From Solimonas soli DSM 21787 (GTDB lineage Bacteria > Pseudomonadota > Gammaproteobacteria > Nevskiales > Nevskiaceae), in contig NZ_AXDW01000001.1 of the NCBI RefSeq assembly GCF_000474945.1, forward strand, positions 496,001 to 560,000: a stretch of 64,000 bases of DNA, written 5' to 3'. Below are positions 1-64,000 of this stretch, in pieces (positions within the stretch are counted from its first letter, which is position 1; each line of letters starts with the position of its first letter). A program made the position numbers and the translations under genes. The notes below the pieces were generated by a model. That model searched no databases and was not told where the DNA came from. It saw only the letters and a list, made by a program, of their open reading frames with translations.

Positions 1-381
1 CTCGATCGCCAGCCAGGCGTCGCCGCCCGGACGCGGCAGCGAGACGTACAGCTCGTCCGACGACCACTCGCCGGTTTCGGCATGCGCGCCGATCTCCGCG
101 GCAAGCCAGGCGCGCAGGGCCGCGGGCAGCGCCGCCCTGCCCTCGCGCACCGGCGCGGCCAGCTCGGCGACAAGGTCTCGCGGCAGCCGACCGTCGCGTT
201 TCGTCACGATCGGGCTCGCCTTGATCTGCGCGGCGTGATTCAGCGTGATGCCGGTGACCGCGAACATCAGCATCGCGATCAGGCACACGGCCGCGCTGAT
301 CCAGTGCCACTGGTGCAGGGTCTTCAACCAGTACGCGCGCCGCGCCGGATCGCCGCCCGCGCCGCCTGTCGCCTCGCGCAT
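1..381 (-). CDS. PepSY-domain membrane protein (N-terminal part, runs off the left edge)
   Basis: About 127 codons are visible; the C-terminus lies beyond base 1. A short charged N-terminus with a YWLKTLHQWHW motif leads into one hydrophobic segment at about residues 27-47 ending in TGITLNH. That is the start of the PepSY-associated TM family, which includes inner-membrane proteins near siderophore receptors and some ferric reductases. A PepSY-like stretch with a DGRLP segment follows. The ATG is 12 bp past the exbD stop, so it is the last visible gene of the iron operon. A role in periplasmic iron release or reduction is inferred from context only. Confidence 0.75.
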   Translation of the reverse strand, partial: MREATGGAGGDPARRAYWLKTLHQWHWISAAVCLIAMLMFAVTGITLNHAAQIKASPIVTKRDGRLPRDLVAELAAPVREGRAALPAALRAWLAAEIGAHAETGEWSSDELYVSLPRPGGDAWLAIE

Positions 382-393
382 CGGCCGCGCCGC

Positions 394-825
394 CTACGGC
401 GCCGGCGCGGCCTGCGAAGGATCGGTGACGAAACCGATCTTCGTCAGGCCGGCCTTGCCGGCTTCGCTCATCACCTCGGCGATCACTTCGTAGCGCGTGT
501 TGCGGTCGGCGTGCAGGTGCAGCTCCGGCGCCGGCTCCTTCTGCCCCGCCGCGCGCAACCGCTCGAGCACGGCGGCGCGATCGAGCTTCTCGCCGTCCCA
601 GTAGAGTTGGCCGTCGGCGTCGATCGCCAGCTGGACCGTCTCCGCCTTGCTCGCGTTGGCCTCGCTCGACGCCTTCGGCAGATCGATCTTCACGGCGTTC
701 GTCAGCAGCGGCGCGGTGATGATGAAGATGACGAGCAGCACCAGCATGATGTCGACCAGCGGGATGACGTTGATCTCCGCCATCGGCGTCGAACTGCGGT
801 TGCCGCTGAAGCTTCCGAATGCCAT
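394..825 (-). CDS. exbD: ExbD, proton-channel subunit of the TonB energy-transducing complex
   Basis: 143 aa. ExbD works with ExbB in the inner membrane to pass the proton gradient to TonB. The single membrane helix is at about residues 22-39 (PLVDIMLVLLVIFIITAP) and carries the conserved proton-path aspartate, Asp25. A periplasmic domain follows, with the usual family pattern of a TonB-facing fold near RNTRYEVIAEVMSEAGKAG. The start lies 8 bp after the exbB stop, so the two are translated together. Length and layout are normal. Confidence 0.93.
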   Translation of the reverse strand: MAFGSFSGNRSSTPMAEINVIPLVDIMLVLLVIFIITAPLLTNAVKIDLPKASSEANASKAETVQLAIDADGQLYWDGEKLDRAAVLERLRAAGQKEPAPELHLHADRNTRYEVIAEVMSEAGKAGLTKIGFVTDPSQAAPAP

Positions 826-833
826 GGCGGACC

Positions 834-1574
834 TCAGCTGCGCGGCGCCGCGGTCTTGATCGGCGTGACCTGCGCCGACACCGCCGTGTCGATCTTGGCG
901 CCGGTCGCGAGGAAGGCGAACAGGTCATGCGCGAAGGCATCGAGCTGCGCCAGCGTGACGCGGTTGGCGCGCACGATGAAGTTGTAGCCGAGCACTGCCG
1001 GAATCGCGACCGCCAGGCCGATCGCCGTCATGATCAGCGCCTCGCCGACCGGACCGGCGACCTTGTCGAGCGTGCCGGCGCCGGACATGCCGATCGCCAT
1101 CAGCGCGTGGTAAATGCCCCAGACCGTGCCGAACAGGCCCACGAACGGCGCCGTCGAACCGACCGAGGCGAGAATCGTCAGGCCCGATTCCATCTTCGCG
1201 GTCTCCTCGTCGATCGTCTTGCGCAGCGTGCGCGTGACGAAGTCGCTGGAGCTGCCGGCCTCGTTGAGACGATTGATGCCGTGCCGCTCGTGGTGACGGC
1301 TGGCGAGAATGCCGTGATAGGCGAGGTGCGAGAACGGCTCGTCCGGATGTTCGCCTTCGAGATGCACGGCCACTTCGTTGAGCGACGGTGCGTTCCAGAA
1401 AAAGTCGAGAAAGCGTTCGCTGCGACGGCGCGCGCGTGCATTGGCGATGGCCTTGGTGACGATCAGATACCAGCTCGTCACCGACGCCAGCAGCATGATC
1501 AGCAGAATCGTCCGGGCGACGAAGTCGGCCTGTGCGAAGAAGTGGCCGAAGCCGAGACCTTGCGTTGCGTCCAT
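834..1574 (-). CDS. exbB: ExbB, MotA/TolQ/ExbB-family channel protein
   Basis: 246 aa with three predicted membrane helices, at about residues 16-38 and at two C-terminal segments (ILASVGSTAPFVGLFGTVWG and ALIMTAIGLAVAIPAVLGY). The GSTAPFVGLFGTVWGI motif is diagnostic for the family. ExbB forms the pentameric channel around the ExbD helices that drives TonB. It sits between tonB (27 bp upstream) and exbD. TolQ is the alternative, but partnership with tonB and a siderophore receptor favours ExbB. Confidence 0.93.
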   Translation of the reverse strand: MDATQGLGFGHFFAQADFVARTILLIMLLASVTSWYLIVTKAIANARARRRSERFLDFFWNAPSLNEVAVHLEGEHPDEPFSHLAYHGILASRHHERHGINRLNEAGSSSDFVTRTLRKTIDEETAKMESGLTILASVGSTAPFVGLFGTVWGIYHALMAIGMSGAGTLDKVAGPVGEALIMTAIGLAVAIPAVLGYNFIVRANRVTLAQLDAFAHDLFAFLATGAKIDTAVSAQVTPIKTAAPRS

Positions 1575-1601
1575 GTGTTTACCGTTTGCGCAGCGCCGTT
1601 G

Positions 1602-2279
1602 TCAGCGCTTCTGATTGAGTTCGAACGTGATCGGCACCTTGACCCAGGCCGCCACGGCTTTGTCGCCCTGCTTCGCGGGCACGAAGCGCCAATAGCGCTT
1701 GACGACGTCGATCGCGGCGTCGTCGAGGCGCGAGTGGCCGCTGCTCGATTCGACCGTGACCTTGTCGGCGCGACCTTCCGCGCTGACCAGCACCAGCAGC
1801 ATCACCGTGCCCTGCTCGCGCAGCTTCATCGACATCTGCGGATACTTCGGTCCCGGATTGTTGAGATAGGCCGCGACGAAATTCGGCGGCACCGTCTCCG
1901 GCGGCGCGGCCGGCGCTGCGGGTGCCGGCGTCGGCGGCGCCTGCTCGACCGGCCTCTCGTCCACCGTCGGCTCGTCGAGCGGCGGCGCCGTGATCGCCGC
2001 CGGCGTCGGCTTCGGCGTGGCGATCATCTTCGGCTGCGGCTTCGGCTTGAGCGTTTCGGGCGGCGGTGGCGCCGGTTCCGGCCGCGGCGGCGCTTCGGAG
2101 ATGAACGTGACCATCATCGGCTGGATCGCCTGCGGCGGCCGCGGCGCATCGCGTGCGATGAACAGCGCCGCCAGCGCCGCGACGTGCAAGGCGGCGATCA
2201 GGCCGAAGGCCGCGGCATGGCGCGGGTCGATCGCGCGGCGCGTGCGCAGGTAACTCGGCATCGCGAGAGAGGCCGTCAT
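1602..2279 (-). CDS. tonB: TonB energy transducer
   Basis: 225 aa. TonB spans the periplasm and couples ExbB/ExbD to outer-membrane receptors. The N-terminal anchor is at about residues 22-41 and contains the conserved helix histidine in AALHVAAL. A Pro/Lys/Glu-rich spacer (repeated PEPAPPPP and KPKPQPK) follows, then a C-terminal TonB domain (KYPQMSMKLREQGTVMLLVLV ending WVKVPITFELN). I chose the ATG at 2279 over the longer upstream frame because the extra residues lie inside the upstream hydroxylase gene, whose stop at 2282 is adjacent, and because this start gives a normal anchor position. Confidence 0.93.
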   Translation of the reverse strand: MTASLAMPSYLRTRRAIDPRHAAAFGLIAALHVAALAALFIARDAPRPPQAIQPMMVTFISEAPPRPEPAPPPPETLKPKPQPKMIATPKPTPAAITAPPLDEPTVDERPVEQAPPTPAPAAPAAPPETVPPNFVAAYLNNPGPKYPQMSMKLREQGTVMLLVLVSAEGRADKVTVESSSGHSRLDDAAIDVVKRYWRFVPAKQGDKAVAAWVKVPITFELNQKR

Positions 2280-2281
2280 CG

Positions 2282-2962
2282 TCAAACGTCCGCCCAGCGG
2301 CGGATCAGGTTGTGATAGATGCCGGTCAGCTGGACTACGGTCGGGTGATCGGGCACGTCGTGCCCGAGTCGTTGCACGGCATTGTCGAGGTCGAACAGCA
2401 ACGTGCGCTGGCCATCGTCGCGCACCATGCTCTGAATCCACAGGAACGAAGCCAGGCGCACGCCGTGCGTGACCGGCCTGACATGGTGCAGGCTGCTCGC
2501 CGGGTACAGCACCATGTGGCCCGCGGGCAGTTTCACGCGGTGCACGCCATACGTGTCCTCGACCACCAGCTCGCCGCCGTCGTACTGCTCGGGATGCGAG
2601 ATGAACAGGGTCGCCGACAGATCGGTGCGGATGCGCAGGCCGGTCGGGCGATGGTGGCGAATCGCGTTGTCGATATGCGTGCCGAATTCCTGGCCGGCTT
2701 CGTAGCGATTGAACAAGGGCGGGAAGACCTGCGCCGGCAGGGCCGCCGAGGTGAACAGCGGCGTATTGCCGAGCGCCCGCAGGATCATCCCGCCGACCTC
2801 GCGGGCGACGGGATGATCTTCGGGCACCTGCGTATTGCGCTTCGCTTTCGCCGACTGCACGCCGGCGGTCATCTTGCCGTCACCCCATTCCGCGCCTTCG
2901 AGCAGGCGGCGCGCCTGCGCCACCTGCTCGGCATCCAGTACTTGCGGAATGGTGATCAGCAT
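2282..2962 (-). CDS. piuC: PKHD-type Fe(II)/2-oxoglutarate hydroxylase, PiuC family
   Basis: 226 aa, the usual PiuC/YbiX length. The jelly-roll dioxygenase core shows the iron ligands His96 and Asp98 (GTHIDNA) and a distal His near 159 (SLHHV), plus the 2-oxoglutarate-binding Arg169 (HGVRLASF). PiuC proteins are nearly always encoded beside a Fiu/PiuA-type receptor, as here, and their substrate is not firmly known. The gene ends 2 bp before the tonB start and follows the receptor by 13 bp. Confidence 0.9.
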
Positions 2963-2975
2963 GGCGCGTCTCCGC

Positions 2976-5339
2976 TCAGAACTTGAGACTCAGCGTGGCC
3001 AGCACCGTACGACCTGCGCCCGGCGTGAAATGGCCGCTGTACCCGCGCTCGACATACTTCTCGTCGCTGAGATTGTTGACGTTGACGCGCAGGCCGACCT
3101 GCCGCGTGACGTCGTAGGACGCCATCGCGTTGTACGTCCAGTACTCGGTCTGCGATTCGACGTAACGCTGGTTTTCGTAGTTCACACCAGCCGGATCGAG
3201 GCTGGTGTTGGAGAACTCGTACTTGCCCGTGTACTGCGCACCCGCACCGACGGTGATGCGCAGCGGCAGTTCGTAAGTGGTCCACAGGCTCGCCGTCTGC
3301 TTCGGCGTGTATTGCAGCTCATTGCCGAGTTCGGTGACGACCGCGGATTCCTGCACCTCGCTATCCATGTAGGCGTAGCCGCCGAAGACCGCCCATTCGC
3401 GAGTGATGTTGCCGGCAAAGCTCAGCTCGAAGCCCTGCACGCGCTGGTCACCGGCATTGATCGTGAATGTCGTGCCCGATGTCGGATCGACGGCATTGGT
3501 ACGGATGTCGGACTTCTGGCTACGGAACAGGGCCGCCGTCACCGACAGCTGCTCATCGAAGAAATCCCACTTCGTGCCGATCTCGTAGTTCTTGGCCTTT
3601 TCTGGCGTAAGGTCGATGTTGTTGGCATTGTTGAGCGCCGAACTCGCGGCCAGACCCTGGCTGCCATCGGCCGACGGATTGAACGACGTGCTCGCCGCAG
3701 CGTAGACGCTTGCGATCTCGATCGGCTTGTACACCACACCGAGACGCCAGCTCGTCATGTTGTCGGTGCGGCCGAGCGACTCGCTCTTGAACGTGCCCGC
3801 CGTCGTGCCGAGCGTGATGTTGTCGACGTCGACGTCGAAACGTTCCCAGCGCAAGCCGCCGCTCACCTGCCAGTGCTCGCCGATCTTCAGGGTGTCGAAG
3901 GCATAGGCCGCCGTCGAATTGCCGGTCGAATCCGAGTAGGCCCCGCTGCGCGCGATGCCGCTCGGGTCGTAAGGATCATTCGGGTTCGGATCGTAGATGC
4001 TGGTCACCGGCGGGCGGGCGCCACCGGCGCAGACGGCGGGATCGACGACCGGCGCGCCGCTGCCCGCGACGCAGGCGTCGATCTTGCTGTAGTTCACCGA
4101 GTGCTCGCGCGAGAACTCGAGGCCGGCAACGACACTATGCTCGACGACACCCGTCGCAAAGTCGATCGTCAGGTTCGTCTGGTTGGCAAACATCTCGTCG
4201 TAACGATCCTGATACTTGGTATCGGTACGGCGGATCTGCGGCACGCTCGGATCGTATCCGGGGTCGTTCATGCCACCCGTCGCCGTGGCGGTGACGGCAC
4301 GTGGCGGCGTGACAATGGCGTCGCGATCGTTGCGCCCGTAGCGCGTCGTGTTGCGCAGCTTGAAGCGATCGTTGAAGGCGTGCTCGGCGATGATCGTGCC
4401 GACATCGCTGTTGATCTTCTCGTAGTCGCGATCCTTCAGGCCGTAGAAATTGCTCCAGTCGAGGTCGCGCAGGCTCACCGGCGGATTGCTGGCCGATGCC
4501 GCGCCGCCGTTGACGCCCGGCGTGCTGAGCGGCAGGCCGTAGTCGGGAATGTTGTCCTGTTCGACGTGCTCGTAATTGAACGTGAACGTGTTCGCCGCGC
4601 CGAGGCCTAGCGCCAGCGAAGGCGCGAATCCCCAGTACTTGTTATTGACGACATCGCGCCCTTCGACACCCGAGTCCTGCCACATGCCATTGAGACGCAG
4701 CGCGGAATCGCTGCTCAGCGGCTGATTGAGATCGACCGTCGCACGCCGGTAGTCGGCCGAGCCATAAGTGAAGTCGGCGCGATCGAAGCGCTCGAGTTGC
4801 GCGCTCTTGCTGACGATGTTGATTGCACCGCCGGTCGAGCCGCGGCCATTGATCGCCGACGCCGGCCCCTTGGCGACCTCGACCTGCTCGACATTGAACG
4901 TGTCGCGGCTGAGTACGCCGGGATCGCGCACGCCGTCGATGTACACGTCGTTACGCGCCGAAAAGCCGCGGATGTAGATGTTGTCGCCGGGCGCGCTGCC
5001 GCCTTCGCCCTGCTGGATCGTGATGCCCGGAGTGTTGCGCAGTACATCGCGCAGCGAGGTCTGCGCCTGATCGGTGTAGACCTGGCTCGGAATGATGACC
5101 AGGGTCTGCGGCGTGTCGCGCAGCGGCTCGGTGAACTTCGGCGAGGCCGACTGCGCCGCCTTGTACTCGCTCGGCATTTCGGCCTGGACCTTCACCTCGC
5201 GCAGCTGCGTCGCCTGCTCCTTGGCGGGCTCTTCGGCGGTCGGTGCGGCGGTCGGCGCGGCGGCGGCTTGCTGGGCGGCAGCGGGCAGTGCGTGCGCCGC
5301 CAGGACGGCGACCGCGATCGGACTGAGGCGGAACTTCAT
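2976..5339 (-). CDS. TonB-dependent catecholate siderophore receptor (Fiu/PiuA type)
   Basis: 787 aa. A signal peptide (cleavage near residue 22, after ALPAAA) precedes an Ala/Glu linker and a plug domain. The plug contains [40 protein letters not shown] and a [14 protein letters not shown] segment. The rest is a 22-strand barrel ending in Phe (TLSLKF). The plug motif string and the adjacent PiuC gene fit catecholate or monocatecholate iron uptake of the Fiu/PiuA/PiuD kind; the exact ligand cannot be read from sequence. A Fur-box-like sequence lies about 115 bp upstream. This is the first gene of the iron operon. Confidence 0.92.
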
Positions 5340-5452
5340 GAACGACTCCCTGAATGGTTCTCGATGCGGCTTGCGGCCGCGCGCCGTTCGCCCGCCCGCG
5401 CTGCCTGAAGCGCCTGCCCTGGGTTCGTGCCGCCGGGGAACAATGAGAGTCT

Positions 5453-5471
5453 ATATGAGAATCGTTAACAC
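5453..5471 (-). promoter_or_regulatory. Candidate Fur box upstream of the siderophore receptor
   Basis: The AT-rich patch reads, on the minus strand, GTTAACGATTCTCATATAG. It has good similarity to half-sites of the Fur consensus (GATAATGATAATCATTATC), mainly the GATTCTCAT part. A second CTCATT follows 9 bases further on. It is the only AT-rich island between the receptor start and the unrelated M23 gene, so iron repression is a reasonable inference. No footprint exists. Confidence 0.55.
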
Positions 5472-5553
5472 TTAAAGAGCGGCGTAACGAAAACAGTTCC
5501 TTATGCAATCCACGGTTCGGGAGGGCGCGCCAGCGCCCGAAGCGAAGCCCGGC

Positions 5554-6411
5554 TTACGGCGCCGCGGCGGGCATCGGCGGCACGAGCTTCTGCGCGTCGA
5601 CGCGCGCGTCGTACCAGTTCGTCCGCCAATCGAGATGCGGTCCGGTGGCGCGGCCCGTCATGCCGGACAGCGCAATGACGTCGCCCTGCTTGACGCTCTG
5701 GCCCACGTCGACCAGCAGTTTCGACAAATGCAGGAAGGCCGACTGCAGGCCGTAGCCGTGGTCGATCATCAAGGTGCCGCCGGTGTAGTACATGTCCGGA
5801 TTGGCCAGCACCACGACGCCGCCCGCCGGCGCGCGCACCTCGGTGCCGATCGGCACGGCGACGTCGACCCCGTAGTGCGGCTGCTTCGGCTCGCCGTTGA
5901 GAATGCGCTGGCTGCCGAACACGCCGGAAATGCGCCCCGTCGCCGGCCACACGAAGGATTCGAGAAATCCCAGACCGCCGCTGTCGATCTTGCGTGCCGC
6001 CGCGACCGCACGCTGATCGGCCTTGATGCGCTCGAGCACCTCGGGCGGCGGTGTCACCATCTTCGGCGGCAGGCCTTCGATGCGCTGGATGTCGTACTCG
6101 CGCCTGGCCACCGGGTACCGCTGCGTCTTCGGCGCCTGGCCGGGCAGTTGCACCTTCAGCTCGGCCTCGGCCGGCGCGTCGCGGTCGAGCCCGAACACGA
6201 AATCGCCGCCGGGCGTCAGCTTCAGCTCGCGCTCGCCGAGCCAGACCTTGCTGCCGACCGGCGCACGGCCGTAGAGCACCGCGCCCTGCTCCCAGGTCCC
6301 GCGCAGCTCGACGCCGGGCGCGACGCTCTGTGCCGCGCGCGCCGCGCCGGCCGACGCGGCCAGGAGAAACATCGAGGCCCACATCGCGCGGCGCAGCATT
6401 CTCATCGGCAA
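5554..6411 (-). CDS. M23-family metallopeptidase (LytM fold), secreted
   Basis: 285 aa. A signal peptide (about residues 1-26, ending ASAGAARA) is followed by an N-terminal beta-rich region and a C-terminal LytM domain at about residues 160-270. The first zinc motif is intact: His179 and Asp183 in PHYGVDVAV. The second motif, normally HxH, reads HLD here (His259-Leu-Asp261), so the usual second zinc histidine is an aspartate. Such proteins either cut peptidoglycan peptides or, if inactive, activate amidases. It is last in an apparent gltX-thrS-M23 unit, 33 bp after thrS. Confidence 0.88.
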   Translation of the reverse strand: MPMRMLRRAMWASMFLLAASAGAARAAQSVAPGVELRGTWEQGAVLYGRAPVGSKVWLGERELKLTPGGDFVFGLDRDAPAEAELKVQLPGQAPKTQRYPVARREYDIQRIEGLPPKMVTPPPEVLERIKADQRAVAAARKIDSGGLGFLESFVWPATGRISGVFGSQRILNGEPKQPHYGVDVAVPIGTEVRAPAGGVVVLANPDMYYTGGTLMIDHGYGLQSAFLHLSKLLVDVGQSVKQGDVIALSGMTGRATGPHLDWRTNWYDARVDAQKLVPPMPAAAP

Positions 6412-6444
6412 TCCTCTTCGGATGATCGTGTCTCCGCGTGAAGA

Positions 6445-8352
6445 CTAGCGCAGCTCGCGCAGACGCTGCAGCGCCTCGGCGAGCGGCAGCGTCTCCTGCG
6501 CGTCGACGCCGCGGAAGCGCAAGGTCACCGTGCGCTCTTCGGCCTCCTTGCGTCCGACGACCACGATCACCGGGATTTTCTGCAGCGCGTGCTCGCGGAT
6601 CTTGTAGTTGATCTTCTCGTTGCGCAGATCGGTCTGCGCGCGCAGGCCGGCGTCCTTGAACGCTTCGCAGACCTCGCTCGCGTAAGCATCGGCGTCCGAC
6701 ACGATCGGCGCGACGACCGCCTGCACCGGCGACAGCCAGAAGGGCAGGCTGCCGGCATGGTGTTCGAGCAGGATGCCGATGAAGCGCTCCATCGAACCGA
6801 CGATCGCGCGATGCAGCATGATCGGCCGCTGGCGCTGCGAGTTCTCGTCGATGTACGAGGCGTCGAGACGCTCCGGCATCATCGGATCGAACTGCATGGT
6901 GCCGACCTGCCAGGCGCGGCCGATCGAGTCCTTGAGGTGGTATTCGATCTTCGGCCCGTAGAACGCGCCCTCGCCCGGCAATTCCGTCCATTCCACGCCC
7001 GCCGCGCGCAGCGCCCCACGCAAGGCATTTTCGGCGCGATCCCAGGCTTCGTCGCTGCCGAGGCGCTTGTCCGGACGCAGCGCCAGCTTGACGTCGATCT
7101 TGTCGAAACCGAAGTCGGTGTAGACCGCCATCGCCTGCTGATGGAACGCGGTCACTTCGCCTTCGACCTGCTCCGGCGTGCAGAAGATGTGGCCGTCGTC
7201 CTGCGTGAACGCCCGCACGCGCATGATGCCGTGCAGCGCGCCGCTCGGCTCGTTGCGATGGCAGCCGCCGAACTCGGCGTAGCGGATCGGCAGATCGCGG
7301 TACGAATGCAGGCCGGCGTTGTAGATCTGCACGTGGCCCGGGCAGTTCATCGGCTTCACCGCATAGGTCCGCTTCTCGGACTCGGTGAAGAACATGTTCT
7401 CGTGGTAGTTGTCCCAGTGGCCGGAGCGCTTCCAAAGGCTGACGTCCATGATCTGCGGACCGCGCACTTCCTGATAGCCGGACTTGCGGTAGACGCCGCG
7501 CACGTACTGCTCGACGGCCTGCCAGATCGCCCAGCCCTTCGGGTGCCAGAACACCATGCCCGGCGCCTCTTCCTGCTGATGAAAGAGATCGAGCTGCTTG
7601 GCGAGCTTGCGGTGATCGCGCTTCTCCGCCTCCTCGACCTGCTTCAGATACGCCTTCAGCTCGTCGTCGGTGGCGAACGCCACGCCGTAGATGCGCTGCA
7701 GCTGCGCGTTGCTGGCATCGCCACGCCAGTAGACGCCGCCGACGCGGGTCAGCTTGAAGGCGCTGCCGAGCTTGCCGGTCGACGGCAGATGCGGGCCCAG
7801 GCACATGTCGAGCCAGTTCGGGCCCTGCCTGTAGATGGTGATCTCCTCGTCCGGCGCGATGCCTTCCTTGACCCACTCGGACTTGAAAGCCTCGCCGTGC
7901 TCGTCGAAGTAGGCGATGACCTGCTCGCGCGGCCACACCTCGCGGGTGATCGGCAGATCGCGCTTGACGATCTCGCGCATCTTCGCCTCGATCGTCTCGA
8001 GATCGGCGTCGGTGAACGGCGTCTCGCGCGCGAAGTCGTAGTAGAAGCCGACCTCCGTCGCCGGCCCGAAGGTGATCTGCGTGCCCGGGAACAGCTCCTG
8101 CACCGCCTGCGCGAGCACGTGCGCGGCGTCGTGGCGGATCACTTCGAGCGCTTCCGGCTTGTCGCGGGTGATGATGCTGATCTTCGCGTCGCGGTCGATC
8201 GGCCGCGTCAGGTCCCACAGCTCGCCGTTGACCGAAATGACGGCCGCTTTCTTGGCGAGGCCGGGCGAGATGCCCTGCGCGATGGCAAGGCCGGTGACGG
8301 GTGCGTCGAACGCCTTGACGCTGCCGTCCGGAAAGGTGACTTGAATGGACAT
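6445..8352 (-). CDS. thrS: Threonyl-tRNA synthetase
   Basis: 635 aa, normal for bacterial ThrRS. It has an N-terminal TGS domain (about 1-62), an editing domain with [11 protein letters not shown], and the class II core with motif 2 ([19 protein letters not shown]) and the zinc-site Cys in [12 protein letters not shown]-terminal anticodon-binding domain follows (about 530-635). It charges tRNA-Thr. Unusually for proteobacteria, infC-rpmI-rplT do not follow it; gltX lies 21 bp upstream and an M23 peptidase downstream. The ATG is clear because the TGS domain begins at once. Confidence 0.97.
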
Positions 8353-8373
8353 GGTGTTCTTCGGAATGCGGAT

Positions 8374-9792
8374 TCAGGATTTGTTGCGAACGTAGCTCAC
8401 GGCGGCCTTCAGCCGCGCGAGCGTTCGCTGCCGCCCGAGCAGGAACAGGGTCTGGTCGATCGGCGGCGAGATCGCCATGCCGACGACGGCGACGCGAATC
8501 GGCTGCGCGACCTTGCCGAGGCCGAGCTCTTTGCTTTCCGCGTAACCGTTGACCGCCGTGTGCAGCGCCGCTGCCGTCCATTCGGGCAGCGCTTCGAGCG
8601 CGGTCGCCAGTTCGTCGAGCACCGCCGCACCGTCCGGCGTCAGATGCTTGGCGGCGTCCTTGTCGTCGTAGCCGTCGAGTTCGGCGTAGAAGAACTTCGA
8701 CTTCTCGGCCATCTCGACCAGCGAGCGGCAGCGCTCACGCTGCTGCTCGATGACGGCCTTCAAATCCGGACCGTTGGCCGGATCGACGCCGATACGGCGC
8801 AGATGCCAGTCGAACTCCGGCGCGATGATGGCCGGGTCGGTGATCTTCAGGTACTGGTGGTTGACCCACCAGGCCTTCTCCATGTCGAAGCGCGCCGGGC
8901 TCGCCGAAACATGGTCGAAGTCGAACTTCGCGATCATCTCCTCGCGCGTGAACAGCTCCTGGTCTCCGTGGCTCCAGCCGAGGCGCACGAGATAGTTCAG
9001 CAGCGCCTCCGGCATGAAGCCCATGGCGCGGTACTCGGTGACGCTGAGCGCGCCGTGGCGCTTCGACAGCTTGGCGCCGTCGGCGCCGAGGATCATCGAC
9101 ACGTGCGCATACGCCGGCGGTGTCGCGCCGAGCGCCTTGAGGATGTTGATCTGGCGCGGCGTGTTGTTAACGTGGTCGTCGCCGCGGATCACGTGCGTGA
9201 TGCCCATGTCCCAGTCATCGACGACGACGCAGAAGTTGTAGGTCGGCACACCGTCGGCGCGGGCGATGATGAGATCGTCGAGTTCCTTGTTGTCGAAGAC
9301 GATCTCGCCCTTGATCAGGTCGCGGATGACGACCTGGCCCTCGCCCGGATTCCTGAAGCGCACGACCGGCTGCACGCCCGCCGGAACCGGCGGCAGGGTC
9401 TTGCCCGGCTCGGGGCGCCAGCGGCCGTCGTAGCGCGGCTTTTCCTTGCGTGCCATCTGCTCGGCGCGCATCGCGTCGAGTTCTTCCTTCGAGGCGTAGC
9501 AGTGATAGGCCGTGCCGGCGGCGAGCATCTGCTGCACCACTTCCCGGTAGCGATCGAAGCGCTGCGTCTGGTAGATCTCGGCGAAATCCGACTTCAGGTT
9601 CAGCCAGGCCATGCCTTCGAAGATCGCATCGACGGCTTCCTGCGTGGAGCGCTCGCGGTCGGTGTCCTCGATGCGCAGCAGGAACTTGCCGCCATGGCGC
9701 TTGGCGTAGAGATACGAGAACAGCGCGGTGCGCGCGCCGCCGATGTGCAGGTAGCCGGTCGGCGACGGCGCGAAGCGGGTGACGACGGTCAT
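8374..9792 (-). CDS. gltX: Glutamyl-tRNA synthetase
   Basis: 472 aa. A class I synthetase with HIGH-type motif SPTGYLHIGGARTAL at about residues 8-22 and KMSKS-type motif KLSKRHGA at about 240. These are the signatures of a discriminating GluRS that charges tRNA-Glu in the cytosol. It appears to be the first gene of a minus-strand unit with thrS. Upstream, at 9793-9882, is a short non-coding gap with an AT-rich patch (ATTTTAAA near 9842) that may hold its promoter. GlnRS is excluded by length and motif spacing. Confidence 0.96.
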   Translation of the reverse strand: MTVVTRFAPSPTGYLHIGGARTALFSYLYAKRHGGKFLLRIEDTDRERSTQEAVDAIFEGMAWLNLKSDFAEIYQTQRFDRYREVVQQMLAAGTAYHCYASKEELDAMRAEQMARKEKPRYDGRWRPEPGKTLPPVPAGVQPVVRFRNPGEGQVVIRDLIKGEIVFDNKELDDLIIARADGVPTYNFCVVVDDWDMGITHVIRGDDHVNNTPRQINILKALGATPPAYAHVSMILGADGAKLSKRHGALSVTEYRAMGFMPEALLNYLVRLGWSHGDQELFTREEMIAKFDFDHVSASPARFDMEKAWWVNHQYLKITDPAIIAPEFDWHLRRIGVDPANGPDLKAVIEQQRERCRSLVEMAEKSKFFYAELDGYDDKDAAKHLTPDGAAVLDELATALEALPEWTAAALHTAVNGYAESKELGLGKVAQPIRVAVVGMAISPPIDQTLFLLGRQRTLARLKAAVSYVRNKS

Positions 9793-9882
9793 GTCGAGCG
9801 AAAATCCGGAAAGCGCGGGGCATAAGCCGCGGAAAGCGCGGGATTTTAAACCACGCCTGTGGCGCCCGCAGGAAAACCGCCG

Positions 9883-10419
9883 TCAATCGGGCCGACCGCG
9901 CTCGACGTAGGACTTCAGGCGCGCCATCTGGCCGGCGAACATGCCATCGACCATCGGCGCCAGTTGCTCGAAAGACGTGCCGCCGGCATAGCCGCCGACC
10001 GCGTAGCTGAATTTCAGCGTGCTGCCGGTGCCGGCCGCGCCGATCTCCCAGCTGGCGGCGCCGCTGACGCCCATGCTCTGCAGCGGCCCGAAAGCGCCGC
10101 TCATGCGCAGCAGCTGCGGACGCGCGGCGAACACCACCGTCGCGTGCAGCACGCTGCCGCCGGCGTCGAGCCGCTCGCAGAAGCAGCCGCCGGCGCGCGG
10201 CTCGATGCGCAGATGATCGGCCTTGCCCGAGTAGCTGTGCGCCCCGTCCCACCAGCGGCCGACGTCCACCAGCGCGTCGTAGACCTGGTCCGGCGCCGCC
10301 TTCAGCGTCAGCGTCTGCTCGATCGCGAAGCCGGTGACGGCGACCGACTTCACCTCGGCGCCGGCCGTGCCGGAGCCGCCGAGACCCAGCGCCAGTACGA
10401 TGCAGGTGCCGATTCGCAT
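9883..10419 (-). CDS. SRPBCC/START-like fold protein, exported
   Basis: 178 aa from the ATG at 10419, which gives an immediate signal peptide (residues 1-20, MRIGTCIVLALGLGGSGTAG). The mature part looks like the polyketide-cyclase/SRPBCC ligand-binding fold: LKAAPDQVYDALVDVGRWWDGAHSYSG, a central strand region (GGCFCERL) and a C-terminal helix (LAPMVDGMFAGQMARLKSYV). Members bind small hydrophobic ligands, and no substrate can be assigned. The export signal is less common for this fold. It is divergent from the QueD-like gene downstream on the plus strand. Confidence 0.75.
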   Translation of the reverse strand: MRIGTCIVLALGLGGSGTAGAEVKSVAVTGFAIEQTLTLKAAPDQVYDALVDVGRWWDGAHSYSGKADHLRIEPRAGGCFCERLDAGGSVLHATVVFAARPQLLRMSGAFGPLQSMGVSGAASWEIGAAGTGSTLKFSYAVGGYAGGTSFEQLAPMVDGMFAGQMARLKSYVERGRPD

Positions 10420-10510
10420 GTCTGCCCCTCCCCAAGTCCGGACGGAGCTTCGCACGCTTGACGCCGCCGTGGCGATCCGTACCCTCGCCGCCCCTTACAC
10501 TATGCATCCC

Positions 10511-11353
10511 ATGTCCCGCCTCTTCGTCGAACAGCTGACCGTCATCGATTGCGCCTACCTCGACGCGACGCGCGGCCTGGTCGGCGAGAGCTGGATCGTC
10601 GACATCGAACTCGACGGAGACCTCGACGCGCAATCCATGGTGCTCGACTTCGGCGAGGTCAAGAAGCGCCTGAAGCGCGCCATCGACGGCAGCGTCGACC
10701 ACGCGCTGCTGGTCCCGCGGCGCGCGTCCGGGCTGCAATCGCGAACCGAAGGCGAGGCCCTGTGCTTGCGCTTCGAGAGCCGGCAGGGGCTCTACGAACA
10801 CCGCTCGCCGGCCGCCGCGGTCGTGCTGCTGGACACCGACGCCGTCACCTCCGATGCGCTGGTCGCCCATCTGCGACAGCGGCTGCGGGCCGAGCTGCCG
10901 GCCAATGTCCGCGCGCTGACGGTGGCGCTGCGCAGCGAACGCATCGACGGCGCCTTCTACCACTACGTGCATGGCCTGAAGAAGCATGCCGGCCTCTGCC
11001 AGCGCATCGCGCACGGCCACCGCTCGCGTCTCGAGGTGCGCGTCGACGGCGCTCGCGACGCCGGACTGGAAGCCGACGTGGCGCGGCGCTGGACCGATAT
11101 CTACCTCGGCACGCGCGCCGACATCGTCGAACGCGACGCGGCGCGCATCCGGTTCGCTTACCGCAGCGGCGAAGGCGACTACGAGCTGGCGCTGCCGGCG
11201 AGCCGCTGCGACCTGCTCGACACCGACACCACGGTCGAACAGATTGCCGCGCACCTCGCGGCGCAGCTCGCCGCCCGAAGGCCCGGCCGCTCGGTCAGTG
11301 TCCGCGCCTATGAAGGGGTGATGAAAGGTGCGGTCGCGCAGGACCAGCGGTAG
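10511..11353 (+). CDS. Tandem 6-carboxytetrahydropterin synthase-like protein (QueD/PTPS fold, two domains)
   Basis: 280 aa. Two copies of the T-fold domain are visible. The first (about 1-120: FVEQLTVIDCAYL, then DFGEVKKRLKRAIDGSVDH) has lost the zinc histidines; the HGHSY-type motif is VGESW. The second (about 130-280) keeps a Cys and the HGH pair in KKHAGLCQRIAHGHRSRLEV and a TVEQIAAHL helix. QueD makes 6-carboxytetrahydropterin in queuosine synthesis. Annotated proteins of this long type are called 6-carboxytetrahydropterin synthase, but the true reaction is uncertain. The start could also be the ATG at 10502. No strong ribosome site is seen. Confidence 0.75.
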   Translation: MSRLFVEQLTVIDCAYLDATRGLVGESWIVDIELDGDLDAQSMVLDFGEVKKRLKRAIDGSVDHALLVPRRASGLQSRTEGEALCLRFESRQGLYEHRSPAAAVVLLDTDAVTSDALVAHLRQRLRAELPANVRALTVALRSERIDGAFYHYVHGLKKHAGLCQRIAHGHRSRLEVRVDGARDAGLEADVARRWTDIYLGTRADIVERDAARIRFAYRSGEGDYELALPASRCDLLDTDTTVEQIAAHLAAQLAARRPGRSVSVRAYEGVMKGAVAQDQR

Positions 11354-11407
11354 CCGCCGCTCCCGGGGTTCAGGCGCCATTCAATGGCCTGCGCTAGAGT
11401 GCTGGCC

Positions 11408-12067
11408 ATGAGCAAACGTCCGTCCAAGATTCGCCTCGGCCTCCTCGGTGCCATCACCTGCGGAGCCTGGTCGCTGAGCGGCTGTATCGTCGAAAACCCG
11501 CCCCGTCCGGGGGTGGACTACGGCTACGTCGGCGGCTATGCGGGCAGCGCCTCGGTGAGCGCCGAGGTGTACGACGGCGCGCCCTACTATTACGGCAGTC
11601 CTTATTACTACGGCGGCCCGTACTACTACGGTCCGGGCTACTACGGCGGCTCGAGCGCGACCTACGTCTACACGCGCGATCATTACTATCCGGTCTACGG
11701 CCGCCCGCCGCGCGGCGATCATGATCACGACCATGACCATGACCATGACCATGACCACGATCATGATCACGACGGCCACGGCCATCATGGCGGCTACGAC
11801 GGTCCGGGCCGCCCGGGCCGCCCCGGCCAGGTCGGCAACGCTCCGCAGCGCCCCGACAACGGCGGCGGCTGGAACCACGACCGCCCGGGTCGCCCGGACG
11901 TCCACGTCGGCAATCCGGCGCAGCCGAGCCGGCCGATCATGGATCGTCCCGGCAATCCGCGCATGAGCACGCCCGCGCCGGGCGTGCAGCGCGCGCCGGC
12001 GCAACGCGAGCAGAGCGTGCGCTTCCCCGCGGCGCGCCTGCACGATCGCAGCGAACGTCTCAACTGA
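11408..12067 (+). CDS. Tyr-rich and His/Asp-rich lipoprotein of unknown function
   Basis: 219 aa. The signal sequence ends in a lipobox, SLSGC (Cys near residue 26), so the protein is probably lipid-anchored in the envelope. The mature part has Tyr/Gly repeats (YYYG units, about residues 58-80), then nine consecutive Asp-His dipeptides from about residue 104, then a Gly/Pro/Arg-rich tail. The Asp-His run could bind divalent metals such as nickel, zinc or copper; that is inference from composition. I recognise no family. The ATG at 11408 is preferred over 11384 because it starts the signal peptide cleanly. Confidence 0.7.
   Translation: MSKRPSKIRLGLLGAITCGAWSLSGCIVENPPRPGVDYGYVGGYAGSASVSAEVYDGAPYYYGSPYYYGGPYYYGPGYYGGSSATYVYTRDHYYPVYGRPPRGDHDHDHDHDHDHDHDHDHDGHGHHGGYDGPGRPGRPGQVGNAPQRPDNGGGWNHDRPGRPDVHVGNPAQPSRPIMDRPGNPRMSTPAPGVQRAPAQREQSVRFPAARLHDRSERLN
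11717..11770 (+). repeat. Hexanucleotide repeat (GAC/GAT CAT/CAC) encoding nine Asp-His pairs
   Basis: The tract is nine in-frame GAY-CAY units, with GACCAT repeated four times in perfect tandem at its centre. Because the unit is six bases, unit gain or loss keeps the reading frame, so copy number could vary between strains without inactivating the lipoprotein. Both codons of each amino acid are used, so purifying selection on the protein repeat is likely. Confidence 0.85.
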
Positions 12068-12116
12068 CGGAATGCGGCCCGCCGCGCCGGGGTTTTCCCG
12101 ATCGGCTTGTGATATA

Positions 12117-12140
12117 AAGGCCGCCCTTTCGGGCGGCCTT
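12117..12140 (+). terminator. Strong hairpin between the lipoprotein gene and hisI
   Basis: AAGGCCGCCC, loop TTTC, then GGGCGGCCTT gives a perfect 10-bp stem. There is no long T run after it (GCCGTTTCGG follows), so it is either a weak intrinsic terminator or an mRNA-stabilising 3' end. It lies 50 bp after the lipoprotein stop and 68 bp before the hisI start. Confidence 0.65.
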
Positions 12141-12207
12141 GCCGTTTCGGCTTCGTGATTGGCGATCTGCCCGGGGGACCCGAGCCCCGCTTCGTGATCG
12201 CTTCATC

Positions 12208-12684
12208 ATGGCTACCGACATCCATTTCTTCCCGCGTGTCACCGTCGAACAAGTCGAAGAAGGCCGCGAACTCGCGCCGAAATTCGACGAGCACGGCCTG
12301 CTGCCCTGCGTGACGACGGCGGCGCACAACGGCGAAGTGCTGATGCTCGGCTACATGAATGCCGAAGCGCTGCGCCTGACGATCGCCACCGGCGAAGCGC
12401 ACTACTACTCGCGCTCGCGCCAGACCATCTGGCACAAGGGCGCGACTTCGGGCCTCGTGCAGAAGATCGTCGAGCTGCGCATCGACGACGATCAGGACGC
12501 CGTCTGGCTGCGCGTCGACGTCATCGGCGACGCCAGCTGCCACGTCGGCTATCGCTCCTGCTTCTATCGCTCGGTGCCGACCGGCGAAGGCCCGGCGGTG
12601 CGCGAACTGCACTTCGAGGAAAGCGAGAAGGCTTTCGATCCGAAGGCCGTCTACGGCGACGCGCCGAACCCGACGCAGCTGTGA
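12208..12684 (+). CDS. hisI: Phosphoribosyl-AMP cyclohydrolase
   Basis: 158 aa. Catalyses the third step of histidine synthesis, opening the purine ring of phosphoribosyl-AMP. Family motifs are visible: MLGYMNAEAL, YYSRSRQTIWHKGATSG and the zinc-binding cysteines in DASCHVGYRSCFY. It is the single-domain form, without a fused HisE pyrophosphohydrolase, and stands alone here rather than in a his operon. The ATG at 12208 is preferred because the longer upstream frame reads through the preceding hairpin region. Confidence 0.93.
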   Translation: MATDIHFFPRVTVEQVEEGRELAPKFDEHGLLPCVTTAAHNGEVLMLGYMNAEALRLTIATGEAHYYSRSRQTIWHKGATSGLVQKIVELRIDDDQDAVWLRVDVIGDASCHVGYRSCFYRSVPTGEGPAVRELHFEESEKAFDPKAVYGDAPNPTQL

Positions 12685-12728
12685 GGCTGCCGTAACGGCC
12701 GGCGGCCCGCGGCCGTTCGCCGGCGACC

Positions 12729-13217
12729 CTACTCGATCACCGAACCGCGGCGCGGCGATTCTTCGCGCTCGCGCCGCCAGGGCCGCAGGCCCGGCATGAA
12801 CAGCAGCGGCAGGGCGAAGAAGCCGCCGAAGCCGCCGAGCAGCGCCGGCAGCAGCCAGGTTTCGACGAACAGGTCGAGCGTCGCGTCCTGCGGCTTCTGC
12901 GGGTCGAACAGCACCGTCACGCGATCGCCGACGGCGTAATGGCGGTACAGATCCGAGCCGGCGCTTTCGACGCGCCGCCGCTCGCCGCCGCCCGCGTCGA
13001 ACTCGACGATCAGCGTCGGCACGTCGCCGCTGATCTCGACGACCTCGCCCGGCGCCCGCGCGCCGAAGAATTGCTGGCGCAGCACGTTCGTCGCCAGCCA
13101 TAGCGCGATCAGCAGCGGCGGCAGCGACACCGCCAGCAGCAGGCTGCCGGTCAGCCGCCGCGACTGGCGTTCGCTGCGCCGGAACTGTTCCTCGAACCGC
13201 TCGAAACGGTCGTCCAT
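12729..13217 (-). CDS. DUF3592 membrane protein
   Basis: 162 aa. It has a basic, possibly coiled N-terminus (residues 1-22), a first membrane segment at about 24-46 and a soluble beta-rich middle with YAVGDRVTVLFDPQKPQDATL. That middle string is the DUF3592 hallmark. A second membrane segment follows at about 117-140. Function is unknown. It lies 33 bp downstream of comEC on the same strand and could be co-transcribed with it, but there is no functional link I can support. Confidence 0.75.
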   Translation of the reverse strand: MDDRFERFEEQFRRSERQSRRLTGSLLLAVSLPPLLIALWLATNVLRQQFFGARAPGEVVEISGDVPTLIVEFDAGGGERRRVESAGSDLYRHYAVGDRVTVLFDPQKPQDATLDLFVETWLLPALLGGFGGFFALPLLFMPGLRPWRREREESPRRGSVIE

Positions 13218-13250
13218 GCCCCCTCCCGGCGCGCACTCCCCGGCGCGAGT

Positions 13251-15644
13251 CTACGGCGCCGCGCAGGGTGCGGCCGGCAGCGACGCCGCGGCGCGCCGCC
13301 AGTAGGCATCGGCGGCCGGATCGGCATTCCAGAAATGGCTCGCCCGCAGCCGCCAGCGCTCGACCCGCAGCGCGCCGGCGGCGCCGGCGACGATGAGCGC
13401 GCCGTCCTCGCCGGTCATCAGCAGGCGCGCGCCGCAGTCCGCGTAGCGACGCACGACCTCGGGGCGCGGATGGTTGAAACGGTTGTGCCAGCCGCTGGGG
13501 AAAACGACGAGTTGCGGACGCACGGCGGCGATGAACGCGGCGCTCGACGAACTGGCGCTGCCGTGATGCGGCGCGATCAGCAGATCGGCGCGCAGCGCCT
13601 CGCCATGCGCATCGAGCAGGCGCTGCTCGGCGGCGCGCTCGATGTCGCCGGGCAGCAGCGCCGAAAAACCGCCCGCCGCGGGCGGCGCTTCGATTTTCAG
13701 CACGCAGGAGCGGTTGTTGTCGGAATCGAGGCCGCGCCGCGAACCCTTGGCGGCCGCGCCGGCCGACGCGCCCGGCCCCAGGACCGTGAAGCGCACGCCA
13801 TCCCACTCCCACTGCTGGCCGTCGCCGCAGGGCGGCGCACGGTCGGTACCGAGTTCACTGCGCACGTTCAGCAGGCGGCGCACGGCCGGCACGCCGCCGG
13901 CGTGATCGTTGTCACCGTGCGACAGCAGCAGCAGATCGATGTCGCGCAGGCCGCGGCCGAGCACGTAGGGCGCGACCACCGAGGCGCCGGCATCGAAGCC
14001 CTCGTCGTAGGCCGGCCCGGCATCGAACAGCAGGCTGTGCCGCGCGGTGCGCACCAGTACCGCGAGCCCCTGCCCGACATCGAGCACGCTGACCTCGAGC
14101 GCGCCGCGCAGCGGCGCGACCGGCGGCCAGAGCAGCGGCAGCAGGCACAGCAGGCCGGCCGGACGCAGCGGCAGGCCGGACGGCGCGAACAGCAGGACAG
14201 CGCCGATCAGGGCCAGCAGCAGCGCCGTCGGCGGCAGGGCCATCGGCCACCAGGCCTGCGGCGCGTGCGCGGCGACGGCGGCGAGCGCGGCGAGCACGTA
14301 CTCGAGCAGCTTGGCGCAGGCCGGCAGCAGGAACTGCGCGGCCGGCATCGACAGCGCGCCGACGAGCGTGACCAGCAGCAGCGCCGGCGTCAGCACCGCG
14401 AACAGCGGCACGGCGAGCAGGTTGACGAACGGCGCGGCCCAGGCCAGACCGTGGAAATACCAGACGCCGAGCGGCGCCAGCGCGAGGCTCAGGAACAGCT
14501 GCACGCGGATCGCCGCGCGCCAGGGCGCTTCCGGGCGCCAGCGGCCGCCGGCGAGATAGAAGATCGCCGCCACCGCCGCGAACGACAGCCACAGGCCCGG
14601 CGCCATCACCGCGCAGGGATCGGCGATGACGATCGCCGCCCAGGCCAGCGCGAGTGCGCGGCTCGGCTGCGCCGTGCGGTGCAGCAGCGCCGCGACCAGC
14701 AGCACCAGCAGCATGAACAGGGCGCGCGCCACCGGCGCCTCGAAGCCGGCCAGCGCCGCGCAGGCGCAGGCCACCAGCGCCGAGCCGTACAAGGCGAAGC
14801 GCTGCGCCGGCATGCGCAGGGCGAGGCCCGGCACGCTGGCCCAGGCCCAGCGCAGCACGAAGAACGCGAAGCCGGCGGCCAGAGCGAGATTGAAGCCGGA
14901 AATCGCGATCAGATGCGTGGTGCCGGTGAGGCGGAACACGTCCCAGTCGGCATCGCGCAGATCCGAGCTCACGCCGATCGTCAGGGCCTTGAGCAGCGCA
15001 GCGCCCGGTCGCCGGCCGGCCGCGTGGTCGATGCGATCGCTCCAGGCCTGGCGCAGCTCGAGCACCGGCCAGCCGGCGGCGCTGCCGCAGGGCTCGGCCC
15101 CGCGCACCGTCGCCGTCGCGCCGAGATGCTGGCGAAACAGCCAGGCCTCGTAATCGAAGCCGTCCGGGTTCAGGGAACCATGCGGCGCACGCAGGCGCAG
15201 GCGCAGACGCCAGCACTGAGCGCCGGCCAGCACGGTGTCGGCGCGATACCAGGAGACGCGGATGCGCGACGGCAGCCCGGCTTCCGCACGCGGCGCGAAC
15301 GTGAAACGCCAGGTCTGCGTCGGCTCGCCGCCCTCGCCGCGGTCGACGGCGCGCTCCGGCACCGAAGCGACGACGCCCTCGATCCAGCGCTCCTCGTTGT
15401 AGCGCGACTCCGGCCACCGATGCTCGCGCAGTCGTCCGGCATGCAGCGTGGTCAGCGCGAGGCCCAGCACCAGGGCGAGCAGGCATGCGCGGCCGCACCA
15501 GGGCAGAAGCGCGAGCGCGGCGAGCCCGCACAGCGCCGGCAGCGGCAGCAGCGACGGCAGGGCGTGCACCAGCAGCACGCCCGCCGTGAAGGCAAGCGTC
15601 AGGACACGGACGTCTCGACCAGCGTGCCGCTGTCCAGCGTCCAT
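13251..15644 (-). CDS. comEC: ComEC/Rec2 DNA-uptake channel
   Basis: 797 aa. This inner-membrane protein carries transforming single-stranded DNA into the cytoplasm. The layout is typical: N-terminal DUF4131 with membrane helices, a central competence domain ([28 protein letters not shown]), and a C-terminal metallo-beta-lactamase domain. That last domain has [27 protein letters not shown] (the HxxxDH-like metal site) and [14 protein letters not shown]. The start overlaps the 3' end of lolD by 46 bp; no later in-frame start precedes the first membrane helix. Natural competence of the organism is plausible but needs other genes not seen here. Confidence 0.93.
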
Positions 15645-16384
15645 ACGCGATCCATGCGGCTGGCCAGATGCAGATCGTGGGTGACGACGACGAGGCTGGT
15701 GCCGAGCTCGCGATTGAGCTCGAGCATCTGGTCGAACACGCGCTCGGCCGTCCTGGTATCGAGATTGCCGGTCGGCTCGTCGGCGAGCACACAGGCCGGC
15801 CGCGTCACCAGCGCGCGCGCCACGGCCGCGCGCTGGCGCTCGCCGCCCGACAGCTCGCCCGGCTTGTGCTGCAAACGCGCGCCGAGGCCGACGCGCGTCA
15901 GCAGATCGGTCGCGCGCTCCTGCGCTTCGCGCAGCGGCGTACGGCGGATCAGCAGCGGCATCGCCACGTTCTCGAGCGCCGTGAATTCCGGCAGCAGATG
16001 GTGGAACTGGTAGACGAAGCCGAGCGCCGCGTTGCGCAGGCGGCCGCGCGCCGCGTCGCTCAGCGCCGACATGTTCTCGCCGGCGACCCAGACCCCGCCC
16101 GCCGTCGGCGCATCGAGCCCGCCGAGGCAGTGCAGCAAGGTCGACTTGCCGCTGCCGCTGGCACCGACGATGGCGACGCGCTCGCCCCGGCCGATGCGCA
16201 GATCGATGTCCTTCAGCACCTCGAGCCGCAGACGGCCGTCGTCGAAGGTCTTGCCGAGCTGGGTCGCGCGAATGATGGCGCCGTCGCCGCTGCCCGCCTG
16301 TGCGTTACCACCACGCGAAGCGAATCCGCCGGCATCGAGTAGTGTGCTCGCTGCATCGGTTACTGCACCGGTCACGTCATTCAT
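15599..16384 (-). CDS. lolD: LolD, ATPase of the lipoprotein-releasing ABC transporter
   Basis: 261 aa. LolD powers release of outer-membrane lipoproteins from the inner membrane to LolA. Walker A is GASGSGKST, the signature is [15 protein letters not shown], and Walker B is [12 protein letters not shown]. The start at 16384 overlaps the lolC stop by 8 bp. An N-terminal extension of about 35 residues (Ala/Gly/Ser-rich) precedes the first ABC strand, longer than usual. MacB-type ATPases look similar, but the partner here is clearly LolC/E. Confidence 0.94.
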
Positions 16385-17624
16385 AACGGAGCGCCTCCGC
16401 CGGCTGCACGCGCGAGGCGCGCCAGGCGGGGTACAGGGTCGATACGAGGCCGAGCACCAGCGACAGGCTGCCGATGCGGATGACATCGGAGAGCTTCAGC
16501 TCCGAGGGCAGATCGCTGATGTAGTAGACGTCCGGCGCGAGGAACTGATGGTGGGTCAGCTGCTCGAGCAGCGGCACCAGGGTCTCGACATTGAGCGCCA
16601 GCAGGACGCCGAAGAAAACGCCGAAGAAGGTGCCGACGAAGCCGATGATCGAGCCCTGCACCATGAAGATCGCCATGATCGAGCGCGGCGTCGCGCCGAG
16701 CGTGCGCAGGATGGCGATGTCGGCCTGCTTGTCCTGCACGACCATGACCAGCGTCGAGACGATGTTGAAGGCGGCCACGCCGACGATCAGCGAGAGGATG
16801 ATGAACATCACCATCTTCTCGGTGGCCACGGCGCGGAAGAAGTTGGCATGGCTGCGTGTCCAGTCCGAAATGTAATAGATGCCGGGCAGCTGGTTGGCGA
16901 GGTCGCGCGCCACGCGCGGCGCCGCGAACAGGTCGTGGAGCTTGAGGCGCACGCCGGTCACGGAATCGCCCATGCGCAGCAGGGCCTGCGCATCCTGCAG
17001 GTTGATCAGCACCAGGCCGCGGTCGAACTCGTACATGCCGACGCGGAAGATGCCGCTGACCGTGAAGCGGCGGAAGCGCGGCAGCACGCCGGCCGGCGTC
17101 ACCGAGGCCTGCGGGATCATCAGGTCGATCTTGTCGCCGATCGTCGCGCCCAGCGATTCGGCGAGTTCCGAGCCGAGCACGATGTTGTAGGAGCCCGGCG
17201 TCAGCGACTCGAAGCTGCCGGCCTTCATGTGCTGGTCGATCTCCGAAACGCGGCCTTCCTCGGCCGGAATCACGCCGCGCAGCATGGTGCCGGACAGGTC
17301 GGAGCCGACCTTCACCATGCCTTCGCCCTCGATGTACGGCGCGACCGCCTCGATCTCCTTGTTCTGCTTCGCCAGCTTGGCAACGCCCGGCCAGTCTTCG
17401 AGGCCGCCGCGATAGGCCGAGATGGTCGCGTGCGAGGCCATGCCGAGAATGCGCGTGCGCAGCTCGCGCTCGAAGCCGTTCATCACCGACAGCACCGTGA
17501 TCAGCGCCGTCACGCCGATCGCGATGCCGGCCATCGACGCCGCCGAAATGAAGGAAATGAAGTGGTTGCGCCGCTTGGCGCGCGTGTAGCGCAGGCCGGC
17601 GAACAGCTCGTAGGGGTTACGCAT
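16377..17624 (-). CDS. lolC: LolC/LolE-family permease of the lipoprotein-releasing system
   Basis: 415 aa. One membrane helix lies near residues 20-45 ([23 protein letters not shown]). A large periplasmic domain is followed by three C-terminal helices and the closing [18 protein letters not shown], typical of LolC/E. The N-terminal [20 protein letters not shown] is the family start, which fixes the ATG at 17624. Only one such permease is present beside lolD, so it may be the single LolF-like permease found in some genera or pair with one elsewhere. Which of the two names applies cannot be settled from this window. Confidence 0.93.
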
Positions 17625-17699
17625 AAGTGGGCAATTGGACCACAAGGCCGACGATTCGTGCCAGCGAAGGACGGGCCGCCACGCAGAAAACTGACAAGA

Positions 17700-17717
17700 C
17701 GGTCACACAAGCTTCAC
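17700..17717 (+). promoter_or_regulatory. Possible Pho-box-like direct repeat upstream of the PhoX-family gene
   Basis: CGGTCAC and GCTTCAC are spaced 11 bp apart, the period of PhoB half-sites (CTGTCAT/C). The first half matches 6 of 7 bases, the second about 4 of 7. It sits in the 193-bp divergent gap between lolC and the PhoX-family gene, about 100 bp before that ATG. The match is weak and is kept only because of the gene it precedes. Confidence 0.3.
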
Positions 17718-17817
17718 GGGCTCGCAATTGCGTGCGGCTACGGTACGGCTCTCGGCAGCGTCCGCATGCACGGGCGCGCCAGGCAGCTCATCTTCGTAAG
17801 CGACCCAGGGAGTCACC

Positions 17818-19566
17818 ATGCAGAACCTGTCACCGCGCCCGCTCGGCGCCGGCCTTCTCACCGCCTGCGCCTTCGTCGGCGCGTTCGCGCTCGCCGCGTG
17901 CAGCGACGACGACAACAACGACACGCCGGACAATGCCAAGGCCACCCTCTTCGCGCCCGTCGACGTCGCCACCACCGACGCCGCCAAGCGCCAGGTCTAC
18001 GGCACCGATTTCGCGACGGTCGACGGCGAGACGCGCGAGACCGGCTACGTGACGATCCTGCGCTCGGGCGAGCAGCGCGGCAGCAGCGCCGACCTGAACA
18101 CCTTCGGCCTGCAGCTCGACAAGCACATGCAGCCGATCCTGGCCGATGACGGATCGAGCGCCATTCTCGATTCGAACGACTTCTCGTCGATCCTCAAGGT
18201 CGGCCGCAAGCTGTTCGCGGTCTCGCAGTTCGAGAGCCAGCCGGGCGCCATGTACCTGACCGAACTGGCGCAGGACAAAGCGACCGGCAAGCTGTCGGCC
18301 ACCAAGACCACGGCCATCGACCTGTCCAGCATCCACGGCATCTGGAACCCCTGCGCGGGTTCGGTCACGCCGTGGAACACGCACCTCGGCTCCGAAGAGT
18401 ACGAGCCGGACGCCATCAATGGCGCCACCGGCCGCGTCAAGACCATGGTCCCCTACGGCGACACGGTGAATCCGTACTACTACGGTTTCCCGGTCGAAGT
18501 CGCGGTCAAGGAAGACGGCACGGCGACGCCGACCAAGCACTACTCGATGGGACGCTTCGCGCACGAGTTGTCATACGTGATGCCGGACCAGAAGACCGTC
18601 TATGAAACCGACGACGGCAGCAACGTCGGCTTCTTCCGCTATGTCGCCACCACCGCCGGCCAGCTGACCGGCGGCACGCTGTACGCCGCCAAGTGGACGC
18701 AGACCGGCACCAAGCCGGCCACTTCGCCGCTGGCCGCCGCCGACATCAGCTGGGTCGAGCTGGGCACCGCCACCGACGCCGAAGTCGAAACGCTGATCGA
18801 TGCCGGCACCAAGTTCACCGACATTTTCGAGGTTGGCACCGTCACCGCCGGCGCCTGCGCCGCCGGCTTCACCTACGTCGACGCCTCCGACGGCGACGCC
18901 GTGGTGCCGAAGTGCCTCAAGCTCAAGACCGGCATGGAGAAGGCCGCCGCCTTCCTCGAAACGCGCACTTACGCGGCGCTCAAGGGCGCGACCACCGAGT
19001 TCAAGAAGGAAGAAGGCATCACCTTCGACCCGGATGGCAAGAAGGTCTACGTGGCCTACAGCGACACCAGCGGCCAGATGTCCGACGCCAAGGGCGATAT
19101 CCAGGTCGCCAAGGAAAGCTGCGGCACGGTCTACGCCTATGACGTCGACGCCAACTACATGATCACCAAGGCCAGCGGCGTGCTGCGCGGCACCAGCACG
19201 ACCTACCCGGCCGAGAGTGTCTTCGCCGGCAACACCTGCGACGTGAACGGCATCGGCAACCCGGACAACATCAGCTTCATGCCCGGACAGAAGACGCTGC
19301 TGATCGGCGAGGATGCCTCGAGCGCGCACCAGAACGACGTGGTGTGGGCGTACAACGTCGAGGCCAACACCCTGACGCGCATCGCCTCGACGCCCTACGG
19401 CGCGGAAACGACCTCGCTGTACTACTACCCGGACGTCAACGACTTCGGCTACATCGTCGCCGTCGTGCAGCACCCGTACGGCGAAAGCGACCAGTCCAAG
19501 CTGGAGGACGCGGCCGACAAGCACTCGTATTTCGGCTACATCGGCGCCCTGGCGCCGCACCAGTAA
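17818..19566 (+). CDS. PhoX-family (DUF839) lipoprotein phosphatase-like protein
   Basis: 582 aa. The signal peptide ends in LAAC (Cys near residue 24), followed by an acidic Asp/Asn stretch, so a surface or periplasmic lipoprotein is expected. The body looks like the PhoX/DUF839 beta-propeller. It has GTHLGSEEYEPDA-like spacing around TPWNTHLGSEEYEPD, GRFAHELSYVMPDQKTVYETDDG, and a closing GNPDNISFMPGQKTLLIGEDA with HQNDVVWAYN. PhoX enzymes are calcium/iron alkaline phosphatases, but many DUF839 proteins are untested. A good ribosome site (AGGGAGT) lies 6 bp before the ATG. A terminator follows directly. Confidence 0.85.
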   Translation: MQNLSPRPLGAGLLTACAFVGAFALAACSDDDNNDTPDNAKATLFAPVDVATTDAAKRQVYGTDFATVDGETRETGYVTILRSGEQRGSSADLNTFGLQLDKHMQPILADDGSSAILDSNDFSSILKVGRKLFAVSQFESQPGAMYLTELAQDKATGKLSATKTTAIDLSSIHGIWNPCAGSVTPWNTHLGSEEYEPDAINGATGRVKTMVPYGDTVNPYYYGFPVEVAVKEDGTATPTKHYSMGRFAHELSYVMPDQKTVYETDDGSNVGFFRYVATTAGQLTGGTLYAAKWTQTGTKPATSPLAAADISWVELGTATDAEVETLIDAGTKFTDIFEVGTVTAGACAAGFTYVDASDGDAVVPKCLKLKTGMEKAAAFLETRTYAALKGATTEFKKEEGITFDPDGKKVYVAYSDTSGQMSDAKGDIQVAKESCGTVYAYDVDANYMITKASGVLRGTSTTYPAESVFAGNTCDVNGIGNPDNISFMPGQKTLLIGEDASSAHQNDVVWAYNVEANTLTRIASTPYGAETTSLYYYPDVNDFGYIVAVVQHPYGESDQSKLEDAADKHSYFGYIGALAPHQ

Positions 19567-19585
19567 GCATCATCGGGCCGCACCC

Positions 19586-19623
19586 GGTTCCGGCGCGTTC
19601 GCGCGCCGGAACCTTTTTGTTTT
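19586..19623 (+). terminator. Rho-independent terminator after the PhoX-family gene
   Basis: GGTTCCGGCGCG, loop TTCG, CGCGCCGGAACC is a perfect 12-bp stem, followed by TTTTTGTTTT. This is the clearest intrinsic terminator in the window. It ends only 8 bp before the ATG of the next plus-strand gene, leaving no room for a separate promoter after it. Confidence 0.95.
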
Positions 19624-19631
19624 ACGAATCC

Positions 19632-21350
19632 ATGTCGAACTCCCTGATCCCCGCCTCCCGACCCGCCGCAGCCGCGACGCTGCTCGCCACGCTCGTCATC
19701 GCCTGCCTGCTCGGCGCCTGCGAGCGGCGCGACGACAGTGGCGTCACGCTGCGCAGCAAGCCGGACGTCAGCCGCATCGCCAACATTCCGCCGCAGTGCT
19801 ACACGCGCACGCGGGATGCCGACGGCAAGGTGCAGAATCCCTGCTACGTCTGCCACGCCGACGCGCAGGAACCGAACTACCAGAGCCAGCCGGAGAACCA
19901 GCTGAGCTACGCCTTCCCTTCGCTGCAGCGCGACGGCAAGACACCGAACACCTGGGCCAATTTCTTCGTCGACCGCGGCGCCGCCATCGCGGCGATCGGC
20001 GACGACGAAGCCCTGCGCCATGTGCGCACCGACAACTACCGCGACGCCCGCGGCCGCATCGAACTGGTCGAACGCCTGACGCACCTGCCGAAGGCCTGGG
20101 ACGTCAACGGCGACGGCCGCTGGGGCGGCTATCTTCCCGACGCCGCCTTCCGCTTCGACGCGCAGGGCTTCGACCGCGACGCGAACGATCGGCCGACCGG
20201 CTGGCGCGCCTTCGCCTACTTCCCGTTTCCCGGCAGCTTCATGCCGACCAACGGCGCCTTCGACGACGTGCTGATCCGCCTGCCGGCCGCCTTCCGCGAA
20301 CGCGAGGACGGCACGCCGGACGAGACGGTCTACAAGATCAATCTGGCGATCGTCGAAAGCCTGGTGCGGCGCGCGGACATCGCCATCGACGCCAGCGACG
20401 AACGCGCGCTGGGCAGCGATCTCGACCGTGATGGCCGGCTCGCCAAGGCGACGCGCATCGTCTACGACTGGGCGCCGCTGCAGAAGCGCTTCATGTCCTA
20501 CGTCGGTCGCGCCCGGCTCGAGCAGGACGCCGGCCGCCTGCACGCCGCCGCCGGCCTGTTCCCCGAAGGCACGGAATTCCTGCACAGCGTGCGTTATCTC
20601 GACGTCGCCGCCGACGGCAGCGTGGTGCCGGCGCCGCGCATGAAGGAACTGCGCTACAGCCGCAAGCTGCGCTGGGTGTCGTATTCGGCGCTGCGCAACC
20701 AGGCGATCATCGAGACCAAGGAAGCGGCGCTGTCGCCGGACGAGCCCGAGCAATATTTCGGCGATCCGGAACGCGGCATGCAAAGCAAGCTCGGCTGGGC
20801 CTACCAGGGCTTCATCGAGGATGCGCGCGGCCGCCTGCGGCCGCAGACCCAGGAGGAATCGCAGTTCTGCCTCGGCTGCCACGGCGGCCTGTCGGCGACC
20901 GACGACACCGTGTTCTCGTTCTCGCGCAAGCTGCAGGGCGGCACGGCCCGCGGCTGGTACCACTGGGACGCGCAGCCGTTCCGCGCCCTGCCCGACCCGC
21001 TGCGGGCCGACGGCCAGCCCGAGTTCGCGACCTACCTGTACAACAACGCGGCGGGCGACGAATACCGCGCCAACGACGAGGTGCGGACGCGCTTCTTCGC
21101 CGCCGACGGCACGCCGCGTGCCGACGCCTTCGAAAAGCTGAAGACCGATCTGTCGACGCTGATGCTGCCGTCGCGCGAGCGCGCCCTGGCGCTCGACAAG
21201 GCCTACTGGCTGATCGTGCGCGAGCAGTCGTTCGCGCACGGCCGCGACGCCATCCTGCGGCCGGCGCACAACATGTGGCAGGAAGTCGAGCAGAACGCGC
21301 CGACCGGCATCGAAACGCCGCTGCCGGCGCCGCGTCTCGCCGTGCAATAA
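19632..21350 (+). CDS. Lipoprotein with two c-type haem-binding motifs, function unknown
   Basis: 572 aa. The signal peptide ends in LLGAC (Cys30), predicting a lipid anchor. Two CXXCH motifs are present: CYVCH at residues 71-75 and CLGCH at 413-417. Covalent attachment of two haems in the periplasm is therefore likely, a decahaem or di-haem peroxidase layout is not. Between them is a long region with repeated EF-hand-like Asp patterns (DVNGDGRWGGY, GSDLDRDGRLAKA). I recognise no named family. It follows the PhoX-family gene by 65 bp and a terminator, and has no obvious ribosome site. Confidence 0.75.
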   Translation: MSNSLIPASRPAAAATLLATLVIACLLGACERRDDSGVTLRSKPDVSRIANIPPQCYTRTRDADGKVQNPCYVCHADAQEPNYQSQPENQLSYAFPSLQRDGKTPNTWANFFVDRGAAIAAIGDDEALRHVRTDNYRDARGRIELVERLTHLPKAWDVNGDGRWGGYLPDAAFRFDAQGFDRDANDRPTGWRAFAYFPFPGSFMPTNGAFDDVLIRLPAAFREREDGTPDETVYKINLAIVESLVRRADIAIDASDERALGSDLDRDGRLAKATRIVYDWAPLQKRFMSYVGRARLEQDAGRLHAAAGLFPEGTEFLHSVRYLDVAADGSVVPAPRMKELRYSRKLRWVSYSALRNQAIIETKEAALSPDEPEQYFGDPERGMQSKLGWAYQGFIEDARGRLRPQTQEESQFCLGCHGGLSATDDTVFSFSRKLQGGTARGWYHWDAQPFRALPDPLRADGQPEFATYLYNNAAGDEYRANDEVRTRFFAADGTPRADAFEKLKTDLSTLMLPSRERALALDKAYWLIVREQSFAHGRDAILRPAHNMWQEVEQNAPTGIETPLPAPRLAVQ

Positions 21351-21400
21351 GGCCGCGGTCGCGCTGCGGAAACACCCGCAACGCTGGGTGAATCTCCCGA

Positions 21401-22462
21401 ATGGCTGTGCCCGGGGGCGGCGCGGAGAATCGGTCGCGAGCCGCCGCGGGGAAGGCGCGGGCGGCGCTCACGCCGCCGGAGGCCGCAGGGGTCCGCGGCC
21501 CTCGTCCGACTACAGCACAGGTGCGCGTGATCCAGCCCGATCCACCGGCGAGGCGAGTCGTCCGCTTCGACATCGACGTGACGCGGTTCATCGACGCCGA
21601 GGGCCAGCTCTGCGCGCCGCTGCCGGCCTTCGCACGCCAGTCGGGCACCCTGCGCGCGCTGTACGGCACCATGGTCGAGGCGCGCATCTTCGACAAGAAG
21701 GCGACCGCGCTGCAGCGTGCCGGCCAGCTCGGCGGCTATTCGCCGCGGCTCGGGTTCGAGGCGATCGGCACGGCGATCGGCGGCGCGCTGCGCGCCGACG
21801 ATCTGCTGTTGCCGGCGCATCGCGATGCGGCCGCGCAACTGCTGCGCGGCGCGGCGATGCAGGAGCTTTTCGCGTACTGGAGCGATCCGGCCGGCGAGCA
21901 GGATTCGCCCCTGCTGCCGGCCCTGGAACTGGCGCGCCGCAGCGCGCGCGGCGACGGACCGATCGCGCTGCTGAGCTGCGCCGACGGCGAGGCCGGCGTC
22001 GAGGAGGGCCTGCTGGCGGCGATGCACGCCAATCTGCCGCTGGTCGTCGTCGCCGCCAGCGTCGCGCGCACGGCGGCGAACGAGGCGCGCCGGCATCGCG
22101 CACCGCTGGCGCGGCGCGCCCTGGCCGCCGGCGTCCACGCCGAAGCGGTCGACGGCAACGACGTCATCGCCGTCCGTCACGTGCTCGATCTGGCCGTGGA
22201 GCGCGCGCGGCGCGGCGGCGGCCCCACCTTCGTCGAGGCCCTGACCTGGCAGCTCTACGAAGGCGGCGACGAAACGGCGCCGCGCAGCGCGGACGACCTG
22301 CGCGCCGCCTGGGAGCGCTGCCCGATCCGCCGTCTCAGGCGCTACATCGGCAGCCAGGGCCTGTGGTCGATCGAAGAGGAAGAAGCGCTGCTGATGCGCG
22401 CCGGCGAAAGCGCCGAAGTCGCCGCGCGCGGCTTTCTCGGCGCCTGCAGCGGCGCGCGCTGA
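21401..22462 (+). CDS. Divergent 2-oxoacid dehydrogenase E1-alpha homologue, probably not a normal TPP enzyme
   Basis: 353 aa. The N-terminal half matches PdhA/BkdA-type E1-alpha: RFDIDVTRFIDAEGQ, LPAFAR, LYGTMVEARIFDKKATALQRAGQLGGY, then LLPAHRDAAAQLLRGAAM. The cofactor half is altered. The usual GDG of the thiamine-diphosphate/Mg motif is ADG (SCADGEAGVEEG), the NN-x-WAIS strand is missing, and the preceding segment with the conserved His is shortened. No E1-beta, E2 or E3 gene is adjacent. The C-terminal region (FVEALTWQLYEGGDE) is family-like. The first 40 residues are low in complexity, so the real start may be GTG at 21521 or 21527. Confidence 0.7.
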   Translation: MAVPGGGAENRSRAAAGKARAALTPPEAAGVRGPRPTTAQVRVIQPDPPARRVVRFDIDVTRFIDAEGQLCAPLPAFARQSGTLRALYGTMVEARIFDKKATALQRAGQLGGYSPRLGFEAIGTAIGGALRADDLLLPAHRDAAAQLLRGAAMQELFAYWSDPAGEQDSPLLPALELARRSARGDGPIALLSCADGEAGVEEGLLAAMHANLPLVVVAASVARTAANEARRHRAPLARRALAAGVHAEAVDGNDVIAVRHVLDLAVERARRGGGPTFVEALTWQLYEGGDETAPRSADDLRAAWERCPIRRLRRYIGSQGLWSIEEEEALLMRAGESAEVAARGFLGACSGAR

Positions 22463-22568
22463 GCAAGGCCGATGCCCGCCGCTGAACGGCGGCTTGATGA
22501 ACCCTCGCCCGCCCTGGACCTCTAAGGCGTGGGAGTGCGTGCTCCCGACCGCCATGGAGGCACGAACG

Positions 22569-23024
22569 ATGAGCAAGCTCGAACAGCAGGATCGCGCGAA
22601 CCAGAGGTCCGAAGGCGGCATGTTCTATCCGACCGGCTATATCGTGGCCGGCTTCGCCTCGCCGGAATGCGCACGGGACGCTCTGCATCACCTGCAGGAA
22701 AGCGGCTTCGCCGAAGACGACATCACCCTGGTGAAAGCGGCGCAGATGGCGCGCGAAGCCGAGCACAACCTGGAGTCGCCCTCCTTGTTCGCGTCGATGG
22801 GCTCCAGCCTCCAGGTCCGGCAGAAGCAGCTCGAACTGGCGCGGCAGGGCTGGGACTTCCTGCTGATCGACGCCGGCTCGCAGGAGCGCGAGCGGCGCGC
22901 CGTGCAGGCGCTCAGCGGCTGCAAGGTCGGCTATGCGATCAAATACAAGCCGCTGATCATCGAAAACATCATGCCGGACGTGCCCGGCGAGAAGCGCGAG
23001 CCGCATCCGGCGCGGGTCCCCTGA
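22569..23024 (+). CDS. Small soluble protein of unknown function
   Basis: 151 aa with a good Shine-Dalgarno (GGAGG, about 10 bp before ATG 22569), which decides the start over longer in-frame options. No signal peptide or membrane helix. The opening VAGFASPECARDALHHLQESGFAEDDITLVKA resembles the ferredoxin-like repeat in general-stress proteins of the YflT/DUF1269 kind, where GF and DI(T) recur. That is a resemblance only. It is followed by a strong hairpin terminator shared with the convergent gene. Confidence 0.7.
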   Translation: MSKLEQQDRANQRSEGGMFYPTGYIVAGFASPECARDALHHLQESGFAEDDITLVKAAQMAREAEHNLESPSLFASMGSSLQVRQKQLELARQGWDFLLIDAGSQERERRAVQALSGCKVGYAIKYKPLIIENIMPDVPGEKREPHPARVP

Positions 23025-23030
23025 ATCGAC

Positions 23031-23065
23031 GAAGCAGGCCCGCGCGTCGCCGGCCTGCTTCCTTC
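23031..23065. terminator. Bidirectional hairpin between convergent genes
   Basis: GAAGCAGGCC and GGCCTGCTTC form a perfect 10-bp stem around an 11-base loop, followed by CTTC. It lies between the plus-strand gene ending at 23024 and the minus-strand gene ending at 23075. The T run is poor on both sides. Confidence 0.65.
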
Positions 23066-23074
23066 GCCCGCCGT

Positions 23075-23632
23075 TCAGCGCGCGCGATTCTTGCCGAACA
23101 CGCCGCCCAGCGTGACGCCGATGAAGTCGCTCTGTGAATTGAGATTGCCGTGCACGCCGAGCTCGAGCCCGCGCGTCGGGTAGAACAGCAGCTCGACCGG
23201 CACGCCGACGATCGGGCGCTGGCGATCATTGGCGACGTCGGTGAGACGACTCGCCCCGGCGAACAGGTAGGCCTTCGTCGAATACAGGGCCATGCCGATC
23301 TCGGCCGCGACTTCCTCGGCGGTATTGCTCGTGTAGTCGGCCATCCAGGCGGCGCGCAGGCGCGCTGCCGCGCGGCTGCCGAAGGTCAGCGCCGCATAGC
23401 CCTCCCAGCCGCCGACCTTCTGCGCATCGCTCTTCGTGCCGCCGGGCGGTGGCGCGTAATCCTCGCCATCGTAGTAGCCCGCGCCCACGCTGCCCCAAAT
23501 GTCCACCGCGGCGGCCGGCTCCGCCGGCGCCTGCCTGGCCGGCGGCGCGCCCTGCGTGGCGGCCGCAGCCTGCATCGTCAGCGCCGTGCCCAGCAGGCAG
23601 ACGCCCAGTCTCTTGCCAGCGTGTCGCAACAT
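23075..23632 (-). CDS. Exported beta-rich protein, possible small outer-membrane barrel
   Basis: 185 aa. A signal peptide (about residues 1-25, ending MQAAAA) and an Ala/Pro linker precede a domain of alternating amphipathic strands: WGSVGAGYYDG, GWEGYAALTFGSRAAARLRAAWMADYTSN, EIGMALYSTKAYLFAGASRLTD, LELGVHGNLNSQSDFIGVTLGGVFGK. This looks like an eight-strand porin-like fold, but the C-terminal residue is Arg, not the aromatic residue usual for Bam substrates. Function unknown. Confidence 0.65.
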   Translation of the reverse strand: MLRHAGKRLGVCLLGTALTMQAAAATQGAPPARQAPAEPAAAVDIWGSVGAGYYDGEDYAPPPGGTKSDAQKVGGWEGYAALTFGSRAAARLRAAWMADYTSNTAEEVAAEIGMALYSTKAYLFAGASRLTDVANDRQRPIVGVPVELLFYPTRGLELGVHGNLNSQSDFIGVTLGGVFGKNRAR

Positions 23633-23778
23633 AAGTCCCCATCCCCGAGTTGATGAAACGCGTGCGCGATCCTAGCCGACCGCCTGCCGCATCTCGCGCC
23701 GTTTCGCGCGGACGTTGAGCAGTCCGTCACGCCTCGCGGCGGCTGCGGTGGCGGATCGAAAACGCCGCGGGCCGGTGT

Positions 23779-23784
23779 TATAGT
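23779..23784 (+). promoter_or_regulatory. Probable -10 element (TATAGT) for the small exported protein
   Basis: TATAGT lies 30 bp upstream of the ATG at 23815, in an otherwise GC-rich stretch. No good -35 box is seen at the right distance, so an extended or activated promoter is possible. Confidence 0.4.
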
Positions 23785-23814
23785 GATTTTCAGATTTGGG
23801 GGCCAAGTCTTTTT

Positions 23815-24186
23815 ATGCGCAAGACTTTTTCGATTGGAACACTGATCGCGGCGTGCCTGACGGCGGCGCTCGGGGGCGGTCTCGCCGGGGCGGATGAACT
23901 CGCGGTGCCGGCCGTCGAAGGTTCGGCGCAACAGCCGAAGCCGCTGGTCCTGCCGCATCGCGGCCAGAGCGAGGCGACGGTGCTGCGCGAGTTCGGCGAG
24001 CCCAAGCTGCGCCACGCGCCGGCCGGCGGCGGCAAGCCGCAGCATCCGCCGATCACGCGCTGGGACTACGACGGCTACTCGGTGTTCTTCGAGCGCACGA
24101 CGGTGGTCGACGTGGTGATCAAGGGCGATCCGCCGCCGCTTTCGCACGTCGACGAGCTGAAACCGGCGCGCACCTCCGGCGAATAG
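23815..24186 (+). CDS. Small exported protein of unknown function
   Basis: 123 aa. A clear signal peptide (residues 1-26, ending GGLAGA). The mature part contains MREFGEP-like spacing in ATVLREFGEPKLRHAPAGGG, then RWDYDGYSVFFERTTVVDVVIK. That helix-strand pattern recalls BamE/SmpA-type small envelope proteins (xxVxxxFGxP...W.Y), but similarity is limited to this pattern. A hairpin terminator follows at 24229. Confidence 0.7.
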   Translation: MRKTFSIGTLIAACLTAALGGGLAGADELAVPAVEGSAQQPKPLVLPHRGQSEATVLREFGEPKLRHAPAGGGKPQHPPITRWDYDGYSVFFERTTVVDVVIKGDPPPLSHVDELKPARTSGE

Positions 24187-24228
24187 CGGCGCGGCGTCGC
24201 CGCACGGTAAAATCGGCATCGCAGAATC

Positions 24229-24257
24229 GGGGGCGCGCAAGCGCCCCCTTATCGTTT
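24229..24257 (+). terminator. Hairpin terminator upstream of aguA
   Basis: GGGGGCGC, GNRA-type loop GCAA, GCGCCCCC gives a perfect 8-bp GC stem followed by TTATCGTTT. It separates the small exported-protein gene from aguA, whose ATG is 32 bp further on. Confidence 0.75.
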
Positions 24258-24288
24258 CCTTCCGCCCCTTTTCCGCCGTGGAACGCCG

Positions 24289-25326
24289 ATGACCGCTCCG
24301 ACCACCGTCCTGCCCGCCGAATGGGCGCCGCAACGCGCCGTGCAGCTGACCTGGCCGCGGCCCGACGGCGACTTCGCGAAGCACTTCGTCGCCGTCGAAG
24401 ACACCTTCGTGGCGATCGCCGCGGCGATCACGCGCTTCGAGGATCTGATCATCGCCTGCGGCGACGATGTGCAGGAACTCGGCAGGAAGCTGCTCGCCGG
24501 CGGCGTCGACCCCAGGCGCGTCGACCTGTACCCGGCGCCGGCCAACGATGTCTGGGCACGCGATCACGGCCCGATCACGGTGTTTCGCGACGGCCGGCCG
24601 GTGCATCTGGATTTCGTCTTCAACGGCTGGGGCGGCAAGTTCGACGCCGCGCTCGACAACCAGCTGACGCGCGCGCTCGCCGCGCAGGACGCGTGGCAGG
24701 CGCCGGTCGAGACGCTCGACTTCGTGCTCGAAGGCGGCGGCATCGAATCCGACGGCCTCGGCACCCTGCTGACGACCGAGCGCTGCCTGCTGGCGCCGAC
24801 GCGCAATCCGCAGTTCGACAAGGCGCAGATCGAGGAGAAGCTCAAAGGCTGGTTCGGCGTGCAGCGCGTGCTGTGGCTGAAGCACGGCGATCTGATCGGC
24901 GACGACACCGACGGCCACATCGACACCATCGCGCGCTTCTGCGACGCGACGACGATCGCCTATCAGGCCTGCGACGACGAGCAGGATCCGCACTACGCCG
25001 ACCTGAAGGCGATGGAAGCCGAGCTGCAGGCCCTGCGCACCCTCGACGGCGAACCGTACAAGCTGGTGCCGCTGCCGCTGCCGCTGCCGGCCTTCGACGA
25101 AAACGGCAAGCGTCTGCCGGCCGGCTATCCGAATTTCCTGATCCTGAACGGCGCCGTGCTGGTGCCCACCTACGGCGATCCGAACGATGCGGTCGCGCTG
25201 CAGCGCCTCGCGCCCTGCTTCCCCGGCCGCGAGGTGCTCGGCATCGATTGCCGCGCGCTGATCGAACAGTACGGCAGCCTGCACTGCGTGACGATGCAGA
25301 TTCCGGGCGCGCCCCGAGAGGATTGA
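24289..25326 (+). CDS. aguA: Agmatine deiminase
   Basis: 345 aa. Converts agmatine to N-carbamoylputrescine in the arginine decarboxylase route to putrescine. Family features: PAEWAPQRAVQLTWPRPDGDF at the start, NDVWARDHGPITVFRDG, VLEGGGIESDGLGTLLTTERCLL, DDTDGHIDTIARF, and the catalytic cysteine near the C-terminus in GSLHCVTMQIP. It precedes aguB by 4 bp. Length is slightly below the plant and Pseudomonas enzymes (about 365), with no loss of motifs. Confidence 0.95.
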   Translation: MTAPTTVLPAEWAPQRAVQLTWPRPDGDFAKHFVAVEDTFVAIAAAITRFEDLIIACGDDVQELGRKLLAGGVDPRRVDLYPAPANDVWARDHGPITVFRDGRPVHLDFVFNGWGGKFDAALDNQLTRALAAQDAWQAPVETLDFVLEGGGIESDGLGTLLTTERCLLAPTRNPQFDKAQIEEKLKGWFGVQRVLWLKHGDLIGDDTDGHIDTIARFCDATTIAYQACDDEQDPHYADLKAMEAELQALRTLDGEPYKLVPLPLPLPAFDENGKRLPAGYPNFLILNGAVLVPTYGDPNDAVALQRLAPCFPGREVLGIDCRALIEQYGSLHCVTMQIPGAPRED

Positions 25327-25330
25327 ACCC

Positions 25331-26242
25331 ATGAGCAAGAACAAGACCCTGCGCGTCGGCGTCGTCCAGCAGCCGTGCACCAGCGAGCGCGACGTCAACC
25401 AGAAGATCTCCGAGGAAGGCATCCGCGCCGCGGCGGCCGGCGGCGCGAAGCTCGTGCTGTTGCAGGAGCTGCACACCTCGCTGTACTTCTGCCAGCACGA
25501 ATCGACCGAGCTGTTCGATCTCGCCGAGCCGATTCCCGGCCCGTCGAGCGAATGGCTGGGCGCGCTGGCCAAGGAGCTCGGCGTGGTCATTGTCGGCTCG
25601 CTGTTCGAGCGCCGCGCGCCGGGCCTGTATCACAACACCGCGGTCGTGCTGGAGAAGGACGGCAGCCTCGCCGGCGTCTACCGCAAGATGCACATCCCGG
25701 ACGATCCGGGCTACTACGAGAAGTTCTACTTCACGCCCGGCGATGCGAACACCGGGGCCGCCACCGGCGGCTTCACGCCGATCCAGACCAGCGTCGGCAA
25801 GCTCGGCGTGCTGGTCTGCTGGGACCAGTGGTATCCGGAAGGCGCGCGGCTGATGGCGCTGGCCGGCGCCGACCTGCTGCTCTATCCGACCGCGATCGGC
25901 TGGAACCCGCAGGACAGCGACGAGGAGCGCGCGCGCCAGCGCGATGCCTGGGTGACGATCCAGCGTGCGCACGCCGTCGCCAACGGCCTGCCGGTGATCG
26001 TCGCCAACCGCGTCGGCTTCGAGCCGGACCCGAGCGGCCAGTGGCCGGGCTCGCAGTTCTGGGGCCACAGCTTCATCGCCGGCCCGCAGGGCGAGTTCAT
26101 CGCCAAGGCCGGCGAGAAGGCCGACGTGCTGCTCGCCGACGTCGACCTCGAACGCAGCGAGAACGTGCGCCGCTGGTGGCCGTTCCTGCGTGACCGTCGT
26201 ATCGACGCCTATGGCGATCTGACCAGGCGCTTCCGCGACTGA
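25331..26242 (+). CDS. aguB: N-carbamoylputrescine amidase
   Basis: 303 aa. A nitrilase-superfamily hydrolase that makes putrescine, CO2 and ammonia from the AguA product. The Glu-Lys-Cys triad is visible in LLQELHTSLYF (Glu), YRKMHIPDDPGYYEKFYFTPGD (Lys) and LGVLVCWDQWYPE (Cys). The DPGYYEKFYF and DQWYPE strings are typical of this branch. The ATG lies 4 bp after aguA, and the pair forms one transcription unit. Confidence 0.95.
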   Translation: MSKNKTLRVGVVQQPCTSERDVNQKISEEGIRAAAAGGAKLVLLQELHTSLYFCQHESTELFDLAEPIPGPSSEWLGALAKELGVVIVGSLFERRAPGLYHNTAVVLEKDGSLAGVYRKMHIPDDPGYYEKFYFTPGDANTGAATGGFTPIQTSVGKLGVLVCWDQWYPEGARLMALAGADLLLYPTAIGWNPQDSDEERARQRDAWVTIQRAHAVANGLPVIVANRVGFEPDPSGQWPGSQFWGHSFIAGPQGEFIAKAGEKADVLLADVDLERSENVRRWWPFLRDRRIDAYGDLTRRFRD

Positions 26243-26376
26243 GCGCCGGCCACGGTGCGTGGCGCCGTGGCGATTGAAGCGGCGCGCGCCACGCGGCACA
26301 GTCACGTCTCCACGCTCGCCCTGCCCGCGCCCCGCGCCGCAGCGGCCACACCCATTCCACCATCGAGGAATCTCCC

Positions 26377-26433
26377 GTGTCCGCCCAGGAACAACTGCAG
26401 CCGTTCCGCGATAGCGAACCGGGGATTCGATGA
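26377..26433 (+). CDS. Possible 18-codon leader ORF
   Basis: A GTG start with a ribosome site (GAGG, 8 bp upstream) opens an 18-codon frame, VSAQEQLQPFRDSEPGIR. Its stop TGA overlaps the first bases of a perfect inverted repeat at 26430-26452. It lies in the 275-bp gap before the first acyl-CoA dehydrogenase and is followed by a terminator. It may be a regulatory leader or the remnant of a lost gene; the evidence is positional only. Confidence 0.35.
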   Translation: MSAQEQLQPFRDSEPGIR

Positions 26434-26452
26434 ACTGCCGGCGGCAGTTCAT
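26430..26452. promoter_or_regulatory. Perfect inverted repeat upstream of acyl-CoA dehydrogenase
   Basis: ATGAACTGCC-GGC-GGCAGTTCAT has 10-bp arms without mismatch. It could be an operator for a dimeric regulator (a TetR- or GntR-type regulator of fatty-acid breakdown is typical for such genes) or an mRNA hairpin. It is placed 65 bp before the ATG. Confidence 0.6.
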
Positions 26453-26465
26453 GCCCGGTGAACGG

Positions 26466-26495
26466 ACGGGGCTGGGGCCCCGCCCCGTGCGTTTT
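26466..26495 (+). terminator. Terminator-like hairpin directly before acyl-CoA dehydrogenase
   Basis: ACGGGGC and GCCCCGT form a 7-bp stem around a GC-rich loop, followed by GCGTTTT. It ends about 22 bp before the ATG at 26518, after the leader ORF and inverted repeat. It may end the aguAB transcript or act as an attenuator. Confidence 0.5.
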
Positions 26496-26517
26496 CATTC
26501 ATGACATGTGAGCGACC

Positions 26518-27660
26518 ATGACCACTTCCTCCTCCGAACTCGAACTCTTCCGCGACACGGTCCGCAAATTTCTCGCCGACAAGGTCGAGCCGCATTACGA
26601 GAAATGGGAAAAGGCCGGCATCTTCCCCAAGGAGCTCTACCTGCAACTCGGCGAAGCCGGCCTGCTCTGCGTCGACCAGCCCGAGGAGTACGGCGGCATC
26701 GGCGCACCGTTCGAGTTCTCCTGCGTGATCGTCGAGGAAGTCGCGCGCATGGGTTTCCTCGCGCTGGCCTCGAACCTCACCGTGCATTCGGACATCGCCG
26801 CGCCGTACATCCTGCATCTGGGCAGCGAGGCGCAGAAGCGGAAGTATCTGCCGCGCATGGCCAGCGGCGAATGCATCGGCGCGATCGGCATGACCGAACC
26901 GGGCGCCGGCTCCGACCTGCAGGGCATGAAGACCAGCGCGACGCCGGACGGCGACGACTACCTCATCAACGGCTCGAAGACCTTCATCACCAACGGCCAG
27001 CACGCCGGCGTCGTCGTGCTCGCGACCAAGACCGATCCGAAAGCCGGCGCCAAGGGCACGACCCTGTTCACCGTCGACACCTCGCTGCCCGGCTTCAAGC
27101 GCGGCCGCAATCTCGACAAGATCGGCCTGCACGCGGCCGATACTTCCGAACTGTTCTTCGACAACCTGCGCATCGGCAAGGACGAAGTGCTCGGCCGCCT
27201 CGGCGGCGGTTTCGGCCATCTGATCGACGAGCTGCCGCGCGAACGCCTCGTGCTCGCCGTGTCGGCCGTGGCCCATGCGCAGGGCGCGCTCGAGAAGACC
27301 ATCGAGTACGTGACGACGCGCAAGGCCTTCGGCCAGCCGATCGCCGCGTTCCAGAACACACGCTTCGAACTGGCGAAGATCAAGACCGACATCGAAGTGC
27401 ACCGCGCCTACATGGAGAAGTGCACGGCGCTGTACGCCGAAGGCAAGATGGATGTGCCGACGGCGGCGATGATCAAGCTCGCCACCACCGAGATGGAAGG
27501 CCGCGTCACCGATGCCTGCCTGCAGCTGTTCGGCGGCTACGGCTACATGACCGAGTACCCGATCTCGCGCTACTTCATCGACGCGCGCATCCAGCGCATC
27601 TACGGCGGCACGTCGGAGATCATGAAGGAAGTCATCGCGCGCGCGCTGGTCGGGCGCTGA
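26518..27660 (+). CDS. Acyl-CoA dehydrogenase, long-chain (LCAD/IVD-like) type
   Basis: 380 aa. FAD enzyme for the first step of beta-oxidation. Signatures: IGMTEPGAGSDLQGMKTSA, NGSKTFITNGQHA, RKAFGQPIAAFQNTRFELA, QLFGGYGYMTEYPISRYFIDARIQRIYGGTSEIMKEVIAR. The short-chain/MCAD catalytic Glu in YEGT is Gly here, as in LCAD. The LCAD/IVD-type base would be Glu259 in ALEKTIEYV, which is present. It is followed after 114 bp by a close paralogue. Chain-length preference is inferred from the motif only. Confidence 0.93.
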   Translation: MTTSSSELELFRDTVRKFLADKVEPHYEKWEKAGIFPKELYLQLGEAGLLCVDQPEEYGGIGAPFEFSCVIVEEVARMGFLALASNLTVHSDIAAPYILHLGSEAQKRKYLPRMASGECIGAIGMTEPGAGSDLQGMKTSATPDGDDYLINGSKTFITNGQHAGVVVLATKTDPKAGAKGTTLFTVDTSLPGFKRGRNLDKIGLHAADTSELFFDNLRIGKDEVLGRLGGGFGHLIDELPRERLVLAVSAVAHAQGALEKTIEYVTTRKAFGQPIAAFQNTRFELAKIKTDIEVHRAYMEKCTALYAEGKMDVPTAAMIKLATTEMEGRVTDACLQLFGGYGYMTEYPISRYFIDARIQRIYGGTSEIMKEVIARALVGR

Positions 27661-27774
27661 GGCCGCGGAATCGGCCGGCGCAAGGCGGCGCCGGTCTACT
27701 GCGATTCAGGGAGGCGGCGCCTGCCTTGCTGCCGGACCATTTGCGCCTGCCCTTACGGACGATGCCTGACCGCC

Positions 27775-28926
27775 ATGACCGCCGCCCAACCGATCGAAGC
27801 CGAACTCACCGCCTGGCGCGACACCGTGCGCCGCTTCCTCGCCGACGAAGTCGCGCCGCATTACGAGAAGTGGGAGAAGGCCGGCATCCTGCCGCGCGAG
27901 CTGTATCTGAAGCTCGGCGCCGCCGGCCTGCTCTGCGTCGACGCGCCCGACGAGTACGGCGGCAGCGGCGCGCCGCTGGAATTCGCCTTCGCGATCCACG
28001 AGGAAAGCGCCCGGCTCGGCTACATGTCGCTGTGCTCGAACATGATGATGCACTCCGACATCGTCGCGCCGTACATCCTGCATCTCGGCAGCGAAGCGCA
28101 GCGCCGGAAATACCTGCCGAGGATGGCGAGCGGCGAATGCTTCGGCGCGCTGGCGATGACCGAGCCCGGCGCCGGCTCCGATCTGCAGGCGATCCGCACC
28201 ACGGCGACCCCGGACGGCGACGGCTGGCGCCTCAACGGCTCGAAGATCTTCATCACCAACGGCCAGCACTGCGGCGTCGTGATCGTCGCCGCCAAGACCG
28301 ATCCGAAAGCCGGCGCCAGGGGCACCTCGCTGTTCCTCGTCGATGCCGACCTGCCCGGCTTCAAGCGCGGCCGCAATCTCGACAAGATCGGCATGCACGC
28401 CGCCGACACCTCCGAGCTGTTTTTCGACAACGTGCCGCTCGCGCCCGACAGCCTGCTCGGCCGCACCGGCGGCGGCTTCGGCCATCTGATCGACGAGTTG
28501 CCGCGCGAGCGCCTGATGCTCGCGGTCGCCGCCGTCGCGCACGCCGAAGGCGCGCTGGAACGCACCGTCGAATACGTGACGACACGCAAGGCCTTCGGCG
28601 CGCCGGTCGCGAGCTTTCAGAACACGCGCTTCGAACTCGCGAAGATCAAGACCGACATCGAGATCCACCGCGCCTACTACGAGAAGTGCCGCGCGCTGTA
28701 CGCGCAGGGCAAGCTCGGCGTGACCGAGGCGGCGATCATCAAGCTGGCGACCAGCGAAATGGAGGGCCGCGTCGTCGACGCCTGCCTGCAGCTGTTCGGC
28801 GGCTACGGCTACATGAGCGAGTATCCGATCTCGCGCTACTGGACCGACGCGCGCATCCAGCGCATCTACGGCGGCAGCAACGAGATCATGAAGGAAGTGA
28901 TCGCGCGGTCGCTGGTCGGCCGCTGA
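27775..28926 (+). CDS. Acyl-CoA dehydrogenase, paralogue of the preceding gene
   Basis: 383 aa, closely similar over its whole length to the gene just upstream; HYEKWEKAGI, LHLGSEAQRRKYLPRMASGEC and GRNLDKIG are shared. It keeps the same motif set: MTEPGAGSDLQAI, TRKAFGAPVASFQNTRFELAKI, ALERTVEYV with the LCAD-type Glu, and RIYGGSNEIMKEVIAR. Tandem duplication followed by divergence is the simplest reading, probably to widen substrate range. It probably shares a transcript with the first copy. Confidence 0.93.
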   Translation: MTAAQPIEAELTAWRDTVRRFLADEVAPHYEKWEKAGILPRELYLKLGAAGLLCVDAPDEYGGSGAPLEFAFAIHEESARLGYMSLCSNMMMHSDIVAPYILHLGSEAQRRKYLPRMASGECFGALAMTEPGAGSDLQAIRTTATPDGDGWRLNGSKIFITNGQHCGVVIVAAKTDPKAGARGTSLFLVDADLPGFKRGRNLDKIGMHAADTSELFFDNVPLAPDSLLGRTGGGFGHLIDELPRERLMLAVAAVAHAEGALERTVEYVTTRKAFGAPVASFQNTRFELAKIKTDIEIHRAYYEKCRALYAQGKLGVTEAAIIKLATSEMEGRVVDACLQLFGGYGYMSEYPISRYWTDARIQRIYGGSNEIMKEVIARSLVGR

Positions 28927-29037
28927 GCACACGGCGGCCGGAGCCGCCGCTCGAGCGAAGCGCGCAAAGCCCTTTCACCGCGGCCCTGGCCGGCCAAACG
29001 GCGCGGCGCATTCTTGAAAGGTGGGAGGAGAAGAGCA

Positions 29038-29237
29038 TGAAATCGGATCGCACCGTCGAACGCGCGGCCGCCGCCGGCAAGCGCATGCAGCGCTCGCGGA
29101 GTTCACCGCCAAGCTCGGCGCGAGCTGTCTGTCGTACATCAACGCCAATACCTCCGGCATCGAAGCCGTCTGGGCCTCGCCGGTCACCTACGGCATCACG
29201 CTCGGCGCGAAGTTCTGGAGGCGCGCGCGTCGATTCG
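29038..29237 (+). pseudogene. Small gene that appears frameshifted
   Basis: A strong ribosome site (GGGAGGAG) precedes ATG 29038, and the first 18 residues (MKSDRTVERAAAAGKRMQ) look coding. After about base 29093 the protein-like sequence moves to another frame (ALAEFTAKLGASCLSYINANTSGIEAVWAS...GAKFW). No stop in that frame occurs before the terminator at 29238. The gene is therefore either decayed or contains a sequencing error. I recognise no family. It lies 111 bp after the second acyl-CoA dehydrogenase. Confidence 0.5.
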
Positions 29238-29266
29238 GGCGGCGGACTGCGGTCCGCCGCCTTTTT
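29238..29266 (+). terminator. Rho-independent terminator after the acyl-CoA dehydrogenase unit
   Basis: GGCGGCGGA, six-base loop, TCCGCCGCC is a perfect 9-bp stem followed by TTTTTC. It ends the plus-strand unit of the two acyl-CoA dehydrogenases and the broken small gene, just before the convergent D-lactate dehydrogenase-like gene. Confidence 0.9.
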
Positions 29267-29287
29267 CGTGCCTGTCGATCGCCGCCG

Positions 29288-30289
29288 CTAACGCAGCAGG
29301 GCCGCCGTCAGCCGGTTGGCGCACGGCCGGCCGGCTTCGAAGTCGTCGAGATTGGCGAGCGTGGCGCTCGCGATCGCGGCGAGCGCCTCCTGCGTGAAGA
29401 AGGCCTGGTGCCCGGTGATGACGACGTTCGGGAAGGTCAGCAGACGCTGGAAGACATCGTCGCCGACGATCGTCGACGACAAGTCCTCGAAGAACAGATC
29501 GCCCTCCTGCTCGTAGACGTCGAGGCCGAGCGCACCGAGCTGGCCGGACTTCAGCGCGGTGATCACCGCCGGCGTGTCGAGCAGGCCGCCGCGGCTGGTG
29601 TTGATCAGCATCGCACCGTGCTTCATGCGCGCCAGCGACGTGGCATTGATCAGATGCTGCGACCGCGGCGTCAGCGGACAGTGCAGCGACACGATGTCGG
29701 ACATGGCGAGCACCTCGTCCAGCGCGGCGAACGCGGCGCCCGCGCTGCGCAGCGCGCCGTCCTGCGCGAGCGGGTCGTGCACCAGCACGCGACAGCCGAA
29801 GCCGAGCATGATGCGCGCGAACACCGCGCCGATGCGCCCTGCGCCGACCACGCCGACGGTCTTGCCGTACAGATCGAAGCCTTCGAGCCCGTCGAGCAGG
29901 AAGTTGTTCTCGCGCACGCGGTTGTAGGCGCGATGGAACTTGCGGTTCAGCGTCAGGATCAGACCAACCGCATGCTCGGCGACCGCATGCGGCGAATACG
30001 CCGGCACGCGCGCGATGGCGATGCCGCAACGCTCGGCGGCACGCAGGTCGACCTGGTTGAAGCCCGCGCAGCGCAGCGCGACATGGCGCACGCCGAGCGC
30101 CGCGAGGCGCTGCAGCGCCGGCGCGTCGAGCACGTCGTTGACGAAGGTGCAGATCGCCGGATAGCCGGCCGCGAGCGCCGCCGTCTGCGCACTCAGCCGG
30201 GCCTCGACGAACACGCAGTCGTGCGCGCCGCCGGCGGCCGAGAAGGAACGGCGGTCGTATTCGCGGGCACTGAAGAAAAGGACGCGCAT
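29288..30289 (-). CDS. D-2-hydroxyacid dehydrogenase, LdhA-like
   Basis: 333 aa. NADH-dependent D-lactate dehydrogenase family. The nucleotide-binding motif is GVVGAGRIGAVFARIMLGFG (about residues 146-165). The catalytic set is Arg in LINTSRGGLLDT, Glu in DVYEQEGDLFFED and His in VITGHQAFFTQEAL. RCAGFNQVDLRAAERCGI is also typical of LdhA. It would reduce pyruvate to D-lactate, although relatives accept other 2-oxoacids. It is convergent with the acyl-CoA dehydrogenase unit. Confidence 0.9.
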   Translation of the reverse strand: MRVLFFSAREYDRRSFSAAGGAHDCVFVEARLSAQTAALAAGYPAICTFVNDVLDAPALQRLAALGVRHVALRCAGFNQVDLRAAERCGIAIARVPAYSPHAVAEHAVGLILTLNRKFHRAYNRVRENNFLLDGLEGFDLYGKTVGVVGAGRIGAVFARIMLGFGCRVLVHDPLAQDGALRSAGAAFAALDEVLAMSDIVSLHCPLTPRSQHLINATSLARMKHGAMLINTSRGGLLDTPAVITALKSGQLGALGLDVYEQEGDLFFEDLSSTIVGDDVFQRLLTFPNVVITGHQAFFTQEALAAIASATLANLDDFEAGRPCANRLTAALLR

Positions 30290-30350
30290 CGGCGTACTCT
30301 GCGTCGGATCACGCCGTGATCATGCCGGATCGGCGCGCGACGCGGCGGCC

Positions 30351-30581
30351 TCAGCCGTCACCGGCCGGCCGTGCATCCGGCGGCGCGCCGCTGACGCACT
30401 TCACGCAGGCGAGCGCGGTGCCGAGCGCAGCGCCGCGACCCTGCGCGCCGGTCACCCAGGGCCGGTTCTGCCAGGGCGGGCTGTGGCGCACGTGCTGGTT
30501 GTGGCCGCATTCGAGCTGCGCGACCCAGTGGCCTTCCTCGTCGCGATGAAAGCCGGTGATGCGCCGTGCGATGCCGTTCAT
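30351..30581 (-). CDS. DUF3565 protein
   Basis: 76 aa. The start MNGIARRITGFHRDEEGHWVAQLECGHNQHVRHSPPWQNRPWV is the characteristic DUF3565 block. Cys and His residues (ECGHNQH, CVKC) suggest a metal site. The function is not known. It lies between the LdhA-like gene (downstream) and a plus-strand MFS transporter with which it is divergent. Confidence 0.85.
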   Translation of the reverse strand: MNGIARRITGFHRDEEGHWVAQLECGHNQHVRHSPPWQNRPWVTGAQGRGAALGTALACVKCVSGAPPDARPAGDG

Positions 30582-30665
30582 GGCCGCCGATCATAGGGCA
30601 CGCGCATTGCGTCGTCCGCCCTCGCGGCGTACCGTGCGCCGCCTTCGCTTCCGGACCGCCAACCG

Positions 30666-31832
30666 ATGGACCGCCGCCGCCTCGCCGTCTGCCTCGCCGG
30701 TGCCGCCGCCTTCGTGCCGCTGTACGCGCCGCAGTCGCTGCTGCCGCTGCTGCGGCACTTCGCCGGCCCCCACTCGACGATGAGTGCGGCGATGGCCGGC
30801 GCCGTGGTCTCGGCGGGCACCGCCGGCGTGGCGCTGGCGGCGCCGTTCGTGGGGCGGCTCGGCGACCGTCTCGGACGGCATCGCGTGATCGTGCTCGCCG
30901 CCTTCCTCGCGGCGATTCCGAGCCTGCTGTCGGCGCTCGCGCCGACGCCGGCGCTGCTGGTCGCGGCGCGCCTGCTCGAAGGCCTCGCCCTGCCCGGCAT
31001 CTTCGCCGTGACCGTCGCCTACACCGCCGACCAGTGGCCGCCGCTCGAGGCGCGCCCGGTCACCGCCCTGTACGTCGCCGGCACGATCGGCGGCGGCTTC
31101 TGCGGGCGGCTGCTGTCGGGTCTCGTCGCCGAATTCGCCGGCTGGCGCTGGGCCTTCGCCGCGCTGGCCGTGCTGCAGCTGCTGCTGGCGCTGCTGATCC
31201 GCGCCTGGCTGGCGCCCGACGCACCGCGGCCGCGGCCCGGGCACGCCGCGCCGGTGCGCTTTGCCGCCCTGTTCGCCGATCCCGCCCTGCGCGCCATCTA
31301 CGCGGCGGGCTTCGCCCTGCTGTTCGCGCTCGTCGCCGGCTTCACCTACGTCTCGCTGCATCTCGCCGAGCCGCCGTTCAATCTCGGCCCGGCCGGCCTG
31401 TCGGCGATCTTCATCGTCTACCTGCTCAGCATGGTGACGACGCCGATGTCGGGCCGCCTGCTCAACCGCCACGGTCACGCGCGCGTGCTGGCGATGGCCT
31501 GGGCCGCGGCCATCGCCGGCCTGCTGATCACGCTGCTGCCGACCCTGCCGGCCATCATCACCGGCCTCACGCTGTTCTCGACGGGCCTGTTCTTCGCGCA
31601 GACGGCGGCGACGACCTTCGTCGGCGAGGCGATGCCGCAGGCGCGCGGCGCGGCGGTGGGCCTCTACGTCACCTGCTATTACCTCGGCGGCAGCGTCGGC
31701 GGCGTGCTGCCGGCGCCGCTGTGGGCGCGCTTCGGCTGGCCCGGCGTGATCGCGCTGATCACGCTCGCCGGCGCCGTCTCGGTCACGCTCGGCCGGCGCG
31801 GCTTCCGCCAGCGACGCGCGGCGAAGGCGTAG
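30666..31832 (+). CDS. MFS transporter
   Basis: 388 aa with twelve predicted membrane helices. The loop 2-3 motif reads GRLGDRLGRHRVIVLAA and there is a matching internal repeat with SGRLLNRHGHARVLAMAWA in the second half. This is the 12-helix drug/metabolite exporter group, similar to YnfM-type proteins. Substrate is unknown. It is monocistronic and convergent with the next gene (9 bp apart). Confidence 0.9.
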   Translation: MDRRRLAVCLAGAAAFVPLYAPQSLLPLLRHFAGPHSTMSAAMAGAVVSAGTAGVALAAPFVGRLGDRLGRHRVIVLAAFLAAIPSLLSALAPTPALLVAARLLEGLALPGIFAVTVAYTADQWPPLEARPVTALYVAGTIGGGFCGRLLSGLVAEFAGWRWAFAALAVLQLLLALLIRAWLAPDAPRPRPGHAAPVRFAALFADPALRAIYAAGFALLFALVAGFTYVSLHLAEPPFNLGPAGLSAIFIVYLLSMVTTPMSGRLLNRHGHARVLAMAWAAAIAGLLITLLPTLPAIITGLTLFSTGLFFAQTAATTFVGEAMPQARGAAVGLYVTCYYLGGSVGGVLPAPLWARFGWPGVIALITLAGAVSVTLGRRGFRQRRAAKA

Positions 31833-31841
31833 ACGCGACGG

Positions 31842-32318
31842 CTATCGCAGCCAGGCCGGCGCGTCGTCGTCCTCGTCGGCTTTCGCGGCCGGCGCGTCGG
31901 GCGGCGGCGGCGCTCCGTCCGCCGCCGCGTCGTTCTTCTTCGGCCGCGCCGCGCTGCGCAGATGCGCCGTGGCGATGTCCTTCAGTTCCGGCGGCAACAT
32001 CCATTCGCCGATCTCGTAGCCGGCCTGGTTCATCTTGCGCGCGAGCTGCTCGACGTGCTTGCTGTGCCCGCGCGTGCTGACCATGCTGCCCGGCCGCGAG
32101 ATCAGCGTGCCGATCTGTTCGAAGAAGCGGCCACGGTCGGTGATCATGTTGCCGGTCGCGGTCTTCGGCATCGCCCACTTCTGCGCCTGGTAGAACTCCT
32201 GCGTGAAGGTCACGAAGGCGCCGCCGCCGTCGATGACGATCTGCGTGATGTCGCCCTGGCGGATCACGCGCGCGCGGCTGACGGCGGACTCGAACAGGTT
32301 CAATGGACGCTTGCTCAT
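31842..32318 (-). CDS. Unknown cytosolic protein with a disordered acidic tail
   Basis: 158 aa, no signal peptide or membrane segment. The N-terminal 120 residues have mixed helix/strand character (RVIRQGDITQIVIDGGGAFVTFTQEFYQAQKWAMP, then GHSKHVEQLARKMNQAGYEIGEWMLPPELKDIA). The last 35 residues are Ala/Pro/Asp-rich and probably disordered. I recognise no family. Confidence 0.7.
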   Translation of the reverse strand: MSKRPLNLFESAVSRARVIRQGDITQIVIDGGGAFVTFTQEFYQAQKWAMPKTATGNMITDRGRFFEQIGTLISRPGSMVSTRGHSKHVEQLARKMNQAGYEIGEWMLPPELKDIATAHLRSAARPKKNDAAADGAPPPPDAPAAKADEDDDAPAWLR

Positions 32319-32421
32319 GACGGGATCTCCGGCCGCGGAGACGCATTGTCGGCGCCCCCCGCCGACGGCGCCATCCGGACGCGCCGCCGCCGCGCTCTGA
32401 GCAGGCGCTGACGGCGGAGCT

Positions 32422-33669
32422 TCAGTCGAACTCCATGCCGCCGGTGCCCTTGCGCACGACGAAACCGTGCGCGGCGAGATCGTCGAAGATCTGCCGTGCG
32501 TGCGCCTCGTCCTGCGCCTCCACCATCACTTCCAGCGTGGCGTTCTTGGCATGGCCGCGATGCAGGCGCTCGTGGTGGACCTGGATGATGTTGCCGCCGG
32601 ATTCGCCGATGCGGCCGGCGACGCGGGCCAGAAAGCCGGGCCGGTCCTCGATGTCGATCGACAGCGAGATCAGGCGCGATTCGTTGACCAGCTGGCGCAG
32701 CAGCACCGAGGCCAGCAGGCGCGTATCGACATTGCCGCCGGACACCACGAGCCCGACCTTGCGGCCGGCGAACGGCGCCGGATCGGCGAGCAGCGCGGCG
32801 AGGCCGACGGCGCCGGCGCCCTCGGCGATGACCTTCTCGATCGCGGCGAGCAGGCCGATCGCGCGCTCGATCGCCGCCTCGTCGACGCGCATCAGCTCGG
32901 CGACGTGCTCGCGGATGATGGCCAGCGTCAGCTTGCCGATGTTCTTGACGGCGATGCCTTCGGCGATGGTCTGGCCGCCCTTGACCAGCGCGGGATCGTT
33001 CTGCAGCGCCGCGTAGGCCGACGGATAGGCCATCGACTCGACGCCGGCCACGCGCAGCGTCGGGGCGATGCCGTGCGCGGCGATCGCCATGCCGGAGATC
33101 AGTCCGCCGCCGCCGACCGGCACGATCAGCGTGTCGAGCTCCGGCGCCTGCTCGAGCATCTCCAGCGCGACCGTGCCCTGGCCGGCGACGATGTACGGAT
33201 CGTCGTAGGGATGCACCAGGGTCATGCCGCGCTTGCGCAGCAGCTCGGCCTCGAGGAACTCCTGCGCATCGGCCAGCGTCTCGCCGTGCAGGATCACCTC
33301 GCCGCCGAGCTCGCGCGTGTTGCGCACCTTGGTGAACGGCGTGTTGGCCGGCATGACGATGACGCTCTTGATGCCGAGCCGCGTGGCGTGGTAGGCGACG
33401 CCCTGGGCGTGATTGCCGGCCGACATGGCGGCGACGCCGGCGGCGCGCTCGGATTCGGAGAGGCTCAGCAGCTTGTTCAGCGCGCCGCGCTCCTTGAACG
33501 AGGCGGTGAACTGGAAGTTCTCGAACTTGATCCAGACCTCGGCGCCGGTGATCTGCGAGAGCACGCGCGAGCGCGTGCACGGCGTGCGCACGATCTGGCC
33601 TTCGATCATCTGCGCCGCACGGCGCACGTCGTCGAACGTAACCGGCAAAGCCCGAGCATCCATCGTCAT
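32422..33669 (-). CDS. Threonine ammonia-lyase with C-terminal ACT domain
   Basis: 415 aa. PLP enzyme that deaminates threonine to 2-oxobutanoate. The PLP lysine is in FTASFKERGALNKLL and the glycine loop for phosphate is VPVGGGGLISG. The C-terminal ACT domain starts at about residue 335 (SLSIDIEDRPGFLARVAGRIGESGGNIIQVHHER), placing it with the single-ACT, about 400-residue type (often named ilvA or tdcB). The start may be the ATG at 33663 instead. No isoleucine genes adjoin it. Confidence 0.92.
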   Translation of the reverse strand: MTMDARALPVTFDDVRRAAQMIEGQIVRTPCTRSRVLSQITGAEVWIKFENFQFTASFKERGALNKLLSLSESERAAGVAAMSAGNHAQGVAYHATRLGIKSVIVMPANTPFTKVRNTRELGGEVILHGETLADAQEFLEAELLRKRGMTLVHPYDDPYIVAGQGTVALEMLEQAPELDTLIVPVGGGGLISGMAIAAHGIAPTLRVAGVESMAYPSAYAALQNDPALVKGGQTIAEGIAVKNIGKLTLAIIREHVAELMRVDEAAIERAIGLLAAIEKVIAEGAGAVGLAALLADPAPFAGRKVGLVVSGGNVDTRLLASVLLRQLVNESRLISLSIDIEDRPGFLARVAGRIGESGGNIIQVHHERLHRGHAKNATLEVMVEAQDEAHARQIFDDLAAHGFVVRKGTGGMEFD

Positions 33670-33676
33670 GCGTTTC

Positions 33677-34222
33677 CTATTTCCGCTTGCGTCCGCCGCC
33701 GCGCCGCACGTCGCTGACCACGCCGCCCTGCAGCGTCACCGTCACGCGCCCGTCGCCCTCGTCGGCGTATGTCCAGGTTTCCTTCGTGCCGCCCTTGCCG
33801 CTCGCCGTCGCCGTCGTGCGCGGCTCGCCGAGCAGGCGGCGCACGTCGGCGGCGCTCATGCCGCGTACCACCTCGCGCCGGGCCCGCGCCGCGCGCAGGC
33901 GCTCGGCATCGGCGCTGCGCGCCTCGTGATCCTTGCGCCAGGCCGCGTCCTCGGCGGCGCGCGCCTTGCCGTACTCGCGCACGCGGCGGTCGTACTGCTC
34001 GGCCAGCGGCGCGGCACCGTCGTCCGCCTTCACGACGTTCGGCGCCTTGAGGTCCAGCGGCGCGTCGCCGGCCTGGCAGGGCCGGTCGCTGAACTGCACG
34101 ACGCCGCCCACGCTGCAGCGGTAGACCGCGGCCTGTGCCGCCGGAGCGCCGAGCGCCAGGGCGAGCACGTACGGATACCAGCCGCGGCAGCTTCGACGTC
34201 CGGCGCGATTATGGTCCTGCAT
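33677..34222 (-). CDS. DUF4124-type exported protein
   Basis: 181 aa from ATG 34222. A basic N-terminus and signal peptide (to about residue 31, ending AAQA) precede VYRCSVGGVVQFSDRPCQAGDAPL. That YxCxxxGxxxxSDxPC pattern is typical of DUF4124. A helical charged middle follows (about 60-125), then VRGMSAADVRRLLGEPRTT...WTYADEGDGRVTVTLQGGVVSDV, resembling a BamE/SmpA-like fold. It ends 7 bp before the threonine ammonia-lyase start and is probably co-transcribed with it. Confidence 0.75.
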   Translation of the reverse strand: MQDHNRAGRRSCRGWYPYVLALALGAPAAQAAVYRCSVGGVVQFSDRPCQAGDAPLDLKAPNVVKADDGAAPLAEQYDRRVREYGKARAAEDAAWRKDHEARSADAERLRAARARREVVRGMSAADVRRLLGEPRTTATASGKGGTKETWTYADEGDGRVTVTLQGGVVSDVRRGGGRKRK

Positions 34223-34260
34223 GGCAGCCTCCGCATGGGGGCTCATCCCCCTTGATTCGG

Positions 34261-34266
34261 TACAAT
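34261..34266 (+). promoter_or_regulatory. Candidate -10 element (TACAAT) of ettA
   Basis: TACAAT lies 43 bp before the ettA ATG, in the short gap divergent from the DUF4124 gene. The -35 region has no good match at 16-18 bp spacing, so confidence is moderate. Confidence 0.45.
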
Positions 34267-34308
34267 TCCGCTCCTTTTCGCATTCCCCTTCCGAGATTTC
34301 CGCGTCCC

Positions 34309-35973
34309 ATGTCTCAGTACGTCTACACGATGAATCGCGTCGGCAAGATCGTGCCGCCGAAGAAAGAAATCCTGCGCGACATCTCGCTGTCCTTCTTCCC
34401 CGGCGCCAAGATCGGCGTGCTCGGCTACAACGGCGCCGGCAAGTCGACGCTGCTGCGCATCATGGCCGGCATCGACAAGGACATCGTCGGCGAGGCGCGG
34501 CCGATGCCGGGCCTCAAGATCGGCTACCTGCCCCAGGAACCGCAGCTCGACCCGGACAAGACCGTGCGCCAGAACGTCGAGGAAGCTCTCTCCGACGTGC
34601 TCAAGCTCAAGGAAGAACTCGACGCCGTCTACGCGGCCTACGCCGAGGAGAACGCCGATTTCGACAAGCTCGCCGCCCGCCAGGCCGATCTCGAGGCGAA
34701 GATCGCCGCCGCCGATGCCGAGAACCTCGACGTCATCCTCGACAAGGCCGCCGAGGCGCTCAACCTGCCGCCCTGGGACGCCGACGTCACCAGGCTCTCC
34801 GGCGGCGAGCGCCGCCGCGTCGCGCTGTGCCGGCTGCTGCTGTCCAAGCCGGACATGATCCTGCTCGACGAGCCGACCAACCATCTCGACGCCGAATCGG
34901 TGGCCTGGCTGGAGAAGTTCCTCAAGGACTTCCCCGGCACCATCATCGCGGTCACCCATGACCGCTACTTCCTCGACAACGTCGCCGGCTGGATCCTCGA
35001 ACTCGACCGTGGCCACGGCATTCCCTGGCAGGGCAATTATTCGAGCTGGCTGGAGCAGAAGGAGAAGCGCCTCGAAAACGAGCAGAAGGCCGAGGACGCG
35101 CGCACCAAGGCGATGAAGGAAGAGCTGGAGTGGGTGCGCAAGAATCCCAAGGGCCGCCAGGCCAAGAGCAAGGCGCGCATCAAGGCCTTCGAGGAGCTCG
35201 CCTCGCAGGAATACCAGAAGCGCAGCGAGACCAAGGAGCTGTACATCCCGCCCGGCCCGCGGCTCGGCGACAAGGTCATCGAAGTCAAGAATCTCACCAA
35301 GAAGTTCGGCGACCGCACGCTGTACCAGGGCATCAGCTTCAGCGTGCCGCGCGGCGCCATCGTCGGCATCATCGGCGCCAACGGCATGGGCAAGACCACG
35401 CTGTTCAAGATGCTGACCGGCCAGGACAAGGACTACGAGGGCGAGATCACGATCGGCGAGACCGTGAAGTTCGCCTACGTCGACCAGAGCCGCGACGCGC
35501 TGAACGGCGACAACACGGTGTTCCAGGAAGTCGCCGGCGGCAACGATCTGGTGCGCGTCGGCAATTTCGAAATGCCGAGCCGCGCCTACATCGGCCGCTT
35601 CAATTTCAAGGGCGAGTCGCAGCAGAAGCGCCTCAAGGAACTGTCGGGCGGCGAACGCAACCGCGTGCACCTCGCCAAGATGCTGCTGCAGGGCGGCAAC
35701 GTCGTGCTGCTCGACGAGCCGACCAACGATCTCGACGTCGAAACCCTGCGCGCGCTCGAGGAAGCGATCCTCGATTTCCCCGGCAACGCGCTGGTGATCT
35801 CGCACGATCGCTGGTTCCTCGACCGCGTCGCCACGCACATCCTCGCCTTCGAGGATTCCGGCGAAGTGATCTGGCACGAAGGCAACTACCGCGAGTACGA
35901 GGACGACTTCCGCCGCCGCACCGGCTCGGAGCCCGGCGTCAACCGCCGCAACCGGCACAGGAAGCTCGCCTGA
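34309..35973 (+). CDS. ettA: EttA, ABC-F energy-dependent translational throttle protein
   Basis: 554 aa. A soluble ABC-F protein that binds the ribosomal E site and gates translation according to ATP/ADP. Two ABC domains are present: Walker A GYNGAGKSTLL and GANGMGKTTL, signatures LSGGERRRVALCRLLL and LSGGERNRVHLAKMLL, Walker B ILLDEPTNHLD and VLLDEPTNDLD. Between them is the charged ABC-F linker (LEQKEKRLENEQKAEDARTK). The start MSQYVYTMNRVGKIVPPKKEI is the conserved EttA N-terminus and fixes the ATG. Confidence 0.96.
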   Translation: MSQYVYTMNRVGKIVPPKKEILRDISLSFFPGAKIGVLGYNGAGKSTLLRIMAGIDKDIVGEARPMPGLKIGYLPQEPQLDPDKTVRQNVEEALSDVLKLKEELDAVYAAYAEENADFDKLAARQADLEAKIAAADAENLDVILDKAAEALNLPPWDADVTRLSGGERRRVALCRLLLSKPDMILLDEPTNHLDAESVAWLEKFLKDFPGTIIAVTHDRYFLDNVAGWILELDRGHGIPWQGNYSSWLEQKEKRLENEQKAEDARTKAMKEELEWVRKNPKGRQAKSKARIKAFEELASQEYQKRSETKELYIPPGPRLGDKVIEVKNLTKKFGDRTLYQGISFSVPRGAIVGIIGANGMGKTTLFKMLTGQDKDYEGEITIGETVKFAYVDQSRDALNGDNTVFQEVAGGNDLVRVGNFEMPSRAYIGRFNFKGESQQKRLKELSGGERNRVHLAKMLLQGGNVVLLDEPTNDLDVETLRALEEAILDFPGNALVISHDRWFLDRVATHILAFEDSGEVIWHEGNYREYEDDFRRRTGSEPGVNRRNRHRKLA

Positions 35974-35988
35974 TCGCCGCCGTCAGGA

Positions 35989-36019
35989 GGCGGCGGCGCG
36001 GTCGCGTCGCCGCCTTTTT
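35989..36019 (+). terminator. Rho-independent terminator after ettA
   Basis: GGCGGCG and CGCCGCC form a stem around a 12-base GC-rich loop, followed by TTTTTC. It lies 15 bp after the ettA stop. Confidence 0.85.
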
Positions 36020-36133
36020 CGTGTCCGCTTCGCGAACGCTGCTGTCCGCCCGGCGCAGGACAGGCGCCGGCGCAGGACGTAGGATGCGCAGCGACCGCCG
36101 CAGGGCGGCACGACCTCGAAACGATACCCGCCG

Positions 36134-36889
36134 ATGAGCACGCACCTCGCCTACCGCTGGCACGAAAAACGGCTCAAGCCGATCGAATTCGTTCACGCCG
36201 TACAGCTCGACGAGCTGCTCGGCATCGAGCGGCAGAAGGCGGCGATCGTGCAGAACACGCAGCAGTTCGTCGCGAAGAAGCCGGCCAACCACGTGCTGCT
36301 CACCGGGTCGCGCGGCACCGGCAAGTCGTCGATCGTCAAGGCGGTGCTGAACGCCTTCGCGCCGCGCGGCCTGCGCCTGGTCGAGCTGGCGGCGCACGAT
36401 CTCATCGACCTGCCGGACGTGGTCGCGCCGCTGCGCGAGCGCGACGAGCGCTTCATCCTCTACGTCGACGATTTCTCCGTCGCCGCCAACGATCCGGCGC
36501 TGACGGCGCTGAAGACGGCGCTCGACGGCGGCATCGAGGAGCCGCCGGACAACGTGCTGATCTACGCGACCTCGAATCGCCGGCACCTGATGCCGGAGAT
36601 GAAGCGCGACAACGAGGAATACCACTGGATGGAGGACGAGCTGCATCCGGGCGAATCGACCGAGGAGAAGATTTCGCTGTCGGAGCGCTTCGGCCTCTGG
36701 CTCAGCTTCCAGCCGTTCACCCAGGACCAGTACCTCGAGGTCGTGCGCCTGCACCTCGCCAAGCTCGGCCACACCGCCTGGGACGAGGACACCGAGAAGT
36801 CGGCGCTGCGCTGGGCCCTGAACCGCGCCTCGCGCTCCGGCCGCGTCGCGCGCCAGTTCGCGCGCGACTGGGCGGGGCGCCACGCCTGA
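36134..36889 (+). CDS. DUF815 AAA+ ATPase
   Basis: 251 aa. AAA-type P-loop GSRGTGKSS (about residues 57-65), Walker [11 protein letters not shown] and the DUF815 region [31 protein letters not shown]. This family is widespread and small, and its function is undefined. It ends at 36889, 32 bp before the GTG used for the following cyclophilin, which may be translationally coupled. Confidence 0.88.
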
Positions 36890-36921
36890 ATCCGCGGCGG
36901 CCGCGCCTGCGCCTCGCTTTC

Positions 36922-37815
36922 GTGCTCGCCCTGGCGGTCGCGCTGCCGGCCTTTGCCGCCGACGCGCCGCGCGCCAGGACCCTGCAGCAGATACTCGACG
37001 CCTCGCCGGCCGGCGACTGGCGCCCGCTCGATGCCGACAACGCGCTGCTGATGGAAATGCCGGGCGGTCAGGTCGTCATCGAGCTGGCGCCGCGTTTCGC
37101 GCCGGCGCACGTCGCCAACATCAAGACGCTGGTGCGTGCGCACTATTTCGACGGCCTGGCGATCACGCGCGTGCAGGACAACTTCGTCACGCAATGGGGC
37201 GATCCGCACGCCGGCGAAGCGGCGGCGCGCAGCCTCGGCGACGCTGCCGCGTCGCTGGCGCCGGAATTCACGCGCGCCAGCCGCGGCCTGCCCTTCACCG
37301 CGCTGCCCGACGGCGATCTCTATGCGCCGCAGAGCGGCTTCGCCGACAGCTTTCCGGCGGCGCGCGACAGCAGGCGCGGCGCCGCCTGGCTGACGCATTG
37401 CTACGGCATGGTCGGCGCCGGTCGCGACAACGATCCGCGCTCCGGGCCGGGCAACGAACTGTACGTCGTCATCGGCCAGGCGCCGCGCCAGCTCGACCGC
37501 AACATCGCGCTGGTCGGCCGCGTCGTGCAGGGCATGGCGCTGCTGTCGGCGCTGCCGCGCGGCAGCGGCGCGCTCGGCTTCTATACCGAGGCCGAGCCGA
37601 AGCCGCCGATCACGCGCATGCGCGTCGTCGCCGATCTGCCGCCGGCCGATCGGCCGGCGCTCGAACTGCTGCGCAGCGACACGCCGACCTTCGCCGCGCT
37701 CGTCGAATCGCGCCGCAAGCGCCGCGACGACTGGTACGTGGCGCCGGCCGGCCGCATCGACGTCTGCAACGTGCCGCTGCCGGTGCGGGAAAGGCCGGCG
37801 AGCGAAGCGCGCTGA
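36922..37815 (+). CDS. Periplasmic cyclophilin-type peptidyl-prolyl isomerase
   Basis: 297 aa from GTG 36922. A signal peptide ([13 protein letters not shown]) precedes the cyclophilin fold with [31 protein letters not shown] and [31 protein letters not shown]. It likely helps fold envelope proteins. The start is uncertain: an in-frame CTG at 36886 would give a basic n-region ([12 protein letters not shown]), a better signal peptide, and would overlap the DUF815 stop in a CTGA arrangement. A few inserts make it longer than PpiA. Confidence 0.85.
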
Positions 37816-38007
37816 GCGCCGGGCCCTGCGCCGCGCACGGCGCTCCGCTCCGTGCAAGGGCGGCGCGCGACGACGCGCATCAAGCGTCACCGCCGCCTTT
37901 ACCCTTCGTTACGCGTTTTTCAGTTGGCGCTCAGCGCGGCGCAGCAGGATGGATCGCAAGGGCCAGGGCATTGCGCACCGCCCGAAGGTCAGTCGCAGGA
38001 GGCTGCC

Positions 38008-38355
38008 ATGTCCATCAGGAAAACCTTGCTCGCTCTCACGCTCGCCGGCGCCACGCTGGCGCCGCTCGCTTCGCAGGCCGCCGTCGCGGTCGGCGTCGAC
38101 ATCAACATCGGCCCGCCGCCGGCCCGCGTGGTCGTCGCACCGGCACCGCGTCCGGGCTACGTCTACGCGCCGGGCTACTGGCGCTGGGACGGTCGCCGCC
38201 ACGTCTGGGTCGACGGCTACTGGGCGCGCGCCCGCCCGGGCTATCACTGGAGTGCGGATCACTGGGTGCGGCGCGGCCCGAACTGGCACTACGTGCGCGG
38301 CCACTGGAGCGCCGATCGCCACGACCATGGCGGCCACGGACCGCACCCCCACTGA
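38008..38355 (+). CDS. YXWGXW-repeat-type exported protein
   Basis: 115 aa. A good ribosome site (AGGAGG) lies 5 bp before the ATG at 38008. The signal peptide ends near residue 25 (LASQA). The mature part is built of aromatic repeats: GYVYAPGYWRWDGRRHVWVDGYWARARPG, YHWSADHW, NWHYVRGHW, ending in a His-rich tail (DRHDHGGHGPHPH). These repeats define the YXWGXW family, whose role is unknown; envelope stress or metal contact is sometimes suggested. A terminator follows. Confidence 0.85.
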   Translation: MSIRKTLLALTLAGATLAPLASQAAVAVGVDINIGPPPARVVVAPAPRPGYVYAPGYWRWDGRRHVWVDGYWARARPGYHWSADHWVRRGPNWHYVRGHWSADRHDHGGHGPHPH

Positions 38356-38400
38356 TGCACCGCGCCGGCCGCCGCGCCACTACCGTGGCGGCCGGCAAAA

Positions 38401-38429
38401 GGAAAAAGGGCCTGACGGCCCTTTTTTCC
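38401..38429. terminator. Bidirectional terminator
   Basis: GGAAAAAGGGCC, loop TGAC, GGCCCTTTTTTCC gives a GC core flanked by A and T runs, so it can terminate transcription from both sides. It separates the convergent YXWGXW-protein gene and the acyl-CoA-binding protein gene. Confidence 0.9.
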
Positions 38430-38447
38430 TGCGCGCGGACGAGCCGC

Positions 38448-38714
38448 TTACTTGTGTGTTTTCAGCAGCGCCGCGACCTTGTCGACGTATTTCTTCATCG
38501 CGTCGTCGGCCTTGACGCCCTTGAGCTTGGCCCAGGCGTCGTACTTGGCACGGCCGACCATGTCGAGCATGCCGGGGCGCGAGCCGCTGACGTCGCCTTC
38601 GCTGGCCTGCTTGAAGTGTGCGTAGAGGAACAGCATGTCGTCGTTGCCCGGACGCTTGCTCAACGTCTTGACGTCCGCCTGCGCCTTCGCGAAATCCGCC
38701 TTCAGATCGGCCAT
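38448..38714 (-). CDS. Acyl-CoA-binding protein
   Basis: 88 aa, the standard ACBP length. The four-helix bundle pattern is clear: ADFAKAQADVKTLSKRPGNDDMLFLYAHFKQASEGDVSGSRPGMLDMVGRAKYDAWAKLKG, with the YxxYKQA-type core replaced by LYAHFKQA. It binds long-chain acyl-CoA esters in the cytosol and fits with the acyl-CoA dehydrogenases 10 kb away. A GAGGGG ribosome site precedes the ATG at 38714, which decides the start. Confidence 0.92.
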   Translation of the reverse strand: MADLKADFAKAQADVKTLSKRPGNDDMLFLYAHFKQASEGDVSGSRPGMLDMVGRAKYDAWAKLKGVKADDAMKKYVDKVAALLKTHK

Positions 38715-38831
38715 GTGCGTCCCCTCGTCGTGGTGAGGCGGCGAGCATAGCAAAGCGCCGCCGGCCGACGATTCGCATCGCCGACAGCGCGACCGCGGCC
38801 GCAAGGTGAGGCCGGAGTCTGTTGACAGGTC

Positions 38832-40193
38832 CTAGACCTTGCTGGCGAACATGCGCCCGCCGCCGCCGTTGAGCGGGATCGCGTAGCCGGCCTCGAACTC
38901 GAAGTTGACGAAGTTCTTGAAGCGCACGCGCAGGCCGACGCCGAGGCTGCTGCGCGGGCTGTCGAACTCGAAGTCCGAAGCCTTGTCGATGACGTTGCCG
39001 GTTTCGAGGATGACGACGCCGCGCAGCCAGGGCCAGGGCTTGTAGAGCGGCCGCGCGAACTCGAGCTGCAGCAGCCAGAAGGCGTCGCCTTCGCGGAAGT
39101 TCACTTCGTAGCCGCGCAGGGCATCGGCGCCGCCGAGTCCGAACGGATGCAGCTGCTCGGGCTGACCGAAGTAGAGGCCGGTGCTGGCGTTGAAGGCGAG
39201 CGTCTGGTGATCCGTGGCGCCGATCTGCATGGCGCGCGCGTAGCTCGCGGTGATGCGCTCGTAGTGGTAGTCCGAGCCGAAGGTCTCGCTGGCGAAGCTG
39301 TAGTTGAACGCGAACTGCTCGCCGACGTCGCTGTAGATGCGGTAGTGCCAGTCGCGGTAGCGCAGGCTGAAGGTCGGCGACCAGGCGGTGCCGTAGGCCG
39401 GCGCCGCGTTGGCGCCGCTGGTGGCCTCGTCGTCGTAGTCGAGCCCGACCGCGACACGCCAGCCCTGGCTCGCCGGCGGCCCGCCGAGATGGCGCGACAG
39501 CGCGAGGCCGGCGTCGCGGAAGGATTCGCTGTAGCTCCTGCCGTCGTCGTTGTCGACCGGCCGGCTGCGATAGCCGCCGTAGACGTTGATGCCGTACGAC
39601 GAGCCGTCGATGAACGGAATCGAGTACGAGCCGGAGTACTCGGTTTCGCGGCCGATGCCCTGCTGCTTGGCGTCTTCCTCGAGCCACAGCAGGCGCAGCG
39701 AGTGATCGAGGCCCCAGGCATTGTCCCAGCGCACCTGCGCGCCATAGCTGTAGCGGCCGTCGCTCTTGGCGTCAAAGCGCGGCAGCGGCAGCAGGTAGTG
39801 GCGCTCGGTGACGTGAAAGACGAGCCGCTGCCGGCCGTCCGCGAGGCTTTCCTCGCGCACGCGCACGTTCTTGAACAGGCCGAGATCCTGGATCGCCTGG
39901 CGGCTGGCTTCGATGCGCCGCGCATCGGCCGGATCGCCGACGGCGATCTTCAGCTCGCGCTGCATCGTCTCGGCGCGCGTGTGCTCGTTGCCCTCGAAGA
40001 CGATCTCGCCGATCGCCGGCTGCGGCGCCGCCTGCGCGGCAGCCGAGGGCGCGCCGCGCGTTTCCGCGGCGGCATCGGCGGGCGCTTCGGTCGCCGCGTC
40101 CTCGGCCCAGGCGCCGGGCGCGGCCGCCATGGCCGCCGCCAGCACCGGCGCACCCGTCCACTGCCAGCGCCCCGCTCGTTCCGCCTGCCGCAT
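38832..40193 (-). CDS. BamA/TamA-family (Omp85) outer-membrane protein with one POTRA domain
   Basis: 453 aa. A signal peptide (to about residue 30, ending GAWA) and an Ala/Pro-rich linker precede one POTRA domain (about 60-130: GEIVFEGNEHTRAETMQRELKIAVGDP...LGLFKNVRV). A C-terminal barrel contains the Omp85 motif as ALRGYEVNF, and strands run to the end (MFASKV). BamA has five POTRAs and TamA three, so this is a short member, of the kind near patatin-like or unassigned secretion proteins. Its cargo is unknown. Confidence 0.85.
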   Translation of the reverse strand: MRQAERAGRWQWTGAPVLAAAMAAAPGAWAEDAATEAPADAAAETRGAPSAAAQAAPQPAIGEIVFEGNEHTRAETMQRELKIAVGDPADARRIEASRQAIQDLGLFKNVRVREESLADGRQRLVFHVTERHYLLPLPRFDAKSDGRYSYGAQVRWDNAWGLDHSLRLLWLEEDAKQQGIGRETEYSGSYSIPFIDGSSYGINVYGGYRSRPVDNDDGRSYSESFRDAGLALSRHLGGPPASQGWRVAVGLDYDDEATSGANAAPAYGTAWSPTFSLRYRDWHYRIYSDVGEQFAFNYSFASETFGSDYHYERITASYARAMQIGATDHQTLAFNASTGLYFGQPEQLHPFGLGGADALRGYEVNFREGDAFWLLQLEFARPLYKPWPWLRGVVILETGNVIDKASDFEFDSPRSSLGVGLRVRFKNFVNFEFEAGYAIPLNGGGGRMFASKV

Positions 40194-40346
40194 GCCCTCG
40201 ACCCCGTGACACCGGGAGGACGGCGCAGCGGAATGCCGCGGCCGTGGATGTCACGCATCCACTGTAGCGGCGCGACGTCAACACAATGTTGGTGAAGCCC
40301 GCCGTGCATCGGCGCCGTCGGGCCTGTTGTCGCCGGCGACGCGCAC

Positions 40347-40847
40347 TCAGGCGACGCGCCGCTCCAGCGTCACCATCCGGAACGGAAAAGCGTGCCGCCC
40401 GTCGGCGGCGTGCGGCTCGACCGCCATCTCGCGAAACGCGCTGCGATCGAAGGGCGGAAACCAGGCATCGCCGTCGCCGACGCGCGCCTGCACTTCGGTG
40501 AGATAGATGCGCTGCGCCAGCGGCAGCGTCTGCCGGTACAGCTGCGCGCCGCCGATCACCATCAGCTCGCCGTCGCCGTGCGCGGCGAGCGCCTCGTCGA
40601 GCGAGCGGAACACGCGGACGCCATCGCCCTGCGGCGCGAACGCGGGATCGCGCGAGACGATCCAGTTGGCGCGCTCGGCGAGCGGCTTGCCGAGCGAGTC
40701 CCAGGTCTTGCGGCCCATCAGCACGGTCTTGCCCAGCGTGACGCGGCGGAAGTGCTTCATGTCGTCGGGCAGGCGCCACGGCAGGCCGTTGGCGCGGCCG
40801 ATCAGGCGGTCTTCATCCATCGCCACGACGAGGCTGAGATTCGGCAT
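40347..40847 (-). CDS. folA: Dihydrofolate reductase
   Basis: 166 aa. Reduces dihydrofolate to tetrahydrofolate. Features: LSLVVAMDEDRLIGRANGLPWRLPDDMKHFRRVTLGKTVLMGRKTWDSLGKPL, containing the catalytic Asp27-type residue in LPDDMKHF, and the VIGGAQLYRQTL nucleotide motif. It lies 89 bp downstream of the alginate lyase gene on the same strand, but a TATAGT -10-like box in the gap suggests its own promoter. thyA, whose product shares the folate cycle, ends at the right edge of the window. Confidence 0.95.
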   Translation of the reverse strand: MPNLSLVVAMDEDRLIGRANGLPWRLPDDMKHFRRVTLGKTVLMGRKTWDSLGKPLAERANWIVSRDPAFAPQGDGVRVFRSLDEALAAHGDGELMVIGGAQLYRQTLPLAQRIYLTEVQARVGDGDAWFPPFDRSAFREMAVEPHAADGRHAFPFRMVTLERRVA

Positions 40848-40889
40848 GGGCAGGCGGTCATCGTTCTCGCCACGCAGCGTGGCGCGCGC

Positions 40890-40895
40890 ACTATA
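40890..40895 (-). promoter_or_regulatory. Probable -10 element of folA (TATAGT)
   Basis: On the minus strand TATAGT lies 42 bp before the folA ATG. It is followed, between promoter and start, by an inverted repeat at 40868-40884 (CGCCACG, three bases, CGTGGCG) that could be an operator or leader hairpin. This argues that folA is not only a tail gene of the alginate operon. Confidence 0.45.
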
Positions 40896-40936
40896 CCGTC
40901 GCCGCCGCGCGCGGGCGCCGACGGCGGCGCTGGCAC

Positions 40937-42049
40937 TCAACGCGGCGCGAACACGGCGGTGACATCGCCACCGAGCCGTGTGTTCTTCATCGGCCGCAGG
41001 CTGCCGAGCTTGGCCGACTCCGCGCCGCTGCAGGCCAGCGTCCAGCAGTAAGGTTCGAGCCAGGCCAGCTTCGAGCTCTGTTCGTCGGCACCTTCGAGCA
41101 CTTGCTGCTTGCCCGTCTTCGCTTCGTAGGCGCGCGGATCGTCGTAGGCACCGATCGCGCGCTCGGCGGCGCGCTGCAGCGCGTTGCTGCCCTGGCTGGC
41201 GAGATCGACATGATTGGCCTTGCCGAACGCCGCCATCATCGCCACCGGCGTCAGCGCGTAGACCTGGTAGCCGGCGGCGCGCGTCTGCCGCTTGATCTCG
41301 TTCGGCAGATAGCCGTCGGCGTCGACCTGCGCCGCGAAGATGCCGTACATCTTCGCCGCCCAATCGAACAGGTCGCGCCGGTCGACGACGACGCTGGTCG
41401 CCATCACGCTCCATGCCGCCCAGTAGTAATGGTTGTTGATGCGCTCGCGCGGATCGTCCTCGTTCCACTCGTGCACGACCTGGTCGGCGATCGCGCCGAG
41501 CCAGGCCTGGATCTTCGCCGCCTCCTGCGCGTGCGCGGCCAGCGGCTGCGAGCTGGAGAACTGCAGGCGCAGCCACGCGCTCGACAGGCTCGCGAGCGCC
41601 CATTTGCGCATCGACTTGCCGGTGTGGTTCGCCGCCGGACCGAGCAGGGCCCGGGCATCCGCCCAGCCGCCGTACCAGGCCAGCACGCAGGCAAGCGCCT
41701 GCGGCGAGCCGCTGTCCATGTACTGGTCGACGAGCCGCGTGGCGCCCTTCTCCATCGTCGTGATCGGCAGGGTCAATGTCTTGTAGCGTGCATCGGACGC
41801 CTCGTTGAGCGTGTCGCGCGACTTGCCGGAGCCTTCGTACTTGCTCGGAAAGTCGAGCGTGCCGGCGAACGGCGGCGGCGGCGGCGGGCATGCCGGTGTC
41901 TTGCCGCCGCGCGCGACCGGCGCGTAATAGCCGGGCGGCGGCACCAGCCGGTCGGCGAGCGCCGGCGTCGCCGCGCCGCTCAGCGCCAGCGCGCAGCCGA
42001 GTCCGACACGGCGCGACCAGCGCGCCAGCGCGGATGGGCGGTCAGTCAT
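40937..42049 (-). CDS. algL: Alginate lyase AlgL, periplasmic
   Basis: 370 aa from ATG 42049 (ATG 42055 is also possible). A signal peptide ends near ATPALA. AlgL clears misdirected alginate from the periplasm. The catalytic motif NNHYYWAAW corresponds to NNHSYW of the PL5 family, with WxxxxD and Tyr residues following. The start overlaps the algX stop by 8 bp, so coupled translation is likely. Here it is the last alginate gene, whereas in Pseudomonas it sits between algX and algI. Confidence 0.93.
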   Translation of the reverse strand: MTDRPSALARWSRRVGLGCALALSGAATPALADRLVPPPGYYAPVARGGKTPACPPPPPPFAGTLDFPSKYEGSGKSRDTLNEASDARYKTLTLPITTMEKGATRLVDQYMDSGSPQALACVLAWYGGWADARALLGPAANHTGKSMRKWALASLSSAWLRLQFSSSQPLAAHAQEAAKIQAWLGAIADQVVHEWNEDDPRERINNHYYWAAWSVMATSVVVDRRDLFDWAAKMYGIFAAQVDADGYLPNEIKRQTRAAGYQVYALTPVAMMAAFGKANHVDLASQGSNALQRAAERAIGAYDDPRAYEAKTGKQQVLEGADEQSSKLAWLEPYCWTLACSGAESAKLGSLRPMKNTRLGGDVTAVFAPR

Positions 42050-43640
42050 GCGCATGCTTGCGATCCTCCAGGGTGGCCGTCTGCTGCGACGGCGCATCGG
42101 CCGCCTCGCAGAGCTGCGCGCTCGCTTTCAGGGGTCTGGCCGGCGCCTGATCGAGCTCGATCGTGGCGCCCATGAACGTTGCCGCGGCGTAGTCGGGCCG
42201 GTTGCTGCGCAGCTCGGTGACGAAGCGACCGCCGTTGTCGACGTACTGATTGAAGTGCAGCTTCAGCGATTCCTTCTGGCCGCTGAAGTACCAGATCATC
42301 GCGTGCAGATCCTTGACGGTCGGATCGTCGAACTGGATGTCGAGCCAGTAGCGCGCGCCGGTGAGGTTCTGCACCTTGCCGCCGCCGTTGAACAGCAGCT
42401 CGTTGCTGCCCTGCTGCAGCTGCACGGTCTGCGCCAGCGCCGCGGGGCGCCCGTGGCAACCGTCGTGCACCAGCGGCACGGCCTGGCGGAAGGTCTTGTA
42501 CGGATTCTTGTCGCTGCCCGGCCAGTTCTGCCAGGGCATTTCCCAGATCATGATCTTCGGCGGATGCTTCTGGTACAGCTCGCTCGGCAGGTAGTGCAGC
42601 AACGAACCGTCGAACGAACCGCCGGACAGCGCGGTGTCGAGCAGATCGGCACCCAGATACTGCTGCAGGTAGCCGCCGAAGTTGTAGCCGCCCTTGCTGT
42701 CGCTGTTCGACGTGCCGATCAGCACGATCTGCGGCACCTCGCCGTCGCCGCCATTGCCGAGCAGGCCGCCGTCGTCGCCGCCGGTCGCGTCGAGCAGGCC
42801 GCCGGCCGTCGCGTCGTTGGCGGCCGGCGTGGCCTTGGCGTCGCCGAGCAGCGCGTCGCCGCCGGTCTCGCCGCTGCCGTCGCCCGGCTCGGTCGCATAG
42901 CCGGTCACGTACTGCATGGAATAGACGCCGCCGCAGATCTGCGACGCCACCTTCTGCAGCGTGCCCGGCTTGCCGATCAGCATCGCCGGCTTGGTCACGA
43001 AGCTCCTGCGAGGCACATCCTGGAAGGCCGGCAGCTGCTGCACGGTGTCGGCGACGACCTGCGCGGTATGCTCGGCGCCTTGCGGCGTCCAGTGATGATC
43101 GCGACGGAAGAAGTATTCGTAGCCCTTGTGTTCGTCGATCAGGCGATCGAGCGGCGCGACGCTGACGCCGGCCGTGCGGATGCGCGCGAGCGCATTGCCA
43201 TACGCCTTCTTCGCCGCGGCGAAGTCATAGTGTCTGCGCTGTTCCGCCGTCAGCTTGTCCGGGTCCATCAGCGCGCGCGGCGGCTGGAAGACGATGACCA
43301 GCTCGGTGCCGCGCTTGCGCAGGACGGTGGCCAGGCGCTTGAGCTCGGCGAGGCTTTCGTCGCTGATGTCGATCTTCGTCGTCAGGTCGATGCCCGAGCG
43401 GAACAGCCAGCCGTCGCGGCCCTGCTGCAGCACGCGGAACTCTTCGAGATACGAAGAACCGTCGTACACCGCCGGATCGGCCGCCTTCGGGCAGAGCCGG
43501 CAGCACAGCGCCAGGTCGTACTGCGGCGCGACCGCCGGCGCCGCCGCGGCCGGCGCCGCCGATGCCAGCGCCGCGGCCGCCGCGAGCACGGCCGTGGCCA
43601 GCGGCGCGCGCCAGCCGCGCCCGTTCAGTTGACGACCCAT
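42042..43640 (-). CDS. algX: AlgX, periplasmic alginate O-acetyltransferase
   Basis: 532 aa. Transfers acetyl groups to alginate in the periplasm. The signal peptide ends near residue 35. SGNH-like catalytic pieces are Asp181 and His183 in FRRDHHWTPQGAEH and the GTSNS serine motif (about 309-313). The C-terminal carbohydrate-binding module (about 400-532) contains ARYWLDIQFDDPTVKDLHAMIWYFSG. An unusual Gly/Asp/Ala-rich insert of about 48 residues (252-300) separates the two catalytic parts. It overlaps algF by 16 bp. Confidence 0.92.
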   Translation of the reverse strand: MGRQLNGRGWRAPLATAVLAAAAALASAAPAAAAPAVAPQYDLALCCRLCPKAADPAVYDGSSYLEEFRVLQQGRDGWLFRSGIDLTTKIDISDESLAELKRLATVLRKRGTELVIVFQPPRALMDPDKLTAEQRRHYDFAAAKKAYGNALARIRTAGVSVAPLDRLIDEHKGYEYFFRRDHHWTPQGAEHTAQVVADTVQQLPAFQDVPRRSFVTKPAMLIGKPGTLQKVASQICGGVYSMQYVTGYATEPGDGSGETGGDALLGDAKATPAANDATAGGLLDATGGDDGGLLGNGGDGEVPQIVLIGTSNSDSKGGYNFGGYLQQYLGADLLDTALSGGSFDGSLLHYLPSELYQKHPPKIMIWEMPWQNWPGSDKNPYKTFRQAVPLVHDGCHGRPAALAQTVQLQQGSNELLFNGGGKVQNLTGARYWLDIQFDDPTVKDLHAMIWYFSGQKESLKLHFNQYVDNGGRFVTELRSNRPDYAAATFMGATIELDQAPARPLKASAQLCEAADAPSQQTATLEDRKHAHD

Positions 43641-44260
43641 GTCAGCACCGGCGCCGCCGTCGTGCCCGTGACGAACAGGCTGTAGACCTTGCCGCGCTCC
43701 AGCGTCATCGGCCTGGCGTCGGCGAGCTTGCTGCCGCCGTTGAACACGGCCAGCGAGGCCTTGACCGGATTGACCTCGCGGTGCGCCGACTTCTCGGCGG
43801 CGACGCCGTCGACGACGGCGGGACCGTTGTCGCCGGCCTTGACCGTCAGCGTCGTGCCGTCGATCAGGTTGTAGACCGAGATCAGCGATTTCAGCTGACT
43901 GCTGAAGCAGTCCTGGTCGAAGGTCTCGATGCCTTTTGTGGTCGCCGCCGCGGTGTAGCAGCGCTTGCTGTCGAGCTTGAGCGTGTCCGACTGGCCGGCG
44001 ATCTTCGCCGGATAGCTGCCGGGCGGCAGGAACACGTAGGCGCTGGCATCGAGCGGCGCCGGATCGGGCAGCGTCTTGTCGCCGATCTGCGCATTGAGCC
44101 TGCCCTGCGAGGTCGCGTTGAAGACGCGCACGAAGGCGGAATCGGGGGGCGCCGCCGGCGGATAGAGCCCGGCCTGCGCGCCGCCGGCGACGAGGCTGCC
44201 GAACGCGGCGACGGCGAGGGCTGTGCGGCGGCGCGGCGAGTGGAAATGGCGGTTCTTCAT
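43625..44260 (-). CDS. algF: AlgF, periplasmic adaptor for alginate O-acetylation
   Basis: 211 aa. A strong ribosome site (AGGAGG) precedes ATG 44260. A signal peptide (residues 1-30, ending GGAQA) is followed by GLYPPAAPPDSAFVRVFNATSQGRLNAQIGDKTL, YVFLPPGSYPAKIAG and IDGTTLTVKAGDNGP, all typical of AlgF. The family is thought to hand acetyl groups between AlgJ and AlgX. It ends inside the start of algX. Confidence 0.92.
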   Translation of the reverse strand: MKNRHFHSPRRRTALAVAAFGSLVAGGAQAGLYPPAAPPDSAFVRVFNATSQGRLNAQIGDKTLPDPAPLDASAYVFLPPGSYPAKIAGQSDTLKLDSKRCYTAAATTKGIETFDQDCFSSQLKSLISVYNLIDGTTLTVKAGDNGPAVVDGVAAEKSAHREVNPVKASLAVFNGGSKLADARPMTLERGKVYSLFVTGTTAAPVLTWVVN

Positions 44261-44283
44261 TTTCGAGGTCCTCCTGTGGGTCT

Positions 44284-45426
44284 TCAGTGCGCGGCGGCCG
44301 GCGCCGCCAGCGTCGTGTCCTTCTGCGGCATGGCGAGATAGCGCTCGGGGATTTCCCAGATCACTAGCTGCGGCGGCGCCGCCGCGAAATCGCCGCCGTG
44401 CAGGTAGCGGTCCATCGGCACGAACGGCCCCTCGCCGTCCTTCGCGTAGTTGGCGATGTCCTCGCCGAGCTGCTGCTCGAGCGCGCCGACGAAGTTCCAG
44501 TTCGGATTGGCGCTGTAGCTGGTGCCGACCAGGGCGATGCGCGGCGCCGCGCTGGCGCCGAACAGGTCGCCACCGGCGTCGGCCGTGGTCTGCGTCGGCG
44601 TGATGGTGTCGGCGCGCGGCAGCAGCCAGCCGAAGTACGGCTCGAGCGGCAGGAAGTTGAAGAGATCGCCGCGATGCTCGCGCGTCGGCTGCACCGTCGT
44701 CGTGTAGGCGCTGCGTGTCGCCGGCGCTGGCAGCTCCTGCCGCACGCTGGCGGCGACCGAGCGCGCCGCCAGTCGTGCTCCGAACGGTGTCCAGTGCGTG
44801 TCGGTGCGCAGGAAGGTCGGCGCCCGCGCCTTGCCGGCTTCGAGCGGATCGAACAGATCGGGGTGCGCGACTTCCGCCGCGACCAGCGCCGCCTGCGCGT
44901 GGTCGTAGAGACCGCGGTGCAGGGCCGGCGGCAGGTGGCCGGCGCGCAGATGCTCGGGATAGACGCGCGCCTTGGCCGGCACCACGGCGACCACCAGCTG
45001 CACGTTCTTCGCCGCCAGCGCGTCGCGCACGCGGTCGACCAGCGCCAGGTTGTGCTCGACGACGCGCTCGGCGCCGTCGACCACGTTGAATTCCTCGTCC
45101 GTGTACAGCCAGCCGTCCCTGCCGGCGACGACGCCGGTCTGCGCCTCGTCGAACAGCAGATAGTCGATCGCCGCCCACAGGCTGATGCCGAAGCCGCGCG
45201 CGGGAAAGGACTGGTCGTAGTGATGCTCGAAGTCCTGCGCCATGCGGCCGTCGAGCACCTGCGCATCGACCTTCGGCTCGAAATGCCGCGCGCTGACCAG
45301 CGCCGCGAGGGCGACGGCCAGCACGGCGAGCGCGAACAGCAGGCCATGCAGCAGCGTGGTGGCGCTGAGCCGTTCGCGCAGTTCGACCGTCTGCCCGGTC
45401 AGGCTTTCGCGCCTCATGTCGTTCAT
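44284..45426 (-). CDS. algJ: AlgJ, membrane-anchored alginate O-acetylation protein
   Basis: 380 aa (391 in P. aeruginosa). A membrane anchor lies at about residues 25-45. The periplasmic SGNH-type domain contains the Asp-x-His pair in TDTHWTPFGARLA and the GTSYS serine motif; YTDEEFNVVDG and AKARVYPEHL are also family strings. It follows algI by 20 bp. The frame stays open far upstream through algI and algG, so the start at 45426 was chosen from the anchor and from operon spacing. Confidence 0.93.
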   Translation of the reverse strand: MNDMRRESLTGQTVELRERLSATTLLHGLLFALAVLAVALAALVSARHFEPKVDAQVLDGRMAQDFEHHYDQSFPARGFGISLWAAIDYLLFDEAQTGVVAGRDGWLYTDEEFNVVDGAERVVEHNLALVDRVRDALAAKNVQLVVAVVPAKARVYPEHLRAGHLPPALHRGLYDHAQAALVAAEVAHPDLFDPLEAGKARAPTFLRTDTHWTPFGARLAARSVAASVRQELPAPATRSAYTTTVQPTREHRGDLFNFLPLEPYFGWLLPRADTITPTQTTADAGGDLFGASAAPRIALVGTSYSANPNWNFVGALEQQLGEDIANYAKDGEGPFVPMDRYLHGGDFAAAPPQLVIWEIPERYLAMPQKDTTLAAPAAAH

Positions 45427-45446
45427 CGGCGTTTCCTCGGCAAGGT

Positions 45447-46895
45447 CTAGAACTGGAAGTACAGGAAGGGCGAATAGCTCTGCGCCGACAGCTTCAGCAC
45501 GGCGAGCGCGAACAGCGGCCAGATCAGCGCATGCGCGGTCCACTGCGCGACGCCGTGGCCGACGAGGCTGAAGCGGCCGGCCGGCAGCGGCGGACGGCGC
45601 GGCGGCGTGTGCACGGCGACGCCGCGCACCACGAGCACGACCACCGCGAGCGCCATCGTCGCCAGCTGCAGCTGCGTGATCGAACTGGCGTAGACGTCGG
45701 ACAGGCCGGCGCCGTCGAACGAGAACATCGCCTTGTAGAAGGTCCAGGCGACGCCGACGTGATCGGCGCGGAACATGACCCAGCCCAGCACCACGAACAG
45801 CAGCGTCGGCGCCCAGCGATGGAAGCGGAAGCCGTTCGCATCGGCCTTGACGCCGAGCGCGCGCTCGACGCAGAGGATCGCGCCGTGCCAGGCGCCCCAG
45901 ATCACGAAGGTCCAGTTGGCGCCGTGCCACAGCCCGCCGAGCAGCATGGTGAGGAACAGGTTGCGATAGGTCTTCGCGGTGCCGCCGCGATTGCCGCCGA
46001 GCGAGATGTACAGGTAATCGCGCAGCCAGCTCGACAGGCTCATGTGCCAGCGCCGCCAGAATTCGGTGATGCTCTGGCTGATGTACGGCTGGTTGAAGTT
46101 CTCGACGAAGCGGAAACCCATCATCAGGCCGAGGCCAATCGCCATGTCGCTGTAGCCGGAGAAATCGAAGTACAGCTGCACGGTGTAGGCGACCGCGCCG
46201 AGCCAGGCGTCGGCCGTGGTCGGGTCGGTCAGCGCGAAGGCGTGGCGCACCAGCGGCTCGACCGAATCGGCGATGAAGACTTTCTTGATGAAGCCCTGCA
46301 TGAAGCGCAGCGCGCCCTGCCCGAACAGCGTCATGCTGTGCTCGCGCTTCTCGAACTGGTCGGCGAGATCCTTGTAGCGGAACACCGGGCCGGCGATCAG
46401 GTGCGGGAACAGGGCGATGAAGGTCGCGAAGTCGACGGGGTGCCGGGTCGCCTCGACGTCGCCGCGGTAGACGTCGGCGATGTAGCTGATCGACTCGAAC
46501 ACGTAGAACGAGATGCCGATCGGCAGGATCACGTGCGCGAACGAGAACGGCGCCAGACCCATGCCTTCGAGCATGGCGTTGAAGCTCGCCACGCCGAAGT
46601 TGGCGTACTTGAAGTAGACGAGCACCGCGAGGTCGATGGCCACGCCGGCGCTCAGCCAGCGGCGCGCTGCGGCGGTGCGCGCACCGTGCCGGGCGATGGC
46701 CATGCCGACCATGTAGTTCCAGGCCGTGACTGCGGCGAACAGCGCGAGGAAGTCGACGCGCCACCAGGCATAGAACAGGTAGCTGCCGACCAGCACGACA
46801 TAGTTGCGCAGGCGCTTGCGGTCCGGCGTCAGGTAGTAGACCGCGAGGAACAGCGGCAGAAACAAGAACAGGAAAATGTTCGACGAGAAAACCAT
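45447..46895 (-). CDS. algI: AlgI, MBOAT-family acetyl-transfer membrane protein
   Basis: 482 aa, about eleven membrane helices. It brings acetyl groups across the inner membrane for alginate O-acetylation. The conserved MBOAT histidine is in LLGGLWHGANWTFVIWGAWHG. The opening MVFSSNIFLFLFLPLFLAVYYLTP and HLIAGPVFRYKDLADQFEKREH are typical of AlgI. It lies 18 bp after algG and 20 bp before algJ. Confidence 0.95.
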   Translation of the reverse strand: MVFSSNIFLFLFLPLFLAVYYLTPDRKRLRNYVVLVGSYLFYAWWRVDFLALFAAVTAWNYMVGMAIARHGARTAAARRWLSAGVAIDLAVLVYFKYANFGVASFNAMLEGMGLAPFSFAHVILPIGISFYVFESISYIADVYRGDVEATRHPVDFATFIALFPHLIAGPVFRYKDLADQFEKREHSMTLFGQGALRFMQGFIKKVFIADSVEPLVRHAFALTDPTTADAWLGAVAYTVQLYFDFSGYSDMAIGLGLMMGFRFVENFNQPYISQSITEFWRRWHMSLSSWLRDYLYISLGGNRGGTAKTYRNLFLTMLLGGLWHGANWTFVIWGAWHGAILCVERALGVKADANGFRFHRWAPTLLFVVLGWVMFRADHVGVAWTFYKAMFSFDGAGLSDVYASSITQLQLATMALAVVVLVVRGVAVHTPPRRPPLPAGRFSLVGHGVAQWTAHALIWPLFALAVLKLSAQSYSPFLYFQF

Positions 46896-46913
46896 GTGGC
46901 GGTCCGCTCCTGA

Positions 46914-48692
46914 TCAGTGCCCGCTCGGGCCGTACTCGTTGCTGCTGACGACCTGCCCGGCCGGGCGCAGGATGACGGCCTTCTTCTGGCGCATCAGGAT
47001 GTCGAGCACTTCTTCCTGGTGCTTGCCGAGGATGCCGGTGAACTTGAGGCCGAGCTGGCGCTGCGGCGCGCGCATGTCGACGTCGTAGAGTTCGAGGCTC
47101 AGCGGCTGGTCGATGCCGACCGGCGCCGAGCCATTGGAAACCAGCTGGCCGCCGACCACGGTCATCGAGATGCGTTCGTGGAACGGATCGAGGCGCAGGT
47201 TGCGGCCGGTGCCGGTGAGATCCTTGATGTGGCCGTAGATGCCGGACAGGCCGTTGCCGACGGCGATGTTGCCGTACAGGCGCATGTTGGTGCTGTTGCG
47301 CACGCGCACGCCGTGGCGCTTGTTGCCGCTGACCAGGTTCTGCCAGATCAGCGTGCGCGGACTCTCGTAGATCGTGATGCCGTCCGACGCGTTGCGATAG
47401 GCGCGGTTGTGCGCCACCACGTTGTTGACGCTGTTGCGGTCGACGACGATGCCGGACAGGTGATTGTCGTAGGCCTCGTTGTTGATGATCCAGCTGTCGT
47501 CGACCTCGCGCGAGACGATGATGCCGTGCTTCTTCTTCGTGTTGTACGCCTTGTTCTCGGCGATGATCAGGCGCCGCGAGCGGTCGTGCGGGTCGATGCC
47601 GTAGACGATGTTGTCGTGGTAGTCGTTGCCGCGGATGACGACGTCCTCGGCCTCGTAGCAGTAGAAGCCGTACCAGTTGTCGTAGAACTGCGAATCGATC
47701 AGCCAGCCGGTCGGGTTCGGCCGCTTCATGATCGGCGCCAGCGCCGGCGAGAATTGCGAGATCGACACGCCGTAGGATTTCGAGGCGGCGTAGCCGAGAT
47801 GCGCGACGGTGCTCTGCACGATGTAGGTCTGCGAGCCGCCCCAGGAGATCATGAACGGCCGGAAGGCGCTCTTGTCGACGAAGTGCGCGGGCTCGTTCCT
47901 GCGCTCGTTCCAGCCGCGCAGCCTGGCGCCGGTGATGAACAGCTTGCCTTCGTTGACGAGGAAGGCGCCGCGATCGAGGGAGAGCCTGAAGTCGCTGCCG
48001 TCGTCGATGTGCAGCGTCGCGTCCGGCCCGACGTCGACCGGCAGGCGCGCGACGTACACGCCCTTGGCGGTCTGCGCGAAATACTGCTTCGGCACCACGC
48101 GCGCGATGTCGCGTGGCGTCACGTAGCCGCTGCGGATGAAGATCACCTTCGGCAGCGAGGTCTGCCGCGCCGCCCACTCGCGCATGCGTTCGTCGGCGCC
48201 CATGAAGCCCTTGAACGACTGCTCGGTGAGCATGCTGCCGACTTCGATCCGGCCCGGCGCGCCGCGCTTGATCTTGGCGCGCGCGGTGGCCGCGGTGTAG
48301 CGCGTCAGGTCCGGCAGCTGCGGCGGATCGATGCGCAAGGCGACGCCCGACACGGCGTCGATCTGGTACGGACGCCTGGCGGCTTCGGCCAGCCTGCGCT
48401 CGTCGCCGGCGAAGTCGTCCTGATCGGAGCCGTCGGTCTGGTAGCGCTCGCCGGGATCGTCCGGCTCGGCGTCGCTGATTTCCTCGTCGGGATCGAGCGC
48501 CTCGTCGTGATCGGTGCGCGGATTGACCGGCACGCGCGGCGCGACGATCGCCGGCTCGTCCGGCGCGGCGTCGCCCTCGATGTGCGGCGGCGCCGGATCC
48601 GGCTTCGCGGGCCGTGCCGCCGCGCCCGCGGCGCCGCTCGCCGCGGCAAGCAGCAGCGCCAGCGCCAAGGCCGTCGCGCGCTTCAGTACCAC
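46914..48692 (-). CDS. algG: AlgG, mannuronan C5-epimerase
   Basis: 592 aa (543 in P. aeruginosa). It epimerises mannuronate to guluronate in the periplasm. A signal peptide of about 25 residues is followed by an acidic Asp/Glu/Pro-rich segment (about 30-90) that is longer than in Pseudomonas. The right-handed beta-helix with PbH1 repeats comes next (DDSWIINNEAYDNHLSGIVVDR). The catalytic motif DPHDRS is intact, with His369. It overlaps the algE end by 10 bp. Confidence 0.94.
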   Translation of the reverse strand: MVLKRATALALALLLAAASGAAGAAARPAKPDPAPPHIEGDAAPDEPAIVAPRVPVNPRTDHDEALDPDEEISDAEPDDPGERYQTDGSDQDDFAGDERRLAEAARRPYQIDAVSGVALRIDPPQLPDLTRYTAATARAKIKRGAPGRIEVGSMLTEQSFKGFMGADERMREWAARQTSLPKVIFIRSGYVTPRDIARVVPKQYFAQTAKGVYVARLPVDVGPDATLHIDDGSDFRLSLDRGAFLVNEGKLFITGARLRGWNERRNEPAHFVDKSAFRPFMISWGGSQTYIVQSTVAHLGYAASKSYGVSISQFSPALAPIMKRPNPTGWLIDSQFYDNWYGFYCYEAEDVVIRGNDYHDNIVYGIDPHDRSRRLIIAENKAYNTKKKHGIIVSREVDDSWIINNEAYDNHLSGIVVDRNSVNNVVAHNRAYRNASDGITIYESPRTLIWQNLVSGNKRHGVRVRNSTNMRLYGNIAVGNGLSGIYGHIKDLTGTGRNLRLDPFHERISMTVVGGQLVSNGSAPVGIDQPLSLELYDVDMRAPQRQLGLKFTGILGKHQEEVLDILMRQKKAVILRPAGQVVSSNEYGPSGH

Positions 48693-50170
48693 AGCGTGAA
48701 CTCCGCGAGCACGCGGTACTCGTCCCTGGCGTCCGGCCCATAGGCGTCGCCGGGCTGGAACCAGGATCCGCGCAGGCGGATCGAGCTGTCGCCGACGTCG
48801 TCGGGCGTGTAGGCCGGCGCCTCGCCACCGCCCTGGTGAGCGATATCGAAGTAGCGCGTCAGCGCCACATCGACGCCCTGGCCGAGATCGTGAGCGGCGA
48901 CCGTCGGCCCGACGCGCAGCGCGTCGCTGAGCACCGGCGCGTTCTCCTGCGGACGGCGCAGCTTGTTGTAGACCACGCTGGCGTCCCAGGCGCCGGCGTT
49001 GACGGAGACAAAGGCGGTCGCCGCCTGCAGGTTGCCGAGCTCGGGCCGGAACGCCTCGTTGAAGCGGTAGAGCTGCGTGCGCGTGCCGGTGAAGCGCGAA
49101 TCGTTGCTCTGCACGCCGGTCTGCTCGTACTGCTTGCCGGGATCGTCGTCGCCGCCGCTGCTGTAGGCGTAGGCGACGCCCGCCTGCACCGGGCCGCCGA
49201 GGCGCACGCGCAGGCCGGCGTCGCCGGCCCAGGCGCGCACGTCCTCGTCGCTGCGCGCCGTGACCACGCGCGCACCGGGATTCGCCGGATCGACCGGATC
49301 GGCCGGCCCTTCGACGGCGCGATCGCGGCTGCCGACCAGGTAGGTGCCCGACAGCCAGTACGACACCGGCTGGACCTGCCGCCAGTCATACGGATGATTG
49401 TCGAGCGCGACCTTGATCCAGGTCTGCTCGCCCCGGGTCTGCCGCTCGCCGCTCGCCGGCGACGCGCCGAGCGCCGGCAGCTCGTTGTCGTCGCTGGCGT
49501 GCACCACGCGCAGGCCGAGGCGCTGCCGCGCCGCCCAGTCCCAGCCGATGCTGCCGAAGGCGTAAGTGCGGTCCCTCTGCTCGGCCGGGATGTCGACGCC
49601 GTCGCTGCGGTAGGTGTCGAACTGGCGGGCGACGCCGAGATCGGCGTCGAGCAGCGTGGTGTCGAAGATCCAGCGCAGCGCGTCGATGTCCTGGTCGAAG
49701 AACTGCGTGTCGTCGTCGCGGATGCGCTGGCGGCCGATGCGCAGCGCCTCGCCCGGATAGCTGGTGAGGCCGCCGTACTCGAACCACAGCTCCTTGAGAC
49801 CGACGAAGGCATCATCGCTGGCCGCGACATTGTTGTTGTCCTGGCCGGACTGCAGCAGCTCGCCGGTCGGCGCGTACAGACGCACGCGCGCGAAAGCCGC
49901 CCAGTCGTCATTGAACTGCAGATGCAGCCACGGCGTCGCGTCGATGTAGCCCTCGCGCGTGTCGTCGGCGTCGCCGAGCCCCAGATCGCGGCCGCCGTCG
50001 GCGATGCCGGCCAGCGTCGCCTTCAGGCGCCAGTCGATCTCGGTGGCATGCGCGGCCAGCGGCAGCGCCGCGCCGACGAAGGCGACGGCGGCCAGCGACC
50101 AGGAACTTCGCGGCAGCCGGGCGACCTTGCCGCCGCCGGACTTCGCTTTCGTGCCGGACTTCTTGTTCAT
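48683..50170 (-). CDS. algE: AlgE, outer-membrane alginate export porin
   Basis: 495 aa. A signal peptide (about 1-43) is followed by an 18-strand barrel ending in WY, the usual Bam signal. Strands include TREGYIDATPWLHLQFNDDWAAFARVRLYAPTG, YPGEALRIGRQRIRDDDTQFFDQDIDALRW and YRVLAEFTLWY; the Arg-rich RIGRQR region matches the basic pore. The start overlaps the algK stop in an ATGA arrangement and has a GGAGGA ribosome site. Confidence 0.94.
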   Translation of the reverse strand: MNKKSGTKAKSGGGKVARLPRSSWSLAAVAFVGAALPLAAHATEIDWRLKATLAGIADGGRDLGLGDADDTREGYIDATPWLHLQFNDDWAAFARVRLYAPTGELLQSGQDNNNVAASDDAFVGLKELWFEYGGLTSYPGEALRIGRQRIRDDDTQFFDQDIDALRWIFDTTLLDADLGVARQFDTYRSDGVDIPAEQRDRTYAFGSIGWDWAARQRLGLRVVHASDDNELPALGASPASGERQTRGEQTWIKVALDNHPYDWRQVQPVSYWLSGTYLVGSRDRAVEGPADPVDPANPGARVVTARSDEDVRAWAGDAGLRVRLGGPVQAGVAYAYSSGGDDDPGKQYEQTGVQSNDSRFTGTRTQLYRFNEAFRPELGNLQAATAFVSVNAGAWDASVVYNKLRRPQENAPVLSDALRVGPTVAAHDLGQGVDVALTRYFDIAHQGGGEAPAYTPDDVGDSSIRLRGSWFQPGDAYGPDARDEYRVLAEFTLWY

Positions 50171-52398
50171 GATTTTCCTCCGGTCGGATCGACCCGCACC
50201 GACGGCGCGGGAGCTGGGGTGGCGGGCGTTGCCGCGCCGGCCGGCATCGGCGCCGGCGTCTGCAAGGGATTTTCGTATTCGATGGTCTCGGGCTCGGCGA
50301 GCAGGGCGCGCGTGGCGGCATCCTCGGACGGCTTGTGCGAGAGACGGATCTCGCGGCGCGGCAGCACGGCCTGCGCCTCCTCGCCGCTCGCCGCCGCGTC
50401 GCCGGCCGCGCCGACGGGCGCTTCGAGCGGCACGTGGTAGCTGAGCGTCTTGCTGAAGCTCAGCGTCGGCGCGCGCAGATGCGGAAGCGCGGGCGTGGCA
50501 GCGGCGAGCGGCGGCGCTTCGGGTGCCGCTGCATCGGCCGGCGGCGCGGCGCTCGCGGTGGCGACGGGCGACGCGGCGGCGTCCTCGCCGCCCGTCGCGG
50601 CGCGCGCCTCGTCCCGCGCGTCGTTCGACGGCGGCGCGGCGGCGGCGACATCGTCCGTCGTCGCATCGTCGGTCTGGCGCGCTGGCATCGCCGCTGCATC
50701 CTGCGTCGGCGCGGCGCCGCCGATGGCCACCGCCGCCTCGCCTTGCTGCGCCAGCAGGGTTTTCGGGATCTCGTATGCCGACGGCCGCGCCTGCAGCTCG
50801 GCATCGAAGCGATGATCGGCCGCGGCGATCTGCGTCGGCGTCAGCTGCGCAGCGATCTGCTGCTGCAGCGCGGCGGTCGAAGCACTGCCTTCGCGCGCGC
50901 CGAGTTTGGCGAACACGTAGGCATTGAGCAGGTCCGGGCACAGGCCCTTGCCGTTGGCGAACAGGCGCGCCAGGGCGCCGTCGGCGGCGACGTAGCCACG
51001 TCGTGCCGCCCACATCAGATGCTCGGCGGCGAGCAGCGGCTGGCTCTCGTCGAGGTAGCCGTACTGATAGAGGCGGCCGAGGAAGTAATGGCCCTGCAGC
51101 GCCGTCGCCGGCGTCGCCGCCGCCTGCTGCAGGTAGCCGAGCGCCAGCTGCGGATTGCGTGGCGCGCGTGCGCCGGCCAGGTAGAGCTGGCCCAGATACA
51201 GGCGCGCCTCCGGCACGCCGCGTTCGAGGCCCTGCTTGAGCGCGCTCTCGATGTCGACGCCGGGCAGCAGATACGGATAGCGGGCGACGACGCCGGCGGC
51301 GAGCGCCGGCGCCTCCTCGCGTCCGTGCAGCAGCCTGTCGAGCAGGGCATTGGCGAGGTCGGGCTGCGCGGCCGGCGCCGGCGCATCCGCGGTCGCCGCT
51401 GCCGGATCGGCGTGCGCGGTGCTGACCGGCTCGCTTGCGCAGGCCTGCTGCGCCTCGCCGCCGCCGGCGACACGCAGCGTCGCGAGGCTCGCCTCGCCTT
51501 CGTCTTCCGGCACGTCGGAGATTTTCACCGGCAGCGCGGCCGGCGCGGCGGCATCGGCCTCAGCGCTCTCGTCCGGCGCGTCGACCAGTGCGCGCGCCAG
51601 CGCGGCCAGCGTCGCCGCCGGCACCATGCCCTGCTCGTAGCGCTCGCCCGCCGCGCTCACCAGCTTCTTCAGATAGTCGACGTCGCCGCCGGCGCGCGCG
51701 GCGCGCGCCAGATCGACGTGGCATTCCGGCACGCCCTCGAGCCAGCGCGCGCAGAGCTGCGCGACCTTGTCGCGATGGCCGTCGATCTGCGGCGTGCTGC
51801 GATACCAGCCGATCACCGCGCCCTGCACGTCCGGCTGCCGGACGGTCTCGGCGCGCACCACCAGCGCGCCGACGCGCTGCTCCGTGTCGCGCTGCGGATG
51901 CTCGCTGTACAGGCGGATCAGGCCGGCGAGCGCCTCCGGGTCCTGGCGATGCTGCCAGGCACGGTTCAGCAGGCCCTCGCCTTCGGACAGCGCGGCGGCG
52001 TCGTCCTCGCGGATCAGCAGACGGCCGAGCGGCACCTCGGTCGGTTCCGGGCTGCTGTCGCGCGCGGTGCGCAGCCAGCGGATCGCCGCGGCGATGCGCT
52101 CCGGCGTGCCGATGCGCGCGTAGAGCTTGCCGAGCGCGATCTGCGCCTCGACGTAACCGCGCTCGGCGAGCGGCTTCAGGTCGGCCTCCGCCGCGTCGAG
52201 GCGGCCATCGGCCGCCGCCTGCCGGCCCCGCGCCAGATCGGGCAGCCCTTGCGTGCCTTCGATCAGCGCGCCGTCGCTGTCCTTGTGGCGCGTCGCCGCG
52301 GCGTCGGCGTCGTAGCGCACGCCGAACATCAGCGCCGCGATGGCGAGCGGCACCAGGCCACGCGCCGGCAGGCGCAGCGGGCGCGGCGCGCGCCTCAT
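50167..52398 (-). CDS. algK: AlgK-like TPR/Sel1-repeat protein, elongated and without a lipobox
   Basis: 743 aa, against about 475 for Pseudomonas AlgK. Sel1/TPR-like repeats run from about residue 45 (GRLDAAEADLKPLAERGYVEAQIALGKLYARIGTPERIAAAIRWLRTA) to about 530 (YVAADGALARLFANGKGLCPDLLNAYVFAKLGA). AlgK is normally a lipoprotein that helps place AlgE. Here the N-terminal hydrophobic stretch has no cysteine, so no lipid anchor is expected. The last 182 residues are Ala/Pro/Asp-rich and look disordered. It overlaps alg44 (ATGA) and algE (ATGA). Identity rests on repeats and operon position. Confidence 0.85.
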   Translation of the reverse strand: MRRAPRPLRLPARGLVPLAIAALMFGVRYDADAAATRHKDSDGALIEGTQGLPDLARGRQAAADGRLDAAEADLKPLAERGYVEAQIALGKLYARIGTPERIAAAIRWLRTARDSSPEPTEVPLGRLLIREDDAAALSEGEGLLNRAWQHRQDPEALAGLIRLYSEHPQRDTEQRVGALVVRAETVRQPDVQGAVIGWYRSTPQIDGHRDKVAQLCARWLEGVPECHVDLARAARAGGDVDYLKKLVSAAGERYEQGMVPAATLAALARALVDAPDESAEADAAAPAALPVKISDVPEDEGEASLATLRVAGGGEAQQACASEPVSTAHADPAAATADAPAPAAQPDLANALLDRLLHGREEAPALAAGVVARYPYLLPGVDIESALKQGLERGVPEARLYLGQLYLAGARAPRNPQLALGYLQQAAATPATALQGHYFLGRLYQYGYLDESQPLLAAEHLMWAARRGYVAADGALARLFANGKGLCPDLLNAYVFAKLGAREGSASTAALQQQIAAQLTPTQIAAADHRFDAELQARPSAYEIPKTLLAQQGEAAVAIGGAAPTQDAAAMPARQTDDATTDDVAAAAPPSNDARDEARAATGGEDAAASPVATASAAPPADAAAPEAPPLAAATPALPHLRAPTLSFSKTLSYHVPLEAPVGAAGDAAASGEEAQAVLPRREIRLSHKPSEDAATRALLAEPETIEYENPLQTPAPMPAGAATPATPAPAPSVRVDPTGGKS

Positions 52399-53630
52399 TG
52401 CCGCGCCACCTCGCCGCGCATGCGGTCGACGACAGCGCGGATGGCGCCGGACAGCGCGGTTTCGCCGCCGAGCGAAACATCGACCGGGCGATCGATCAGC
52501 TTCGGATCGAGCGCCTTGTCCGGCTCGATGGTGACAATGACGTCGGCCGTGGTGCCCGGATTGTTGAGGCCGCGGATGTCGCTGGCGCCGCTCTCGGCCG
52601 CGCCGTTGGCGGCGAGCAGGCGCACGTCGCGCACCTTGCCGTAGCGCTCGCCGGATTCGCCGGAGATGGTGAAGGCCAGGGTCCTGCCGATCGGCAGCTT
52701 GTCGATGCTCTCGAAGCGGAAGCGCGCCAGCACGTAGGGCCTGGCGTCGGCCGGCGTCAGCTCGAACAGCGGCATGCTGCGATTGACGTACTGGCCGTCG
52801 ACCGCGAACTGCTGCTGCACCTTGCAATCGCAGGGGCTGGTCAGGGTGCCCTTGAGCTGCTCGCCCATCAGCTCGGAGAGCTGTTCCGGCGAGAGATGCA
52901 GCGAGCCGACGTCGGTTTGCACGACGTCGAGCATCGCCGCCTGGAACGAACCGAGCGGCTGGCCCTTCTTGACGACGCCGTCCGGCGCCACGAGGCTGAA
53001 GAAGGTGCCGTCGCGCGGCATCGCGATGTTGAAGGTCGGCGCCGCGATCTTCGCCGCCGACGCGCGCGTGACGAAGGCCATGGCGTAGACCTTGGAGACC
53101 GCGTAGAAAAACGCCACCACGCCGACCGTGAACATCACCACCGTCATCGTCAGCGCCCGGGCGCGCGCCTTGCCGGTGAGCCCGCCGGTCGCTTCCCTGG
53201 CGGGGCGCGGCTTGGTGAAGCTGTCGCGCGACAAGGCGGTGATGATGTCGCCGGTGGCGATCAGCTCGCCGGCCAGCGTGCCGCCGATCAGCTGCCGCAG
53301 CAGGGCGATCTCGCGCGGCCCCAGATCCTGGAACTGCGCGCCGACGCGGCGGCCGCCGTCCGACACGTTGCGAATCTGCAAAGTCACCGGCAGCGCGAAG
53401 GCGACCGGCGCGACGGTGAACTGCAGGCGACCGCGAAGCATCTCGCCGACGCGAAAGTGCGCGCCGTCGCCGGCCGCGAAACTCAGGCCGCCGGCGGAAA
53501 TGTCGCCGAGCGCGTAGCGTGCCTCGCCGCCGTCGCGCGCGAGCAGCAGCGTGCCGGGAATGCGCACGCGCGGATGCTGGCGCTGCGCTTCGGCTTCATG
53601 CACGACATTGGGGGCGGTACCGTCATCCAT
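52395..53630 (-). CDS. alg44: Alg44, c-di-GMP receptor of alginate polymerase
   Basis: 411 aa from ATG 53630 (ribosome site GAGGAA). The PilZ domain starts at the N-terminus with the c-di-GMP motif Arg17-x3-Arg21 (QRQHPRVRIP), the same positions as in P. aeruginosa, then Asp43-x-Ser-x-x-Gly (DISAGGLSF). A membrane helix at about residues 157-180 is followed by a periplasmic HlyD-like part (APTFNIAMPRDGTFFSLVAPDGVVKKGQPL). Binding c-di-GMP switches on Alg8. Confidence 0.95.
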   Translation of the reverse strand: MDDGTAPNVVHEAEAQRQHPRVRIPGTLLLARDGGEARYALGDISAGGLSFAAGDGAHFRVGEMLRGRLQFTVAPVAFALPVTLQIRNVSDGGRRVGAQFQDLGPREIALLRQLIGGTLAGELIATGDIITALSRDSFTKPRPAREATGGLTGKARARALTMTVVMFTVGVVAFFYAVSKVYAMAFVTRASAAKIAAPTFNIAMPRDGTFFSLVAPDGVVKKGQPLGSFQAAMLDVVQTDVGSLHLSPEQLSELMGEQLKGTLTSPCDCKVQQQFAVDGQYVNRSMPLFELTPADARPYVLARFRFESIDKLPIGRTLAFTISGESGERYGKVRDVRLLAANGAAESGASDIRGLNNPGTTADVIVTIEPDKALDPKLIDRPVDVSLGGETALSGAIRAVVDRMRGEVARQ

Positions 53631-53687
53631 GGCAGGTTTCCTCTGTGACGCAATGAGAAGATCGGGGCGGGCGGACACGGGCGGATC

Positions 53688-55232
53688 TCAGAGCTCGACC
53701 ATCGCCAGCACGACGGCGGCGAACACGCTGACCGCGGCGAACATCAGCAGATGCGAGGACCACCAGTTGAAGCGGGTCTGGAAGCGGTCGGCGCTGGCGG
53801 CCAGCCTGGTCTTCTGGCGCGTCCACGACTGCTGGTCGAGGCGGAACGAGACGTGGATCTTCACGATCGAGCCGACGATCTGGTTGTAGTACAGCAGCAG
53901 CGGGAAGGCCGGCCCGATCGGATGGCCCGACAGCACCAGCAGGAAAGTCATGAGCAGGCGCGTCAGCATCACCCACAGCACGAAGCTGACCAGGAACATC
54001 ACGCCGAACTTGATGCTGGCGGCCACTGCCAGCGACAGGCCGAGCAGGCCGGTCCACATCAGGATGCGCTGGTCGAGCAGCACGTAGTACGTGAACCAGC
54101 CGAGTCGCGAGGGCCCGAGCGCCAGCGCGCGGCCGTTCTGGCGCAGCGAGTTGCCGTACCAGCGGAACATCAGCTGGCGGCTGGCCTTGACGAAATTGCG
54201 GTGCGGCGGATGCTCGACCGTGCTGATCGCCGCGTCCGGCACGTACCAGGTATCCCAGCCGAGACGCATCAGGCTGTACCAGCTCGACTTGTCGTCGCCG
54301 GTGAGAAACCTGAAGCGGCCGAGACGCCAGTGATCGAGATGATCGTGCTGCACGTCCTCGATGAAGCTCGGATCGCAGACGATGCCGACGCGGAACAGCG
54401 ACATGCGGCCGGTCAGGGTCAGCACGCGGCGCGTCAGCGCCATCGAGCACATGTTGAGGTGGCGCTGCGCGAAACGCAGCTTGTGCCACTCGCTCATCAC
54501 GTAGCCGCCGTCGACCTTGCAGAACTCGTTGGTGGTCAGGCCGCCGACGCCCGGCAGCACCTTGAAGAAGGGCGCGGTCTTCGTCACCACGCCCGGTTCG
54601 AGCAGGGTGTCGCCGTCGATCACCGCGACCACGGCGTCGGGATCGGGCATGTCGCGCGAGATCGCGCGGAAGCCCTGCGCGAGGCCGTCGCGCTTGCCGG
54701 TGCCCGGGATGCGCACGATCTTCAGCTTCATGCGCTGCGCCGGCGGCGCCAGGCGCCGCCACAGATCGAGCACGAGGCGCTCGTCGCTCATCTCGACGAT
54801 CGAGGCGATCACCGTGCACGGCCAGCCGCAGCGCATGCCTTCCTCGATCGTCGCGCGATAGACCTCGGCGGTGGTCTGCGCGTCGATGCGGAAGCTGGTG
54901 ATCATCAGATACACGTGCGAGGGCGCCGCCGCCGCGCCGAGCGCCTCCACCTGGCGACGCAGCCGCGGATACTCGCGGTGCACGAACAGCATCGCGCGCA
55001 CGAAATGCACGACGCGCAGCGAGTAGCGCCAGATGCCGAGCGCGCCGATCGCCAGCACGTAGTTGGCCGAATCCGGATGGAAGGCGTCGGCCGGCAGCAG
55101 CAGCGCGGTCCACACCACTGCCGTGGCGTACATCAGCCAGCCGGCGGCGTCGAGCCACAGCGGCCGGGCCTCGGGCGGCCGTGGCGCGGCGTGGTCGACC
55201 GGAATCGCCGCGGGGACGAAGGCGCTCGTCAT
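53688..55232 (-). CDS. alg8: Alg8, mannuronan synthase (GT2)
   Basis: 514 aa. A processive family 2 glycosyltransferase that polymerises GDP-mannuronate across the inner membrane. Helices flank a cytoplasmic catalytic domain with [14 protein letters not shown] (DxD-type), a likely [19 protein letters not shown] acceptor region, and QLMFRW as the QxxRW-type motif. C-terminal helices are at about 375-440. It follows algD by 12 bp. The polymerase is the c-di-GMP-gated step with Alg44. Confidence 0.95.
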
Positions 55233-55244
55233 CGGCGGCGGTCC

Positions 55245-56555
55245 TTACCAGCAGATGCCCTGCATGTCGTCGGTCGACGGATGCGGCATGAAGCCGACCA
55301 GGTCGACGACCTTGCGCTCCTGGCGCGAGCCGTTGACGTACTTCTCGAAGCTCTTGTCGCGCAGGCCGAGCACCAGCACCTCGGATTCGTCGACGACTTC
55401 CTGCACGTCCGACTTCAGCAGCGAGGAGATGTGCGGGATCTTGCCGTTGATGTACTCGCGGTTGGCGCCGTGCACGCGCGCGTACTCGACGTTCTTGTCG
55501 AAGATCGACAGCTCGTAGCCCTTGCCGAGCAGCATCTCGGCAAGCTCGACCAGCGGGCTCTCGCGCAGATCGTCGGTCTTGGCCTTGAACGACAGGCCGA
55601 GCAGGCCGACCTTCTTCTTGCCGAACGATTCGACGAGGTCGAATGCCTTCTTGACCTGAACGCTGTTGGTCGCCATCAAAGACTTCAGCAGCGGGATTTC
55701 GACGTCCATCTGCGTGGCGCGATAGGTCAGCGCGCGCACGTCCTTCGGCAGGCAGGAGCCGCCGAAGGCGTAGCCCGGCCGCAGGTAGTAGTCGGACAGG
55801 TTCAGCTTGGTGTCCTGGCAGACCACTTCCATGACCTGGCGGCCGTCGACGCCGAGCGCCTTGGCGATGTTGCCGATCTCGTTGGCGAAGGAAATCTTGG
55901 TGGCATGCCAGACGTTGCACGAGTACTTCACCATCTCCGCCACTTCGATCGCCTTGCGGATGATCGGCGCCGGCAGGTGTTCGTAGAGCGACGCCAGCTG
56001 ATCGCCCGAGGCCTTGTCCCATTCGCCGACCACCGTCATCGGCGGATGGTTGTAGTCGTAGATCGCCGTGCTCTCGCGCAGGAATTCCGGATTGACGGCG
56101 ATGCCGAAGTCGACGCCGGCCAGCTTGCCGGAAGCCTCCTCCAGGGTCGGCACCACCAGGCCGTTGACGGTGCCCGGCAGCACGGTGCTGCGCACGACGA
56201 TGGTGTGCCGGTCCTTCTTGGTCTTGATCACTTCGCCGATCTGCCGCGTCACCGCCTCGACGTAGGAAAGATCGAGATCGCCGCTCTTCTTGCTCGGCGT
56301 GCCGACGCAGATCATCGTCAGCTCGCTGTTCTCGATCGCGTCACGCGTGTCGCGCGTCGCGCGCAGGCGGCCGGCCTTGACGCCGGCGGCGAGCAGTTCC
56401 TCCAGGCCCGGCTCGACGATCGGCGACCTGCCGGCGTTGATCAGATCGACCTTGTCGGCGGCGACGTCGACGCCGATGACCGTGTGCCCGCGCTCGGCGA
56501 AGCAGGCGGCGCAGACGGCGCCGACGTAACCCATGCCAAAGATGCTGATGTTCAT
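55245..56555 (-). CDS. algD: AlgD, GDP-mannose 6-dehydrogenase
   Basis: 436 aa, same as P. aeruginosa. It oxidises GDP-mannose to GDP-mannuronate, the committed step. The NAD site is MNISIFGMGYVGAVCAACFAERGH. The catalytic cysteine is Cys268 in GYAFGGSCLPKDVRAL, the same residue number as in Pseudomonas. In Pseudomonas algD is the first gene and carries the main promoter; here algA and algC precede it. The 46-bp gap after algC has no obvious promoter. Confidence 0.96.
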   Translation of the reverse strand: MNISIFGMGYVGAVCAACFAERGHTVIGVDVAADKVDLINAGRSPIVEPGLEELLAAGVKAGRLRATRDTRDAIENSELTMICVGTPSKKSGDLDLSYVEAVTRQIGEVIKTKKDRHTIVVRSTVLPGTVNGLVVPTLEEASGKLAGVDFGIAVNPEFLRESTAIYDYNHPPMTVVGEWDKASGDQLASLYEHLPAPIIRKAIEVAEMVKYSCNVWHATKISFANEIGNIAKALGVDGRQVMEVVCQDTKLNLSDYYLRPGYAFGGSCLPKDVRALTYRATQMDVEIPLLKSLMATNSVQVKKAFDLVESFGKKKVGLLGLSFKAKTDDLRESPLVELAEMLLGKGYELSIFDKNVEYARVHGANREYINGKIPHISSLLKSDVQEVVDESEVLVLGLRDKSFEKYVNGSRQERKVVDLVGFMPHPSTDDMQGICW

Positions 56556-56601
56556 TGCAAGCCCCGTGAGTCGGAAGGTGTGTGTGCCAGGAAGGTGAGG
56601 C

Positions 56602-58068
56602 TCAGACCGGCGTGCCGCCGATCATCGCCAGCAGGTCGCGCGTGCGCTCGCGCATCAGTTGCTCGTCGCCGCGCGACTCGACGTTGAGCCGCAGCACCGG
56701 TTCGGTGTTGGAGCCGCGCAGGTTGAAACGCCAGTCGGCGAAGGCGATCGACAGCCCGTCGACGTGCTCGACGTGCAGCGCGTTCGGCGCGTAGTGCGCC
56801 TCGAGGCGCGCCAGCGTGCTGCGGATGTCGTCGACCTTGCGGTTGATCTCGCCGCTCGCCGGAAATTTCTTCATGCGTTCGCCGACCAGCGCCGACAGCG
56901 GCTCGCCGGTCTCGCTGATCAGTTGCGCGACGAGCAGCCAGGGAATCGTGCCGTTGTCGCAATAGGCGAAGTCGCGGAAATAGTGATGCGCGCTCATCTC
57001 GCCGCCGTACACGGCGTTCTCGACACGCATGCGTTCCTTGATGAAGGCATGGCCGGTCTTGCTCTGCACGGCGATGCCGCCCGCGGCTTCGACCATGTCG
57101 ACGGTGTTCCAGCTCAGGCGCGGGTCATGAATGATCTTCGCGCCCGGCGCCTGCTTCAGCATCGCCTCGGCGAGCAGGCCGACGATGTAATAGCCCTCGA
57201 TGAACGCGCCGCGCTCGTCGAACAGGAAGCAGCGATCGAAGTCGCCGTCCCAGGCGACGCCGAAGTCGGCGCCGGTCGCGCGCACGAAGTCGGACGTCGC
57301 CGCGCGGTTCTCCGGCAGCAGCGGGTTCGGAATGCCGTTCGGAAAGCTGCCGTCCGGACGCGCGTGAATGCGCTCGATCGTGAACGGCAGATGCGGCGCG
57401 AGGGCGTCGACCACCAGGCCCGCGCCGCCGTTGCCCGGATTGACGGCGACCTTCAGCGGCTTGAGCGCGCCGGGCCGCAGGTAGCCGAGCAGATGATCGA
57501 CGTAGCGCTCGCGGAACGAAATCAGCTGCGTGCGCGCCGCGCCGGCCTTCGGTACGGCATTCGACGCCAGCACATCCGCTTCCAGCTCGCGCAGACCGGA
57601 GTCGCCGGAGATCGGCAGCGCGCCGCCGCGCACGAGCTTGAGGCCGTTGTACTCGATCGGATTGTGCGAGGCGGTGACCATGATGCCGCCGTCGATGCCG
57701 GGCTGGAATGCCGCGAAGTAAATCTCCTCGGTGCCGCACAGGCCGATGTCGAACACTTCGGCGCCGCCGTCTTCGAGGCCCTTGGCGAGTGCCTCGACCA
57801 GCATCGGACTCGATTGCCGCACGTCGCAGCCGACCGCGACGCGTCGCGCGCCGAGGCGCTTCGCGTAGGCGAGGCCGAGCCGGTAGACGATGGTCTCGTT
57901 GAGTTCGTCCGGCACCCGGCCGCGGATGTCGTAGGCCTTGAAGCTCGACAACCGCTGCGGCGCGCCCTTCGCGCGGTCCGCGCCTCCGGCACCGCCCTTG
58001 TCGGACGATCTCGGCGCAATGCGTCCCTGGACCGGCGCCGCGGCGCCGGCATCGAGTGGAGCGTTCAT
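56602..58068 (-). CDS. algC: AlgC, phosphomannomutase/phosphoglucomutase
   Basis: 488 aa. Interconverts mannose 6-phosphate and mannose 1-phosphate. The phosphoserine loop is [14 protein letters not shown] with Ser134, the metal loop is WDGDFDRCF, and the sugar-binding loop is [10 protein letters not shown]. An N-terminal extension of about 38 low-complexity residues (Gly/Ala/Arg/Ser-rich) is absent from Pseudomonas AlgC. Its presence inside the alginate operon is unusual, since Pseudomonas algC lies elsewhere. It starts 13 bp after algA. Confidence 0.95.
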
Positions 58069-58081
58069 GGGTTTTCCGTTT

Positions 58082-59590
58082 CTAGGCGGTGTTCTTCACG
58101 CTGGCCCTGGCGTCGTTCTTCGCTTCTTCGACGCGACCGTAGGTGTCGCTGAAGCGCACGATGTCGTCTTCGCCGACGTAGCAGCCGGTCTGTACCTCGA
58201 TCAGCTCCAGCGGCACCTTGCCCGGGTTCTCCAGGCGATGCGTGTTGCCGAGCGGAATGTAGGTCGAGTGATCCTCGGAGACGATGAAGGTCTTGTCGCC
58301 GCAGGTGACGCGCGCCGTGCCTTTCACCACGACCCAGTGCTCGGCGCGATGGAAGTGCATCTGCAGGCTGAGCTTCTCGCCGGGCTTGACCGAGATGCGC
58401 TTGACCTGGAAGCGCTCGCCGAGCGCCACCGTCTCGTAGAAGCCCCAGGGCCGGTAGCAGCGCTTGTGCGATTCGGCCTCGACGCGCTTCTGCTTCTTCA
58501 GCTTCTGCGCGATCTTCTTGACGTCCTGCACGCGATCCTTGCGCGCGACCAGCACCGCGTCTTCGGTCTCGACGACCACGTGATCATCGACGCCGACCAG
58601 GGCGACGAGACGGCCGCTCGAATGCACGAGGTTGTTGTGCGCATCCTCGAGCACGACGTCGCCGCGCGTGCGGTTCTCGTCGCCGTCGGTCGGCGGAATG
58701 CGCTCGAGGAAATTCCACGAGCCGACGTCGTCCCAGTCGGCATCGAGCGGCACCAGCGCCAGCTGATCGGTCTTCTCCATCACCGCGTAGTCGACCGATT
58801 CGTTGCGGCATTCCTTCCACGAGGCGGGGTCGAGCGCGATGGTGTTGCCGTCGCGCCGGGCCTTCTGCAGCGCCTCGTGCGATTTCATGTAGGTTTCCGG
58901 CTCCAGGCGGCGCAGCTCGGCAAGGAAGCGGCCGGAACGGAACAGGAACATGCCGCCGTTCCAGTAGTGATCGCCCTGCTCGATGAACTGCTGCGCGCGG
59001 TCGAGCGAGGGCTTCTCGACGAAGCACTCGACTTCGTGCGCGTTGGTCGTGCCGAGGCGCGCATCCGGCTTGACCTTCAGGTAGCCGTAGCCGGTTTCGG
59101 GGCGCGTCGGCTTGATGCCGAAGGTGACGATGTAGCCCTGTTCGGCGGCTTCGACCGCCGATTTCACGGCGCGCGCGAAGGCCGCCGGATTTCCGATCGC
59201 ATGATCCGCGGCCATGATGAAGACGATCGCATCGGGACCGAATTCCTCGGCGACGAAATGCGCGGCGACGGCCGCGGCCGGTGCCGTGTTGCGGCCCTGC
59301 GGTTCGAGCAGCAGCGCCGCATCGCGGATCTTCGCCTGGCGCAGTTGCTCGGCGATCACGAAGCGGTGCGCCGCCGAACCGATGACCACCGGTCCGGTGG
59401 TCTCGTCCATCCTCGCCGTGCGCAGCACGCTGTCCTGGAACAGGCTGGCCTCGCCGAGCAAGGAAAGGAACTGCTTCGGATACTGCTCCCGCGACAAGGG
59501 CCACAGGCGTGTACCGCTGCCGCCGGCAAGCAGCACCGGCACGACCATGCGCGCCTGGGTCATCGGGAAAAGTCGCGGCGGAGTCTTCAT
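58082..59590 (-). CDS. algA: AlgA, bifunctional mannose-6-phosphate isomerase / GDP-mannose pyrophosphorylase
   Basis: 502 aa from ATG 59590, which has an AGGTGA ribosome site 7 bp upstream. N-terminal pyrophosphorylase: [27 protein letters not shown]-terminal cupin isomerase (about 370-490): [24 protein letters not shown] with the zinc ligands, and [23 protein letters not shown]. It supplies GDP-mannose to AlgD. In this genome it is the first gene of the operon, whereas in Pseudomonas it is the last. The sigma-54-type promoter at 59695-59709 faces it. Confidence 0.96.
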
Positions 59591-59694
59591 CGTCGTCACC
59601 TGCTTCCTTGCTCGCATCGAGCGCTGCGTTCGGCACGGTCGTGCCCGGGGACCTCGAGCGGCCTGGTGATATCGCGGCCCTCGCCGACAGGGGG

Positions 59695-59709
59695 GCAAGC
59701 GCTGTGCCA
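59695..59709 (-). promoter_or_regulatory. Sigma-54 (-24/-12) promoter facing algA
   Basis: On the minus strand TGGCACA-GCGC-TTGC matches the consensus YTGGCACGrNNNTTGCW at nearly every fixed position, with the exact GG-N10-GC spacing sigma-54 needs. The start point would fall near 59684, giving a leader of about 95 bases before the algA ATG. Two enhancer-like sites lie about 120 and 190 bp upstream of that start. Confidence 0.75.
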
Positions 59710-59794
59710 TCGACGAGAAAAATCCATGACGACAGGCGCTTGCGCTTCAGGCCGCGCGCCGCGCCGCGCGCACGGCGACCTCGCGCGACGAAAA

Positions 59795-59814
59795 CTGTCG
59801 CCGCGCGGCGACAG
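59795..59814. promoter_or_regulatory. GlrR-type enhancer site 1
   Basis: CTGTCGCCGCGCGGCGACAG is a perfect 20-bp palindrome. It contains TGTC-N10-GACA, the published recognition pattern of GlrR in enterobacteria. Its centre is about 120 bp upstream of the predicted sigma-54 start site, a normal place for a bacterial enhancer-binding protein. Confidence 0.75.
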
Positions 59815-59861
59815 CGGCCGGTGCCGCCATCACGCAAACGCTGGTCCGCGCATCGTTTCCG

Positions 59862-59885
59862 CCCTGTCGCGATCCGACGACAGGG
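59862..59885. promoter_or_regulatory. GlrR-type enhancer site 2
   Basis: CCCTGTCG-N8-CGACAGGG has 8-bp arms and again includes TGTC-N10-GACA exactly. It lies 69 bp from site 1 (centre to centre), between 6 and 7 helical turns, so both sites are on nearly the same face of the DNA. Confidence 0.75.
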
Positions 59886-60164
59886 CCGCGCCGCGCCGCC
59901 GTCGTGCCGGCCCGCGGCGGCGATCCGCGCGGCTCGATACGGCGCCGGCGCGTTGGCGCGGTCGTTTCGTGTGCGCTGCCTTGTCTGGCAACGGTTTCAC
60001 GCTCGTGCAACCGCGCGCCCAGGATGGCCGCGCGTTGCCCCGCGGTGCCTCGCGCGACACCCACCGTCGCCGGCCGGCGACACTTTGTGCGTCGCGGCAA
60101 TTTGGCGATCTGCATGTAACTTGCCGGCTTCCGCTGCGTTCATATTCAGTTCAGGCCCAATCGG

Positions 60165-60182
60165 CGCAAATCAGCATTTGCG
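60165..60182. promoter_or_regulatory. Inverted repeat near the glrK start
   Basis: CGCAAAT-CAGC-ATTTGCG has perfect 7-bp arms and lies 57 bp before the glrK ATG. It is AT-richer than its surroundings and could be an operator for control of glrK. It does not resemble the GlrR pattern. Confidence 0.5.
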
Positions 60183-60238
60183 TGCCAGGCGGCTCGACGT
60201 GACATGGACGACACTGTTTTTTGCCGACCGACCAGCCG

Positions 60239-61726
60239 ATGAGTTTTCGCATTCCCAGGACCATGACGGGACTGGTCGCGGCCGGCTGCGTGCTGGCCGC
60301 GGCGCCGCTGCTGGTCGCCCTGCTGCTCGCCGAGCTGGCGCTGGAACGAGTCACGCAGCAGACCGAAGCCTTGGTCGACGAAGGTGTCGTGGTCGCGCAG
60401 CTGAGCGGCGATCTGCGCGATCAGGTGGAGAACCTCGAACGCGCCATTCGCCAGTATCTCGCGCTGCAGGACCCGGCGCTGCTGACCATGTCCGATCGCC
60501 GCTGGGACGGCGCGCACCAGACCATTCGCGCGATCGAGCACCGCCGTCTCGACGCGGCGACCGCCCGGCAGGCATCGGATCTGCGCCACGGGCTCGCCGA
60601 TGCGCGCCTCGCCTGGCAGGTCGGCACCGCCGAGAACGAGTCGATGGAGGAAGCCGTCGCGCGCCTGCAGCAGCTGTATCCGAAGATCGAAACCATCATC
60701 AGCGCCTCGCGCGCGCGCATCGACGAGCGGCTCGAAGGCCTGCGCCGCGCAACCGTGCACGCGCGCCGCGAAATGCTGGTGTCGGCGCTGACGCTGATTC
60801 CGCTCGCCGCCCTGCTCGCCTATGCCTGCTCGGTGACCGTGACGCGCCCGCTGCGCGACCTGTACCGGACCATCGCCGCGCTCGGCCACGGCCGCTACTC
60901 GCATCCGGTGAAGATCGAATTCCCGCGCGAGATGCAGCGCCTCGGCGAGCAGCTCGACTGGCTGCGTCGCCGCCTCGCGCAGCTGGAGGCCGACAAGGAC
61001 CAGTTCCTGCGCCAGGTCTCGCACGAGTTGAAGACGCCGCTCGCCAGCCTGCGCGAAGGCGCGGACCTGCTGCGCGAAGGCTCGCTCGGCGAACTCAGCG
61101 AACGGCAGCGCGAGGTCGCCGGCATCCTCGCCGAATCGACGGTCGAGCTGGAATCGCTGATCTCGAACCTGCTCGCCTATGCCGAGTGGCGCGCCGAACG
61201 CAAGCACAGCGAACGCCGCTGGTTCGATCCGCGCCCGCTCATCGACGAACTGCTGGCGGTGCACAAGCTGCCGATCGCCACGCGCGGGCTGCACGTCGAG
61301 CTGCACGTCGCCCACATGGGCCTGTTCGGCCAGCGCGCGCAGCTGCGCCTGGCCCTCGACAATCTGCTGACCAACGCGATCAAGCACGCGCCGGCGCGGT
61401 CCGTGATCGAAATCCACGTGACCACGCCCGATCACCAATGCGAGTTGGCGGTGCGCGACTACGGCCGCGGAGTACGGGATGAAGACAAGGAACGCATATT
61501 CGAGCCCTTCGTGCGCGGCACCGAGGTCGAGGAACAGGGCATCCGCGGCACTGGCGTCGGCCTGTCGCTGGTGCGCGAAGTGGCGCTCGCGCACGGCGGC
61601 GTGGTCCGCGTCGAGGACGCCGGTCCCGGCGCGCGCTTTCGCATGGCGTGGCCCTGCCCTCGTCCTCAGTACGTCGATGTGGCTGAACAGTTGCGCGCTG
61701 CAGAACCTGCAGTTGCCGCCGCTTGA
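60239..61726 (+). CDS. glrK: GlrK/QseE-type sensor histidine kinase
   Basis: 495 aa. Two membrane helices (about 8-30 and 182-203) flank a periplasmic helical sensor of about 150 residues, followed by a HAMP linker (VTRPLRDLYRTIAAL). The H-box is QVSHELKTPLASLREG with His262. The ATPase has LDNLLTNAIKHAP (N), DYGRGV (G1) and GTGVGLSLV (G2). LREGADLLREGSLGELS and NLLAYAEWR match GlrK. It phosphorylates GlrR, encoded two genes on. A TTG at 60221 is a possible earlier start; no ribosome site is strong. Confidence 0.9.
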   Translation: MSFRIPRTMTGLVAAGCVLAAAPLLVALLLAELALERVTQQTEALVDEGVVVAQLSGDLRDQVENLERAIRQYLALQDPALLTMSDRRWDGAHQTIRAIEHRRLDAATARQASDLRHGLADARLAWQVGTAENESMEEAVARLQQLYPKIETIISASRARIDERLEGLRRATVHARREMLVSALTLIPLAALLAYACSVTVTRPLRDLYRTIAALGHGRYSHPVKIEFPREMQRLGEQLDWLRRRLAQLEADKDQFLRQVSHELKTPLASLREGADLLREGSLGELSERQREVAGILAESTVELESLISNLLAYAEWRAERKHSERRWFDPRPLIDELLAVHKLPIATRGLHVELHVAHMGLFGQRAQLRLALDNLLTNAIKHAPARSVIEIHVTTPDHQCELAVRDYGRGVRDEDKERIFEPFVRGTEVEEQGIRGTGVGLSLVREVALAHGGVVRVEDAGPGARFRMAWPCPRPQYVDVAEQLRAAEPAVAAA

Positions 61727-62061
61727 GCCGGCGCAGAGCCCCTTGGAGTTCTACGTCATGGCAAGCACGGCGACCGCGGCACAAAGAGAGCAGATGTGGA
61801 GGTCGCTGCGCGACGGGCACGGCAGCGATGCCGACCTGAAGAGCGCGCTGCTGCAGAGTCTGCCCGGCCACGCCGGCTACGATCCGGCGCGCGCGCGGCG
61901 CCGCCTGCTCGGCATCGCGCGGCGCGGCGACGGCGACGACAGCGCGCTGGCGCGGCTGCGCATTGCCGAACTGAACAGCGCCAATGAATGCCGCGCCAGC
62001 GTGCAGGACCTGCAGCAGCGCCTGGACAAGATTGTCGACATCGAGCGGAGTCTCGACGGAA

Positions 62062-63399
<1,338 letters not shown>

Positions 63400-63401
63400 G
63401 G

Positions 63402-63830
63402 CTAGACGCGCACCGGGTAGGCGCTCAGCAGCGCTTCCAGGCTGGCGAACGTTTCGCGCAGCTGGGCCTGATCGAGGAACAGACCGAATTCCAGGCGATT
63501 GCCGATTCCCGGCTGGTCCAGCGCGACGCCGGTCACGGAAATTTCGCCGAGGCCATCACCTTCGAGCATCAGCGTCAGCTGTTCTTCCAGCGTGTGGAAC
63601 TCGGCTCTGCCCTGCAGAGTGTCGAGCAGCGGCTGCAGCTCATCGCGGAACGCCGCGAAATCCGCCGCCAGGAAGGCCGCCGCGAACCGGCCGCCGAATG
63701 CGCCCGCATCGAGGATGACTTCCGCGGCCAGCCAATGGTCGCCGGGCTGGTCGCCGGTCAGCGGCGGCTGGTAACCGCGCACGACGATCTCGACGCGGTC
63801 GCGCTCGCTGCCGATGGCTATCGACTTCAT
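63402..63830 (-). CDS. Unknown small soluble protein
   Basis: 142 aa, no signal peptide or membrane segment. A beta-rich N-terminus (ERDRVEIVVRGYQ, WLAAEVILDAG) and acidic helices follow (FAAFRDELQPLLDTLQGRAEFHTLEEQLTLMLEGDGLGEISVTGVAL). This layout recalls a group of small proteins that includes WapI-type immunity proteins, but I cannot assign it. It ends 2 bp after glrR in convergent orientation and starts 18 bp after thyA, with which it may be co-transcribed. Confidence 0.65.
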   Translation of the reverse strand: MKSIAIGSERDRVEIVVRGYQPPLTGDQPGDHWLAAEVILDAGAFGGRFAAAFLAADFAAFRDELQPLLDTLQGRAEFHTLEEQLTLMLEGDGLGEISVTGVALDQPGIGNRLEFGLFLDQAQLRETFASLEALLSAYPVRV

Positions 63831-63847
63831 GCGCGGCGCCGGCCCGG

Positions 63848-64000
63848 TTAGACCGCCACTTCGCCCTTGATGTGCGGGTGTGCCTGGTAGCCGACCAGCT
63901 CGAAGTCTTCGAGCTCGTACTGATCGATCGACGCCGGCCGCCGCTTGATGAGCATCTTCGGCAGCGGATAGGGCTCGCGCGTCAGCTGCAGCTGCACCTG
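63848..64000 (-). CDS. thyA: Thymidylate synthase (C-terminal part, runs off the right edge)
   Basis: Fifty codons are visible, ending in [39 protein letters not shown]. The IKRRPxSIxxYxxEDFExxGYxxHPxIKxxVAV pattern is the conserved ThyA end, including the C-terminal Ala-Val that closes over the active site. ThyA makes dTMP and consumes methylene-tetrahydrofolate, which folA at 40 kb regenerates. The catalytic cysteine lies outside the window. Confidence 0.93.

Follow-up and report, generated by a model that had tools for sequence, protein, structure and literature searches.

What could keep an E1-alpha gene in a genome when the genes for its partner subunits are absent from its side and most of its cofactor-binding residues are lost? 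The question is raised by Solimonas soli DSM 21787, in a stretch of 64,000 nucleotides (positions 496,001 to 560,000 of its contig) that we refer to as the window. We think it likely that the locus as a whole is best explained as an orphan E1-alpha that lacks its thiamine diphosphate (ThDP) and Mg motifs and its C-terminal tail, and is maintained by selection; more tentatively, it may serve as a scaffold or regulator independent of E1-beta.

The gene and its start

The open reading frame at 21401-22462 on the forward strand is a genuine gene encoding an E1-alpha homolog. Its product scores 83.1 bits against Pfam E1_dh (PF00676; cut-off 22, E 2.2e-23) and matches the NCBIfam equivalog for pyruvate dehydrogenase E1-alpha, TIGR03181, at E 2e-51, with 174.9 bits against a cut-off of 411.35; the canonical E1-alpha of a congener, G010, reaches 429.9 bits. 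The initial annotation had correctly recognized this kinship but had confined it to the first 160 residues, which is too narrow, as the C-terminal part is equally clear in the Pfam match and the alignment. It had also described an intact frame of 353 codons; the frame is open, but translation probably begins at GTG 21527 and yields 311 amino acids, because the upstream DNA is similar in S. flava but lies there in a different reading frame and because a canonical frame such as that of G023 starts near the corresponding place. This start is also consistent with the S. flava and S. variicoloris homologs. Three further E1-alpha genes of the same genome are 23-33% identical to the protein over the matched pieces. 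Residue n of the protein lies at 21527+3(n-1).

21401..21526, forward strand: in-frame upstream extension, probably untranslated, with similar S. flava DNA in another frame
21527..22462, forward strand: coding sequence of the pseudo-E1-alpha, 311 amino acids from the probable GTG start, Pfam E1_dh

Several neighboring genes vary within the genus. Adjoining the gene, 22572-23024 (forward strand) encodes a 150-amino-acid protein with a weak, below-cut-off likeness to YflT; it occurs in 3 of the 11 Solimonas genomes, adjacent in the window and in S. terrae and on another contig in G010. At 17818-21350 (forward strand), a PhoX-like gene is followed by one whose product has CxxCH-like motifs and matches cytochrome P460 below threshold; in S. 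flava this pair is replaced by relatives of a G010 gene pair, with only small remnants of both. Two tandem genes at 26518-28926 (forward strand), presumably acyl-CoA dehydrogenase-like, are about 77% identical to each other, and only one is on the fetched S. flava stretch.

Distribution in the genus and family

The degenerate form is present in 4 of the 11 Solimonas genomes, namely, the window genome, S. flava DSM 18980, S. variicoloris DSM 15731, and S. terrae KIS83-12, and its frame is open in all four. Identity to the window protein is 57-58% for S. flava and S. variicoloris and 43% for S. terrae. Intact homologs with the same altered motif thus exist in three other species, which answers the search proposed in the initial annotation. 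An assembly artifact was rejected, as the same form recurs in three separately named isolate assemblies. Within the genus, G010 carries a canonical E1-alpha, and six genomes, G001 among them, have no copy at all.

Across the family Nevskiaceae, to which the genus belongs, a match at an E value of 1e-40 or better was obtained in 26 of 58 genomes. Twenty-five of these were tabulated: in the four Solimonas proteins the motifs are missing, and the other 21 show GDG, NNxWAI, the H-TTADDA segment, and YR; the remaining match, in G031, is canonical in the alignment. The motifs are thus intact in all 22 other family members detected and lost in all four degenerate proteins. A scan of named genomes added 17 loci, all with the Mg-ligand Asn, and by eye 16 of them have GDG and one has GEG.

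In the E1-alpha tree, the four degenerate proteins form one clade with support of 100, and the attachment of this clade among the canonical copies is weakly supported (31-57). A species tree from up to five proteins, with 16-20 of 20 genomes per protein and not every genome having all five, places the window genome, S. flava, S. variicoloris, S. terrae, and G001 in one clade (support 100), apart from G010.

The remnant of an operon

In all 13 canonical loci fetched, E1-alpha is followed by E1-beta and then E2 (one E2 is cut by a contig end). The cognate partners that a functional E1-alpha would have are encoded behind none of the four degenerate genes, and tblastn at E 1e-4 found no trace of E1-beta or E2 at these four loci. 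In each of them, E1-alpha stands between the same flanks as the canonical operon. The left-flank label lolC, like lolD and comEC below, is our assumption.

16377..17645, reverse strand: gene that we take to be lolC, flanking the ancestral operon site on the left and included in the fetched stretch of 10 of the 13 canonical loci
24289..26242, forward strand: aguA- and aguB-like genes by family matches, flanking the ancestral operon site on the right, aguA being included in the fetched stretch of 7 of the 13 canonical loci

As judged from this comparison of sequences, an E1-alpha/E1-beta/E2 operon for a 2-oxoacid dehydrogenase, with a TIGR03181-type E1-alpha, once stood at this site, and the pseudo-E1-alpha is its in-place remnant. 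In the five-species Solimonas clade, E1-beta and E2 are gone, and four of the five species retain E1-alpha. The simplest history is a single loss of the partners and disarming of E1-alpha on the stem of the clade, followed by loss of the gene in G001, which has no copy and in which the gene is thus dispensable. Loss of the partners from the same place also explains the orphan status. The initial annotation was right that E1-beta, E2, and E3 are absent nearby: searches of the genome with operon-type E1-beta and E2 (E value of at most 1e-10) and for E3 (TIGR01350) gave no match within the window interval, C1:496001-560000.

An operon-type E1-beta is found in only one of the 11 genus genomes, G010; the best match is 45-47% identical in nine others, and G009 has none. 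The window genome has three such matches (C10:142561, C1:158536, and C1:177186), 42-46% identical to the operon type. Relocation of the partner genes was rejected, since the best E1-beta of the genome is 46% identical to that of G010, compared with 68-83% for the 12 other canonical operon copies. Import of E1-alpha from elsewhere was likewise rejected, since the gene occupies the ancestral operon site, the exact tree attachment having support of 31-57. In the remaining Solimonas genomes the site differs: lolC lies within 0.5-0.8 kb of aguA in G002, G005, and G009, with E1-alpha, E1-beta, and E2 all absent, and G001, G003, and G004 have other genes there and no E1-alpha.

Loss of the cofactor site

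In human E1, Mg is described as held by Asp167, Asn196, and Tyr198 of the alpha subunit (PMC6168537). The account of the Geobacillus stearothermophilus E1 in PMC2663715 ties an inner loop with D173, N202, and Q200 to Mg and the diphosphate and has H271 contacting the cofactor. We aligned the four degenerate proteins with 23 canonical ones (22 of the family plus G040 of the order) and placed D173, D180, N202, and H271 of the G. stearothermophilus numbering by counting along the alignment.

21881..22096, forward strand: degenerate ThDP core, residues 119-190, with a missing segment, ADG at 21980-21988, and the D180 and N202 equivalents lost
22253..22285, forward strand: former outer-loop segment L243-R253, by alignment without the active-site His (role of His271 as given in PMC2663715)
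22286..22417, forward strand: conserved C-terminal helices, residues 254-297, with newly fixed L258, R259, R272, S276, L289, G293, and E294

All four degenerate proteins lack Tyr98 of the YR motif, the Mg-ligand Asn, and the aligned active-site His; also lost are the first Gly of GDG, the D180 and N202 equivalents, and most of the inner-loop motif. In place of the GDG...N motif of a functional E1-alpha they have ADG, DDA, or DDG, with Asn at neither N position in any of the four; the ADG first noted from the window is indeed there. The outer-loop His of a functional E1-alpha is replaced by a gap or Arg at the aligned column in all four. The window protein has no His anywhere in this segment, and S. 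flava, S. variicoloris, and S. terrae each have a His displaced by one or a few positions, which leaves the alignment of this residue uncertain in those three species.

Two details of the initial annotation stood only in part. It had reported the NN-x-WAIS strand as absent: the residues are gone, but a strand is still predicted there (residues 172-180 of the AlphaFold2 model). It had also described the His segment as shortened, which is true of the window protein (10 residues versus 13 in canonical proteins) but amounts to a single residue in S. flava and S. variicoloris (12 each) and is reversed in S. terrae (14). Since the length differs among the four, the shared feature is loss of the aligned His and not shortening. 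Larger losses had gone unremarked: the span from Trp118 to Asp153 is 35-40 residues in the degenerate proteins against 53-54 in canonical ones, a loss of 13-19, and 42-45 residues follow Arg269 against a canonical median of 75, a loss of about 30 at the C terminus.

The losses are distributed unevenly. Of 121 columns conserved in at least 95% of the 23 canonical sequences, the degenerate proteins all retain 44 and all lack 41, and the other 36 vary among the four. Residues 1-118 hold 19 kept and 5 lost positions, residues 119-190 hold 3 and 19, residues 196-297 hold 22 and 10, and the C-terminal tail holds 0 and 7. In addition, 13 positions are newly fixed in the degenerate clade, 7 of them in the C-terminal helices; these represent three lineages, as the S. 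flava and S. variicoloris proteins are near-identical.

What remains invites the idea of a pocket remodeled to serve a different ligand or a different reaction, with Asp153 (the Asp of GDG, equivalent to D173) and Arg99 holding a phosphate-bearing metabolite that has no thiamine part. Each of the two is retained by all four degenerate proteins and by at least 95% of the 23 canonical ones, so some ligand binding is conceivable. Nevertheless, we regard such a pocket as improbable: keeping these two is unremarkable among the 44 residues so kept, and the neighboring loops are relaxed and differ between species. The protein is likely unable to bind ThDP and would be a catalytically dead pseudoenzyme with an E1-alpha fold.

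Selection on the degenerate gene

Rates were estimated with a codon model of the GY type with F3x4 frequencies, and 2dlnL was taken against dN/dS of 1. Purifying selection acts on the degenerate E1-alpha overall, one internal branch excepted. The pair S. flava-S. variicoloris gives dN/dS of 0.096 (2dlnL 46.4), in a range of control genes for the same pair that runs from lolC (0.021) and aguA (0.048) through comEC (0.098) and lolD (0.126) to hyp123 (0.213). The four-species value is 0.180 (2dlnL 166.1), the part of it that concerns S. terrae being rough because of that species' long branch (2.0 neutral substitutions per site), and the window tip branch gives 0.223 (2dlnL 11.6); all three values are significantly below 1. 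The exception is the stem of S. flava and S. variicoloris, at 0.474 and inseparable from 1 (2dlnL 0.8).

The constrained regions are the N- and C-terminal parts, and the cofactor core is relaxed. By region, dN/dS is 0.148 in the N-terminal part, 0.350 in the center, 0.100 in the C-terminal part, and 0.482 in the C-terminal tail, the last not significant. Three classes fit better than one (2dlnL 50.8), with 0.134 for the N- and C-terminal parts together and 0.362 for the center (alignment columns 119-205); a Fisher test gave a corrected p of 0.018, and the likelihood test is preferred. Four groups of canonical genes have 0.029-0.107 in the center, 0.062-0.237 in the N-terminal part, and 0.063-0.119 in the C-terminal part, four-taxon trees being assumed for two canonical quartets. 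Between S. flava and S. variicoloris, columns 206-300 differ by 8 synonymous and 0 nonsynonymous codon changes.

The view that the gene is "not simply decaying" had been drawn from the intact frame. That argument is weak, because neutral simulation predicts only 0.5-6.5 stops, depending on lineage, distance, and base composition, and has little power at this GC content; the dN/dS values, however, uphold the conclusion. A dying gene, a passive remnant that merely remains unbroken, would suit the fast evolution, the absence of a copy in G001, the one branch not separable from 1, and the scant force of missing stops at high GC. We nevertheless hold it to be very improbable, given a rate in the most recent pair equal to that of comEC, the lack of nonsynonymous change in columns 206-300, the window tip value, and four open frames out of four. 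On sequence grounds the proposal of a pseudoenzyme holds, because homologs with the altered motif exist and purifying selection acts overall: catalytic residues are lost and the gene is kept by selection. Since the cofactor residues are mostly lost and yet the gene is selected like that of a working protein, the subunit probably has a new job.

An upstream conserved block

21375..21437, forward strand: conserved leader block about 90-150 bp before the start, possibly a promoter or operator, 82.5% identical to S. flava

The identity to S. flava extends over 63 bp. At the corresponding position S. terrae shows a 38-bp match (E 0.004) that is no stronger than stray hits elsewhere, on two other stretches; the G001 stretch, which is without the gene, shows none. 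The block is possibly a promoter or operator, and a scan of 21300-23200 turned up no consensus sigma-70 promoter. A riboswitch was rejected: Rfam at permissive thresholds gave no family at the leader, and the predicted folds of the window (z 1.43) and S. terrae (z -0.14) are no better than shuffles, with that of S. flava better (z -2.26). Elsewhere in the stretch, Rfam gave three weak matches, all far below gathering scores. A genus-wide search with a leader pattern fitted to the window says little about absence elsewhere, as it misses the block of S. flava itself through a one-base indel. In S. flava (L036, 9455-9634), 180 bp over the leader and gene start are identical to S. variicoloris, between surrounding aligned segments of 93-96% identity, and contain a GC-rich inverted repeat.

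Fold and possible function

With 18 sequences, AlphaFold2 reached a pLDDT of 84.1 and a pTM of 0.87 on the window protein, and a pLDDT of 78.6 and a pTM of 0.85 on that of S. terrae. The window protein is predicted to keep the E1-alpha fold over its whole length. The best solved-structure matches of the window model are E1-alpha chains, such as 1w85_G (Foldseek E 4.7e-19, TM 0.81), to which it aligns over 302 of 311 residues (Z 32.8, rmsd 2.9).

As to mechanism, we tentatively favor a protein that does its work without E1-beta, either as a stable scaffold or as a binding protein with a regulatory role. E1-beta and E2 were lost, E1-alpha stayed, and its ThDP site was dismantled, leaving a protein that would act independently of E1-beta. 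The functional surface would be formed by the C-terminal helices together with the helical part at the N terminus, regions in which amino acid changes are rare and new residues are fixed, and the cofactor core would survive mainly as structural filling. The choice of an E1-beta-independent scaffold is a guess that rests on where constraint lies. Somewhat more speculatively, the protein may be the founder of a new noncatalytic Solimonas family, acting as an independent scaffold or regulator through its newly fixed C-terminal helical face and having its own leader block.

Docking of the pseudo-E1-alpha on a surviving E1-beta, by which it would regulate or titrate the complex as the inactive subunit of a mixed E1 tetramer, seems unlikely. 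The genome has lost the cognate E1-beta, to which its surviving ones are only 42-46% identical, and the relaxed part of the protein is the core around the cofactor, which E1-alpha shares with E1-beta; still, the predicted fold, the three E1-beta genes elsewhere in the genome, and the 19 N-terminal and 22 C-terminal conserved residues kept in all four would accord with docking.

Relation to known systems

The pseudo-E1-alpha shares ancestry, overall fold, and kept residues such as VDGND with the heterotetrameric pyruvate/branched-chain E1-alpha (TIGR03181, PF00676; 1w85, 3dva, and 1umb). It differs in lacking the Mg-ligand Asn, the aligned His, the inner-loop motif, and the C-terminal tail, in its shortened core, and in having no adjoining E1-beta or E2 genes. 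The E3-binding protein (PDHX) of mammalian pyruvate dehydrogenase, a dead E2 kept for a structural role, is likewise a catalytically dead subunit of a 2-oxoacid dehydrogenase, but PDHX stays in its complex, whereas here the genes of the complex are gone. Pseudoenzymes are often studied as duplicates alongside a working copy. Human TKTL1, as modeled by transketolase delta-38, is likewise a relative of ThDP enzymes without a block of its active site; delta-38 is described as folding without specific thiamin binding or reaction (PMC3485151). Its status is disputed, as a modeling study makes the case for TKTL1 as a functional transketolase (PMC6334435). TKTL1 belongs to another ThDP subfamily and is a homodimer, whereas the loss in the pseudo-E1-alpha accompanies loss of partner subunits. 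Among the matches listed from open-licence PMC papers, titles and abstract openings gave no report of an E1-alpha pseudoenzyme or of this protein.

Not every E1_dh match, then, merits annotation as pyruvate dehydrogenase. The steps can be read within one genus, from the full operon in G010, through the orphaned and disarmed subunit in four species, to no copy in G001 and five others, making Solimonas a tractable case of how a subunit may gain a new role once its complex is lost.
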